This document shows, piece after piece, positions 1 through 64,000 of a stretch of DNA of 64,000 nt. The position numbers and the translations under genes are program-made. How positions within the stretch are numbered: position 1 is the stretch's first letter; the number at the start of each line of letters is the position of its first letter. The notes under the pieces were generated by a model that worked only from the letters and a program-made list of their open reading frames with translations, did not search any database and was not told the origin of the DNA. This DNA is from Pestalotiopsis fici W106-1 (lineage: Eukaryota; Ascomycota; Sordariomycetes; Amphisphaeriales; Sporocadaceae): contig NW_006917092.1 in assembly GCF_000516985.1 (NCBI RefSeq), forward strand, positions 6,389,888 to 6,453,887. The letters run 5' to 3'.

Positions 1-510
1 TAGTTGCATGCTCTCTTTACCATGCCCAGAAGTGCGGTCCAATCATCCACCCACAGCTTTTTCATGCTTTGAAGTCTTGTAGCGCATCGTGCAAGTACAA
101 TCGGAACCGAAAGAGCCAGAGTGACGAAAAAGAGGATTTGAATATCAGTGACCCTTGATGGTTTCGGGTACGTTACGCACAGTGCATCTCCAGCACTGGT
201 GGCTACTGAAGCACATCTAGTTAGCCATGACTGCGAATCGGCACGACGGAAAATCGAGACACTTACAGGACTGGTCAGTGAGTCCGCATAACCTTTGAAT
301 GCAAATAGATAGATTAGATAATAATGTCATGTCCTGGCAGATACAGTCGCTCATTTCCGCATCATTTGTCGTGGGACATTTCGCAATTTCAAGATTTTCG
401 GTCATGCATTGCACCTAGACTTTGCGGTCAGATCCTGTACCAATCATCGAGTGTAGGATAATCATTCGTTTTCTTACAGCACAACTCGGCAACAGAGCCA
501 TAAAGTCTGA

Positions 511-513
<3 letters not shown>
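1..513 (-). CDS. CFEM-domain PTH11-like receptor, 5' part (runs off window start)
   Basis: Three spliced exons are readable on the minus strand: 513-478, 414-267 and 205-21, with consensus donors and acceptors and matching phases. A further donor lies at 20-19, so the gene continues outside the window. The product starts with a CFEM module (spaced Cys, with DCICQ and LCGLTDQ) and then an extracellular Cys, a hydrophobic first membrane helix and the VDDW motif that follows it in PTH11-type seven-helix receptors. Such proteins sit in the plasma membrane and are thought to sense surface or nutrient cues. The ATG at 513 gives no signal peptide, so the true start is probably in an exon further upstream. 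I am sure of the family but not of the 5' end. Confidence 0.75.

Positions 514-541
<28 letters not shown>
513..541. repeat. (TTG)n trinucleotide microsatellite
   Basis: Nine perfect TTG units lie immediately upstream of the proposed ATG of the CFEM receptor. Read on the minus strand they are CAA/ACA/AAC repeats, and could add poly-Gln, poly-Thr or poly-Asn if translation starts upstream. Confidence 0.9.
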
Positions 542-3372
542 CTGGAAATACATGCAAGTACTTTCGGCAGATAGCCACGGGTGAGCCAGAAAAAGGTACA
601 TTCAAGAAAATAAAGTGATGCAAAAAATGAAAGAGACAGCTGAAAGCAGGCAGCCTTAGAAAAGATTTTGTGAATGAGTGACGGGCAAGACTAAAGCACA
701 ATGTTTCTGATGGTCTCCAGGACAGCGTCTCCAGCAACTCCCCATCGCACATTCCTTTTCACGGGCAGGACTGGGGATTGTGTGTCGCCTTTAAAGAAGC
801 ATTTCTACAACACATTGACAACTGTTTTCAGGTAGGTCTGGCTATTGTGATAACTTGGTGCAGGTTGTTCGTCTGTGCCAGGAATTAGTTCCAGGGTCCA
901 AATGTGAGCTGTCGGGCCGCGAGGCGGCCGTGCGCTTTGGAGGTGGGTATCCTGAAGGCATGTCAAAGAGACTAGGTACAAATATCACATGTGACAAATA
1001 ATTCAGTCATTACAGTTTTCATTGTTATCTTCCACATCGAACGGGCACAGGAGCATGTGGGTGATGTGATGGCGCTTTATGGAATCAGTCAGTACTTGAT
1101 ACACATCATCGAAATAAACCTGCAAATGACATTCGACGAGAAGGTTGGGATATCCCCTAGAATAAAAAAAGAAACGACGTGCATGACACGTAGTTGCAGG
1201 ACTGAAAAATAGGTGATGCTATTCAATCACAATGTTGGGCAGAGTTCGGACGTTACGCTACCACTAGTACGACGCTCCGGCCCAAGCTGTATTCAAGCGA
1301 GCATATATTAAAGTGCTCGGTGTCGCCTAACCTTTTTGGCCTTTTTATTCCGTAGCCGTGATCTTGCCAGTGCCACAATGCTTACCCAGTCCTTGGTAGG
1401 CGTTGAAAAGTCCATGCAATGCCCAAGTCGCCAGTCAGTATTATCTAACGTCCTCATGGGATCAAGTAAACTAGGGTCGGTCCACATCCTTAAAAGACCA
1501 GACGATGATTGATTAAACGCATATAATCTCCTATCAACGCTCGGACGGGAGATTTCCGGGTTGGCCCAAATATGATCAACTATTAGACATCGATACACAG
1601 CAAAGATATGTTTTCATTTGTGTATATGTGGTTCAGGGTATCTAGTATGGCCAATACCGTCATTCTCTTGGACCATCACAATGTGAGATGGGCACGATTC
1701 AGGCAAAAGCAAGTCACATCAGGCCATGAACCGCAGATCAAGATTCCAAGCAGCCTTTTTTTTTTTTTTTTTTGGTAGTGTATACAGTACAAGTACAGGC
1801 TGTGGATCTGCATGGCGTCAACGATTTACATCCGAGCGCCACCTGTCACTGACTTGATCTGCCACCTATCAAGCCTATTTCAAAATTTAGCTATAGCATG
1901 CACCAAATCCGGCCACTAACGGGAGATTGCCATGCCATCTTTTGGCGGTAGGATTGTGGTGGCACAGCCCTTCTTGGGAATAGTGTTGCGACACTACCGA
2001 CTGCGCAGGACCAAGCACCGGACAGCCTTCTTTCAAAGCAGTGCCGACCGTTTGATTGTTTCAGAAGGACTCTTTGGGGGTGGCTGGCCCAGCTGATTGG
2101 TTCACGTATCAGCATGGATTTGAAGACTATAATTTGAGCGGCAAATATCAGCTGCACGGGGCTGAACGCCCATTTGTTTCAATTGAGATGATCCATTCCA
2201 CCCCTATCTGTATGGTTTCTTGGTACTGCGCTTTCCGTGGCACGGCACTCCCAATGCCAAACGCCTGGTCCGCCTCCGCCGGCCGGAGTCAATAGCATGG
2301 ATGGTTGACTATCCCACCGACGATGTCCGAGCCCGTCGGCTTAACGCTAAGCGCATGACCTCGTGCTCCATCAACTCTGAATGCTTGTAGACGAGGGTGG
2401 CAAATGCGAAACAAATATTCAAGCTGCAATATCTAATGTCTAATAGTTTTCTTTTCTGTTTTGATTTGCATGGAATTCGAGGGTTGCTACTTAATGGGCC
2501 GTACTTCTTCTTATGTGGTGACGGTAGACTCGCTTCGCAGGGGGTGGGGTCGCCTTTATGCACTTCAACTTTTTCCCTTCAAGGAGGAATCAAGTCACAG
2601 TCAGTGTCATTTGATAGAAACTCCCATGTGGCCTGGGTTGCATTAGACTAGGTACCAAAGAGTAGAGAAGAAAACTTCTTTGGGGGCCGCAAAACGCAGT
2701 GTCCCAGTCTTCAGATTTTTGGACTTGTAACAGCTCTGGAGGAAGGTTTACGGACAAGATCGACAAGGACTTTTTTTTTTTTTTGGTTGTTGGGTTGGGG
2801 GGCTGTGTGTTCCCGAACCACTGTACTTTTGGGGTATACGGCTCAATTATGCCTTGGGGGTTCACAATGGTATCTCATACTAGTAAATTATACCATTGAA
2901 CATACATAGACACCCATGGGGCCGCGAAACTCGTGATGAAAAGACCGGTAGCACGGAAGGAATTCGGTAAAGAGTAAACAAAGTGAAGTAAAACTAATAC
3001 CCCCAAGGCTATGTAATCGCATCCTGCCGACGTCCGGGCTCATCCTTCCGCCCGCACGCGAATTTGAGGTAGGACGGCCGAAGCCGTCTGACTCATCTTA
3101 CGGCGTGCACAGCCCAGTTACCCATTATAGACATTTCCATCATCAAGGCTTGACCACATGCTGACCGCATCTTCCCCTCTTGTCAGAAATTCCGGAGACA
3201 CAAAAACGTGGACTTTGCGACCCGGACCAATTGCGAGCAGCTCTGACGCCATCTTTGTGACATGAGGAGATCGACGAGGCGATGATCTTGCATACAGCCT
3301 TTCTTAACCACCTCAGCAAGGGAATTCCCGAACTGACACGAAGTCAGGACCAGCACGTGGTAGGTGGTAGGT
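542..3372. other. Gene-poor spacer
   Basis: I find no convincing gene. Open frames here are short (under 100 codons) and match nothing I know. The stretch holds an 18-base T-tract at 1756-1773 and a 14-base T-tract at 2771-2784. It must contain the promoter of the CFEM receptor at its left edge and the 3' end of the UNC93-like gene at its right edge. Confidence 0.6.
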
Positions 3373-4967
3373 TCAACCGTCTATGCTGGTGAAACGATCA
3401 CTAGCGGATGATGACGGGCCGCCTTTCTCATCCCTTGCATGGTCAACACCGACTTCACTCCCTTCACGGGCCTCAACATCTAATTGTCTCGAGGAAGACT
3501 CAACCAACTGCGACGCGCCCATGTACACGAGAACTGCGATACCAACAGCATATAATGCGAAAATGGCACTGGCAAAAGCAACATAGGAAATCTTTGCTGC
3601 ATCCACGCCAAAGCAAATGGCCTCTCCGGCAGCCAGAAAGCCACGCTGGACGCCCATGTAGTGACTGATCTTGTCTTGAGGTATATCGAGGTTTCCAATA
3701 AACCACGGAACAATATACTGCCACAGAACGGATGCCGTCCAGTTCAGTACAAAGAGGACCATGGCAGGACCATAGCGTGCCTCGGTCCAGTCGACGGGAT
3801 TCTCCGGTGGAAATGAGCGATTGAAATCTCTCGTTCGAACGATTTCCCAAACCCAAGCGACGGACAGTGGAAGGGCAACAAAGCCTAGCCCAAACAATGC
3901 GCGTCTAGGCTTGGTCCATCCATGATTGTCGAGAATGAGGTGAAGAATATGCCCAACTGGAATCTGGACAATAAGGGCAATGAACGACAAGAGTGAACGT
4001 GCCCGCAAACTATTTTCAAATGCGTTCACGGAACCAAGATAGATCAGAAATGATCCTGCCGGAAGAAAAGCTGGTAGCATGACCAGAAGTTTCCAATCCG
4101 AAAAGACAGTCAAGTTGGAGAGGAGCTCAGACGCAACGCTCTTTCTCTCGATCACAATGGCTTTGCTGCTTGTATCGTCCTTTACCTCGTCAGGTCGACG
4201 GAGTATAACCAAAGACAACAGCGCCACCACCAACATTAGGGCTATGTACGTGGCGTAAATTGCCGCTGGAACTCCCCCACGCTGGATATTGTTTCGGTTC
4301 AGAATAACGGGCAGTATACTGCAGACAATGGAACCTCCAGCCTGTAGCGTGTTTTGGATGGCGATGAACTGGCCCTTGTTTTGGTCGTTGGAGTAAGCCA
4401 CCTGGATATAACCTGATGTGATGAAAACAGCACCAGCACCAACGCCAATGATGGCACCGCCGAAAAGGGGGAAAGCGGCTTGACCTGTCACTTCATAGTA
4501 CCACAGAGCGCCAACGTACTAAAAGTGAAGGGAGCGTCAGCCTTGAGTCTCGGAAGCTAGGTAGACACTATCCGCGGTGGCACAGACGGAGGAACGGAAG
4601 AAAAACGCCAGGAGCGACAAGACATGATCCAGGTCGAGACCACATTGAGAGGAGATGGGACAAGAATACGCAGATGATGAACACTGACCATTGCATACGT
4701 GCAAATCCCAAAGCACATCGTGACTCCAGGGCCAAAAATGTTGAGGTATGTTCCGCCAAAGCATGCTGACAAGAACCATACCGATGACAAAATCGCATTG
4801 GCGGTCTGAATGACATCAGCAGATTCAGGTCTTCCCCCTCCAGCACCCAGAAGATTCAAGGAGACAAAGACACCAGCCGAGAACGCGATACCGACCCCAG
4901 CTACCACGTTCTGCATGTAAGCACTGGTGGTCCAGGCTCGAAGCAGCGTTGAACATGAGCGTAGCAT
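3373..4967 (-). CDS. UNC93-like MFS membrane protein
   Basis: Two exons: 4967-4689 and 4518-3373, separated by a 170 bp intron with a gtcagt donor and a ttttag acceptor. The joined frame reads through TYAM-YVGALW, a typical UNC93-family junction. The product has about eleven or twelve hydrophobic helices, an early FVSLNLLGAGGG loop and an acidic, Ser-rich cytosolic tail. UNC-93-like fungal carriers belong to the major facilitator superfamily; their substrates are mostly unknown. The first ATG in frame is 4967, which leaves a very short N-terminus (about 18 residues) before helix 1. An additional upstream exon is possible, since a coding-looking stretch rich in Asp and Val lies around 5270-5320. 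Confidence 0.8.
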
Positions 4968-7281
4968 ATCGCTCGGAAATGATATCAAGCAATATGAGGG
5001 TTCTATGAAAATCGACAAGATATTTTTTTTTTAGTGATGGTGACCAGGACGGACGTGTCAAAGACTCTGGCAATTGGCAACTACTTGAAATATGATCACA
5101 ATGACCTGATAATTCAAACAATTATAGGCTCCCCGGACCCGACATGGACCATTCAGCTTTGAGCGGAGTTCTTCCCCTTCATGGCGCTGCTGCCTCGATA
5201 GCCCTATGACTTGACTAGCTCCACACGCCGGACACTGCGCCCACGACCCAACAGTCACGATCCAGGTCCGCTCAAACTCTCGACTTTGATAACATCCCCG
5301 CCAACGTCATCTGGAACTTCGGCTGAAGTATTGCAGTACAAAAAAAAATGTGATGTAACGTATCACGAAGATCGCTCTCAAGTTCCTCAACTCGACAAAC
5401 AAGGAGTCTACCTACCTAGACATGGGTGGTAGATGAGTTGAACCATACTATCAATTGTCTGGAACCGTCTACAGCCATTCAATTCCCATCGTGTCAGCCG
5501 CCCGGCACGCCTCCAATTTCGGTCCGCAAGCGAGCAAAACAATAATTGTGATTGAGCATAACGGAAACATAAATGCTCATCTTGAATCATGATGGGCATT
5601 GGTTGTTTGAAAATGCCCCAAATCGATTGGCTTGAAGGGTTTTGGGTAGGGATACGAAGGAATGAAGAAGCAGTATCCGATCCGGGGGATATGCTGGAGC
5701 CGGTCCCAAGGCAATTCCCCACCATCCATGTATCGTTATGGCGCATTGCAGGCCGCACACCGGCTAGATATCACTGCCACTATCACACGCCAGAGAAGAA
5801 GAAAAAAGGCATCGCAGCATGGAAAGAAGCCAGTCCTAATTGAGGCCGTATGCTGGGAAGTTGGAACGTGGCGTCCGATTTTGATTTTGATTCCAGAGGG
5901 GAAACCTAACTCTTGTCGTCGGAGCTTCCATTTTAGGCCCAGCGGTTCTGCGTTATGTGGACCGGGTTTTCTCTCTATCTCTGCCTGTCTAAATCTGAAA
6001 TCCCCAACTTTGAAAACGTGATGAAATTTGGCAAGAATTCGCAATATTGTGATGGACGTGTTGCAAGTGTGATTGCACATGCTTCATGATCTGATCAAAA
6101 ATTCTGTGACTCTCACGTAACGTACATACAGATTACAGGCGTTACCGAAACAGGGGGATGGGGACCGCAGAGGAAACGGCGGTGCTGTAGGCAGACCGCC
6201 TGTCAATGACTAGACTCGGGAGCCTCACGTTTGTCGACCAATTGCACTGCAAAAACAAGACGGGTATTGGTTGGTCGGCCCTATTTTTCCTTCCTCCTGT
6301 GGGTTTCGAAGTTTCGGTGATCGACACCCACCTACCGAGCACTCGGTAGACTGGCAGCCTGGGAGGTGGCCCCTTTCCACCCCATCAAGTCCCCATAATA
6401 GGCAATCAGTGAATGGGCCTCTTCTTTCAGTTAGTCACTGCCGTATGCAAGTATGTCGTCTTGTGTAAGCCGAAAAACTAAAAAAGCATACATACTCAGT
6501 CAGCTCAGCACTACTTACATCAGAATGCTTGTGAGTGGTGCGTTTGACTAATCATGGCAGGCTGAAAAACAGGGGCGGCCACGTTTTTTTTTCTACATTA
6601 TGTCTCATCCGTAGGGCAGAACGCACAAGCAAAGTGTCGGGTGCAACACACCTACGACTATGTATGGTACCTGGGGCAGGTACTTCCACATGGCTGCCGT
6701 CATCCATCAACAAGGCGATGCCGAGTCATCAGTATAATCATGCAGTATGATGGGTTCTTTGACATCCCCCATGGTAGTCTTTGGCTAAGCCACCATGGTT
6801 TACCGGCCCGTGGCGGCCAAGTTTGGAAGCCACCTGCAGTTTGGATTTTCGGTACCAATAAGGCGTCCATTTTCTGTTCCCGATATCCTATTGCTGTCAT
6901 TTTACAGAGCAAGGGCTGCCTGCCATATCCTTGTCATGTCAAGAGAAAAAAGAATTGTCTCTGATGCATGCACTTTGCCTACCCTATGGGGCCAAGGCCA
7001 AGGCATAACTCATCAGTAACACTATCAAGTGTTGACTTGTGTTGAAGGAACGATGATAAATAGAGAGGTCATCATCCATCTTATGAGTCCAACACACGAG
7101 AAGCGCATATCAAGCACATCACTCAATCCAATCTGACTGAACAGTCCTGATCCAATATCATTGTGAACAATCTCTACAAGATCCTTTTCTATCTACCCGT
7201 CTCACTTCAGCACGAGGGTATATTTCCCACTTTGCTTCGCCAGGCTTCGAATCCTGTCACTATCTCCTTCAGACATTAGCC
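4968..7281. other. Spacer and upstream region of the GT4 gene
   Basis: No gene could be supported across 2.3 kb. The open frames are short and unlike known families. The last 250 bases before 7282 are probably promoter and leader of the glycosyltransferase; a TATA-like gataaata lies near 7054. Confidence 0.5.
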
Positions 7282-8706
7282 ATGGAGCGCAAATATGCCC
7301 CTGGTATCGTGGTCCTCAACAAGAGGTACTTCACACGAGATGCGCTGAGCGCCGCGCAAGTCGGTGCCAGTGCTTTCACCTTGTCGGTCCTTCGCGTCCT
7401 CATTGATGCCAAGGTCCTTTCTGGCGTCGTTCTATACTCGCGTGATGAGAAAATCACTGCGGCAGATATCCAGATCGAGGAGGACTGGAGCGGCGTACCA
7501 GTAGTCACTGTATACTTCAACTTTCGCATGACTCAAGAAACCGTGGCGCCAGTTCTGAGCATGGCTTTTAACTACACGGCACTCAAGCAGCATGGAAGAA
7601 GATGTCAACCAATCGTGTACTACCAAACCGATACACTCCTCCAATACCACCCACATGGATACCAATTCTGTGTTACCCACCACGGTCCCTTTGTGTCGCA
7701 TTTCACTGAGCAGTTCTCTCCAGAGCTGTCAAGGCTTGCCTTTGGCGGAGATGCGAACAAGGTCGACGTCCTCGACCAACAGCAACGCAGTGGTATCGAC
7801 AGATTGCTAGAGGATAAATTCGGTACCGTTCTGGCACACTCGAACCTCCAGCGACGAGTCCTACAGAGTGAAGGCTTGAGTGCCGGTCGCTTCAAGTACC
7901 TGCGGCCGCCAATTGGAGTGCCTCAACTCGAGAGCCCTAGCATCCTACCTGAGAACATGCAACAGTTCATTGCTGGGTCAGAAATCCTCCTCTTCACGGC
8001 AGTAGCACGCTTGGATTATTTCAAGAACGTTGAGCTGCTGGTCCAATCGGGTATTCAGCTCTTGAACAAGGGTCTTCCCGTGCGCGTCCTGGTGGTTGGC
8101 GATCCAGAGGAAGACACCACGCGCCGGGCGAACCTGCTGAGTTCAGTCCCTGAACACCAGCGTCACAACTTTTTGATCCTCCCCAGATTGCCCAAGGACC
8201 ACCTCTATGCCCTATTTGCCGCCACTACCCAAAATGGCATCTTTGTCTGCCCGTCGCGGTATGAGACGTTGGGCATCACGCCCCTCGAGGCCGCTGCCAG
8301 CGGTGTCACCACGCTGATGACAGAAACTCCCAACGTCGAGGCCCTGGACTTTATGCCCGCGACATGCCGGGTGCCACAAGAGGCCGAGAGCATTGCCGCG
8401 CGGGTCGAAAAGATCTACGGCGACGGCATCCCAGTGTGGGCGGAGAGGGTCAAGAACCACGTGCGGCCCGAGACGTCGATCGAGGGCTTCGGAGCCGATC
8501 TGCTCAAGGCCTGGGCAGAGATGACCATGAGCCGCCGTCGTGTCAGTACTCCTACCACCCTGACGAGGCAGGATCGCGTCGGCTCCTGGGGCGACCGGGT
8601 CACACGGCCCCGACCTCGGCTGGCGACAGGGTTCCTCTCTGAAAGCTTCTCGGAGATGCTCACGCATGTACCCATGTCACCGGTCTCGTTGATCGTGTCG
8701 CCATGA
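7282..8706 (+). CDS. GT4-family glycosyltransferase
   Basis: Intronless, 474 aa. The C-terminal half is a GT-B donor-sugar domain: a VARLDYFKNVELLV segment, the RVLVVGDPEED strand, and the retaining-GT signature with two Glu seven residues apart (E328 and E336 in YETLGITPLEAAASG). The N-terminal half is the acceptor domain, with a THHGPFVSHF segment. Family 4 enzymes transfer a nucleotide-activated hexose with retention of configuration. No signal peptide or membrane helix is visible, so it probably acts in the cytosol. The last 80 residues are Ser/Arg/Thr-rich and outside the catalytic fold. Donor and acceptor are unknown. Neighbours give no clue. The lack of introns and the domain style would fit a bacterial origin, but this is inference. 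Confidence 0.85.
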   Translation: MERKYAPGIVVLNKRYFTRDALSAAQVGASAFTLSVLRVLIDAKVLSGVVLYSRDEKITAADIQIEEDWSGVPVVTVYFNFRMTQETVAPVLSMAFNYTALKQHGRRCQPIVYYQTDTLLQYHPHGYQFCVTHHGPFVSHFTEQFSPELSRLAFGGDANKVDVLDQQQRSGIDRLLEDKFGTVLAHSNLQRRVLQSEGLSAGRFKYLRPPIGVPQLESPSILPENMQQFIAGSEILLFTAVARLDYFKNVELLVQSGIQLLNKGLPVRVLVVGDPEEDTTRRANLLSSVPEHQRHNFLILPRLPKDHLYALFAATTQNGIFVCPSRYETLGITPLEAAASGVTTLMTETPNVEALDFMPATCRVPQEAESIAARVEKIYGDGIPVWAERVKNHVRPETSIEGFGADLLKAWAEMTMSRRRVSTPTTLTRQDRVGSWGDRVTRPRPRLATGFLSESFSEMLTHVPMSPVSLIVSP

Positions 8707-9418
8707 AACCGACGACGCTCGGCATACCTTTGAAGAGGGAGTCGTTGTGATGGTTGTACTACTAGTTTTTCCCACACTTTTATTGCTTTCGGATGTTTTC
8801 ATTACTTTTCTCCTCTTTGGTCTTTGTATTAGAGATTTCGTGACACCACCATCTTGGGCTGTGTCAAGGATTAGATCGTGGGGTACGGAGTTGCTGCTTT
8901 GGTGATTCCCGAAAAATACTAGGTTGCGGAGTTGCTTTGATGCGCATAGCATGGGGGGTTGGGTAGCACAGACTTCTTTTTAGCTTCACAGCACCATTTT
9001 CCGAATTCATATGATTTGTCTCAATTAAATATGCTGTCTGCAATCCATGTCTCAGATAGGTGGTAGTGGGAATCTCCAATAAGAGAATTAGACCATGACC
9101 GACCCAATCTTTCCTTCTTCTTGTGTCATTTGTTTCCATCTGCCATATCGACCACCAATTCAAGGTGACCTGTTTGCTAACTGCTTGCTTGGTACGATAC
9201 ATGTTGCCAATCCTCGAAGCGGGCCTAGAGAGTCGAGACTAGTCCGCTAAATTCGCATCCTTTCCATCAACGGCTTGAAGATCCAGGGTGACGAGGAAGC
9301 ACTGTCCTGAACTAAGAATGCTTGGATCTGGAAACAATTTTGTCAGTATTTGCTCAGAATCCAATATGTCAAAGAAACGCAATGAATGGCCCAATGATGT
9401 AACTGTACATACGTGGAA
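8707..9418. other. Convergent intergenic region
   Basis: Shared 3' region between the GT4 gene and the gene on the opposite strand. No further gene is seen. Confidence 0.5.
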
Positions 9419-10342
9419 TTAGCTTGAAAATGAACGTTCTGCTTGTTCATCGTCAGCCGAAGCGCCGTACTCGGAAACAGCTAGCAGCGAAAGGCTTGAT
9501 GTGGCCTGCTCAACCACGGTGCCCTCGACAGCTACCGCTTCTTTGGTAGTCTCTTCGACGACCGCTTCTACCGGAGTGGCCACCCGAGTGCGAGCCTGCT
9601 CAGCTGCATCCTCCGCATTGCCCTGAACCTCGTTATCTTGCTCGTAAGAGGGGCTGGGAAGAGAGGTGCTTCCAAGGGGTTGGTATCTACGCTCAAAGGC
9701 CTTCAAGAACAGATTGAATGTAGCGAATCCCAGAGCTTCTCGGTATCTGCTGCGGTATCGAGCCTCGTACATCGGGAATGTCATGCAGCAGAGGGGCACA
9801 CCAACATTCGGCATGGTGATGAATCTGATGACACACTGTCTCAAGGTAGGAATACAAATCCAGTGGCCGCTAATGCATCCAATCTCTACCATATTGTCCT
9901 CGCTATGTCTCTTGAGACAGCCCCAGCATAGCTGGTGATCCCAATTCTTCTTGCCGTTGGTAGAAGTGAATTGAACATATTCGTCTATCTCTTCCTTGTA
10001 CGAACCGATCTGCTCGGAGATGTAGATCATCGTATCCTCAATGTACTTGAGTTCGTGGTCGACGTCGGCCAATTCATTAGGTCCAAGCTGATGGCGGCTC
10101 ACGAGGTGGGAGAGTTCCTCTGCAGAACGGCTAATGTCGGCGAGAATACCCTGGTCGTTTTTGAAGGTGTCGCGAGCATCATCCTGTAGATGGGTCTGGT
10201 GTGCATCGACCCATTTGAAATCTTCCTTATACTGGATCAGCTTGGGGTGGGTGGCGGACAAGCGCTCTTGTAGGTTGGCAAGGCTGCAAATCGGGAAATC
10301 GCCTTGGCTCTCTCCCTCGCTTTGGGTGTCTGAGGCCTCCAT
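9419..10342 (-). CDS. Hypothetical protein with degenerate RING-like motif
   Basis: A 307 aa frame without apparent introns, starting at a clear ATG. The first 140 residues are charged and probably helical or coiled. They are followed by a Cys/His cluster (CWGC, HSEDNMVEIGC, GHWIC, QCV, PLCC) that resembles the first RING of fungal IBR-type ubiquitin ligases, in which a Cys pair, a GH-x-x-C and a terminal CC are common. Several expected zinc ligands are missing or shifted and no IBR or second RING follows. The C-terminal 90 residues are Glu/Ala/Val-rich and disordered. It may be a remnant or a divergent RING-like adaptor; a ligase role is not shown. Confidence 0.55.
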   Translation of the reverse strand: MEASDTQSEGESQGDFPICSLANLQERLSATHPKLIQYKEDFKWVDAHQTHLQDDARDTFKNDQGILADISRSAEELSHLVSRHQLGPNELADVDHELKYIEDTMIYISEQIGSYKEEIDEYVQFTSTNGKKNWDHQLCWGCLKRHSEDNMVEIGCISGHWICIPTLRQCVIRFITMPNVGVPLCCMTFPMYEARYRSRYREALGFATFNLFLKAFERRYQPLGSTSLPSPSYEQDNEVQGNAEDAAEQARTRVATPVEAVVEETTKEAVAVEGTVVEQATSSLSLLAVSEYGASADDEQAERSFSS

Positions 10343-11604
10343 GATTACTCGCTGTGATCAGAGAGGCTCAGTCCAAAGCAGAGAGTGTGGTTCCTGTGCC
10401 GTAGATGACTCCAATGCTTCTGGGAGCTTTAGAAGAAAGAAACAGGTGTGGTGGTGTGCTCAACGAATGTTTTGTCCGCTGGTGAAGGGTGAGAAGGAAA
10501 CTCAAGACTGAGTGGATGGTCCCAGTGAGTTAAAGGGCAACAGAACAATCAAACAAGAAGGCGCCTGGCTTGGAGAAAATTTTGTTTTAAAAGCGGACCT
10601 AGGCAAACGCAAGAGCCCAGGCCAGAAACCATCGAATTTGAGACTCCTCGTCGGCAGCCCAGCGTTTGATGGGGCACTTGGGCCGACGGTCAAGTTTCAA
10701 GTATCGTGAAAACGAGGGTTTGTTTCGGTGCAAAGTGGCAAGTCACATGGCTGCTCATATCATGAGTGGGATCGGGAAGGAGTCACACATAGTATCTACT
10801 CTTGATAGCTAAGGGAATCTGTGGTGCTCGACGACGAGAAGACATGCAGGTTTCGCATTGTGCAAAATTGTGTATCACTTAGATGAAGTTATCGACTGTG
10901 CCTGTTTTCAATATGATACAATGGCGATATCCAGCATGAGGACGATAGGTGCAGTTGGCATTGTCCCTGGGACATTGAAATGGAAAGATAATCAGATACC
11001 TAGTAATCGATCAAAATGTCAAAGAGGCGACAGACTACTATCGACGATGGAATCACAACAATTTGAGCGACAATCTAGAGCTACTCACAATGTTCTGTAG
11101 GAAGGCAGTAGCAGCAGAAAAAGATTGAAGGATGTCGACGAGGACCACGAGCTACCGTGATTTTGTTAACGAGGCGACTTCAATGTTCCTTGTTGTCTTC
11201 GGTTGCGAGATAGATGAACAGGAAATCGACTATGGCTAAGTATAAATATACGATATATATGCATCGGCGACTATACCAAATGATATTTTCCCACCCATTC
11301 TGTGAAAGAAATAAGCTTATTTTTAAGCGCGTAGCCCACGCAATTTAGCGCATTGGCTCCTGCAATCGGCAATGCTATACTAGCCGGGTGGATCTGGGAT
11401 TCTACCATATAGGTGTCACAGTTCACCAAGTCATGGCCATGCCCGTATTGGGATAAGATTTCCGGTTTTATAGATCATGAAATCGTTCCATTACTTCAAA
11501 AGGCTATCGCTATCCAAGGTATAATTATAATATAATGGCCAAACGCCAGGTATGAGGTTGTTCGCCGTATGGTACGCCCCAATAGATACATCCATTTCCT
11601 CAAT
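10343..11604. other. Intergenic region
   Basis: No gene supported. The region is AT-rich near 11220-11330 and 11500-11550. It contains the promoter of the RING-like gene and the 3' end of the repeat surface protein gene. Confidence 0.5.
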
Positions 11605-12545
11605 CTACAGCATGGCAACGCCGACCATCAAACCGGCCAAGAGGCCACCGACAGCAGGTGTAGCAGCGACACCGGCGTTGCCTCCAGTTGAAGATGTAGC
11701 GCTACCTGCGGCGCTTCCAGCTGCATCCGTAGCACTGGACACAACTCCAGAGACGCCGGTCGAGAGAGTGGATGCAACACCGCCAGCACCAGACGTAATG
11801 GTAGACAGAATTTCACTACCTCCGGATGTGATGGTAGACACGACACCTCCGGCGCCAGAAGTGATCGTGCTCAGAATCTCGCTTCCATCGGAGGTGATTG
11901 TGGTCACAACGCCACCAACACCAGAAGTAATTGTGCTAAGAATCTCACTTCCATCCGAGGTGATGGTGGTAACAACTCCACCAACGCCAGATGTGATGGT
12001 TGACAAGATTTCACTGCCATCTGAAGTAATGGTTGTAACGATTGCACCAACACCAGAAGTAATCGTGCTGACAATCTCGCTACCATCCGAGGTAATTGTG
12101 GTGACGACTCCCCCAACAGCTGAGGTAACATCTCCTCCAGCCGAAGTGGCAGCGTCGCCAGCAGAAGAGGCAGCGGAACTAGCAGCGTCGGCATAGCTCC
12201 AGCCACATGATGTGAGGATCTCGGCAAGATCTAGTGAGAGATTTGTATTAGCTTGCGTCTCGCTTGTTTGTGTCAAGGGCAGATGGGCGTACTGCTGTCA
12301 GGGTCATTCTGGCCATTGGAGATGGAGCATGCCGCGCAGTACATCAGCTCGTTTCTCGCGCCAGCACCGCAGATGCATTGGCGCTCCTCGGCGTCGCTCG
12401 ATGTCTGGTCTGCGCATGTGGACGACAGACTGACGGCGTAGTTGCACTGGTCTGCGCAAGCACCTGGGAAGTCGGCAGCATTGAGCGTGTTGGCAGCGGC
12501 CACAGTGGCAAGGGTGAGTAACCCGGCGACAGCGTTGAAGTGCAT
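11605..12545 (-). CDS. Secreted Cys-rich, Ser/Thr-repeat protein, probably GPI-anchored
   Basis: Two exons, 12545-12293 and 12230-11605, with a 62 bp intron (gtacgc donor, cactag acceptor); the product is 292 aa. It begins with a signal peptide (MHFNAVAGLLTLATVAAA). An approximately 90-residue Cys-rich domain follows, with CADQC, QCICGAG and YCAAC clusters that recall CFEM-like modules without matching one exactly. Then come five 22-residue repeats rich in Thr, Ser, Gly and Val, a Ser/Ala-rich stalk and a hydrophobic C-terminus (GGLLAGLMVGVAML) of the kind used for GPI attachment. The layout suits a glycosylated cell-wall or surface protein. The repeats are likely to vary in number between strains. 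No specific function is recognised. Confidence 0.8.
11788..12117. repeat. 66-bp coding tandem repeats (five units)
   Basis: Five 66-base units within the surface-protein gene encode near-identical 22-residue blocks containing TTITSDGSEIL and STITSG; a sixth unit below 11788 is degenerate. The protein copies are closer to each other than the nucleotides, which differ mainly at third positions. Confidence 0.85.
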
Positions 12546-14071
12546 CTTGGTGGTAGCGTTGGTGATGGTTTATAGGATGATGGAGAAATGGCACTCTGTT
12601 GCTTCGGAGCTGATGCTGATGGTACTGTTATGAGTGGGTGGAAGTTAATGAGCAGAAGACCTCGTCTTTATGTACAAAACAAGAGCTGAGCTGCTCATTT
12701 GCGGTCAAAGCTACGTAAGGTCGGAAATGTCAATGAATTCGACCTGGCAACCAGCCATGCGCACGCAGAAATCCATCGGACAATACTACACGATTCCCTG
12801 CTTTCTTTGCAACGCTGGCCAGGAACGCAAAGGTACGATGGTGCAGGTATCGTCAGCCAAGACTGTACAACAAACAAGCTCCATGGTCTGTTTCCAAGTC
12901 ATTGCAACTCATTTCCAAGGTCGGCATCCCTGCATGGAGCATATGGAGACCAGGGCACTGGGGAAGAGGCCCTGTAAATACAGCCGAGTCCCGTTAGGCT
13001 CGTTCCTCCGTCCGTGCGACCTCTTTGACCGGCACTTTGACGAGGACAAAAACAGTCTGGATTAAGAATGGAGAAACGCCAAGTCATGCTTTGATCTTCG
13101 GCGACAGAGGCAAGAAAGAGGTAATACTATGGAGTCTGGACATTGCTGAATTTTTCTTCTAGATCCATTCTGTCCCCGCTGACACGACGAGAGAGTTGCG
13201 GTATGAAATCAGGAGAAGACGCGGTCTAGAAGCCTTGTGCAACAGTCGCGCCGTTACCTCGCCTGCTCAGCGCAGGAATGACGTATCGCACCGCACGACT
13301 CGTTAACCGGCGGTGCAAGTCGTCTAATCAGGAGAGTAAATTGGGCACGATAGACGAGGATGCACCTGGTGAGTGTAATTAAACAAGAGAGTATTCTGTT
13401 AGATGTGCGCGCCATGGTGCTGCTATGATGAATCATCCTGATACCCCCAAGAATACCAGGGGCGCAACAAGGAACCAAGGAAATGTTGCGTGCATATGAT
13501 GAAACACTTGTGGCTGGTAGCTGCTCAGCTTTTGTTCAGTATTTGGAGGTTGTGTAACTTGAATGCTGGGGTTTTCTCCGCGCCAAGAATTTTCCGTGTA
13601 AGGCTTCAGCTTGTGCGTGCAGCGCATCTAATCAGAAGATAATCTGCACTAACCTAGCTTGCCTAGGTCGCAATAGGGACTGCTGCTTTTTCTACTGGCG
13701 CGCCGGCAAATCACAACAATGTCACCGATGTAGCGTCTACAGCGCTTCGCATTTGAAATGCAGATGAGTTCGCATAATGTCTGGCATCGACAACTTTTAA
13801 TCGGCATGAGAAGCCACAACCAACTGTTTATTCATCTGTACTGAGCCTTTACCCACCACTGACCTCACTGAGGGTCTTGACAATTGCGCGATTTGTGTGA
13901 AATACTATTACTACTACTCTGCTGTGTGGACAAGCAAAGGAATGGCGATCCTACAAAAAAGCGGTCGCTTCCTAAGTTCCATAGATCCTCAGGTCCTGTT
14001 TGGTTGATCTCGCGAGCCGCACTGCCAGGCGACACATCTTCTCATCCCTTTATTGCCCCTCCTGCAGTTGG
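12546..14071. other. Intergenic region
   Basis: No gene supported in 1.5 kb. Contains the promoter of the repeat surface protein at its left end and the 3' end of the GNAT gene at its right end. Confidence 0.5.
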
Positions 14072-14548
14072 TTATGCCAGATTCCTTCGAAAATACACAC
14101 GCTCGTAAGGCCCTTCAGTTCGGCGCTCTGTTTCGACAAACCCTAGTTTGTTGTACAGGCCAATGTTCTCAAACATCTTGACATTGGTGAACAGGGTGAG
14201 GGCCTCGAGTCCCTTAGAGCGCGCCACGGCCTCGGCGTGATTCATCAGCAGGCGACCGTAGCCGCGCCCTTGCGCCGAGGGATCCACGACGACATTGTTG
14301 ATCTTGACGGAACCCTGGGTGTCGTCTACCGACAAGATGATGGATCCGACTGCACTGCCTTTCTCGCCTCTCCGAAGGACGTAGATATCCTGCGTCTTCA
14401 AGAGCTGCCTATAATCGGCAAGCATCGGGGCTGGCGGCGTGCCGATGCGTTCGACGTATTTTGAATAGGCAGCCTTGACGATGTCCTCTAACCCTGGGAC
14501 ATCATCCGGTGTAGCCCTGTTGATGATCGTATCGACACTAGAAGTCAT
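14072..14548 (-). CDS. GNAT-family N-acetyltransferase
   Basis: Single exon, 158 aa, from the ATG at 14548. The acetyl-CoA-binding motif A is clear: VVVDPSAQGRGYGRLLMNHA, with the Q-x-x-G-x-G core, followed by LTLFTNVKMFENIGLYNKLGF, the usual motif B with the YxKLGF turn. GNAT enzymes move an acetyl group from acetyl-CoA to an amine on a small molecule or protein. No targeting signal is visible, so it is probably cytosolic. An in-frame extension upstream of 14548 exists but looks unlike the family and is left out. The substrate is unknown. Confidence 0.85.
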   Translation of the reverse strand: MTSSVDTIINRATPDDVPGLEDIVKAAYSKYVERIGTPPAPMLADYRQLLKTQDIYVLRRGEKGSAVGSIILSVDDTQGSVKINNVVVDPSAQGRGYGRLLMNHAEAVARSKGLEALTLFTNVKMFENIGLYNKLGFVETERRTEGPYERVYFRRNLA

Positions 14549-15599
14549 TGTAGCAAACAAGAGTTCGGTGAGGTAACTTATCGTTATGCATGCAATCAAG
14601 TCTTGTTGTGGCTGTACATCCATATGTACGTAGTACCATTGCCGCCCATTTTGAGGTGGAAAACGGGGCCTTCGATGCGAGTCACACGGCACCGATTAGC
14701 GGCCGGCAGCGGCCATTCAGGGCATTCCGGTTGCTTGATTCATTGATTGATTGATTGGCAGCAGCGACCACTGACAAGGTCTCCGCTCGTTAACCATCCA
14801 GTACCATAACATGCCGAACGGCACAGGCAGCGAAGACAAAAGACTCACTTGATGGATCCAATCCTGCGCCTGAAATCGAATTGCCTGCAAGTTTCGTTAG
14901 TCTCCGCTGTTGCTGCACATAATATTCTAGTTCACTACTCTGTAGTCCATAATGATGCTCTCCCAGCGACAACACCGAACCTCATCTGACCCCACCACGG
15001 CACTAGGCATCCACAGTGCACAGGTGGGGGAGTTTGCGACAGTCATGCTCTTAAGGTCACCCACTGTGAAAAAACACCTACAGAGTACCCACACTTCATA
15101 CACTACAACAAACGGGTTCATGGTGCTTAGTATCGTGGAGCTTTACCGACACCATCTGAACCAGTCTCATATACCAGGTAAAATTCTGACGGCTCTGACA
15201 CGCTATCAATGTACTTAGCCTACAACGGCGTTGTACTCTATGATGCATGATACTAACCTTGTGCACGTCTTGATTCTGATCTGATCGTGTTGTACGCTGT
15301 ATGACAGGTGTATCGACACACTCTCTCACGCATTCACACGTTTCCATCATTTCTTTTTTTTCTTCCACTATCTATCATTCATTGTGCTGTGCGCGTAGGG
15401 GTCAACTCGCTCCAGTCGCGTTCTGATACGCTGAGCCTGATCTGACCTCCTCACCTGGGACCTTAATCTCGGTGTAAATGTGTATGAATAGTGCTCAAGG
15501 GCCGTTGCTGTCGCCGTAACGAAACGGCATTATGAAGTCCGAGTGGAAAACCCTAGGTCTGCAAAGCCTATTCAGGTAGTCTAGTTTTAGTCGACCGTT
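14549..15599. other. Intergenic region
   Basis: No gene supported. Lies between the GNAT promoter and the 3' end of the MFS carrier gene. Confidence 0.5.
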
Positions 15600-17628
15600 C
15601 TAATCTGTACCTGTCAACTGTCCTTCGAATGAAGCCTCAACGATGGCTACAGTGTTCTTCTGGTCTTGATTTTGTCTGAAATGAACATCCTTAGCCTCGA
15701 ACCCAATTATAAAGAATGGAACACGGTATACTTACTCTCGCCTTCTATACACATACTTCATGAGTGTTACGCTTAAAATCGCAAGGCCGCCAAATAGTAT
15801 AAGAATCTGGTATCCATACTTGTACTTGGGTGCGTCTTGAGTCGGAAACAGAACCAATGGTACCCATAAGACCCAGGCATAGGACACCACGTTGGCAACA
15901 GCTACCAAGAGCTGTCGTAGGCTAGGATCGGCTGCGTTCAACTTGTTTCCCCAAGCCTGTTTCATTCATTGTTAATTAAATGTTCATTCAGAATAACCTG
16001 ATATTTTACGGCTGGTTTCTTGCTTACAATAAGCACTGGGGTGGCTGCAGATCCAGCGTATGAGAGGTAAAAGGCAAACATCAGAGCACCCTTGGGTATG
16101 CTCCAAACGGAAAGCAACACATTCGACAGTATCATCAATAGCTGGATGCTAATAATCAACCAATAGTGACAGCCGAAGCGATCGGCGAGCATGCCCCAAA
16201 AGATCGTCACAACGATATTGAGAGCGCTGCCGCCTGTTGGCATGACATTGATCTCAACGACGCTGTAGCCTGCTGCCTTGAGCCATAGATTAAAGTAACT
16301 GGTTGCCGTGTGACACGCAGCCACCATTCTACACGGTTTGGTCAGTTCAATCTCACCACATTCTCGCTCTTTTCCACTACTTACGTATATGGGATCACAA
16401 ATACCCAAATCTCCCAGCCTAAGAATATGCGTTTCATTTCCTTGGAGGTCAACTTTGTTTGAGCTCTTTGTCCGAGTCTCTCAATTCTCTCGATACCGTA
16501 TCGAATATGCTGGTGATTAGTCGTAAGCCTCCACTCCATTATCGATATGAATGATGTTATATATCTTACCTCTGGCGACCAGTAGAATGCCCTCGTGTTA
16601 TGAGGGAGATCAGGCAGGCCAAAGAAGCCCCATAGCGCTATAGGCAACGAGATGACTCCATCCATGATAAACAACCATCGCCACCCAGCAATACCTGCAT
16701 GCCCATTCATGCTTTCATACAGCCCGGCTTGTAGATAGCTACTAAACATTGAGGCGATCGACTCTATTTGCAAGAGAATGGCCAGTCGCTTTGTCAGTTC
16801 CTTGGGGCCATACCAGCCACCAAGCATGGCAATGTAACCAGGGAATGCGCAAGCCTCAAAAAGGCCGATAAAAAAGCGCAACGCGTACATCTAATTAGCT
16901 TTTGTGAGCATAAAAGGCTGCAGGTCTTGGATGGACTTCATTCTCACTGTTTGAATGTTCTTTGAGAAACCCATGCCGATGACCAAGCTTGACCAAATGA
17001 GCTCGCAGCAGGGCAACAGAACTGAGGATCGGAAGAACTTTAGTTGCGATAACTGCGCTGGCACGCTCCCAACCATGATCCCAAGACTAAACCAGGTGTT
17101 GAGCCAATTTCGTTCGTTACCATAAAGGCCCAGATCTTCCTGCATGCCGCTCACAAACGCATTGCCTACCGAAGAGAAATTAGTCAATATGACAGACTTC
17201 TTTTCGGGTAAACTAACGTCAAGGTTTGGAAACATACTATAATTGGTTTGGTCAAGGTATTTGATAAAATAACCTAGACAGACAGTTGGACTGCATTTTT
17301 AAAATTAGCCAAAATTTGTGGGTTTTACGGGACGGTTCGTCCCAATTCGTGTCGTTGCATTCGGATGTATATCATGGGCCAGTACCTACAAGAAAAAAAG
17401 ATCCAGCCTTTGCACGTATTGGCGATACTCCGGATCACCTTCAACAGAGTCCCAAATGAAGCTGAACACTCGGCGCCACCATGAAGCCGGTGGCTGAACA
17501 TTGTCCCTGGGTGCTGTATCAGTGACAACAGGCGACGGCAGCTGCTTGGGACTTTTCTGGAATGGTCTTTCTATAACAGCCGACGTTGCTAGAGAGGCTT
17601 CTACGTTTGGTGCCTTTTGATCCCGCAT
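15600..17628 (-). CDS. MFS carrier, anion:cation symporter (Dal5/allantoate permease-like)
   Basis: Eight exons join with perfect phase: 17628-17390, 17290-17238, 17165-16948, 16890-16570, 16509-16385, 16328-16028, 15956-15736 and 15675-15600, giving 517 aa. Family marks include YFIKYLDQTNYSNAFVSGM in the first helix and loop, NTWFSLGIMVGS, the loop WRWLFIMDGVISLP and MLADRFG. There are twelve predicted helices, with a Pro/Ser-rich cytosolic N-terminus and a charged C-terminus. Dal5-type carriers of fungi import organic anions such as allantoate, nicotinate-like acids or small peptides through the plasma membrane with protons. The gene is divergent from the solute-binding protein gene and heads the accessory cluster, where it could import the substrate or export a product. 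Confidence 0.88.
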
Positions 17629-18293
17629 AATGTAAGAAGTTTCAAGTTTAATGGTAGATGATTCAAAGTGTCACCACGACTAAGTCGGTTTGCCAGAAAA
17701 TTCCCAAATGGTATATCGTGGACCCTTCTCAATCTCAATCTTTGTGTCGCTGAGTATGTGTGCAATGATATGTTTGAGAGAGCGAAGGTATCTGGCCATC
17801 CAGATATCATTTGCGGTATCAGCTCGCGGTAGACAGGGTTTATACCTTAGAATACTGGAGTCTTGCCATGTTACGTGTGCTGAAATCCTTGCCCGTCTTT
17901 ACGAATTGCATCGTGATAGTAGTCATGCACCTATAGATAGCGAAGACCACCTCCGTGTGGGTGGGGTTCTGCAGACTGCACCTGTATGTTTTCGTGCTTC
18001 AGTTGATGTCGTGATTGTGCACCCTCGATTTCGTGCTGCAGATCCACAATTGTGCATTTAAAGGACCAGAAACACAACGTAAGTCGGCCGATAAGCTAGG
18101 GGAATACGTGCCGTGTAATGAGTAGATTCGGCTTCTTCGATCCGACAGTTATTAGTTGTTCTTGACATACTGTTTCTATTGACCGTATCGAGGGATGCCG
18201 ACCGTACCTGATGCCAACCAAAGATCACTACGGTCTCCTTCGCGAAGTTTTTTTTTTTTTTTCCCTTTAATGATTCTTTCCTTATAACAGAAA
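17629..18293. promoter_or_regulatory. Shared divergent promoter region (MFS / solute-binding protein)
   Basis: 665 bases between two divergently oriented start codons, containing a 15-base T-tract at 18248-18262 and CGG/CCG half-sites near 18129-18144. A sequence like a 3' splice site (ataacag) lies four bases before the ATG at 18294, so the solute-binding protein gene may have an intron in its leader. Confidence 0.45.
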
Positions 18294-19712
18294 ATGACAC
18301 CGGAAGCCACGCGCATCGTCTTGGAAAACGTGGACTTTCGTTTACCCACACAAGTCACAGACGACAATAGTGTCGTCGCTTTGAAAAGCCTGGTCTTTGA
18401 ACCGCTTGTTTGGTGGCACCCACATGGTTGCGTTAAGCCCGGCTTGTTTGCCAGTTGGGAGAGCTCACCAGATGCTCGCTCATGGCGATTCCACATACGC
18501 GACGAAGCCATCTTCCACGATGGCCTTCGATGCACGGCCGATGTGATTGTCACATATATCCTTGGGTTTCTTGATTCCCGCGATTATTTCGGCATGCCCT
18601 GGAGCTACAGTCGCTACTTCGCACATGCAAGGATTTCTGCCGAAAGTGAGACCACTGTTACCATCGAAACCCCGGCACCATTCCCTGATGTTCTTGAAGT
18701 GTTATGCGATTTCTGGCCATCACGAATCGATGCCGCTGATAAACCTGTGCTTGGCACCGGTCCTTATAGCGTCAGGCAATTTGAACGAAACGATGGAATC
18801 GGCAGAGCAACTTTGGAAGTATTGCGTCCGAGTAAATCGCACAAGTCGCATGTGATTGTCGCAACTCAAGAGCCCGATGGTGCCAAACGCCTCCAGTTAT
18901 TACGCGACGGCAAAGTGGACGTGGCACTGAATCTCGAGCGGACAAGGAACCTTCAGCTCCTCAACTTTGACTCGAGCCTCAACTGGGGCAAGACACACAG
19001 CACATTATCTGTGATTTATTACTTGAACTGTCCCGAAGGTGTGTTTTCTTCGCCCGAGTTGCGCCTCGCCGCCAATCTGGCGCTCGACAACGCTGCATTA
19101 GTGGATAAAGTCTATCAAGGACTCGCGACACCTTCTGCCAGCATCGTGAGCCCATTTCACCACGGCTTCGTAGAGGCAGCATTGCAGCCCATACCATATA
19201 ATCCAGACCAGGCTCGACGATTGGTGAAGAAGTTTGGTTCCGAGCAGAATTTGGAATTAAAACTGCGAAGTCCAACCTACATGCCCGAGCACGCGGAGCG
19301 CATCTCCCAATTCGTGGCATCGGCGTTGGAGTCAATAGGATTTAGTGTCCAGGTCGAAGTCGAGACGAATAGACCTGAGTACGCGAGGCAGATTGGGCTT
19401 CGAAAGGAAATTGGTGATTTGGCACTTTTCGACTCCACGCCCAACAGCACGTTCCGCGTCCTTGACGACAAAGTCTCGAGCGATGCACGCAATACCTGGT
19501 GGCTAGGATACCACGATGACGAGCTACAGAAAAGATTTCGCGCAGCGCGACAAACAATCGCAAACAAAGAAAGGGCTGAAGCTTATGGGAGTTGTTTGGC
19601 GAGATTGCACGAGAATCCTCCATGGTTATACATTGCACATCCAGATGTTGTATGGGCGAGCCGACCAGGGCTCTCTTTGAATATAGGACCCTCCGGTGTC
19701 TTGAGTCTCTAG
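18294..19712 (+). CDS. Bacterial-type extracellular solute-binding protein, family 5 (SBP_bac_5)
   Basis: Intronless, 472 aa. It follows the oligopeptide/nickel-binding protein pattern: an early LVFEPLVWWHPHG segment, PGLFASWESSPDARSWRF, FHIRDEAIFHDGLRCTADV, LGTGPYSVRQFE, then ELRLAANLALDNAALVD and a C-terminal lobe. In bacteria these proteins deliver peptides, nickel or sugars to an ABC importer, or form the sensor half of SgrR-type regulators. Here no ABC permease or ATPase is near. The N-terminus (MTPEATRIVLENVDF) has no signal peptide or lipobox, so the protein should be cytosolic, perhaps as a ligand-binding or carrier protein. It is divergent from the MFS carrier and convergent with the P450. 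Acquisition from bacteria is likely but not proven here. Confidence 0.8.
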   Translation: MTPEATRIVLENVDFRLPTQVTDDNSVVALKSLVFEPLVWWHPHGCVKPGLFASWESSPDARSWRFHIRDEAIFHDGLRCTADVIVTYILGFLDSRDYFGMPWSYSRYFAHARISAESETTVTIETPAPFPDVLEVLCDFWPSRIDAADKPVLGTGPYSVRQFERNDGIGRATLEVLRPSKSHKSHVIVATQEPDGAKRLQLLRDGKVDVALNLERTRNLQLLNFDSSLNWGKTHSTLSVIYYLNCPEGVFSSPELRLAANLALDNAALVDKVYQGLATPSASIVSPFHHGFVEAALQPIPYNPDQARRLVKKFGSEQNLELKLRSPTYMPEHAERISQFVASALESIGFSVQVEVETNRPEYARQIGLRKEIGDLALFDSTPNSTFRVLDDKVSSDARNTWWLGYHDDELQKRFRAARQTIANKERAEAYGSCLARLHENPPWLYIAHPDVVWASRPGLSLNIGPSGVLSL

Positions 19713-19968
19713 ATTGGACTCATTATGTTGGGATAAAACAGGTTAAGTATAACTGGTTATGCGAAATCTCATTCTATCATGTCACAATAGACGCCTCTCA
19801 AGTTTGCAACCCACTATAACATGTTTCATGCTCATGGACCAGTCACGGAAGGATTTGAAGACGAGTTGCTGCTAGGTAGGTATTCCATCTACTAATTGAT
19901 TATTAGGTTGAGTATATAAAGCGAAAACCCCTGCCCTTTGCCAATGTGCATGCAAACCAAGTATGTCT

Positions 19969-21892
19969 TCATTCCAACCGTTCCAAGTGGACCTTCATAT
20001 CGCGCGGTCGCACAGTCAAGCCTGGATTCTCAATGGTGAATGGGCTCACATCGCGCAAGACACGAAAGTTGCGAATAATCTCCACGAGAATAGTTTTAAT
20101 CTCATAAAGGGCAAATTGACGACCGATGCAGATGCGAGGACCATTAGAGAATGTTGCGAAAGCGTAAGGTGATGATTGCTCCTCGGTCAGATTATCCCAG
20201 CGATCTGGGTTGAATGTTTCCGCATCTTCACCCCAGATGAGGGGATTCAAAGACGTGACGGCTGCGACAATCTCGAAGGAAGAGTCTTTAGGAATATGTA
20301 TTCCATCGACTATGACATCGCCGCCTGCATGGCGGTATATAATGGTTGCTGCGATTGGTGAGCAACAAGTTGCACAATAGTCGAAGGATACAATCTTACC
20401 TGGAGGGTATAAGCGCAGAGCCTCCCTGACAAAGTTATTTAGGTAATGCAGACTATCCAAGTCGGCGAATGATGGACTTGGTCTTTTGCCGATGATACGG
20501 TTGATTTCTTCGCGTAGCTCGTGTTGAATATCTTGATGGGATGCCAAGGTGTACATACTCCACGACAGGCAGTTTGCCGATGTGTCGTGACCTGCGCCGA
20601 GGAACTGAAGGAGCTTCCAGAAAAGAAATGTCAATCAAATCATCCCGCATATTGTGCTAGAAATGGATCCGTATGGGGAGAAACCAAACTCACATGGCCG
20701 GTTATATGCGTGGACGGAATGCCCTCGGCAGAACCGCCCGGCATACTTTCCTCAATGATGAATGACAGTAAATCTTTGAAGTCGTCCTTCTTATGAATAC
20801 CCTTGGAGAAGGCATCCCGAATAGTCGACTGTCGCTGTTGTATCAACTCGCGAAGGACCGTTTGCAACCATCGCTTTGCTAACTTGTATTCACGATTCGC
20901 TTTGATAGGCAGCCAACGGGTGGGAAAGAACATGCTACCAAACATGAGGATTTTTCCCGTCAGATCAGGCCCAAAGATTGTGGTGTACGCCTGGTGGAAA
21001 GAGTAATCTGATGGAGTGGTAGCAGTAGTCCTAGTCGCTGTGGCATTCGATGCCAAATAGTCTAGCTCAATGCCAAAGCTTGTGACACCCATGATGCTCA
21101 AAGTTGCCTTTGAAAACGTATCAGTGCAATCTATCATACCAGTACCACTGTCTGATGATGATTCAATGGCATGATCGATCAACGAGCACACTTCTCGGGC
21201 TTTTGATATGAAAACTGGCTCTAGCCTCTTGATGCTGCTAAAGGAGAAGGAGCTAGTAAGCATCTTTCGAGACGCTCGGTGTTCTTCGCCTTCCAAGGTT
21301 GCTATCCCTTCGCCCTGACGGCGTCAACATGATACATTCGTGCTTCGTTACGTTCATTCACCTACTATAAAGTCTCTCGTCATACGCAGCCATCGGTCTG
21401 GTTTCCGAAAAGTATAACAGTGTGTCTGAAATATGTCCTTGTGTGCATTAGGGCTGTTGGGAAGGAGTATCTCGGTGTTCGCGAATGTGAGAAACCGAAT
21501 AACTGGTGCATCGGGAAATTGTTTCATCCATTGAACGTATAATGCTGCCGGGGACTCGGCATGGATCAGATTCAAAGCCTGGCCAAATAGAAAGTGGTTT
21601 CCCTATTGAGAGAGTATTAGCGCTCTAGTCTGATACGTTGCGACTGACTTTAGACGTTACAACAGACCTCGGGGGTGGGCAAGTGGCGAAGTGGTGAGAA
21701 GTATCTATGATACAAAAAGACGCGATAGATTTTGGTCAGCAGATAAAGGATGAAAAACATGACAAGAGAGTCATGAACAATGTTTCTATGGTCGAGTTGC
21801 TCTGATGTATGGGCTCCAGTTTGTGTTCTTAACCATGCACCCTGAAGCACCGTCAGTAGAGCAGCAGCACCTGCGCAATATATCGCATCCAT
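19969..21892 (-). CDS. Cytochrome P450 monooxygenase
   Basis: Five exons: 21892-21668, 21602-21366, 21314-20694, 20613-20400 and 20348-19969, all with matching phases, giving 558 aa. The N-terminus has two hydrophobic stretches for the ER membrane. The I-helix motif is LGAGHDTSA, the K-helix is EALR, the PERF region is FNPDRW, and the haem loop is FSNGPRICIGRQF with the thiolate Cys at residue 506. It is therefore expected to be an active haem oxygenase using a P450 reductase. The substrate is not predictable. It lies tail to tail with the solute-binding protein gene (257 bp apart) and head to head with the dioxygenase gene, as expected of a member of the cluster. Confidence 0.92.
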
Positions 21893-22792
21893 GGCACTGG
21901 GTTCAATGATCGAAGCTGGTAAATTCAGAAGAAGAAGAAGAAGAAGAAGAAAAGATAATATCTTTAATCTCTTGAGTAGACAAATATTTGTTCTAAGCTC
22001 ATTTTATGAATGAGTATTCTTTGGGCCGCAACCGTAGCATGCACCGTTCGCACACGCTCAATTTCGCTCATGCTACAGCGAAGCTTGGCTATCAAAACGG
22101 TGCGATCCTTTATTGGATGCATATATACAGGGGCAAGTAAAGGAGCCAGGGTATCTGGTGCTTTGCAGCTCTTGGCTCTAACAGAACCATTCTGATTAGA
22201 GAATATATATGCTGTGCAACGTGAGAGACAATTCCGATTTACTAGTCGAGGAAACTCCGCCAACAAATTTCCATGCCCAAAGAAGAAGCACAGACGTACT
22301 TAGTCAGTACACGTTCCACCAAGAGCTGCGCAAAACGTATATTGAAAATCGAATAGCCTATGAGAGGCATGAGATAGGCAATGTCTCAGTCAGCCCGTGG
22401 TCATTTGAGGGGTTGGGAGTCGTTTGTTCCTGCCCCTCCCTCCTCCCGCTCACTTCTGTTCTTATACTAGTCAGCCCATAAAGACTTGGATTTGCATCGC
22501 ACAACCGGCAAAGATGCGTCTTGGCTTTCTGCATGCAAGTTGCAATGCAAACAGTTGATTGTCTTCGATAAAGCTAGACTCTTTAGACGGGGTTGTAAGT
22601 TGACGTCGCGACAACTTCGCTTAGCATACTGGCGCGAGCTTACTTGATAAAGAAATTCGTATAAGGAGCTCAAACCAGCTGATCAAGCCTTTAATGGGGT
22701 TCTAAAGCTTGAAATGAATAAAATGGTTGCGTATGTCACATACGTATTCATCTAGAATGGGATACGGATGACTTTAGATGATCGTCGTAATA
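21893..22792. promoter_or_regulatory. Divergent intergenic region (P450 / dioxygenase)
   Basis: Carries both promoters. A perfect GAA/AGA microsatellite is at 21927-21953, just upstream of the P450 ATG. No coding region is convincing in the rest. Confidence 0.45.
21927..21953. repeat. (AGA)n microsatellite in P450 leader
   Basis: About eight AGA units, 35 bases upstream of the P450 start codon; TCT repeats on the transcribed strand give a pyrimidine tract in the leader. Confidence 0.85.
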
Positions 22793-22806
22793 CCGGAGGG
22801 TCCGAA
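22793..22806 (+). promoter_or_regulatory. Candidate Zn2Cys6-type operator, copy 1
   Basis: CCGGAGGGTCCGAA contains CGG-N5-CCG, the inverted-triplet layout bound by fungal Zn2Cys6 dimers. Twelve of its 14 bases are the same in the lyase promoter. It ends 144 bases before the chosen dioxygenase ATG. Confidence 0.5.
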
Positions 22807-22949
22807 TAGTGGGGTAAATGGCCGACGGAGCTGTCGGATTGCCGATACTTCGTGTAAGTGGCAAGCCGTACAACTATATTATTCAAACTTGTTTGACAGA
22901 ATTGGCGGAAGAGATCATCCCATACTCATCAGCCTCTATGCATACAGCC

Positions 22950-24110
22950 ATGGGTTCTTCTTCAGATGCAATCGAGTCAAACGAGGGCCAGCCTCGAGCC
23001 TGGAAAGCACAAGATGTTAGCCGCGACACGTCCTGGGCGATGCGCCTTACTCCCAAACAAGCAGAAGGCTTTACCTCAGCTCTCAAACATGCGAAGCAAA
23101 TAGGCAAACCTCTTCTTGAGATGACTCGAGCAGACTACCCTTTGCCCGATACCTCACGCCATGCGCTCGAACAGGCCGTCGAAACAACACAAGGTCGGTG
23201 GGGTATGTGTCTTGTCAAGGGCTTCCCTACAGATGACTGGAGTGAGGCAGACATGCGCCTGGCTTACTGGGGCATGAGCCTTTACATGGGCGTGACCAGG
23301 CCACAGAATCGGGCTAGCGAGGTCATCAACGACGTACGAGACGCTGGCGGTAGTTACAAAGTCAAAGGAGGTCGTGGCTACAACACAAACGCTGAGCTTG
23401 ACTTTCACCAAGACTCGGCCGACGTGGTGTCTCTTCTCTGTAGGCGAACTGCAAAGTCTGGTGGTACCAGCAAGGTCTTGAGCTCCATTGCTTTGCGGGA
23501 CCGCGTCCAAGAACTGCGGCCCGATCTCATCCCGGTACTACAAGCCAACAATTGGTTTCATAGTTTCCAAGGCCATCAGGACCTTGCGCAGCCGGAGTTC
23601 TATCGCTGTCCAATCTTTGGAAACGATCCCGAACACTTTTGCGCACGCGCGAATCGCAAAAACACACTTGCGGCGCAGACTGACTTTGCCCGAGTCCCTC
23701 GTTTGACAGCACAGCAAACAGAAGCACTCGATCTCTTGGACTCCATCATGCCATCAGAGGAGTTTTGCTATTCCATGGAGTTGGAAAGGGGAGACATGCA
23801 GCTGCTAAACAGCTTTGTCACTCTTCATTCGAGAACTTCGTTTGAAGACTTTGAAAACCCTGATCAAAAACGCCATCTTATGCGTCTGTGGCTGTCCATT
23901 CCCATCTCGATGCCGCTTCCCGCAGAATGGGCAGAGTATTGGGGTGATGTCAGAGCTGGATCTGTCCGAGGTGGTTATAGAGGGACTGCAATCACATCCG
24001 AATTCTTGGAATATGAGAAGAGGCAATCAGAGGTCATGAAAATGGCATTTACTCCTTGGAAGCCCCTGATTTGCAAAGAGGACATGGCCGCAATATTACA
24101 GGCACCGTAA
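22950..24110 (+). CDS. TauD/TfdA-family Fe(II)/2-oxoglutarate dioxygenase
   Basis: Intronless. The start at 22950 gives 386 aa beginning MGSSSDAIES; in-frame ATGs at 22818 and 22938 would add 44 or 4 residues. I prefer 22950 because the shared operator lies only 12 bases before 22818 and because homologues begin shortly before the PRAWKAQDV segment. The iron triad is visible: H153 and D155 in DFHQDSAD and the distal H293 in LHSRTSFEDF, followed by the Arg of RHLMRLWLS that grips 2-oxoglutarate. Members hydroxylate or cleave small acids, sulfonates, phenoxy compounds or trimethyllysine-like amines. The fungal branch is broad and the substrate unknown. The gene is followed in tandem by the lyase gene. 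Confidence 0.87.
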   Translation: MGSSSDAIESNEGQPRAWKAQDVSRDTSWAMRLTPKQAEGFTSALKHAKQIGKPLLEMTRADYPLPDTSRHALEQAVETTQGRWGMCLVKGFPTDDWSEADMRLAYWGMSLYMGVTRPQNRASEVINDVRDAGGSYKVKGGRGYNTNAELDFHQDSADVVSLLCRRTAKSGGTSKVLSSIALRDRVQELRPDLIPVLQANNWFHSFQGHQDLAQPEFYRCPIFGNDPEHFCARANRKNTLAAQTDFARVPRLTAQQTEALDLLDSIMPSEEFCYSMELERGDMQLLNSFVTLHSRTSFEDFENPDQKRHLMRLWLSIPISMPLPAEWAEYWGDVRAGSVRGGYRGTAITSEFLEYEKRQSEVMKMAFTPWKPLICKEDMAAILQAP

Positions 24111-24711
24111 TGGTGTTTTATTATTCAAGTATAATCTAGCCGTAGGTAAATTAAATCTCGGAATTTTTCAAACTGCATCGTAGGGTAGCCAAGCAAATGG
24201 GGCGGGTCCTTGAATTGTAATGTTTAGATACCTCTCTTTCATCGAGGATGAATGCATATGCCCTTGAATCGAGATGTTCATGTTCAGAAGGATATGTTCA
24301 CCCGTCTCGGTGGCGCCTCATACGTACACGTTCGGACATCCGACGGAAGCGTTGCGGCACCGATATACGAAATGTGGCGATTCGCCATGCTCAAACAGAA
24401 ATAGGGAAATAACCATTCGTCGCTGATCGTGTAGGGTTCCCCGGATATAAGCTCTTTCGGCGGGAATCCGTGGCTGGGCCAGGTTCTCCGCAGAATGTGC
24501 CCCCCGCATCTGGCACCCTACCTACAGGATGCCATGTACCTAAGGGTCCGGATCGTCCGAACTAATATTATAGCCCTTCAGGCTGTTAGGCGGAACGGGT
24601 CCGCAAAAGAATGGCCTTCGGTTAACGTAAGTCTGAACCAAGAATATTTATACTGACAGAGATGACCTCGTCAGCCCCATTGCTTGTATAATCAACAGCA
24701 CCACCGATAAT
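24111..24711. promoter_or_regulatory. Promoter region of the lyase gene
   Basis: 600 bases without a gene, unusually rich in CGG/CCG pairs: TTCGGACATCCGA at 24331-24343, the shared element at 24548-24561, and CGG-N7-CCG near 24594. Confidence 0.45.
24548..24561 (+). promoter_or_regulatory. Candidate Zn2Cys6-type operator, copy 2
   Basis: CCGGATCGTCCGAA matches copy 1 at all positions except the two central ones and ends 151 bases before the lyase ATG. Confidence 0.5.
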
Positions 24712-25939
24712 ATGTCACCTACGCAGAATCGAGTAAATGGCGCAGACGAGGTTTACATGAAACCATCAACCAGGCTTCGAAAACTCATTTCTCAGGATGG
24801 TGTCTGTGTTCAAGCTCCGGGAGTATACGATGGCATCTGCGCTCGCATTGCCATAGAGCAAGGTTTTGAGGTCATGGCAAGTCTTTTGACCATTCTCGAC
24901 CTCAATCGGGCGGAATTGACTTGAGTATAGTACCAATCTGGAGCAATGACAACAGCAGCACGGCTTGGCAAAGCTGACTTGGCGTTTGCTTCGTTAAATG
25001 ATTTTGCGCTGAATGCTCAAATGATTGCCAATATTGACCCACGTGTACCGCTCATTGCCGACGCTGACACGGGCTTTGGCTCTCCGCCAAATATTGCTCG
25101 CATGGTACAGATGTATGATCAATGTGGGGTTGCCGGCTTTCATATTGAAGATCAAGTGGCCAATAAGAGATGTGGCCACCTCGAGGGCAAACAGCTCGTT
25201 GATATGGAGTAGGTGAAGCCCCTAGCTATCAAGTGAAAGGCACTGACTCTGCGGCAAGGACATGGAAATCTCGAATACGAGCATGTGTCCTGGGACGAGA
25301 AGCCATCTATGGACACAGCGACATCGTCATCATAGCAAGAACAGACGCTCTGGCTGTAGAAGGCTTTGAGTCGGCTCTGAATAGGGTAACGATCATTGAC
25401 GCATCTGAAACATCTCCTTGAGCCAATGAATATTGATAGATCTATAGCTTCTTGAAGCAAGGGATTGCGGCGCCGACATGGCCTTCCTAGAAGCCATTGA
25501 AACAGAGGAGCAAATCAAGCACGCTGTTCAGGCTCTGGCACCGATGCCAGTGAGTTCCCTTCATCATTATGAAGGTGATGACCAAACTAACGAGATAGCT
25601 CATGATTAATTGTGTCTCCCTGGGGAAAACACCTTGGTTTCCGCCCAAGAAGCTCGCTGAACTGGGTGTAAAGGCAAGTATTTAGCATAACTAATGACTG
25701 AAAATTGACTTGAAGCATATCGCTAATCATACGAATAGTTGGCCATTTACCCTGGCGCAGCTGGCAAAACGGTCATTCATGCTATTAGAAGGTCATACAA
25801 GCTGCTGCTTGAGAAGGGCGAGGATGATGCTGCCACCATGGGACTTGAACCGCGTGGGTTCTTTGATGTTATGGGACTGCAAAAAGAGATGGAGATCGAC
25901 CGTTTGGCTGGCGGGAACGCTTTTGGGCATATGGCCTAG
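24712..25939 (+). CDS. Isocitrate lyase/PEP mutase superfamily protein (C-C lyase type)
   Basis: Six exons: 24712-24876, 24931-25208, 25259-25385, 25448-25549, 25599-25673 and 25739-25939, giving 315 aa. The barrel motifs are VYDGICARIAIEQGFE, ADADTGFGS (metal-binding Asp at 99 and 101) and HIEDQVANKRCGH, with a Cys at 136. The K-R-C-G-H loop is that of lyases such as methylisocitrate, dimethylmalate or oxaloacetate hydrolase-type members. Phosphonopyruvate mutases have a different loop, so phosphonate synthesis is not indicated. Two introns (after 24876 and after 25673) use GC instead of GT donors, both as G|GCAAGT. The enzyme probably splits a 2-hydroxy- or 2-oxo-dicarboxylate, perhaps the last step of a catabolic route with the neighbouring oxidases. 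Confidence 0.88.
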
Positions 25940-26630
25940 GAGGATGGAGAGAAAATTCACCAATAAATCGCCCCAGGACTCAGGCCTGATGCGGCACAGG
26001 CTGCGAATACCTGATACATCAGGTATCTAGGCAGGCAGTTAAGTAGTCATCTCGATTTTCACTAAATTGACTAGAAATATGAAGGGAAAAGAGAATTTGG
26101 AATGGTTGTGAGTTCTTCGAGTCGCCGGCGACATGGACTCTGATGAACCGATTTGCGGCGGATACACACCAATTTTACTGGGGCATAACGTGTTCGTCTG
26201 GGGAGGGAGGTTAACGGTTAGCCTTAATGGTTCCTCACCGCCGCTACGCCCCATTCCCGCAGCACCTAAGCCGCTGCCTAAGCCACCCAGATCTTCGCAG
26301 TCCAGCGACCTTTCTAGGGCGATATGACTTGCAACCTTGGAAGTTGATCTACCGCCGGGTGAGTCAAGCGCCGACTGCGATCCACCCAAAACAGACCTCA
26401 TTCAATGAAAATCAACCTTATTCTGTAACAGAGGATATAATAAGAACAACACTACGAGTTGCCATGATGTTTTTCGTGATATTAGCCTTTCTCGGATTAT
26501 GCGCAGCGAATTGGCTACACTCGCTCCTTGCTTGAAAAAGTTCTCTCATTTAAATTCCGACACAAAAAGCACCCGAGTCCATCGACCATATTCACCAGCC
26601 AGTTCAAAGTGGCCAAACCTCAACACCAGC
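25940..26630. other. Intergenic region and vWA-RBR promoter
   Basis: No separate gene. A TATA-like gatataataag lies near 26433. An in-frame ATG at 26499 would extend the next gene by 44 residues, but that extension resembles no domain. Confidence 0.45.
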
Positions 26631-29600
26631 ATGGCCGAAGCAACATCGTCGTCGCAGGTCTATGACTTGTTGATCCTGACAGATGCAACATCTTCAATGG
26701 ACGAATACCTGCACGCTCTAAACCAGTCACTGCCAAAAATCATCTCCATTTCCGCTCTGACTGGCGCCTTTGCCCGTATAGGTGTTATGGCGTACAGAGA
26801 CTATTGCCGCCCAGGTCTTTTAGAATGGTCCGGGTGGTTTGGCCGGGACGGCGACATTGGTCGAGATGAGCTGCTGCACTTCATGCGCAGTGTACGTGCT
26901 CAGGATGGCGGCGACTGGCCAGAAGCAACAAAGACAGGTCTGGCATCGGCCTATTCAGTCATGCGCGAGGATGCTAAAACCTTGGTGCTACTCTACGCTG
27001 ATGCGCCGCCGCATATGGGCGGCTGGGACAACGGTCCAAATTACAAGAAGGAAATCGAGTACCTGACGGCAGAAGGGTGCAAGCTGAGCCCTTCGGCCGG
27101 ACTGTTTGCAGACTGGGTTTCGGCTGCCCGTACACTTAATGGGACGGGGCACGGCGCGAAGCAGGCTCAAATATTCTCGATTGTCTGCAGCCATACGAAT
27201 GAAGCGTTCGGTCCGTTCATGTACATGTCTCATCAGACAAAGGGTACATGTATTCAGATGAAGTCGCCCGATTCGCCGTTGATCTCGAAGCTCACCATGT
27301 CGGTGCTTCTGGCTTGGATGGGAGTCAAGAAGGCGGGTGAGCCTGAAGAAACGTTTGATGATGCATTCAATCTATGTTACAACAATCTCGACGATATCGA
27401 TGCCTTGGAAAATGAAAAGGACCCAAAAGCGGACATATATTTTGTTCTCCAGCGGTCCCAGGTAGAGGTCTTTAGATCTAATATCTGTCAAAATACACTG
27501 TCGGACGAAAAGCAGCTCCGTGCAATCATTACGCCGCGAGACATTCCTGTTACTGATTTCGCCAAGCGCTATGTAAGCGACGAGGACTACCGGAAGATCG
27601 TTGTCGAAAATCTGAGCAAGATTATTCGCGAAGACGTATCTTCTATTACCCTTAATCCCGTATTCGGGGCTCTTTGGCGAGCGGTTTGCAATGACCGGAG
27701 GAACGAGGCACGGAACGTTCTCATTGCAGATCTGGGAGTAAGCATCGCGAACATGGGATCATCGAGTGAAAAGTCAAATTTGCAGACTTGGCTTGCAGAG
27801 TCTTACAATTATGCGGCCGAAATTGCTGCAATGATTGAAGAAGTTCCGCTGGCAGAACGTTTCCCGTGCGTTTTTCTCGATCCAACACAGCATTGGCATC
27901 TCCATCGAAGTGAAGACGGAGATGAAGACGATCAAAAGGATGGTACCATTACGTCTTTTACTTGTAGTCAACTGCTGGAAATCGGGAGGTCATGCGATTC
28001 CAAGATACTGCGCCGTTTGGGTACGGTCCTCACCAGACTGACGTATGTCACGACTCCTGAGGAGCTGCCTAATCATGTCATGGGCATGAAAGATGATGAG
28101 CTTCCACGAATCCCAATCGCGCTGGCCAAACAGCAACATAACAGGGTATTCTGGAAGATTCTTCTTCACCTTGTTGTTCCAGGAATTAAGCTAGGTGCCC
28201 GACCAGCAGCGTTGCTCGCGGCGCTGAGTATTCGCATGGGCATGAGACCACTCATGAATGCAGCCGACTATGAGATGGCCGCCTGGAAAGACAAGTGGAA
28301 TAACATCAATGCCTCAGAGACTTGGAATGCCGACTGTCTGGCACTCATATTAGATGCTGACAAGAGTTTCGAAGCAAGGCGCCGTGTTCTAGACGTGCCT
28401 CAAGAACTTCAAGAAGCCAGTTTCCTCAGCACTGAGGATAGACACCTATTCGAGACGCTCGTCGACTATGGCATGTTAATGGCAAATCTTAACACGACTC
28501 TCACGGCAAAAATTGGATGGAAGCCAACAATGTCAAAGGTTCCGATTGGACCCCTCGTGGTGTGCAAGGCTTGTCACTTCCCTCGTTCGGTCAGCATGAT
28601 GGCCCACAAAGGCATATGCGGCAAATGCATCACACCGAAGGCGCAATACGTTTACGGCGTCACCAAAGCCGAGTCCATTCTCATGAGTGTGAGTCAAGGG
28701 ACCACCGAGTCCCATGAAGCCTCGTTTGTCGAGTGTAGAATCATTACGTGCCGAGCCCAGTACGTTGTGTACAACGTAGATGGCCTAAAAGTGCATCCCA
28801 AGTGCTACTACTGTCGCTTTGTCGGGACTGATCGAGCTCCATGGGTGGAATGTCGCAAATGCCTAAATCGGATGATATGGCCTCACGAGTACCGCCCGCT
28901 TGATCAGGATGTCGCTCAGAATTTTCTCTGCTCAGCATGTAACAGTGGCCGGGCCACCATTGTCGATTTCGAGATAACGCTGGCGGACCTATGCAAAGAG
29001 AATGGAGATAAATGGTTACTCCGCCACGATGGAAAATTGGAGAAGCCCTTCGAAGACCGTTCACTGTTCAAGACCGTGTTAGAAGCTGGCATCGATATAT
29101 TTGCTGAGCATGTCGAAGTCTTGCCGCAATCCAATACCGATCTGAGGATCGATGGAAAGATCATTCATAATGCGGCAGAGCTCAAGTCCGCATTGACCAG
29201 CTGGATCAAGTCCCGTCGTACCGAGGCCGGATTGTGCAATCTCTGTTTCTCGAACTTCAGAAAGAGCACTCTTCGATCAGCATGCGGACGGTCTGGGTGC
29301 GGCCAGAGGATATGCCGCGACTGCAAGGCTTCTTGGTACAGTATGAATTCCCGTGGTCGAATTATCAATACCGCAGCCCTCTGTTGCCCATTTTGCAGAC
29401 GGGTACCGTCGCCTCGCGCTGTACCAAAGTCCGATCTTGTCTTCCTTGGGAACTTGAAGACCGCTGTTGAAGACTCAGGGGCGTGGATATATGCGTGGTG
29501 TTGCGCCTGCAGCTTCGCAGAGAGGATGATGGAGCGTGTCTGTGCTCAAGGGGCTCCGCCCGAAGTCCGGGACTGGGAGTGTGAAGACTGCAGCGCATTT

Positions 29601-29849
29601 AGGACGCATTCAAATGAGAGCTTGCTACGGCAGGCCATCATCCGTCACTGTCCGAGGTGCGATGTGGCCACCAAGAAATTGCGCGGATTTGACCATATCT
29701 CTTGTGGGTGTGGAGCACATTGGTGCTTTTTTTGTTGCAGGCAGCTCCCCTTAGATGATATATACCGGCATATGGCGAATGTGCACGGTGGCCTTTATGA
29801 CATACTCGGTGCTGAAGATGACGACGACGTCGAGATGGATTTGGATTGA
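26631..29849 (+). CDS. vWA-domain and RBR-type zinc-finger protein (putative E3 ubiquitin ligase)
   Basis: Intronless, 1072 aa from the ATG at 26631. The N-terminal 230 residues form a von Willebrand A fold with a MIDAS-like DATSSM motif (LILTDATSSMDEY) and a VMAYRDY segment. A long helical middle follows. The C-terminal 400 residues hold several Cys pairs: VCKACHF, GICGKC, CYYC, CRKC and CSAC. They end in a RING-IBR-RING arrangement: CNLCF to CPFCRR, then WCCAC to CEDC, then CPRCDVATKKLRGFDHISC to CFFC. Cys 1025 in DHISC sits where RBR ligases carry the catalytic Cys. It could recognise a client through the vWA domain and ubiquitinate it. The pairing is known in fungi, but its targets are not. 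Confidence 0.82.
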   Translation: MAEATSSSQVYDLLILTDATSSMDEYLHALNQSLPKIISISALTGAFARIGVMAYRDYCRPGLLEWSGWFGRDGDIGRDELLHFMRSVRAQDGGDWPEATKTGLASAYSVMREDAKTLVLLYADAPPHMGGWDNGPNYKKEIEYLTAEGCKLSPSAGLFADWVSAARTLNGTGHGAKQAQIFSIVCSHTNEAFGPFMYMSHQTKGTCIQMKSPDSPLISKLTMSVLLAWMGVKKAGEPEETFDDAFNLCYNNLDDIDALENEKDPKADIYFVLQRSQVEVFRSNICQNTLSDEKQLRAIITPRDIPVTDFAKRYVSDEDYRKIVVENLSKIIREDVSSITLNPVFGALWRAVCNDRRNEARNVLIADLGVSIANMGSSSEKSNLQTWLAESYNYAAEIAAMIEEVPLAERFPCVFLDPTQHWHLHRSEDGDEDDQKDGTITSFTCSQLLEIGRSCDSKILRRLGTVLTRLTYVTTPEELPNHVMGMKDDELPRIPIALAKQQHNRVFWKILLHLVVPGIKLGARPAALLAALSIRMGMRPLMNAADYEMAAWKDKWNNINASETWNADCLALILDADKSFEARRRVLDVPQELQEASFLSTEDRHLFETLVDYGMLMANLNTTLTAKIGWKPTMSKVPIGPLVVCKACHFPRSVSMMAHKGICGKCITPKAQYVYGVTKAESILMSVSQGTTESHEASFVECRIITCRAQYVVYNVDGLKVHPKCYYCRFVGTDRAPWVECRKCLNRMIWPHEYRPLDQDVAQNFLCSACNSGRATIVDFEITLADLCKENGDKWLLRHDGKLEKPFEDRSLFKTVLEAGIDIFAEHVEVLPQSNTDLRIDGKIIHNAAELKSALTSWIKSRRTEAGLCNLCFSNFRKSTLRSACGRSGCGQRICRDCKASWYSMNSRGRIINTAALCCPFCRRVPSPRAVPKSDLVFLGNLKTAVEDSGAWIYAWCCACSFAERMMERVCAQGAPPEVRDWECEDCSAFRTHSNESLLRQAIIRHCPRCDVATKKLRGFDHISCGCGAHWCFFCCRQLPLDDIYRHMANVHGGLYDILGAEDDDDVEMDLD

Positions 29850-30064
29850 TAAATGGCGTTCAGATTTGGTTCAATGGTAATTGTTTGTCATATACCTTAC
29901 ATCATTGGAATTCACCAAAATACATGTATACATATTTCGGGCAGCTCCTTAAATACTCATCGTTATGAACTATAGTATAATTTGTATAATATTTCAGCTC
30001 ATGGCAGACTATGACAAGCAGTATCAAGGCTCAAGCTATCTCAGAATATTGCGAATGATTCCTC

Positions 30065-31163
30065 TTAGTCAAGTTTGATGCATACCTTGCCAATGTGTTG
30101 GCCAGTTAGCATGTACTCCAGTGCGGCAATAACCTCATCACGGCTGAATCCGAATTCCTTTTCAACAGGAACTTGCAGGCCCTTGACTGTGATAAACCTT
30201 GTGCACTCCTCCAATTGCATCTTGGACCCAACCATGATACCACGCAGGAGAGCGCCCTTGGACAGGCACAGCGCAGCCACATCGGGCATTTGGTCCTGGG
30301 GACACTTTGCCAGGAAGCCAATGGCTGAGATAATTCCGCCATAGGCTACAGCTTCCATGCTCTGCTTGATCGTCCCTGCTCCTCCGTTCTCAAAGATGTA
30401 ATCTGCTCCTAGGCCACCGGTCAGCTTCTGGACCTCGGCACCCCAGTTGGGATTGTTCTTGTAGTTGATTATATAGTCTGCGCCGTATTGCTCCTGGACG
30501 TATTGAAGCTTCTTGTCGGAGGAAGATGTGATGATGGTTCGAGCGCCGGCAGCTTTGGCGAGGATCAGACCGGTGACGGAAACACCTCCAGTGCCTAGGC
30601 AGGAACTGTCAGTACAAAACATTGGGGGAAACAAATATGGAGCGAGACTCACCCATGAAGACAACAGTCTGGCCGGGCAACAGAGGTTTGTTACCGTACA
30701 GAGCATTCCAAGCAGTCGTACCAGTGCAGACCAATGCGGCGAGTTGGGAATAGCTGAGTGTCGAAGCAGCTGGTACCTTGATCAAGGCAGTCCAAGAAAG
30801 CGCAATGTACTGGCAAAGACCGCCGTCTACCGGACCACCTAGTGCACCGTTCCAGTTAAGGATCGGCCCGGCGATGGTCGTCGGGTCAAAAGTCGAGATG
30901 ACCTTGTCGCCCTTGGCAAAGCCAGTAACAGCACTGCCGACGGCCACGACATCTCCGGCAATATCCGATCCTGGCACAGGATTTTCCTTGACATTGAATT
31001 GGTATTGGCCAGTCGCGATGGCAACATCACGGAAATTCAGGGCAACAGATCGCACTTTGACCACGACCTGATCCTCGGATGGTTCAGGTACGGGCTCATC
31101 AACGACAACAAGGTCGTGAATGGACTTGCGCTGGGGCAGGCGGAAGACTTTCTGAGTAGGCAT
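30065..31163 (-). CDS. MDR-family NAD(P)-dependent alcohol dehydrogenase/quinone oxidoreductase
   Basis: Two exons, 31163-30653 and 30594-30065, joined by a 58 bp intron in the phase-1 codon of VFMGTGG; 346 aa. The N-terminal GroES-like domain contains GSDIAGDVVAVGS and the Rossmann domain has GTGGVSVTGLILAKAAGA. The Cys that binds catalytic zinc in true alcohol dehydrogenases is replaced in ALNFRD, so a zinc-free quinone or enone reductase activity is more likely. No targeting signal, therefore cytosolic. It shares a 730 bp divergent promoter with a C2H2 regulator, which may control it. Confidence 0.87.
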
Positions 31164-31893
31164 TGTGAAGTTATATTGATTTAAATACTTTGAGATGTGT
31201 TTCGTTTTGTTGATAGTCAGCCTTGTAGTGCTTGTGCTTGAGAGATTGTGTGCTCATCCAACTCGGCCAAGATGGATCATCTTATACTCATGTTTACCTG
31301 GGGCCAAGCATTGCAGAGCCGTTAGTGACATGACCATTAATAATTAATTAATAATGGAATTGTATTAATAATTGAATTGATGTGAGGCATGTTCAAGGGG
31401 CGTAGACTTCCCAAACTTCTGCCCGAATCTGCTGTGGGAGCAAGAGTATTCATCGACCTTTGATAACAGTGCCATTGGGGTAGATATTCAGCTTGCATGA
31501 AGCACGGCCCTAATTTGACAAAAAGTCCTATAATTCTGCAATCCACTATCAATAATCTGTCCAATCGTGTACTAGAACCAGCACGGAGGTATTCCAATAC
31601 TCGATAGTTGTCCAGGACGTCTGTTTGAGATGTGCTCTGAGCCCCTTACAAACATAAGCCGCGCATTTAGAGCTCCACTCTCGGACATGATTTTGGGGTA
31701 AATGGTGCGTTTATAGAGCGTAAGCAGCATAATTACCCCAATTCTACTCCAACACTTGATACCGATTCGGGGGCCGGACAAGCCGCTTCAATTTCTACCC
31801 CATCGGCCATCCTCTTCCTCGGGCCGCGCGCATTCGGGTGCATCATTCAAGTGGTCGCAGCACTGCATTTCTTCCCCAAATTTGCGGCAAGCC
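31164..31893. promoter_or_regulatory. Divergent promoter region (oxidoreductase / regulator)
   Basis: 730 bases between divergent start codons with AT-rich attaattaattaataatgg near 31338. No gene seen inside. Confidence 0.4.
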
Positions 31894-34370
31894 ATGAGAA
31901 GAGGTCGTCCAAGGGCTGTCGTAGAGCCGTGCAGGTTCTGCGGTAGAGTCTTTAGGCGTGCAGAGCACCTACACAGACACGAGCGTACACGTAAGCCATG
32001 CAAGAACAAGGTCGTTTGTACATTCTATGACCACTTGTTGATCTTCCACAGATACCCGCGAGAGGCCTTTCGTCTGCGAGTGCGGCGAGACTTTCTCCCG
32101 ACAGTGGGTATTTCCTACCTTGATCGATGAAGATTTGCCTTACGCGGTATTACAGAGACCTCCTATCCCGCCATCAACGTCTTTCCCATTCTGAAGGGGC
32201 TGCTACCAATGATGTAACACCCAGTCAGCTTGATGAGAGCGTCCCCGAGATCCAAAATAAGTCCAGACTCCCTGTCAATATCGAAACATTTGCAGCTCAA
32301 GAGCTGCAAGAGCTCAACTACCTGCCCAACGCGACGACTACCACAGCCGTCGCGCAAGATGGCCAAGGGCCAGAAAACAGAGACTTTTCAACTCAAAGTA
32401 TGAGCTGGATCCCGCAACCTCTTGACAACGAATATCATGTGATGCCAAATATGATGCTGGATTATGGCAATATTCCAGAGAGCCAATTCCTGTGGGACAA
32501 TTTCCTCATCGCTGATCAACCTGCTCCATCTGAGTTTTTTGGGACAGATACTGCAACTATGAATCAGGTTGCTGGTCCATCTCAGCATGTCCAATCGTCT
32601 TTTCCATTCAATCAAATGTCATCTCAGCCGGGCTTTCAAGACAGGAATCCATCGAGCCCAGTAACAGATCATGGGCAGTCCGACAACTTGAGACTACGTT
32701 TGCCGTCACTTGAGCCAGCTATTCAACCGCCAGAAGAACACGCACGCGAGCCAAACCGTGCTCCAAATCCGAAACCATTCGTTGTTGTCAAGACCCCGTG
32801 GAAAATTTCCACTGAGGACTATGTCCGCATTACAGAGAGATTATCCTCCGCCAATCCAGGCCTGTTGCACTCCAGTAACTTTCCATCACGGCACACATTG
32901 TCGCGTTATCTGGAGGGCTATTTCCGAGGCTTCCATGATCACTTTCCGTTTCTCCACATGACAAGTTTCTCTGCAGTATCCCTTGCCCCCGAGCTCCTCT
33001 TGTCACTTGCTGCTATGGGTGCTTTCTACCGCTTTGAGCATTCGCAAGGCCATAAGCTGTACCTCTCTGCCAGGAAGGCTATCGATAGCAGGATTGATGC
33101 GATCAGAGCAGAGGAGGCAGCAGGTACTCAAGGTACTAAGAGTAGCGGACTTCCTATACTGCAAGGCCTTATTGTCCTTCTGACACTAGCATCTTGGGGC
33201 GACAATCGCCTTTCCCGCGATGCCATGTCTCTTTCCAGCCAAGTGGTCATGCTAGCTCGGGATCTTGGCATCAGTTCACAAGAAAAGGTATCTGACAGCC
33301 CAAGTTGGGAATCTTGGATCATGGCCGAGGAGCGCTGTCGTACCCTCTGGTCAGCTTACTCGCTGCTCACACTGCAGAACATAATCAGCGATATGACTCC
33401 CATGGCACTCAATCGAGAGATATCGATGGACTTGCCTAGCTGCAACTGTGTTTGGAGAGCACAGAACTCAGTAGAATGGGCTCAATACAAGGCAGAAGAA
33501 ACACTATCCTTTCCCAAGGTACTGCGAGACTTGTTATCAGGAGTTCCCATTCATCAGAAGAAACTTATTTCATCTTTCGGCAATTATGTTCTTATCGTCG
33601 CCATCATTCAACAGGTCTTCCTGGCTCGATTGGGAACATGCCAACTAGATGACTCGGAGAGTCCACTTGGAAAAGAGTCGATCCAAATCATGGAGACGAC
33701 TTTGCTATTGTGGCAACAGTCGTGGGAGGCGACATATGAGTCCACACTAGACCCGTCGTCTCCAAAAGGGCCCATGGGCTTCAATTCCACGGCACCCCTA
33801 CGCTTGGCCTATATCCGGCTGAACTCGAATGTGAGCCCTGCCAGCCGAGGTATCTACGAAGAGACTCCGTGTGGTAGCGACGGATTCATGAAGGCGTTTC
33901 ATAAACCTTTGCATAGGTCATCACATACAGACCGCGCTGTACTGCAGTGCATCTATGCCCTCAGTGTTCCTGTGCGAGTGGGGGTCGCATTCGTTGCTCG
34001 AACACAAACGCTTCACTGGAGCGCACAGCACGCCATATGCACTTTGGAGTGTGCCTTTTTCCTCATACAATGGTTGAGGTCACTGTCCACGCGTGAAGAC
34101 GGTGATGTATACTACAATATCCGACTGGGTCTCTTGAGACCCGATGAGCAAAGACTCTTGGATATGCTCATTAGCCTAATTAGAGAAACCGACATGGCTA
34201 GTACTGTCGAGTATCCTGGTCCACAGCAGATTATTGCAAAAGGTCTCATTGTGGCAGTTGCTAAGCTGTGGGCTGGAACAATTGAGGGTCTGCAGGTATT
34301 CGAGATTGTACAGAAAGTTGGAGAACGATTGCAGGCACTATCTGCATACTTGCAGGCAGAGAGGATATGA
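31894..34370 (+). CDS. C2H2 zinc-finger transcription factor with fungal_trans domain
   Basis: Three exons: 31894-31990, 32052-32103 and 32156-34370, giving 787 aa. The two introns fall inside the DNA-binding domain. Spliced, they create tandem fingers: C13-x2-C16...H29-x3-H33, then an RERPF linker, then C41-x-C43...H56-x4-H61. The linker and the second finger's short Cys spacing are common in fungal C2H2 regulators. A Gln/Pro/Ser-rich stretch follows. From about residue 280 comes the helical fungal-specific regulatory domain (PFLHMTSFSAVSLAPELLLS). This architecture marks nuclear regulators of metabolic genes. The divergent oxidoreductase is the obvious first candidate target. Confidence 0.9.
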
Positions 34371-36127
34371 AAATTTAGATCTGACAAGTGGGGGTGATAG
34401 CAGATATGATTGAGGCATGGAAACTTTTGCCATCCGAAAATTTGCGTACCTGTCACCACTAGGCCGATCAATCAGACAAGCTGCTCATACCGCTTGAATG
34501 ATGCTTACAAAACCAATATCGCAACCAGACGTGATGTCCAAATGCACAACCATCCTGCGATTCGTGGTGATTACGGTCGAGGAGTCAACTCCTACTTTTT
34601 ACAGCCAAGTGTCAAGCAGCTAAGAAACATGCATGGTCACAAAGTCAAGGAAAACAGTCATGGATACTACTATTATACCATCCATAGGAGTGCTGCATAC
34701 TTCTTATCACCCAAGCTTTACTGCATTGAGAAGAATCCCGCGTTTAGGTCACCGTCGCGAACAGTGGACCGTGGAGAAATGCGTGGACTTTCCAATGTTC
34801 AAGTCAAGGGAACGGCTTGATCGCGGGATAATCACTTAAATCCAACACCAAGAATCCACAAGTATCTGCCGAGGTACCTTGTTACGTCTTTGTGAATCCA
34901 CCAATCAACACACAATTGCCTGTGCGGTCAGTTCCGGAGTAAAGAAAAATAAGAGAGAAATATCCCGCTGGTCTCTAGCGCCTAGTGTACTATGTGGCAG
35001 GTTAGCAACCCAAAGGTGTTTACTATAGTAGTGCTCAAGATAATGGAATCACGCGTACACTGAAAAATCTTCTAGGCCGCGAAATCATGGGGGCCACGGC
35101 AAGCAGTAGTCTATTCACCGCCAAGCCTCCCGAGTCAGTAATACAAGCCAACCACGTTGTTTGGGTATCCAGTTGCGACGGCAATTATTCAAACATTTCA
35201 TCAGCCAAGGGATACCAGAGGCAGCCAAGATCTGGGGAAGGGAACTCCAAGAGAGCCGCAGAACAATACTACAATGAAGAGGTCTTATTCGGATCTGTTC
35301 CGTCCGTGCTACAATACCACTAGCATCTAGGTAACCTAAAATCCTGGTCGGGTTTCAAGCCAAAATGCGGGCCACTGCGCGCTACGTTACGAACCTTTTT
35401 TCTATTACCTGCTGGAACGGGCTTGGGCTATTTCAGGACCTAGCATCATGCCCTTGCAGTTGTTCGCCAAAAACTGAAAAGTGTAATCAAAACGGGGAAG
35501 ATACAGGTAGCAGTGAATGATAAGATTGGAAATAAGCTTCTAACTAAGCTTTTGCCAATTTCTCAAGCGATGCATTGGCGATGGGCGATGTTACCCACTG
35601 AAGTCCATAACCAGGGGTCCTGCACCTCCAAATGCTGCTTACTCGAAGCAACGACGGCCCTTCCGGAGACATTGGCGTTGACACAATATCGACTGAAATA
35701 CTAATAAGAATAATCTAGGTACTTCACATTTCGGGAAGTCCTATAGTGATTTTGTCCCCCCTGACCCCCCTCTGCCGTAAATCCTGCTGCAGAGATGGTG
35801 TATCTCACCATGACTAGGCGAATCGCTGTCGGTCAAATGCCCAGCTGACCAATCTGACTCGCAAGGTCTTTGCTCCCTTCACATGGCCAACGTCCTGTAA
35901 TCTAGGACCGTTTTTCCACAGATCCACCTCGGTATGGGCCTGGTTACCAAGGGTCACATATCACCTACTCAGAGCAGCATCGTCAGTTATTGAATCGGTC
36001 CAGCCTGACATGACAATCTCTCGTGTTTAGTCCACCTGCGAAAGAGGGATTAGTGTAAGATGCACTTCGCAAAGGCCGTAGATAGACCACAGACAGATTA
36101 TAGACGACCCGTTGCAATATCCCATGA
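34371..36127. other. Gene-poor spacer
   Basis: No gene supported in 1.7 kb. Short open frames near 34410-34840 and 35087-35323 have no recognisable domain or signal peptide. A C-rich stretch is at 35756-35772. Confidence 0.5.
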
Positions 36128-36135
36128 CTATAAAG
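36128..36135 (+). promoter_or_regulatory. TATA box of the eqolisin gene
   Basis: CTATAAAG, 134 bases before the ATG at 36269, followed by pyrimidine-rich leader sequence. Confidence 0.55.
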
Positions 36136-36268
36136 ACCACAAATGATGCCGCATTCTAGACTTCTTCTCGTCTTCAGCCAAGCTCTAAGAGACAGACTCC
36201 TCTCGGCCCTTCGTTCTCACCGCCAGCCCTAGTCCCAGACATCCAGTCTTGCCAATCCCGTCGCCATC

Positions 36269-37096
36269 ATGAAGTTCTCTGCTGCTATCCTCGGCCTTGT
36301 TGGCATTGCCACGGCCCTCCCTCAGAACATTCCTGCTGTTGCTCCCAGGCAGCTTACCCGTCGCACTGGTGGCCGCCCGCAGCACTTCTCGTCGCCTATC
36401 AGCAGAAACACCAGCTACCCTCAGTACTCGAGCAACTGGGCTGGTTCTGTCCAGATCGGCACGGGTTTTACCAAGGTTCAAGGAACCATTACGGTCCCAG
36501 ATGTGAGCGGTAGCAGTGACAGTGCTGCAAGCGCTTGGTAAGTCAAAATGATGCTGGATCATCTGCACGAAAACCTTGCTAAGATATTCTACGTGTATAG
36601 GGTTGGTATCGATGGTGACACATGCAGCACTGCTATTCTGCAGACTGGTATCTCCTTCTACGGCGACGGATCCTTTGACGCCTGGTACGAGTGGATTCCG
36701 GACTACTCGCACTCCTTCTCCAGCTTCGACATTAGTGTCGGAGACAAGATCTACATGGAGGTCGACGCTTCTTCCAAGAAGGCCGGCGTCGCCACGCTGG
36801 AGAACCTGACCACCGGCAAGAAGGTCACGCACTCCTTCTCGAGCAGCAGCACACCCTCTTCCCTGTGCGAGACCAACGCCGAGTGGATTGTCGAGGACTT
36901 TGAGTCTGGCGGCAGCCTCGTCCCGTTTGCAGACTTTGGTAGTGTCACCTTTACTGATGCTTCTGCCACTGGCTCCTCCGGCACCGTCACTCCCCGCGGC
37001 GGCACCATCATTGATATCCAGGACTCGAGCAACAACATCCTGACCGACTGCACTACTTCTGGAAGCGACCTCACCTGCAAGTACACTGGCAACTAA
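36269..37096 (+). CDS. Secreted glutamic peptidase, family G1 (eqolisin)
   Basis: Two exons, 36269-36537 and 36601-37096, with the 63 bp intron inside the Trp codon of AW-VGIDG; 254 aa. The order is signal peptide (MKFSAAILGLVGIATA), a short propeptide ending in basic residues (RQLTRRTGGR), then the mature enzyme with SNWAG, WVGIDGDTC, AILQTGISF, FDAWYEWIPD and NAEWIVEDFE. These are the conserved blocks of the scytalidoglutamic/aspergilloglutamic peptidase family, which uses a Gln-Glu pair and is active at acid pH, outside the cell. The Gln of AILQTG and the Glu residues of the later blocks are present; I did not assign the exact catalytic pair. The length is normal for the family. Confidence 0.92.
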
Positions 37097-37401
37097 ATGT
37101 CTTGTGGTGGTATTTAAACGAGAGCGGAGCTAGGGGCGAGAAAATATCATGTGTTAGCGTTGTTGGATGTTACGATACCAAGGAATCATTTGTTTCAGGA
37201 TCTATGTGATGGATACAGTTGATTGTCCTTAAGCTTCAGTTGTGCATATTCAATTCAAACTTTTAAGCCCTACAGCTCGACTTTTCCCATCTCTCCTGTC
37301 TTTTCTCGTCGAAGGGCGAGCTTAATCGTTGCACTAGTCTTGATGCACGCCACACTTGAAAACTCAATCTCATGACATTAAACGTCCTGTATGCACATGA
37401 A

Positions 37402-38493
37402 TCATGCGCCCACTGCCGATTCGATGATGGCGAATTTGTCCTTCTCCGAATCGAGGACCGCTAATGCATCATAGGGCAAGGTGACCATCGGCGTGGTGTG
37501 TCCGAAATCAACGCCAAACAAGATGGGAAACGGTTTTTTGGCCAACGGTCCTTCACACAAAAGTCCAGTGATTGCGCCCGTATACTCTGCTATAAGCTCG
37601 GGCGTATCATAGCCGTACGGTCGTCCCACCACCAGGCCAGCCGCGTCCTCAAAGACGCCGTGTGCAATCAGGTCGGCTACTCCAGCCTGAACTCTGTGAA
37701 GTGGGTTGCCGTAATTCTCATCATCGCCCGAGGCTGTTTCGAGAAACACTATCCTGCCACGCCAATCTGGTGAGATGGCTCGAACGCCCCCGAGACGCGC
37801 CATGACTGTCAAGCAGCCCCCAAACAGCCGACCATGCCCCTTACCTTGCCGCAACCATCTCCACCCCGGTGTTGCGCTGAGTCGTGGTGTCGCCACGGAA
37901 CTGGGTTCCTTGAACATGGCGGCCATATCAGGCGCGTAGGTCACAGATCGCGCAACATCTCCAATCGGCTGGGTGTCTGCAATGGTGCGGAAGAGATGTT
38001 TCTCAACAAAGGCAAGCGGAGAGGCCTCGTGGTCAGCATCGGCGGCCTTGGAAGCACCTAGCTCCGGAATAGCGCCCGGGCCGTAAAAGGTGCGCAGTCC
38101 AGCGATGGCATGAAGGAACCAATGCAAACCGGTAATGTCAGAATAACCGACAACGATCTTGGGATCGGCGCGGATAGCCTTGTGGAGCTCCGTATCAGCA
38201 AGAAGGCTGGGTAGCAGCTCCGTGAACGACGGTCCGCCAATAGTGCAAATGATTGCCGAGATGGACGGGTCAGTAAATGCGGTGCGGATTTCGGACAGGC
38301 GATTGGCTATCGACGATTGAATGCCGGAATCTGGTCCCAAGTATATTTCGCGAATTTTGTAACCCTTTGCGACTAGGAGAGCAGTTGCCCGCTCCATGGC
38401 AGCAGGAATAACATCATTAAGCCGTGCAGACGGCGAAATGAAAGCTATTGTTGCGCCGGGCTTAAGTGCTTTAGGGACAATGGCCGAAGGCAT
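37402..38493 (-). CDS. S66-family peptidase (LD-carboxypeptidase/MccF-like)
   Basis: Intronless, 363 aa. The family marks are the early GATIAFISPSARL, the pre-nucleophile IGGPSF, the nucleophile loop GYSDIT with S118, the FLETASGD segment with the candidate Glu, and DFGHTTP with the candidate His near the C-terminus. In bacteria, S66 enzymes either trim murein tetrapeptides or, as in MccF, cut the amide bond of microcin C-like nucleotide antibiotics. Fungi lack murein, so a detoxifying or peptide-salvage role is more likely, but this is inference. No signal peptide, so cytosolic. The neighbouring protease gene converges on it with a 305 bp gap. Confidence 0.88.
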   Translation of the reverse strand: MPSAIVPKALKPGATIAFISPSARLNDVIPAAMERATALLVAKGYKIREIYLGPDSGIQSSIANRLSEIRTAFTDPSISAIICTIGGPSFTELLPSLLADTELHKAIRADPKIVVGYSDITGLHWFLHAIAGLRTFYGPGAIPELGASKAADADHEASPLAFVEKHLFRTIADTQPIGDVARSVTYAPDMAAMFKEPSSVATPRLSATPGWRWLRQGKGHGRLFGGCLTVMARLGGVRAISPDWRGRIVFLETASGDDENYGNPLHRVQAGVADLIAHGVFEDAAGLVVGRPYGYDTPELIAEYTGAITGLLCEGPLAKKPFPILFGVDFGHTTPMVTLPYDALAVLDSEKDKFAIIESAVGA

Positions 38494-38929
38494 TTTGCGT
38501 GTCTCTTGCGCTTCTGTCTTTTGTGATCCAGAACAATGTAAGTCGTGTGTATTATTCTAGGATATATGGACACTGATACTGTAAGACGAGTGTGCAATTA
38601 AGTACGTCGGCCGGATGGGGGATACCCAGTATTAATATAGAGACAATGGCGCCATCAAAACCAAATGCGGGGTGCTTGCAATTTGGCGGTTCTCAGATCA
38701 TGCAAGGTGTTTTGTTAATCTGCCTTAAAGATTTATAAGAACAGACGAATCCCACATGTGGGTTAGCCAGCCCCCAAAGCGGTTTTACGCGCATTCCGGC
38801 GATGATTCATTTATAAGCATGTCTCCTGATGAGAGTCGAGGAAGGTGGTATCACAGCATGAAAGGCGTAAATGTTGCCCGAAGGGCGTGGATGTAAGCTG
38901 GGTTCGTCGTAACAAGGCACTGCGTTGAG
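38494..38929. other. Intergenic region
   Basis: Promoter side of the S66 gene; a TATA-like gatatatgg lies near 38561. No other gene seen. Confidence 0.4.
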
Positions 38930-39589
38930 TCATCGAGACTGATGCAGGGTACTGGTTGTTGGCGCAGGAATTCTAGAAACGTCGGGGGTGTAATCGTGTA
39001 AGCGGGCCACTAAGAGAGCGCTATATTGCGTTCCAAGTTGTGCTAAACCTGGTTGACAATTGCCAAAGTGGCCACAAAGGAATGCGTCTATATCCAGCTG
39101 TTTTATTTTCAATCTGCAACTACAGTAGAAACCCTGCTGCATAGTGGCATCCACTGGGTTTGCATTCATGACTTTGCTCGGCAGTAGGAAGAAGGGAAGT
39201 CGGCAATCTGTACCGACCAGGCCAGCCAAACAACCACCCAGACGTACCCAATCAGTTTCCGCAGACTCTTTTGCAGTATTTACGCCATCATGACTCCAGG
39301 GCAACATCTTTCTTTCCAGTAGATTGACCCACGGGTCCAACACGCCTTCTAGCAGCAAAGCGCCGAATAGCATCACGAACCATATTGCTTCTCCCCAGCA
39401 GCCACATCTCGCACATGCCCTGGGATACTTCAACCAGGCCATCAGCGTGTGCATCTCACCATTCTCCAAGAAAATGAAAAGTGCAATTAAATAGCGTATC
39501 ATGATGCCTTTGCGGATACTCAGATATCTGCTCAATATCCGGAGTACCCATGTACTCAAAGATCGGTAGACAAGTGCACGGCCATGCAT
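38930..39589 (-). pseudogene. Possible C-terminal fragment of an MBOAT_2 (wax synthase/Tri7-like) acyltransferase
   Basis: A 219-codon open frame. Its first 75 residues (LSRYLSIRKGIMIRYLIA, then FLENGEMH and a hydrophobic LFGALLLEGVLDPW helix) resemble the last conserved part of fungal wax-synthase-like integral membrane acyltransferases. The upstream helices and the WGRxWH motif expected before it are absent on this strand. The first codons have no membrane signal, and the 3' half looks random. It may be a decayed copy, a mis-spliced gene or a chance frame; confidence is low. Confidence 0.25.
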
Positions 39590-40507
39590 TCGTCGAGGAT
39601 GGCGAGAATCGCGTCCAACTCTATAAATATCATCACTTGTTACAGAAAGCTCTACTAGCGATGCATCTAAGACTACTGCCTATTTCTGGATCATATTCGA
39701 GTAGTTTCGACTTCGCCTTCATTGTTGTTCGTTAGGAGCACAAGTGCCTAGGCAAGCGTTGGGCAGGCCACGGGTGTAGCACTCGTTACTACACGTAGGG
39801 GCGATATAGCATGGGACGGTCTTGGTAATTTACTTGATAACTCACCTATCTTTCGCGCTTCTCGCCTTCAATACACTACAGACTTTCTCTCCATGACCGT
39901 TATTTAATCGATGATTTCAGATATACAAGAAACTTTTCCAGGATCATGTACTCGACCCGAGCTGGCAGTGTTCACATCAGTCCCGCTGATCCAAAGATCA
40001 ATCCAACTGTCGGCTCCGATAGATTGAACGTCCGGCAGATGTAGAGCTCCTGGCGCCGGTATTACCAGGAGCTCTGAAGGTATCATTGGCAGAGAGCAGC
40101 TTAGCGAGTATTGCAACGGCACATCTCTGGACTTGAGTGATCTCAAGGTCGTCAAGACTTACAGTAGGGTATCAATCTATATACGGTGCATGAAATCATC
40201 TCAATGCCAACGCGTAAAAAGCCCCGATCACGGTTCATGCCGCTTCAAAGCCGGTCACTGATATAATTCAAGTAAGCGATGGTATCACGATCCGCTAGGA
40301 CGTTTCTTTTTCAGCTTTAGAACTTGTTAGTGCTAGAGAAATCGGAAGTTGCCATAGTACATGCAACGATTGGCGGCTGAGACATGCATAGTTCGGTAGT
40401 CTGCCGAACAGTCGCAACCAAAAAGCCCACGTATGCCTCATCGTACTTTTCTCAATTGAATTTTCCATTCTTTCCATCTGATCAACCACAAGGTACTTCA
40501 AGTGACA
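39590..40507. other. Intergenic region
   Basis: No gene supported. A TATA-like ctataaat is near 39619. Contains the promoter of the small secreted protein gene that starts at 40508. Confidence 0.4.
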
Positions 40508-41113
40508 ATGCAATTGGGGTATGCAGGTCTGATCATGGCGAGCCTCGCTTCACGTATTACAAACGACTTTGCGCCTCTAAACATCTCTGCGCTTGCGTCG
40601 GTCAATGGATCATCGACTATACAATGCTGGCAGCTGGCCGCAGTTCCAGTCGAAGCCAGATCTGCACTCAATTTCGAGCTTGGGAACACGACCGAGGCAA
40701 CTTGGTCAATCATCCAGCCGCAGACTGTAGTAGGGGAGGCTTGGGCTCCGGCAGTACAGTGAGAGTGTCGCATCCCTCGTTCAAGAACTTTCTGACTAAG
40801 CATCTTCATAAGACTGACCATGGTCATGAACGGGATGATTCATGTCTCTGCACCAGCGGCACAGCACACGGGATATTCAAGTACAAAGGAAGGCTCCAAC
40901 GTTGTCGGTGCAGTACCTCCGGTTCAGGGATATTTTGTTCCAGGTACCTTATCATCCTCGGTTCTCATCGCAGCCGATCTCAAGGCCACAAGCAACATCG
41001 CAGGGCACTTCACCGAGTTCCCCGGCAATGAGCCCACGGTATTGGTCCAGATACCTTTCGTCAATAACGAGCCACCCAAGCACACGGTACTATATGACGG
41101 CCAGTGTAAATGA
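40508..41113 (+). CDS. Small secreted protein, conserved fungal family of unknown function
   Basis: Two exons, 40508-40758 and 40813-41113; the 54 bp intron has gtgaga and ataag ends, and the product is 183 aa. It has a signal-peptide-like N-terminus (MQLGYAGLIMASLASRI), then LASVNGSSTIQCWQL, and a C-terminal part with VLIAADLKATSNIAGHFTEF, VLVQIPF and a final HTVLYDGQC. The paired Cys of IQCWQL and the last Cys probably form a disulfide. I recognise the pattern from small secreted proteins that are frequent in plant- and insect-associated Sordariomycetes, but no biochemical role is known. Confidence 0.72.
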
Positions 41114-41996
41114 CGCTGCGGTACCATGGAAACACAAGTCCCTGTTGGGGTTATTCTGGCGGCATAGCCATAGCAAATTTGAGGGTGTATATCTGAAAGC
41201 ATTCGAGTCTATGGACCCATCTTGTGACTATGCAAAACATCAAACGAGGAAAGAATGGCACATAAGACGCGTCCAACATGATAATTCAAGGCCTAAAGCA
41301 AATCAACTCATGAGAGTGGGGGAAAGCTCATGTTTAATATTCAATAATGATGGTTTAACTGAGCGAGGTTCAATCTCAGCCCTCCTAGTGCAAGATTCCA
41401 GAGTGTCAATGAAACGTGAGTAGCCACAATGAAATATCTAGGTGGCGATCGGCTTATGTGCTGTCCTATATAGATGGGCTGGTGTTAGAATTTCCCTGGA
41501 AACATATGTCCAAGGTTCCTGAGCGAATCACTCTTCACATACGCAATTCGAGAAAAGACATCTTATTAATGAGCTGAGTCAACCCATCCACCACAATATA
41601 TAACTCCAATATTGTGACGACACTGATAAATAGAGTTTCCAACATTCTGCAAGCGCAGCGGGATGGATCTCAGAACTTTCCATCAGGCCAATCGTCATTC
41701 GCGGAACATTGATACGGTTCTGCCGGTCGAACCTTGCTAGTCGAATAGTGATCAGGCCGGCCGCTGCGTAATATTTTGGGGTTCAAATCCGTAATATTTT
41801 CGGAGGTCCACTACTCCACTTGCATGGAGTAGGTAGCATTGGGTTATCTCTCCACAATAGGAACTGAAGTGGTGCGACGCGCGACAGGGCCAATGGCACC
41901 TTCGAGGTGCCTATATCTTGCTGAGCTATTCCTTCTATTGGATGCCAAGGCGAGATAACGACCTTTTCCCATCTACGAAAAACGAAATAGCCCACC
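41114..41996. other. Intergenic region
   Basis: No gene supported. An 11-base direct repeat, CGTAATATTTT at 41767-41777 and 41790-41800, lies about 200 bases before the monooxygenase start. Confidence 0.45.
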
Positions 41997-43320
41997 ATGC
42001 CTACGTTGGAAGACAATAATGGCGATGGCCACATACGCGTAGGTATCATGGGCGCTGGTATCGCCGGCTGCTGCCTCGCTATCGGCCTCTTGAAGAACCC
42101 ACGACTGGATGTTCATGTCTACGAGAGATATAATGAGACAAAGGCACACGGCTCGGGCCTCGCACTCCACGCCAATGCCCTCAGGTCCATGGACTTGATT
42201 TCCCCTGCGATCAAGAAGGCGTATTTTAGAAAGTCTCACTACATGGCCAACGAGGAGGAGATTGAAATGGCGACGCAGTTCATCCTTGCCGCTGGTGACA
42301 ATGCTAGCGAACTCGTTGCCGAGCTAGGAAGAGCAAAAGGTCGGCGGACCGTACACCGGGCGCACTTGATTCAAGGCCTGATGGAGGACGCCATCCCCGC
42401 TGAGCGAATTCATTACGGCAAAAAGCTGTCAAATATTGAAGAGGATCCAATTACACGCAAGGTTATTACGACTTTCAATGAAACGGAAACTGAGACCTTT
42501 GACGTCGTCTTCGGGTCTGAAGGAGTGAGCAGCATTACCAGAAAATTCATTTTGGGTCCTAATCACCCGGCTGCCACTCCGGTAAACCACGAGCAATGGA
42601 GACTGTTCCATACATATGTCAGAATGGAAGATGCTAAGAAGGTTGTCCCTAATGAGTCTATTGAAAAGGTCCGGACCTACTGTTTGCCGGTCGGCTACAT
42701 CAATGGTATCCCGGTAGATCTTGGCCAGACTTTCAGCATATGCTGTTATCAAAGAGACGAGAAGTGCCCTGTGCAGGGAGCACCTTTTAACGCAAAGCTT
42801 TGGAAAGGCTACATGCCCGAAGTCGATGCACTGATATCTGTAAGTCATGTTGTTTGTATCGTCTGTGGTCTCGGCTGATAACTTGGCACAGTGTCTGGAA
42901 CGAAGTCCTGGAGAGACGTGGATCCTTCAGGATCATGACCATGCTCCGACGTACGCAAAGGGTCACGTGGCTATGATTGGCGATGCGGCTCATGCCACAT
43001 TTCCACATGCTGGAAATGGCGCCGCTCAGGCTATAGAGGACTGCGCTGTCCTTGCTGGTATCTTTTCAAGCCTGTCGAACACTGATGAAATCGATCCGGC
43101 ACTGCAGGCGTTTGACGTGGTTCGAAGACCGCGCAGCCAGCGCGTCATTGACATTACGAGGCGCTTTGGAATTCTTTACAGCAAAGAGCCTGACGACATC
43201 GATGTGAATTCGATGAAGGCTGAAATGAAGGAAGGCGGAATGTTCACCAACGGTGTTGATATGGAGGCTCAAGTCAAGACCGCTATGGACCTTTTTGAAG
43301 AAAAGAAGGGATACAACTAA
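41997..43320 (+). CDS. FAD-dependent aromatic monooxygenase (salicylate hydroxylase-like)
   Basis: Two exons, 41997-42839 and 42892-43320, split by a 52 bp intron; 423 aa. The FAD-binding GxGxxG is in VGIMGAGIAGCCLA near residue 18. The middle motif is a variant (VFGSEGVSSITR). The second FAD motif is GDAAHATFPHAGNGAAQAIEDC. These define class A flavoprotein hydroxylases that use NAD(P)H and oxygen to hydroxylate or decarboxylate aromatic acids. There is no membrane helix, so it is not of the terpenoid epoxidase type. No aromatic-degradation partner is adjacent. Confidence 0.9.
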
Positions 43321-44188
43321 GTCCCGGCGCCGCATCGATCTGCAATCATTTTCTATCATGTTTTACGCGTAATGGATTGCATGAGTGCCTGCTCAACGTA
43401 CTATTTTCAATCGTAGTCTATGAATATACTTATGCTGCGATTCATGTTTATTTCCTGCAACATTAGGTAGCGACTTATTCTGTATTCAGATGGAATTCAG
43501 TGATGACTGGCGACCATCGTTTTGCCTCAGCTTCGACTCTGAACACCATCCAAGACATATTGTATCCTTCTGACCTAGAATGATTCGCACATCTCTGGTA
43601 GGACAGAAAGTCGGTCATCACATTTGATACAGATTACTTTTATCATAATCGACGAGCACGTGACTTATGGTTTGTTTAGAGTCTGGTTCCCAATGAGCCT
43701 TGCCTGGAGAAGCCTACCGAGAAAGTGGAAGGTATAAAAGGTAGGCCTTTGCTACATGTGAGGTCAAAATATCACTTGATAATAGAGTGTGACGATTGTA
43801 CTTCATATCATTCTAATGGAGAGACGGACTAACGATGGGTGTCGCGCAACGTAGTGTTCTGGCAGTTGAAAGGATCACGATTAATATTCATATTCAGCTG
43901 GACCATAAGTGCGCTGGGCGCCGTAATCCAATAGTCCAATCCTTAGTCTCACGAGGTTGACAAATATGGAAATTGTCAGCCAGAATTGTGAAAATAAGAC
44001 CTCATTTGAGCACAATGCTTATACGGATAAAGCCACAAATCAGCGCCGCAGGCCAAGACCCTATAATATTCTCAGGCTACAGCCAGCCAAGGTCAGAAGG
44101 CGTCCAACATATTACTTCGATGATTAGATGGATTGGGTTGTGTTGATGACAGCCTAATCATTCCAATACTGACTTGTTAATCATCAGT
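43321..44188. other. Intergenic region
   Basis: A good TATA box (TATAAAAG) is at 43733-43740 on the plus strand, but no credible coding region follows it within 500 bases; the best frames are 12 and 41 codons. Confidence 0.4.
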
Positions 44189-44197
44189 GTATAAGAA
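44189..44197 (+). promoter_or_regulatory. TATA box of the small Cys-rich gene
   Basis: GTATAAGAA, about 80 bases before the ATG at 44275, a usual distance in filamentous fungi. Confidence 0.45.
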
Positions 44198-44274
44198 CAA
44201 ACATTCTTCGTATTCACCTACTTGAGATCAGCTCCGCGTTTCATCACGTTCAAACTCGAGAAAATCACGCCGAG

Positions 44275-44524
44275 ATGAAGGTTTTCAGCGCCTTTTCTAT
44301 TTCCCTCCTTGGCCTTTTTAGCCTGGTGGCTGCCAGCCCAGTGCGCAGCAATGATCTTGATGCCAGAGTGGAGTATTGTCAAGTAATACCACCGTGAGTA
44401 GCCCCAGGAGAACATTATGCACATATTCAATCTTCTGACTGGGGATATTAGATGCTGCGCAGATAGCACGCTCGAGTCACGAGACACGCCAAAGACCTGC
44501 TGTGGGTGTTGGGGATGTTGTTGA
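44275..44524 (+). CDS. Tiny secreted Cys-rich peptide (63 aa), effector-like
   Basis: Two short exons, 44275-44393 and 44452-44524, with a gtgagt donor, a 58 bp intron and a tattag acceptor. The ATG is followed by a strong signal peptide (MKVFSAFSISLLGLFSLVAA). The mature part of about 43 residues contains eight Cys: one single, then CC, then a tail with CC, C and CC ending CCGCWGCC just before the stop. A possible processing site follows LDAR. Even Cys number, small size and the signal peptide fit a disulfide-rich secreted peptide. I do not recognise the family. Splicing is inferred from consensus sites and a clean frame, not from homology. Confidence 0.6.
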
Positions 44525-44762
44525 ACACACGAGAGCCAGGGGTCAGTTGATGGGGAAAGCGTGCAGGGCTGAATGAGACTGCAGTCATCCTGGATAGCAA
44601 GGTCTATTGCGACAAACTTAGATCATCTTGCAGAAAATAAAAGAGCTACAAAGCTTGACTACAGTACATACTCCTTTCTGATGACAAAAGTATCAAAGGT
44701 CGTCTTCTTTTGAAAGGTAAAAGGACGAAAAGAATGGTACTCGATGAGTAAATGGGATACCA

Positions 44763-47143
44763 TTATGCAATCTCAAAGTTCTTTTGTCTCCATCCATAAA
44801 GTCTCTTCAGACGACGAGAGTATGAGAGCAATTTGTAGCCCTCGATCTGGGAGTGGTGGGGGCGATGCACAGTCAGTGGTCGTTGGTTGGGCATGGTTTG
44901 TGGCGGGTAGAAGGTATAGACGGAGCCAAATTTGGGGAGAACCGAGAATCCGAGATCTGCCATTGCAGACTCGAAGTTGTACCAAGAAACGGACCCGCGA
45001 GCCTGTGATGAAGAGAACAACGCCTCAAATACCCTGAAAGTAGCATCCTTGACTTTGAATGTGGATGATGATTGCAGTGTTTCGCTCTCCTTTGTAGCAC
45101 TGGGCTGTGCTGGGGGCACGATCTCAAAGGCAGATGAGTGGACTGGGCGTGTCTTTTCCTTTTCCTTTCTGGCCTGAACGCGGGCATCGGGTGCTTGAGG
45201 CGCTTCAACTGGGAAGGGGACATATTCCGCCGCTTTGGTCTGCTTGTCAGCCTGGATCTTCTCTTGTCGTGCCAAAGTAGCCTTGAGCTGGGCTTCAAGG
45301 CTGGCGACACATTCATTGATGAGATCCTGGTAGAGGAATCCTAATTTGGTGCCCGTCTTCTCAACAAGAAATATGTCGAGGGCATTGAGGGCAGCATCGG
45401 TCATGCCTGGCTCCAGTAGATTGTCAATTGGCGCTGCATAATCGCGCAAATCAAGCTGGGGCTTGAGACCTTGAAGCTCTGCCTCCAATTCTCCTGATTT
45501 CGTGATAAAGCATTGTGCCTTTTTGCGATTGAATGCAGGCATCGAGACCACTGAAGCAAGAGACTGGTAGAAGCTCACGATAATAGCCAAGTCACCATGG
45601 CTGTCAGCCTCGCGATTGTTCATGCTTTCCCGAGCACCTGGATGAGTACGTTCATACTCATCCAGCTTCTTGAACCAGTCCACAGCCTTAGTCGCCGTGG
45701 TATCCGATTGGCTAAGGCGCAACAAGTAGTAAAGATGAGGATTCTCTTGTGTCAACTTTTCCGGCTTGCCCTTCAGCGCTATGCGAGGGATACCATTATC
45801 GTAAGTGTTTGAAATACACTTGAACCATTTAGAGCCGGCAGATGAGGCTGTTGACAATTGGCGCTTGAACATAGCCTGCGTGCGGGAGTACTCGAAATGA
45901 CATAGATTCGAAATCTCCTGGAGAACAATAGCTCTGCGAGACTTATCCGTGATGGTAGCAAGAAGTTCCAGCAGACGAATCATATAGTCCCATGTTGCAG
46001 CAGCTCTGACCGTATGGTGAACAGCCTCCAGGACGGAACCGCTAATGAACTTGTCTGTGTGTACCGGGAGTGACCGCCCTTTCTCATCAGGCACCAGTTC
46101 AGGTCTGCTAAAGAACCAATAGTTGACCTCGTGGGCCAGTGCGACTGACTCGGTACATAGGAGAGCCAAGTCATCGTCCATTGAAGCCTTTTGGTCACGC
46201 GCATCTTCGATGAGGCGCGGAAGGTCAAGCTGGGGTAACTCGTCAGATTGCTTGATGCTGAGCTTTGAAAGTGCGGCGGCGGCAGTATCGGTGGGTTTCT
46301 TGGGAACCGACTTTTGGGAACGGGTAGTTGATCCAATTTCCAGAATGTCGTCGCACAGGATGTTGAGCGATTGCAACATTGTTTCTTGTCTAGTGAGGAC
46401 CAATTCGCCCTTGGATTGTGGTATGCAAAGCCCAGCTTGCATAGCCGGTTGAAATGCAGCCATAGACTGCTCTCTCTCCTTGACAAACTTGAAGGATTTG
46501 CCGTACATTCCGCCATCAATAAAGAAGGTCCAACTGTCAGGGAAAGATTGGACATGGCGAAGGTTGCGTGTGCGCATCATCTCTTCTATGAGTTCCTGTG
46601 GGCCACCAAGATTAGATCTCTATCGTGGACGCATTAGGCCGCTTAGAAGGTAATGGTAGTCAGGTCTTACGGAATCGCCAGGGCGGCCATTGAACCCGGA
46701 ATAGAATTGCTCGCCGGGAGTCGATGTGGCTCTGTGCTCCAACATCTCCAACAGGAAGTCTCCAGGACCAGTGATGTCCTAAAGGTCGAATTCTGGGGCG
46801 AATTTGTACACATTGCCTTGAGATCGATCTTCAGAATGTTTCAAGACACCAACTGTACCGGCCTTGATGGCCTGAGTTCGTTGACCCTGTGCATGGAAAG
46901 TCAGTAAAGTAATCACCAATTTCATGGTTTCGTCGATTTTGTCAAAGAGCTCTGTCTAAGAGAGCTGAAGCTTGCTCGGCATGTCCATTATCGTGTACTA
47001 GCAACTGAGCTGATATCTGATGCCGAACATACCTGGCTAAAGGAGCGCCAAAAATCTTTGAGACGGGTGCCATGCCTGCGCCACTTGCGCTCCAAGTCAT
47101 GTTGTAGCTCTGTGACACTGTCTCCAATTCCTGGTCCTTCCAT
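44763..47143 (-). CDS. Conserved fungal protein with an in-frame stop in exon 2
   Basis: Three exons in one frame: 47143-47033, 46886-46671 and 46595-44763, 718 residues if read through. Exon 1 gives a basic helix ending FWRSFSQ. Exon 2 gives LKHSEDRSQGNVYKFAPEFDL and, in the same frame, DITGPGDFLLEMLEHRAT. Exon 3 gives MMRTRNLRHVQSF and a long helical body ending with PHHSQIEGYKLLSYSRRL. This order matches a fungal protein family, often labelled Ipa in databases, of unknown function. Between the two halves of exon 2 the codon is TAG (46781-46779) where the family usually has Arg. The 611-codon third exon is otherwise undamaged. This could be a recent null allele, a sequence error, or a shorter protein begun at a downstream ATG. 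Confidence 0.65.
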
Positions 47144-50101
47144 TGTCAGGTTCGGCGAGAGTATAGAGATGATAATGAGTGTTCAAACAAGACTTCAAAC
47201 GGGAAAATTCGTTATTTCTTAGCTCCGAGTAATTGCTCGTGCATCCCGTTTGGAACTAGTGTGGCTCGTTTGATGTCAAATCTGTGACGCAGCTTTCCGG
47301 TACATCAGGAAACTACACTCGTAGTTAGATTGCAAACCCGTGAATAACAAATACTCAAATCGATCTATAAACCAGCCGTATTTACTGTCTGATTTATGAT
47401 TGGTTATGCTTGCATTGTTTCGTTTGCTCCCCTCTGAGAGACTGTACCTACCGCCGACAAGCTGATGCGCTGCCTGAAGCTACAGAGTATGTACACCCTA
47501 AGTTGGGTATCCACCTTTCTGCTGTGTACAAAACATCCAGAGCCCCGCTACTGCGTCTCTGACAGCTTAACGGGGATTGGCGTACCCATAACTTTTAAAC
47601 TATAATAGCTATCAATTTAGGGCTGCAATATGTCATTAATTCCGGTCTGTTCGCAATGATCATTGTCTCAAAAGGAAGGAGAATACAACTACTGATATTC
47701 CATAATACAATGGGCGTATCTGACCTTGTTACTTCTGGCCAAAAGCCATGCGGCCATGAGACCATCTTGGCACTGTTCCGTACGCTAGGCGCCATGCGTT
47801 GGAAGCTCATTGGATTTTGCCTCTGCCTATTGAATAAGATCTGCATGCTTTTCACTCGTCATTGGAGCCGACCAACACTCTGCGAAGCGTAACATCTCGC
47901 CTACCTGTCGAGCCTGCTTAGGTATCTTTTTGCAATGCTCAGCCATTTCGTGAAAGTGGGAAGATTTTGATGTGGGGTTTTCATGCCGAGATGAGCAAGC
48001 GGCCCCTACTTAATGTACGCTGCCGAGCGCTCCCGTCAGTCATTGGCAATTCGCAAGCCTGGATATGTTCACGGTTGAAACTTTGTACTGGGGACGGCCT
48101 GTTAAATACTCGACTGGATTATCCATTGTAGACGTCGAGACTGGCAACGAGACATCAGATGAAACCTGTCGGGCGGCTGCAAATACTGGCTCAAGTCTCA
48201 GTAGGACACACCGTCATATTCTAGATGAAGGTGGCCAGGTCATGTTGGATTATGAATCACCGCCACATATTTTGCGGATGATGACTTGATGGTGGTGAGG
48301 CCGGACCTTATAAACGCGACGAGACGTGACGATCCTTGCGTCTATTGTTCACATCACGCGTAGAAACACAGAGTGTTCCGAACACAACCTACTCTGTACG
48401 CGATAGGCTGCGCTTTATGGACAAATTTAACCCAATGCGGACGGAGCTCTTATGGAGGGATCATCTTGGCAGACATGGACAAGTGCTCAAGTACAACCTT
48501 GGACGAAGCCGATTGACGCGATGATAGGATAGATGCCCCAAGACATGCATGAAGTGGATAATCTGGCTGCGCCCTGACCATCCTGGTGTGACCATTTCTG
48601 GTGTTGTCGACGCCGTTCTGACGAATCACAATTCTCGTGGACGATTGCATAAAGTGATTTTTCAGGATTTGACCTGCAGCTAGGCCCCTTGCACCGAGCA
48701 TTAGCTCTTCGGTGAGGCCTTGGAATTGCATTGAAAGCAGCGGCCAGGGTCGTAAGATCGGTTGAACTAGAGCGATCACCACTGAAGGACGGGAATTGAA
48801 ATTCGATGGTGCAGCAGAACCAACAGGATTTCCAGCACCTCTCGGGCTTCTCCAGCGACTGCAGCTCCACTGAAACAGCACTAGAAGCACACTAACCGCC
48901 CCGTTGTCTTCCCGCCAACACGCACACATCTGATTGGGAGACACGCTAACTAATACGTACGCCCAACACCAACGCGTCCGGCACACGGTTCAACACGATT
49001 GGATCTCCGATGCCCCCAGTTTTGATCGCCAATCTTTTCAGCTCTTTTCTTGCTTCTCTTTCTGCCTTTCTGCCGTGCCGTTCTCCTCTCGTGTTCCCAG
49101 TCTATCTCAATCAAACCTGCAGGACGCCTTTTTGAACATATGTTTGAGGCCTGAGCGTGCGAATACCAGTCCTTTGCCGGATCTCACCTGATTGCACGCT
49201 CATATACTCTCCAGGCCCCCCTCCCTCCCCTCGCATCCGCCTGGGCCCTCGGTATTCCAAGCCATTCGCCCAAAAGCGTACGAACTGGACCCAGTCGTCG
49301 TTTCTTGTCTTATCTAGTACTTTGATCTAGTCTGCCTGGTCTGGTTTACTATCAATTTCCCCAGGTCCAAGGCACCCGAATTAGAACGATCGACCATACA
49401 TACTACATTACCTACCTTGACTACCCACCAGGTACTCCCACTACATACTACGTCTTGTCCCGGCATATCTCCATCCTGTGTCATCCTAGGTAGTATACAG
49501 CATAGGCGGGCGGGCGTCTCTTCCCATCTGGTCGCGGTCACCTTGCCTCGACGTGCAGCTTCCCAAACCGAACCGGGACGAATTATAAGCAGCGCGAGAC
49601 AAGCGACAGAGCTCTCCTCCCTCGCTCGCTGCCGGCCCAGGGCCTCGTCCATCGCGGCCACCACCCATCCCCACAGAAATCGCTGTCAAAGCCATCCATC
49701 CATCCATTACACAGCTTGAGGTTGCAATAAGACGTCTGCATTCCCTCTGCCCACCCGTCTCGCCACTCTCTTTCCGCTTCCTTCCCTCCCTCCCTCCACT
49801 TTCTAGTCTTCATCTGGAAGAGGGCCCCGGCTTAATCAAACAATTGCTTTCTATGAACTGCAAGATAGAAATACACGAACAGAGACTCACTATACAACAT
49901 TGACTCTATCTTGCAAGCACATATTGCATCCCCGCATTTGGAGTCAACAGATTCTATACACGCTTTTTGTCAAGCAATTTCACTGGCGCGAGTACAACTG
50001 TATTAAACTCGGCCCAGTTGGAACTCGTTTTGCATACAACACGCTCAATCGAGTATTGGAGCCCGCCTGTCACAACCTCAACACCTATCGCGATTACAAC
50101 A
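47144..50101. other. Gene-poor spacer with long pyrimidine-rich leader
   Basis: No gene supported in 3 kb. From about 49000 to 50100 the plus strand becomes C/T-rich, with TCCA and CCCT repeats (49690-49710, 49780-49800). This would fit a long 5' leader or promoter of the KEN-box gene. A TATA-like cttataaac is near 48308. Confidence 0.5.
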
Positions 50102-51463
50102 ATGGCTGCTGTGTCGCGTCAACCATTCGCCCCTTTGGACGGGACTCGTCTTCAAACATTGACTAGTTTGAAAAACAAGCAAAATGGTAAGTGGTTTGTT
50201 GCCATAATGTTATTAAGCACTGCAATACCCCATGTCATGCCCATGTCGCCTTTCCCTTGTTCCCCTTTGGCGATACTTGCCAACTTGGTCAAATCCATCA
50301 AGGCCCATTTCTACGCGCCAATGCTAAAAAGAAACGATATAGCTATTCCTGTTTCGTCACCCGGCAAGCGCAAGGCATTCGACGCCATAGACGCTGATGA
50401 CAGCGAGAACGTTGATCCGGTGCTCTTCTCTAAGCGATCCAAGGGTTCCGATAGCTTCTACCCAGCCAAAGACTTTATCAAGCCTTCGAAATTTGTGCTT
50501 ACCAAGTCCGCCTCTGCCAACGATATTGTCAGCAGCCCTCTGAAGATCGCTAGCCCTCGCCCGAGAACACTGTTGCAACCCAGGTCGCCCGCCGCCAGAC
50601 TGAACTCAGGAATCACCAAGTCGTCTCCGCTCACAGCTCCCGCTGGCCGATCACCGACCCGTGGCAAGCGCAGCGGTCTTTTGTCATCTCGCCGCCGTAC
50701 TGCTGGCTCGTACTCTCGTGTTGACCCTCCCATCTTTGGTCTCGGTGCCTCTGCCGGATCTTCGTCTGCACCCTTCTCTCTGGATGCCGCGCTTAAGGGG
50801 ACCATTCCCAGCTATACGGGCAATGCTGTGGCATCAACTCGCTCTACCAGTCGTTCTTCTGGTCTTGGCGATCTTCATGGCTCGGACATGAAAACCAGCT
50901 GGTTTTTCGACATTCATGAAGATACGCCCGAGCAGGAGATGACGAACTTGCTTCAACACAGCACCTGCATTCTGGATATTAGCTCGGATGAGGAGAGCGA
51001 AAGCCGCCTTGAGCGAGAACGTGCTGAAGGCAAGGAGAATGTTCCTCCTGCAGACGACATGTCACAGACGTCTCGTCCGAGAAATGCTCGTGCAGTTGCA
51101 GACCTCGATGACATGATCTTTGAGAAGGAACGCAATCCCCTGGGAGAGATGAAAGCCAGCGATTACTATGCAGAGGGATGCGACGAGACCAGCGTCGTTA
51201 TTGTGCCTGGGGATGACGATGAAGAGACCAAAACTGAACGCGAATTCACGCCCGAGATACAAGCGAGAGATGCAACTGCATCAGTACCAGAACCTGCAAT
51301 CGAAGATGGTGCCAAGACCGTTGACGAGCTCATGCAGAAAACGGAAGAACCAACACCGACTGCAGCAGTGCTCCAGCCAATTGAAGGCACAAGTGAAAGC
51401 TTCGAGGTCTGGGAAAGCGGCAGTGCACATGACGAGACAGAGGCTTCAACAGTATCATCATGA
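50102..51463 (+). CDS. Disordered KEN-box protein, conserved in Sordariomycetes-type fungi
   Basis: Two exons, 50102-50186 and 50343-51463, giving 401 aa. The N-terminus (MAAVSRQPFAPLDG) is followed by SSPGKRKAFDAIDADDSENVDP, many Ser-Pro and Thr-Pro sites, a basic region around SPTRGKRSGLLSSRRR and an acidic C-terminal half with GKENVPP. The KEN triplet is a known degradation signal for the anaphase-promoting complex, and the protein is otherwise low in structure. This recalls mitotic regulators such as securins, but I cannot assign it. The 156 bp intron has no stop codon and is a multiple of three, so a retained-intron form would add 52 residues. Confidence 0.7.
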   Translation: MAAVSRQPFAPLDGTRLQTLTSLKNKQNGKWFVAIMLLSTAIPHVMPMSPFPCSPLAILANLVKSIKAHFYAPMLKRNDIAIPVSSPGKRKAFDAIDADDSENVDPVLFSKRSKGSDSFYPAKDFIKPSKFVLTKSASANDIVSSPLKIASPRPRTLLQPRSPAARLNSGITKSSPLTAPAGRSPTRGKRSGLLSSRRRTAGSYSRVDPPIFGLGASAGSSSAPFSLDAALKGTIPSYTGNAVASTRSTSRSSGLGDLHGSDMKTSWFFDIHEDTPEQEMTNLLQHSTCILDISSDEESESRLERERAEGKENVPPADDMSQTSRPRNARAVADLDDMIFEKERNPLGEMKASDYYAEGCDETSVVIVPGDDDEETKTEREFTPEIQARDATASVPEPAIEDGAKTVDELMQKTEEPTPTAAVLQPIEGTSESFEVWESGSAHDETEASTVSS

Positions 51464-52671
51464 CATGCAATACATGAGGGTTCAAGGACGGTTTTTGGTT
51501 GAAGGAATCTGACACACTCAAACATTTTCACATGAGTGTCAGTTGTTGGAATTGGCGTTCTCGGTGTTCTCGATGAAAGGATTCGGGGCAAATCCCAGGA
51601 GGGCACAATTGGTCTGGTCATGGACGGTAATGCTTGGACGAATCATGTGTATACGTTCACGGAGTTTGGTTGAGCGATTCGTTATTCAATACTTTGCACT
51701 TTTCGTCATTCTGTCATGTATAAGCTGTCTTCTCCATGATTGCAATTTTGTGTCTATACCATTCCCCACCACACACCAAGCGCGGTACTATGTCTCATGT
51801 ATAGACTGAGTTCTTCACCGCCATGTGCGCTTCTCGAAACATGTTCCACGCCTGGATGTATTAGGTAGACACCAATCCCGATAGTCGCAATAATCAGCAC
51901 TATTGGAGCTATGGTTCCAATCCATCAAGATTAAACATGGAACACCCCTCAATGCAAACCCGACGTCGGCTACATAGTACAGTTAAAAGGTCGGATGTGT
52001 TACACAACTACTTGTTCAGTAGAGCGTCGTCTATGAAATCGTGTCACTGTTTCACGAGAACGACTGCAGATGGAAAGCAAAATTTCCGATGTATCATAAA
52101 GTGCAGTTTTCTTTCCCATGTCTGATTTGCCCAGCCACCTTGCTTGAGCGTCACCACTGTTAGCAGATTCGCTGCAGAATGATCGCATAGGTTTTGAATT
52201 CTTTGAACATTACATAGGAAGAGAAACCAAGGTACTGCCTGCAAAAGCACTTGAGTAATGCACGTTGGTGCACGATGGCGCGGTGTGGAACCACTTAACG
52301 CGTCAATCAAGCTACACTACATTAGAGACTTCGCGACAGTTTAGTGGGAGCATCCATGAAACCAGACCACTTTGCACATCATCCTACGGCCTTTGCATCT
52401 CATAACAGCCACACACGACCGTCGGCGCTTACAATACTGCATACCAATCTCAACGCATGACACTTGGGTAATCCTAAAAGGTTCAGATCTAAGCTCCGGC
52501 TCGTTTCATACAGCTCAATTGAGCTGATAACGCCTCCTAGATTACAGTTGTGGGCGGTCAACAGCCGCTTAGCTCCCATCTTGTGTTCCAGCTCACTTCT
52601 GGGCGTCAACGGACATCCCATCCGCCTCTTTTAGCTACTGGGGCCAATTACCAATCGCCTCTGTGAAAACC
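51464..52671. other. Intergenic region
   Basis: No gene supported in 1.2 kb. Includes the 3' end of the KEN-box gene and the thymidylate kinase promoter. Confidence 0.5.
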
Positions 52672-53978
52672 ATGTCTTCCATCAACGATCTAGCCGCGGC
52701 AGCGACTATTGCTTCGTCTGCCGTTGCCCTCCAGTCCTCACCACAGCAGCAAGCAGCACAGCCGGCGGTGCAGTCCTCTCCGACCCCACCAGCTCCCATC
52801 GACCCCTCCTCCACCAAGCCCGCATCCGCCAGCACACCAACTCAAGGTTCGGCTCCGGCATCTGACCCAGCACCGTCGCAGGCGTCGCCACCCGCAACCA
52901 CCGTCCTGGTCGCATCGAAAGCATCGGGCTCGACATTGGGGCCGGCATCTTCTCCTCCGGGCGCCCAAGCAGCAGCTGCAAGCACCTCTGCATCTGTTGA
53001 TGGAGCAGGAAATGGACCAGCAGCTGTGTCTGCCCCGCCGCCGGAGGAGAAATTGAAAAAGAAGAAGCCGGTCCGTGGCGCTTTCATTGTGTTCGAGGGA
53101 ATGGACCGCGCCGGCAAGACTACTCAAGCCAAGTTGTTGCAACAGAGATGCATCGAGGAGGGCAAAAATGTCAAGTTCATGAGGTTTCCTGGTATGTCTC
53201 CCTGTAATCCATGTAGCTCACTTGGACTAATCGTGTATTCGCTCCCTTGTAGACAGAACAACGCCCATCGGCCAAATGATCGATGCCTATCTCAAGGGTC
53301 AGACGGAAATTGAGGACCACGTTATTCACTTACTCTTCAGTGCTAATCGATGGGAAGCAATGTATGTAGTTATGATCATTCCTCTGTTCTCTGTCTGCTC
53401 TTCTGGGCCGTTCAAGAACATACTAACAGTTTTCCAGTAAGTCAATCCAAACGGCTTTGGCCAGTGGACAAACCATCATCTGCGACCGCTACTATCATAG
53501 CGGCATTGTTTACAGTGCTGCCAAGCAGAATCCATCACTGCCTCTGTCTTGGGCCAAAGCCCCCGAGGTCGGTCTCCCACGTCCGGATCTGGTCCTCTTC
53601 CTTGATCTAGAGGAGCAAGTAGCTCGTGAGAGAGGCGGTTGGGGTGGCGAGATCTATGAAAAGGGCGAGATGCAACGCCGCGTTCGGGACCTGTTCTGGG
53701 GTTTGAGCATGGGAGATGTTTCTGGAGCTTCCGGGCAGGGCAAGGGAAAACGGGGGGAGAGTGGCGGCGCGGGCGGCGCAGACGGAAGCCACCAATCCGA
53801 GCCCTTGCGGCCACACGGCGAGAAGGGTGAGTTTAGACAAGAGGAGGAGGATCTCCAGATTGTGGATGCAGACTTGGGTGTGGAAGAGCTCAGCGACAAG
53901 GTCTGGGAACATGTCCTGCCCCGACTCGAGCAGGTTGAGAGAGGTGAAGTTGGTGACAGAGTCAGGACCGTGAGGTGA
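52672..53978 (+). CDS. CDC8: Thymidylate kinase (dTMP kinase)
   Basis: Three exons, 52672-53191, 53253-53361 and 53438-53978, giving 389 aa. The kinase core starts near residue 140 with FEGMDRAGKTTQAKLL (P-loop). It continues with RFPDRTTPIG, the DRYYHSG motif and the ERGGWGGEIYEKGEMQ lid region. The enzyme phosphorylates dTMP to dTDP for DNA synthesis. Two additions make it far longer than the usual 210-230 residues. One is an N-terminal extension of about 130 residues, rich in Ala, Pro, Ser and Gln and ending in a basic KLKKKKPVRG. The other is a Gly/Ser/Glu-rich insertion near residue 290. The extension could carry localisation or be processed off. The core motifs look intact, so activity is expected. 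Confidence 0.92.
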
Positions 53979-54430
53979 TTCTTGAATCGTCTAGGACATG
54001 ATCTTGGGAATGACAGCAGACGGTGACTCAGTTGGCGATATCAACATGAACGGTTACTTGAATCCAAAGTTTGGGATTGTGTGTGCAGCCGCTGGCTTTG
54101 TCCAGCAGTATACTTTGTCATACGCTACAGCAGATATGGTAGGCATAAATTGAAGCGGCAAGAATCTATCATGAATGAACCAGGTCGAGTATTCATTATT
54201 TCATGGCATGTATGTGTTAATTTGTGGACGCGCATAGCAATAGTCAAGGTGCACGGATCACAATCCTAACCGCTAATGAATTGGTTGCTTAGCGCTGGTG
54301 CCTTCTACCTTGATCCACCAACATATCAATATCGGCACCTAAACTTCCACTGCCAACATCAAACATTCTACTTCTCCTCGCCTCGACGATGCCGTTGCAT
54401 ATCAGGTAGCTTTTATTCATATCCTTTGCA
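53979..54430. other. Intergenic region
   Basis: 3' end of the thymidylate kinase gene and upstream region of the next gene; nothing else seen. Confidence 0.4.
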
Positions 54431-55156
54431 ATGCGTTGGATGGTTCGGCAAGCCTGGCGCGGCATTTCCGCTGCCAAGCCTCGCGTTACTCCCAGAGTCA
54501 CGCTGATGACCCGCATGGCCCAACGGTCCCAGTGGCAACGCGCTCAGCCATCACAACTTTGCGGCGCCCATCGTTCGAATCATTTCACGGTTCTGAAATC
54601 TGGAATGTATGGTACCATCTATCTGTCCATTGCCCTACTTGTGACAGATGAGACACTGGACTGGGCGACGCGACAAAATCTGGGCATCCAAGCCGTCCAC
54701 GGAATCACCCACGCCGAGACTCACCAGGAGCAACTGGCCAATTTCTGGATCCTGGGAGAAGCCTTGATGAAGGCACACTCTGGAACACTTCCGGAGTACC
54801 ATGAGCCCATCCGTCCCGATGAGGAGTCGGGTCTTGCCGACGATCTCGAGATACGCCTCTTGACAGTACCGGACCCCGAGATGCCAGGAGAGAACCTGTT
54901 CCTCTGCCAGGCCGCTTTCGTCGACGAAGAGGTGCCCGATTTCTATGTCGCCACACATTCCGGCCGCATGTCAGATGCCGCCCACTCTTTGTTTCCGGGA
55001 ATTGAGAAATTCGCCAAGGGCCATAATGCTTCAAGAGGCGCTCTATTGATCATTCACCCAGACGGCAATTGGTATTGCATTTACTACGATGGACGCCGAT
55101 GGTTGAATATGATTTTCATGGAGTGGCAGACTGCGGCTTCGCTTGGGCTGGAATAA
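54431..55156 (+). CDS. Hypothetical protein
   Basis: A 241-codon open frame; I do not recognise the family. The first 40 residues are basic and rich in Arg, Ser and Gln, perhaps a mitochondrial targeting sequence, or the real start may be the ATG at 54605 (MYGTIYLSIALL). The body is globular, with acidic helices (GLADDLEIRLLTVPDPE) and a Trp/Tyr-rich C-terminus (PDGNWYCIYYDGRRWLNM). No introns are needed. It lies between thymidylate kinase and the Clr5 gene with no link to either. Confidence 0.55.
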   Translation: MRWMVRQAWRGISAAKPRVTPRVTLMTRMAQRSQWQRAQPSQLCGAHRSNHFTVLKSGMYGTIYLSIALLVTDETLDWATRQNLGIQAVHGITHAETHQEQLANFWILGEALMKAHSGTLPEYHEPIRPDEESGLADDLEIRLLTVPDPEMPGENLFLCQAAFVDEEVPDFYVATHSGRMSDAAHSLFPGIEKFAKGHNASRGALLIIHPDGNWYCIYYDGRRWLNMIFMEWQTAASLGLE

Positions 55157-56211
55157 GGCAGTCTAAATTCCAGCCCCGTTGATTTCGAAGCAGTGCGGCT
55201 GAGCACTCCGAAACTACGGCAGAACCATTCTGCAATGAAATTCCTTCATTTGACAGGAACTCACGATCTGTCCGTAATGACCTCTCAGATCAATATACGC
55301 CTGAAATGAGCCTGCGCAGTCACAAAAAGAGCTCAATTCCGAGGCACACTGTCCAAAGGAGAAGGGGGTGTGACGATTCACGATTGGCAGTGTTTTGGGA
55401 ATAGGGCTTCAATGTGGTCAAATTAGGCCAGTTATGGCGTCAACTTCCCATCTCACCGGAGATGGCTAAGGATTCAGCTCAATTCTACTCCATCGGCCAA
55501 ACCATCGTCATTGGCTGCTCTGTTTGTATGTGCCTTGCGGGAGCAGCGGTCTTCTCCGGCTGCGCAAAATTCAGGCGACAGAAAAGGCGGAAGGCAGTAT
55601 CCAATAATCACCGCAAGAGGCAGCACGGCACTCACTGGAATACAGTCTACCTGCACTTGTGTCGCGTCATGCAACGCTGCAGTACATAAAATAGACCGTC
55701 GGGGATTCTGGTGATGGGGGCCATTTTGCCTTACAGCCTTATTACCGTCTCACTGGGCGGACTACTATACCTAGTACTTCTGGAATTAGAAGTTAGAACC
55801 CACTTCTCGGGTAGTCTAATATGCTATATATAGACGTTGGAGAATCCCAAGAAGCCCCGAATACCTGGTATCTGAACCCTGTCATGTGATTCCTGCCAAA
55901 AATTAAATCCTGGATACGCATGCGATGCGCTCTCTTGAATCATCTACTGGCGCCGAACTTGTGTGTTGCGAAAGCCACTTGGAGTCATTCTTGTAGATTG
56001 ATGCATGATAAGTGGTCGCCGTCGGGTGATTGCCTTGACGTTGCATTCAATCGATTGAGCTGCATCTGGCCGCGACCAAGCAGCCGCCGCACCCTGAAGA
56101 AACCCCCGCTCTTCCTTGCCTGCACAATTCCTCATCATCTCCTGTCAGACCCCCATACACTCGGCATTGCATGCGCATTCCGCAAGAAATTGGCAAAAAC
56201 ATCATCAGATC
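55157..56211. other. Intergenic region
   Basis: No gene supported. Contains the promoter of the Clr5-domain gene. Confidence 0.45.
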
Positions 56212-59200
56212 ATGGCGTCCCTAGTTCGTAGGCCACGGGCCGACCAGCCCAATTCCGCACATTGGGAAAGCCACAAGGAGACTTTGCGTCGTCTATACTT
56301 GGCAGAGAATCGCCCACTGAAATCGGTGAGAGAGATTATGCGACAAAAGCATGACTTCAACGCTACGTATGCACCATGCCGCCCTCTTCGTAGGCGACCA
56401 GGGACTAAATGCTAAATCACTATTAGAGACAAGATGTATAAATACCATTTCAAGCGATGGAGATTTCGGAAAAACATGACCCAAAAAGAGACCCTCAAGC
56501 ACGAGGCTGATGCCGTCGCTGGGCGGGGCGTTGTTCTTCCCTTCAATCATGGTCGGGAGCTCGGCTCGCAACGATTGAAGACGCGGATAATGAAGCTCAA
56601 CAGTCCAGGCACCTACAAACCAATTGAGATTGCTCTTCGCATGATTGTGGAACACTCGTCACAACGCCTGAAGACATGGGATCTACAAAATTACCAGTCA
56701 GGCACTGCTACAGAATCGTGGGCGTCTTCTGCATGTTTTGCAGGTTACGCAATCTCTACGGACCAGGAAGCGGAAGAAAACTGGCTGGTTCTTCGCAAAG
56801 CTGCCGAAGATTTCAGCACAATCTTGCAGAGACAGGAGCCCATGTTGGTGTGGTCAACTTGTAGCATCATCATCCAACTCTTTGCAGTGAATACTGAGCT
56901 GGCGATGGGGTTCATCCGTGTGGTCTTGGACTTCTGCATCAAGCAACTCCGTGAAGGCGACCCACTCAGAGCTCTTTGGGAGGCTGTACTACGTACCGAT
57001 CCAAGTCATATTCCTCAGCTCATAGCACGACTTGTGGCAGCGCAGCTCGGGGTTCTCCACCAAACAACAGCGTCCACTAACCCTTTCGTCGTTCAATACA
57101 CTAAATCCTCCGCAAAATATCTCCATGATCGCCATCTTCTCATGTCATATGACGCACATAACCAAATAGAGTTTATCATCCAGGCGCTCAATTCAAAGTT
57201 GAAGATTGATTCGACAAGATCCATCAGGAACTCACTCATATCGGCTAGTCTTTTCCAGGCGTGCATACATCTGGACGACAAAGAGTATGAGAAAGTCGAG
57301 ATGATTCTCGATACGATCCAGCCCAAGGTCAATAATCCTGGCTTCGGAATTGAACATGCTCAGGTGGTGAACTTCTACGAAGTCAAAGCAGAGATGTTGA
57401 TGGAGCGCGGCAATTATGAGCGTGGTGATAACCGCTGGTCGGAACATTACTACAAAAAGGCTCTAGAAATAGCGCAAACCAATTTATCCGAAACTATGCC
57501 AGAGCGTATCGGGTTCTGCTTGATGGCATTGGGGACATTCTACAGGAGAATAGGGGATGCAAACAGACTCGAGGAAATCCAAGTACGATACGACAAGCAC
57601 CTCAAGTGGATGGCCGGCGAGCACCTCCAGGGGATGGCTGGCGAGAAGCACCCCAAGTGGATACCGACTAACAAAGAGGACATCGAAGAGGATATCGAAG
57701 AGGATAGCGAAGAGGATTTCGATGTCGAAGAGGATGTCGAAGAGGATTTCGATGTCGGAGAGGATGTCGAAGAGGCTGTCGAAGAGGATATAGAAGAAGA
57801 TGTAGAGGAGGCTGTCGAAAAAGCTATCCGTATGCCATTGGCAGAATGGAATATTCGGTGGGTGGCGTCAAATGCTATGCATCAGGTTCCGGACTCATCT
57901 ACTTATCCGATGGATCAGGTCTCGGAAGCCTGCTCGAATCCCATAGATCAGGTTTCAGACGTCTTTTCGAATCCCATGGACACGCTCTCAGAAGTCTTTT
58001 CAGACGTCACAGATCAAGCCTCGGACTACTCGCCGAGCCCCATAGAACAAGTCTCGGACGTTCTGTCATATCTAGGACCTGGTCAACATATAATTGAGGT
58101 CCATGTACAGTGGGAGCTCCCAGACTTTGTCAGCCAAGGTCTCGACAACATGCAGGAACTCGCGACAGTGATGACGATTACTGGCCAGCCATATGAATCA
58201 TACATCAATTCTTGCGAAAACTATATCAAGTCAACGTGGGGTAAAAACCCTTTGATCATTGAGTTCTTCCAAGCTTTTGTCAAATCCAATCTTGATTTCT
58301 CGGCTGTCTCACGTAAGTATGCATCCCAATAATCAAGTAGGAGCTGGAAGCTGAGTATATACAGACGAGCAATTCATTTTCAGTTCAAATAAACTGAATG
58401 TGTCAGCGATGATCAGTTCACCGGCCTTTCCGGGAGACTCCAACGGGTTCACATTTCGACTGAGAGCAACAAGTCACCACTTGGTCGAGACCTGCCAGTG
58501 CATATTATGGCTTGCTGCAGCGTGCAGACCTCCTGAAAGTGGCAGCGTGTATGCATCTGTTGCAAATTTCAGGAAGATTGGTGTACAAAGGTTCAAGATT
58601 GACACAGAACCCTTGAAACCTCTCACCTCACTAGGCTCTCAGTCCGAGTTTCCCTGCTGCTGGCTGAACATGTTTGACGGAGGATATGTCCTTGCCCAAG
58701 GCTTTCCCACACCTCCGAGAGAGTATGGTCGTGGACTTGAGTTGCCACTTGACATAATGATCGAGCAAGCCATGGCATATAGTGCCATCAATCATACCAT
58801 CAATGGTCAAGACTGCATGATTCTCAAGGGCCGGCACACTGCACTTGTCCCGATTCGCATCGAAGGTCTCGAAACTCTTGATCAGACCAGCGAGGTGCAG
58901 TGGCACCTCGTTGGTAAGAGACCAGATCTCGTTCCAATTGACAGCGCTGATCAAATCAAAAGCGAGCAGAAGTACCATTTGACGGACGTAGAATTCTCGA
59001 ACACAAGTCGAGATCTGTCATGGGAAGAGATCGATGCGATGGATGAGAGCGGCCTGAGGATATTTCCTATAGGGAGTATCCGGGAAGTCTCTTCAAAGCG
59101 ATCATTTGTCGGGCATTTTCCGAAGGCACAGATCTTTGTTGGAAGTGACAGGGAAAGGTATGACGAATTGAAGGGAGAACCAAAGGCTGAACCCGTGGGC

Positions 59201-60529
59201 GGGCACGTTATCAAATTTGGACAGGCTGTGAGCCTTACCTTGGGCACAAATGCAGCCACCGGTGGCCTCCTTACTATGTCGGCGGGTACAACAATCAAGC
59301 GTTCCAAATTCGATTCCGTTCCCAAGCGGTCAAAAGCATTCATTGCGGATAAGCTACGCAATGACCGGAATAAGCCACACATATTGTATGATACCAGCAA
59401 GAAGATTGGCTGGATGATACCGGAACCATGCTTGATCTTGTATCTGATTCATTACTGGGCTGCTTTACAGAGTGAAGTCCCAACTTCATCCCGCCAGACT
59501 GGACAACAAAAGCACCATCATCACGGAAAAGACGACGGGGAAACTCAACCGATGAGCTCTGTGAAAGAGCATATGCCTTTCATAAAAGCATCATCCAACG
59601 CTGCACAAGATGCAGCAGATGCGATACTGCACCAGTTTATGGAACCATCGGAACTTCCCAGGCATATTCGTTTCCTTGAGGATCCCGAGAAGTTGGTGTA
59701 CGTCAGAGACATTATTTGTAACATGTATCTGGCCATTGACACACTGGTTGAGCATCAGCAACAGAAGAAGCCTGGAACACTAAATCGACTCAATCCCTTG
59801 GCAACTCACCACGACTTATGGGGGTACGACTTGGCAGATGTCGCAGGGTTCGATGAAGCCCCTGTAAAACGTGTTTCCATTGACAAGACTCAGTGCGGCG
59901 GTTGGCATGAACTTGCCAAACCAAATACCAGGATCGTCGTATTATTTGGAAACAATTTCGGCGAGCTGATCAAATATGAAGATGGTCAGATGATCTGTAA
60001 TCAGTGGAAAAGCGTACCTCCGAAGCGCGACTTCCTGTCTGCTGACAGTGGAACCTTGGAATACCTCCAAGAACTGGTCAATAGAGGTCGTTGTGGTATC
60101 TTTCTCACTGACAAGAATTTCCTGATTTCAAATCTTGAGCAAAAGGATTGTCTAGAGGAAGATTGGCCTTGTTGCAATATGACCTTGCAGATGACTCTGA
60201 CGGCACCTAAGAGAACCATCAGAGTAGGAAAGGGGGAAGCAGTGATAATCGGCAAGGTGTTACGGAGAGAGAAGCGAAAAAGTTTCGGTGAAATGTTTGG
60301 GCAGTGGAGAGCCACACCAGATGAAACGGCGCTTCAAGAGCCTCGCAAACTCCCCAAACAGAACCATTCCCAATGTGCTTTCAGCCCTCCAGGAGCCTGC
60401 CCGTTGTGCTCTGAGGCCAATCGATTGGAGATTGGCAGCAGCAGTGAGAAATCTTCTCCCGAGGGCGCGGACCTCGATTTAGGGACTACACCTGGAACAT
60501 CTAGTAGCTATACACCACAGAGTAGTTAA
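56212..60529 (+). CDS. Clr5-domain protein fused to a fungal module of unknown function
   Basis: Three exons fit one frame: 56212-56366, 56427-58312 and 58365-60529, together 1401 aa. Residues about 15-70 are a Clr5 domain (HWESHKETLRRLYLAENRPL, then KMYKYHFKRWRFRKN across the first intron). An alpha-helical repeat region, two tandem-repeat stretches and a helix follow. After the second 52 bp intron (gtaagt, tatacag) comes a large module with HHLVETCQCILWLAAA, CCWLNMFDGGYVLAQGFPTP and GLELPLDIM. This module is common in fungal orphan and NLR-like gene neighbourhoods. If the second intron is not spliced, the Clr5 protein stops at 58332 and the module is a separate gene starting near 58409. The phase match favours one gene. 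Clr5 domains are linked to fission-yeast silencing, but a role here is open. Confidence 0.65.
57675..57822. repeat. 12-bp acidic coding repeat
   Basis: Roughly twelve imperfect GAAGAGGATRTC units encode EEDI/EEDV blocks in the Clr5 protein, a strongly acidic segment. Confidence 0.85.
57910..58074. repeat. 33-bp coding repeat
   Basis: Five imperfect 33-base units encode 11-residue blocks of the pattern DQVSDVFSNP-x, directly after the acidic repeat. Confidence 0.75.
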
Positions 60530-60626
60530 TCGTAACTACTATTTGATTGCACAAGAACATTGAACTGACCGTCATAGTGAAATCTGTGCACTACGTGCAA
60601 CGAAGTAATGATATATCCCAGGAAAT

Positions 60627-61696
60627 TCATTTCAATCTTGTAGTGTAATCCTCAAAGCGTCGCAGTACCCCTTTACTGTTCCAGAGTTCTTCCGAATTTT
60701 CTGTAGTGCGGTGCGGTATCCCAATCTGCTCGATAGCAAAGCTAGCCGCTACACTGCCGGCAATCGCAGCCGCCCTTATGTCGCTCGTCCTCGCAAGAGT
60801 AATAGCAAATGCACCAAGAAAGGTGTTGCCGCCTCCAGTAGCATCGACGACACTGGAGCTGTCTGTATAAAACGGCGGCAGCCAGAACGTAGACTGTTGA
60901 GACACAATATGACAACCATGTTCTCCAGCACGCACAACGACGGCATAGTGTCTCTTGCTTGTGGTCGTCAAGTCTGTCTCATTCAGTATCTGCCTTGCAC
61001 ATGATTCAATAACTTTGAAGTCAAATGGTTCAGCTGCCCGATGGAATAGTCCGAGTAGTTCGTGATGGTTAGGTGAGAATATGTCCACCTCCTTGCATGC
61101 TTCGATGTGAATTTGCAGGTTGGCTAACGAGCACAGGGCCGGAAATGGCTCCCAAACAATCACCGGGATCTCAGCTACGCCCAAGGCTGATCTCAAAGAT
61201 TTCAGTTGCTTGACTTCTGTAACTAGCTGTGCTGGGCGGTACAGCATGTGGAAAGAGCGCGACGAGAGCAGCTCCTGCGTCAAGGAGCTCGCGACGGGCT
61301 GTAGCGGCTCGGTCAGATAACGGAAGGATTTGCCTAACTCATTGCATCAGTCCTCGATTTCCGTATGCATCAAGGTGGAACGGGTCGGGTCCCACGGCCA
61401 AAAACTGCATCATGGTATTCTAGAAGTCCTCGTGTGGATTTCCCGTCCTTCACGATGAAATCCAGTGAGACGCCCCAGCTGCGGATGAGCTCAGCAACTG
61501 CGTCGGGAAAGTCGTTACCAGCAACAATGAGACTGCCGACAGTGTCGGGTTGAGCTGCTGCTGTCAGACGTGCGCCTAGGGTGCTGTAAGCACCAGAACC
61601 TCCTACACAGTCATGAAGAACCCTGCCATCTGGCAATCGCAGTTCATCCAGGACAATCATGCCCAAAGAGACAAAGTCAATGGAGGAGGGTGCCAT
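60627..61696 (-). CDS. pfkB-family protein, Mak32-like
   Basis: Two exons, 61696-61396 and 61333-60627, with a 62 bp intron (gtggga donor, gttag acceptor) inside the Arg codon of FGRKSFRY; 335 aa. It starts with FVSLGMIVLDELRLPDG and GGSGAYSTLGARL, the sugar-kinase substrate and lid strands. It ends with the anion-hole motif DATGGGNTFLGAFA. Ribokinase-type enzymes have GAGD here, with the Asp as base. This protein has GGGN, which I associate with the yeast Mak32 branch, so kinase activity is doubtful. Mak32 of yeast affects a cytoplasmic double-stranded RNA element. The role in filamentous fungi is not known. Confidence 0.82.
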
Positions 61697-63591
61697 TCTT
61701 GCTTTGACAGTACACTGCTTATATGGATAACTTGATGATTTTCTCAGGTGTTCAAATGGAGAGGCACGCAATGGTTACACCAATACCTCCCTCACCACAT
61801 TGATGTCGCGGGGACCGATTTGCGTTACCTACACACCTTGATGCTATTAGCTGAGAAACCGCTGATCCGAATCATAAAATACCCTGTAGCGCTCGAACTA
61901 GCCTCGGGTATATGAGCCGACAGCACTCCTTCGGGCGGGACCGTACATTTAGTGGGTAGTAGATTCATTGTTGCGGCACTACCTTAACTATCGGTCCTGA
62001 AAATTGATCCAAATATCACACTCTTTTTTGTATCTCTGTACGTGACTGTTGAAGGTCTTGTAAACTTGCAGGAGAACTGACAAAGAAGAGATTAGGAGGA
62101 CTTGACATCTGTTATGACGATGATCATTGACCGCCACTCGACAGGCGCAGCTTTGGGTATCCTCGATGAGCAGGCCTCGCAACTGATGTGAACTTCACAG
62201 ATTTTGGCAGCTACGGCAAGGCCAGGAACAATACGGCACCAATTCAAAAGATAGGGTGGTCATACCCAAAATGCGCTTGGTATGGCAGCATACTGCAACA
62301 ATTGTCCTGATTGAGCCGGTCAAACGAGTCAGGGATGGACTATAGTCGGTAGGGTGGATATCCGCTAAGGTAACTGTGAGTTCGGACCGACAAGATCATG
62401 ACGGCATCTCGATTGATGTTCATTATTCAAAACTAGCTTTTATTAGTATGAGATGAGAAGAAACAGTAAGCCCTGCTTATAAGCGAAGGACAAACTGGAT
62501 GCCAAAAGTGCTCGTCTAGGCTCGTGTTGAATGTTCAAGAGGTCAGAATACGTGCAACATTATTGATCTCATCGCGGAAAGGCGGCCCAAATCGGTTGTG
62601 AAAATAAGCATTAGATGTCGGCACGCTGGTGCAGATGAAACCCTTGCTCATGTGATGCCATAGAATACGAGATCTACACACTGCCGCGGCATCTGTGATC
62701 CTACGCTGGTAGTCCATGCCCAACCTATAGCCAAGCGCCTCCCGCGTGCATATACGAAGTAGAGGAAGGCGAGAAAGGCGACTTTGCGTAAGCAAGTCTT
62801 TTGCAATACAACAATTGTGAGAGCAGACAGAGAGTTCCAGCGGTCCAGAGACGGCTTTTCAGCCTCTCTTTGGATCATTGCTGATGGGCTCTTTGTGAGC
62901 AGCTAAAACTGTTGAAGGTTCAGCGGATTCAGGCACACTTTGGCACCATGTCTGCACCCGCGACTAATGTGCAGAGCCTGGCCTGCCAATGTTGCTTCTG
63001 TGAGACGCTACGCAGAAGGCTCACAGCGCGTTTCGCATGGTCTCAGCAAAAACAATATCACAGCTACTGTCGTGTACCTACATTAAGGCGGACATCTTAG
63101 TGACAGCTGCAAGAAAAGTAATTCTTCGGGCGGGCATCGGCGGGGGACCCTGTTACCAGCAAATCCCGTTGATCTCGGCTCCCCGCATGGGCTGACGCTC
63201 TCATCCCTTTTGGTAACTGGGATCTGCTGGCGCTCTGCCCGCTTGAGTGGAAAAGATCGCCACCATCAGCGGCCACTGCGGCCTTTTGAGCCCACCCGTG
63301 ATTGCCGTGCAGGATGGCCTAGCTGCCTGTTACCTACCGTACTTGTTTAGGCAAACGAACCTAGTGCATTCCTGGACAAATTGGGCCAACCTCCAGCAAG
63401 AGCTTCCATGAGATAAATATTGACGCCCGCCCGAGTTCCTTCTGTTCAATTTTGAAGAGTCGCCATTCTAAACAAATTCACTCTCAAAGCACCTCACGGT
63501 GATTGCTGATCACAGTTGTCCTCAAACCAATTTGTCTACCAAGTACCTATACCCACAGCACACCCAAGAAGACGCTGCATTCCGTCCCAAG
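61697..63591. other. Gene-poor spacer and promoter of the last gene
   Basis: No gene supported in 1.9 kb. An imperfect inverted repeat is at 63152-63230 within G/C-rich promoter-like sequence of the secreted protein gene. Short frames near 62535-63100 are unconvincing. Confidence 0.45.
63152..63230. repeat. Imperfect inverted repeat
   Basis: CCAGCAAATCCC at 63156-63167 faces GGGATCTGCTGG at 63219-63230 (one mismatch). GTTACC at 63152-63157 is also echoed by GGTAAC at 63212-63217. About 50 bases separate the arms. Confidence 0.6.
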
Positions 63592-64000
63592 ATGTTGTCC
63601 ACCCTGCTTCTAGCCTGTGCCGCCACGGTCACGGCATACAATGCAACTGGTCCTTACGGTCTGCACATTACTGGTAAAGAGGATTCGTCGATTGATGGTT
63701 AGTCGTCCAAAATATGAGTTTTTTTTTTTAGTTTTTTTTTTTCCCCATGGTGCTGACACATTGCACAGGTTACGCCGGAGCTTGCCATGCAGGTGCAGCC
63801 ATTGAAGGACTCTGCTTCATTTCTGGTGAATTGAACGACACAACGACATATCAGCAATTCAACTTCAACTACTCAAGCTATGACTCCACCACTGGAGAGG
63901 TGTATCCCTATGGCTGGCTCGAGTGGGAGCTCCCCCTAAGCACCGGCACTGATGGCGAGATTACTTCTGTGCCCTCTGCTCTCCAGATTGATCTAAACTT
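63592..64000 (+). CDS. Secreted protein of unknown function, 5' part (runs off window end)
   Basis: Exons 63592-63697 and 63769 to the window edge are joined by a 71 bp intron with long T-tracts (gttagt donor, cacag acceptor). The signal peptide is MLSTLLLACAATVTA. The mature start reads NATGPYGLHITGKEDSSIDG, then YAGACHAGAAIEGLCF with two Cys, and later GWLEWELPL. I recall similar secreted fungal proteins without known function. It is cut by the window end, so length and C-terminus are unknown. Confidence 0.75.

Follow-up and report, generated by a model that had tools for sequence, protein, structure and literature searches.

Solute-binding proteins (SBPs) are regarded as acting outside the cytoplasmic membrane, and one gene in the 64,000-nucleotide stretch of Pestalotiopsis fici DNA analysed here (the window) encodes a protein of this bacterial kind in an ascomycete. 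The questions raised by this locus are what such a protein does in a fungus, and whether its leaderless state arose there or was inherited.

The gene and its surroundings

The gene was identified as a full-length, intronless SBP_bac_5 gene, as the initial annotation had described it (Table 1). Its product matched the PF00496 profile with an E-value of 6.8e-45 and 154.2 bits against a cut-off of 32.4, no other domain of the protein exceeding its cut-off, and fold comparison, within the list of folds compared, returned the two-lobed family-5 fold over the full length.

Table 1. Features of the window and of the distant bacterial loci (window positions unless a locus is named; residue numbers refer to the window protein).
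Feature	Coordinates	Strand	Remarks
Neighbouring MFS carrier	15962..17298	-	at least 3 ORFs (probable introns), divergent from SBP gene
Upstream ORF, mechanically joinable as leader exon	17690..18061	+	judged outside SBP protein
Leaderless SBP_bac_5 gene	18294..19712	+	one exon, uninterrupted 472-codon frame, 472 aa
VSPFHHG, residues 285-291	19146..19166	+	clade-conserved; invariant H289
Clade motif, residues 379-393 (FDSTPNSTFRVLDDK)	19428..19472	+	kept across leaderless proteins
WWxG, residues 402-405	19497..19508	+	second signature part; W402, W403, G405 each 0/11 secreted SBPs
Neighbouring cytochrome P450	19969..21323	-	split, at least 2 ORFs; PF00067 in both pieces
Constant positions, first half of list			T22, D23, W64, G100, A211, V285, S286, P287, H289, G291, P327, P331, A334
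Constant positions, second half of list			R360, F379, S381, P383, S385, R388, K393, W402, W403, G405, P442, W444
Distant leaderless gene, L077	4998-6440		
Distant leaderless gene, L076	5004-6473		
Distant leaderless gene, L084	5998-7449		
Distant leaderless gene, L083	from about 6001		

In the adjoining MFS carrier, PF07690 was recognised in all three pieces and exceeded its cut-off in one. Elsewhere in the window, a single-frame TauD-family dioxygenase gene (22818-24110, plus strand) lies close to the SBP gene, and a 1146-codon frame (26409-29849, plus strand) yielded no more than a weak, sub-cut-off match to von Willebrand A. A single-frame gene on the minus strand (37402-38493) has both LD-carboxypeptidase domains (Peptidase_S66), a type known mainly from bacteria, and is possibly another acquired gene.

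The 51.7 Mb genome yielded no second SBP_bac_5 gene and 0 matches to the PF00528 permease (controls 14/14), in agreement with the earlier statement that an ABC importer is missing. The fungus differs in this from the alphaproteobacterial operons described below, and their VOC and SUMF1/EgtB-like genes, searched for without a positive control, also gave 0 matches each and are likely missing; rhodanese reached only 34%. ErtD-like amidohydrolases were represented by seven stretches, all below cut-off, and likewise in 14/14 control genomes. Two single-frame amidohydrolases of the genome (L087, C2:5727176-5728567, and L088, C12:1718960-1720372) matched the ErtD model below its cut-off.

Absence of a leader in fungi and bacteria

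Neither a signal peptide nor a lipobox was recognised in the window protein from hydrophobicity and its conserved start. The fungal protein and the 180 of 201 homologues with the usual start had no leader, the highest 11-residue mean being 1.35. The same was seen in bacteria: with every start codon considered up to 80 codons upstream, no start gave a clear leader in 69 of the 71 loci described below, the other two being partial, and in 69/69 loci holding the 5′ end a start codon was present at most 12 codons from the start of the fungal match. When the most hydrophobic 11-residue stretch among residues 1-35 was taken for each of these 69 loci, its mean reached 1.96 at most (median 1.21), against 1.07 to 3.44 for eight secreted SBPs from the same loci, seven of which were above 2.0 (2.05 to 3.44; the value of 1.07 belongs to L043, its start called by longest ORF), hydrophobicity being a crude leader test in which the secreted and leaderless ranges overlap.

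As a clear leader is missing from the bacterial relatives as well, the leaderless state of the fungal protein was most likely inherited from its bacterial kin, and the leader was most likely lost in bacteria, not in the fungus; the view that a cytosolic form arose after the transfer is thereby not supported. A single loss of the leader seems to lie behind the leaderless clade. With no leader and no importer permease found, the window protein is very probably cytosolic, the place assigned to it in the initial annotation, which had likewise noted the lack of a secretion signal.

A spliced upstream exon was considered as a source of a leader. Seven of the 87 mechanical joins scanned have a strong donor, all from one ORF stretch (Table 1), and a 5-residue word of this ORF was common only to P0168 and P0178 among the 321 homologues in the matches listed; the joins are only mechanical, and the ORF was judged not to be part of the protein. 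A 5′ UTR intron upstream of the SBP gene is possible.

Distribution in fungi

The first homologue search returned 335 proteins at E ≤0.001 among 7995 candidates scored, and the best 120 of the 335 were examined by name. Among the matches listed, most were Pezizomycotina by source name and many others were metagenome proteins; the closest fungal homologues were those of Truncatella (74%) and a Xylariales isolate (73%), followed by Colletotrichum, Fusarium, Aspergillus, Talaromyces, Didymella, Zasmidium and Cladosporium, with Monilinia and Cudoniella at about 50%. The second search, with the Cudoniella protein as query, gave 499 proteins (best 120 of 499 examined), and added, among the matches listed, more Leotiomycetes together with Agrobacterium, Rhizobium and Neorhizobium proteins about 58-64% identical to the query. 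One species each of Sordariomycetes, Eurotiomycetes, Dothideomycetes and Leotiomycetes was looked up, which confirmed the four classes; their homologues are full length, ca. 470 aa. The window gene is not a recent oddity of P. fici. The possibility of an old, fungus-wide family, held open in the initial annotation as the contrary outcome, stood in part: the family is an older one with members in four ascomycete classes, but of bacterial type. Several fungal members are named glutathione-binding GsiB, nickel-binding or dipeptide transport periplasmic component, names carried over from bacteria.

In a tree of all 38 fungal rows, the window protein included (SH-aLRT support only), the classes, which we presume from the genus names, were mixed, Sordariomycetes needing 7 changes and Eurotiomycetes 3. 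The protein of Penicillium taxi (P0004) was placed within the window protein's group of four (99), with Truncatella and the Xylariales isolate. This placement, unlike that of the other Eurotiomycetes, suggests a fungus-to-fungus transfer.

Bacterial loci and their neighbouring genes

A pattern-based scan of genome contigs resulted in 71 bacterial loci, most of them from Alphaproteobacteria, while Pseudomonas, Betaproteobacteria, Chloroflexi and Trueperaceae each appear in the title of one locus; one of the two scan patterns is part of the clade motif, so that the loci were partly chosen for it. Identity of the bacterial relatives to the window protein reached 52% at most. In bacteria the leaderless gene is mostly a second SBP gene beside that of the importer's own secreted SBP, among catabolic enzymes, and its product is annotated only as "ABC transporter substrate-binding protein".

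Neighbours were counted by tblastn with queries from the Rhizobium locus L017, plus the L002 ATPase, the neighbour domains having been confirmed in both loci; the loci were cut at 8 kb, and outer genes are therefore undercounted. Importer genes were frequent, with DppB in 57/71, DppC in 56/71 and the secreted SBP in 57/71 loci (66 matches less 9 weak matches of the leaderless gene itself), as were genes for a VOC protein (57/71), rhodanese (55/71), SUMF1/EgtB-like protein (49/71), Asp/Glu racemase (41/71) and fused ATPase (38/71); an amidohydrolase was identified in 16/71 loci, two of the matches being weak (25-26% identical). In the Dpp-type operons only a few bases separate the start of the leaderless gene from the permease gene, so that the protein may have a transport role in bacteria. 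The gene for the SUMF1/EgtB-like protein (L017 9781-11832, the same gene in 49/71 loci) encodes about 680-720 aa, with the SUMF1/EgtB-like domain at the C-terminus and a long N-terminal part giving only a weak P-loop match. A Shinella leaderless copy (L066, from about 7986) has a shortened frame of 371 codons from the match start.

Fourteen of the 71 loci were without DppB. Two of these (L070, L072) are short fragments, and in the remaining 12, from Roseomonas-like or related bacteria, no Dpp-type importer was present within the locus DNA examined. The gene just upstream of the leaderless gene codes for a TTT receptor in L033, L038 and L046 (L033 7034-8005; L046 7010-7984), and the TRAP DctM gene is likewise just upstream in L038 and L040. 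Urea ABC genes over cut-off, UrtB in L038 and UrtB, UrtC and UrtE in L040, are located downstream on the other strand, the region with the transporter genes on both sides spanning 5542-13469 in L038 and 5547-13454 in L040. Further neighbours were an AbrB-family protein (L057), a shikimate dehydrogenase (L048), and in L047 a rhodanese-domain protein and a polysaccharide-deacetylase-family protein, which resembles PuuE and lies far below the PuuE model cut-off. PatB-type C-S lyases over cut-off were present in L035 and L067. The amidohydrolase of L017 was nearest to NCBIfam ErtD (ergothioneine utilisation, hydantoin-5-propionate amidohydrolase), with 497 bits against a cut-off of 600. This one neighbour provides the ergothioneine/hydantoin lead, a lead from profile similarity and not an assignment.

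A second, distant set of leaderless proteins was found when the window protein was searched by tblastn against plasmids, giving 14 records at E ≤1e-40, of which the six weakest (29-32% identity) hold another leaderless protein of this kind. Four of these six were fetched, and three annotated (Table 1). At the three annotated loci the leaderless gene directly follows the second ATP-binding gene, in operons that encode a secreted SBP of their own together with a DHDPS-family protein and one or two amidohydrolases, and in two of the three also an Asp/Glu racemase. The Sulfitobacter member had 657 relatives, the best 120 of which were examined; the matches listed include Sulfitobacter and other Rhodobacterales, and the maximum 11-residue mean over residues 1-30 did not exceed 1.73 in any of these 120 (median 1.18). 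The secreted SBP of L084 fell with GsiB, DppA and NikA (96/88, long branches) and apart from its counterparts in the near set; at this one distant locus the leaderless protein seems to have been retained through a change of the import part.

Clade-specific motif and constant residues

On the basis of alignments, the window protein has both parts of the signature of the leaderless clade, FDSxP..R.L..K and WWxG. Among the matches listed, the motif FDS.P.[ST]T[FY]R[VIL]L..K was present in 310/321 leaderless proteins (190/201 near, 120/120 distant), WWxG in 315/321 (195/201 near, 120/120 distant), and both together in 308/321, against 0/12 comparison sequences (11 secreted SBPs and SgrR) for either part. 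In a 39-row set, 25 positions were constant in the leaderless proteins, i.e. with at most one exception among the 23 near sequences and none among the 4 distant ones, and kept in less than 30% of the 11 secreted SBPs, and 49 positions were invariant across 62 fungal and bacterial sequences.

In DppA, R383 and D436 hold the dipeptide and also touch the scoop loop of DppB, according to PMC12136057. Residues P327-P331 and F379-P383 of the window protein align at the two DppA segments carrying these anchors, but in this sequence alignment the anchors themselves are not kept, M330 standing opposite R383 and a gap opposite D436; where DppA has its peptide anchors, the leaderless clade thus shows constant residues of its own. 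A DppA-like peptide binding via the conserved R325 and D380 was considered and rejected, as a wider alignment puts neither residue on the DppA anchors.

Phylogeny and origin

The tree pool comprised 68/71 bacterial loci, leaving out L066 (shortened frame), L070 and L072 (partial), and the 100-row tree was built from 44/68 of these, 23/38 fungal rows (the window protein being in the pool) and 11/18 metagenome rows. The fungal and metagenome rows together with P0164 and P0169, metagenome proteins inside the fungal clade, formed one clade (100/100), which grouped with Rhizobiaceae and one Alsobacter bin (99/93), the next group being Devosia-Aquamicrobium-Microvirga (96/89). The 39-row tree united the near and distant leaderless proteins in a single clade (99/98) that excluded DppA, NikA, GsiB and the secreted SBPs belonging to the operons; outgroup branches in this tree are long, and SgrR, the root, has a very long branch, its placement saying little.

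AU tests did not reject a topology that separates all bacterial members, as a single clade, from the fungi, either with 27 rows and a distant leaderless root (p 0.267) or with 100 rows and a very distant secreted-SBP root (p 0.4, with P0164 and P0169 outside the bacterial set), and thus the nesting beside Rhizobiaceae, and with it the donor, is favoured but not required. A bacterial origin of the window gene, in accord with the bacterial type first attributed to the protein, is very likely, given that the outgroup is bacterial and that the family is spread among bacteria, where its genes stand in operons. A single transfer would have brought an ancestral ascomycete this one gene of the operon, the donor being an alphaproteobacterium that perhaps stood near Rhizobiaceae; the gene would then have spread by descent and loss, probably with some fungus-to-fungus transfer. 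The fungal protein seems to be an inherited intracellular version of a bacterial protein type.

Discussion

The best explanation of the whole, at a probability of roughly 55%, is a leaderless, probably cytosolic Venus-flytrap protein with the family-5 SBP fold, of bacterial descent and with a role around a metabolite. Within the cell, the two lobes would close around a small polar metabolite, held by the constant residues of the clade and not by DppA peptide anchors, and the protein would store, hand on or sense this metabolite, or convert it, with no importer to serve in the fungus. The varying type of the neighbouring transporter and the differing secreted SBP of L084 argue for a metabolic part after entry, not for transport, and the presence of the gene in a fungus without an importer permease argues that the protein can act without one. 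By analogy with the bacterial neighbours, i.e. a hydantoinase-like amidohydrolase, Asp/Glu/hydantoin racemase, rhodanese, VOC and SUMF1/EgtB-like proteins, PatB C-S lyase at two loci and, near two others, urea ABC genes, an N- or S-containing amino-acid derivative, e.g. a hydantoin or thiohydantoin acid, may tentatively be named as the likeliest ligand.

With the family 5 SBPs DppA, NikA, GsiB and AgaA the window protein shares PF00496 and the full-length fold, but it differs from them in the missing leader, the missing fungal permease and its own motif. It is most like the alphaproteobacterial leaderless second SBP of Dpp-type operons, having the clade, the motif and the lack of a clear leader in common. 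The roles listed for SBPs in the initial annotation, secreted or as in SgrR, hold for the known proteins and omit this leaderless bacterial clade. Chorismate dehydratase MqnA and THI5/NMT1, soluble proteins of other classes, also have a periplasmic-binding fold, work in the cytosol and became catalysts.

A comparable turn of the leaderless clade into a catalyst of a catabolic step is possible, if on the unlikely side. The 25 clade-specific constants (D23, H289, R360, S381, R388 and K393 among them), kept at ca. 30% identity, speak for it, as do the catabolic gene company though the transporter type varies and the presence of the gene in fungi without at least the permeases; the constant residues could, however, serve a strictly conserved ligand. 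More doubtful is the fuller version, an unrecognised intracellular SBP-fold enzyme family which would have arisen from an importer SBP in bacterial hydantoin/thiol-breakdown operons and of which filamentous fungi took and kept the enzyme alone. A cytosolic sensor acting on regulation via a partner protein has a precedent in SgrR, a cytosolic protein with an SBP_bac_5 domain, but its N-terminal DNA-binding domain was not found in the window protein, in which the first strand of the structure model is formed by residues 5-10 and leaves no room for one; this is improbable.

The initial annotation had pictured an ordinary secreted SBP that was acquired, lost its leader in the fungus and took up a role with the MFS carrier. 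The adjacency of the two genes in one genome, the missing leader and the missing importer permease agree with such a course, which becomes very improbable when the bacterial relatives are without a clear leader and the leaderless proteins form one clade. A neutral passenger gene without function in fungi would fit the mixed classes of the fungal tree, as losses or transfers give, but hardly the invariant positions of the 62 sequences and the full-length proteins from four classes, and is scarcely credible.

No description of the leaderless clade was found among the papers listed in the literature searches; the fungal transfer survey PMC11708051 may hold the SBP family in its tables. If the preferred reading of a cytosolic metabolite-binding protein is true, the leaderless clade would show a route from a transport protein to an intracellular metabolic protein, on the basis of a leader seemingly lost once, a motif kept over bacteria and fungi, and persistence without the importer. 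Annotations could be corrected as well, since for fungal proteins with neither leader nor importer the names referring to dipeptide, glutathione or nickel binding are unlikely to fit.
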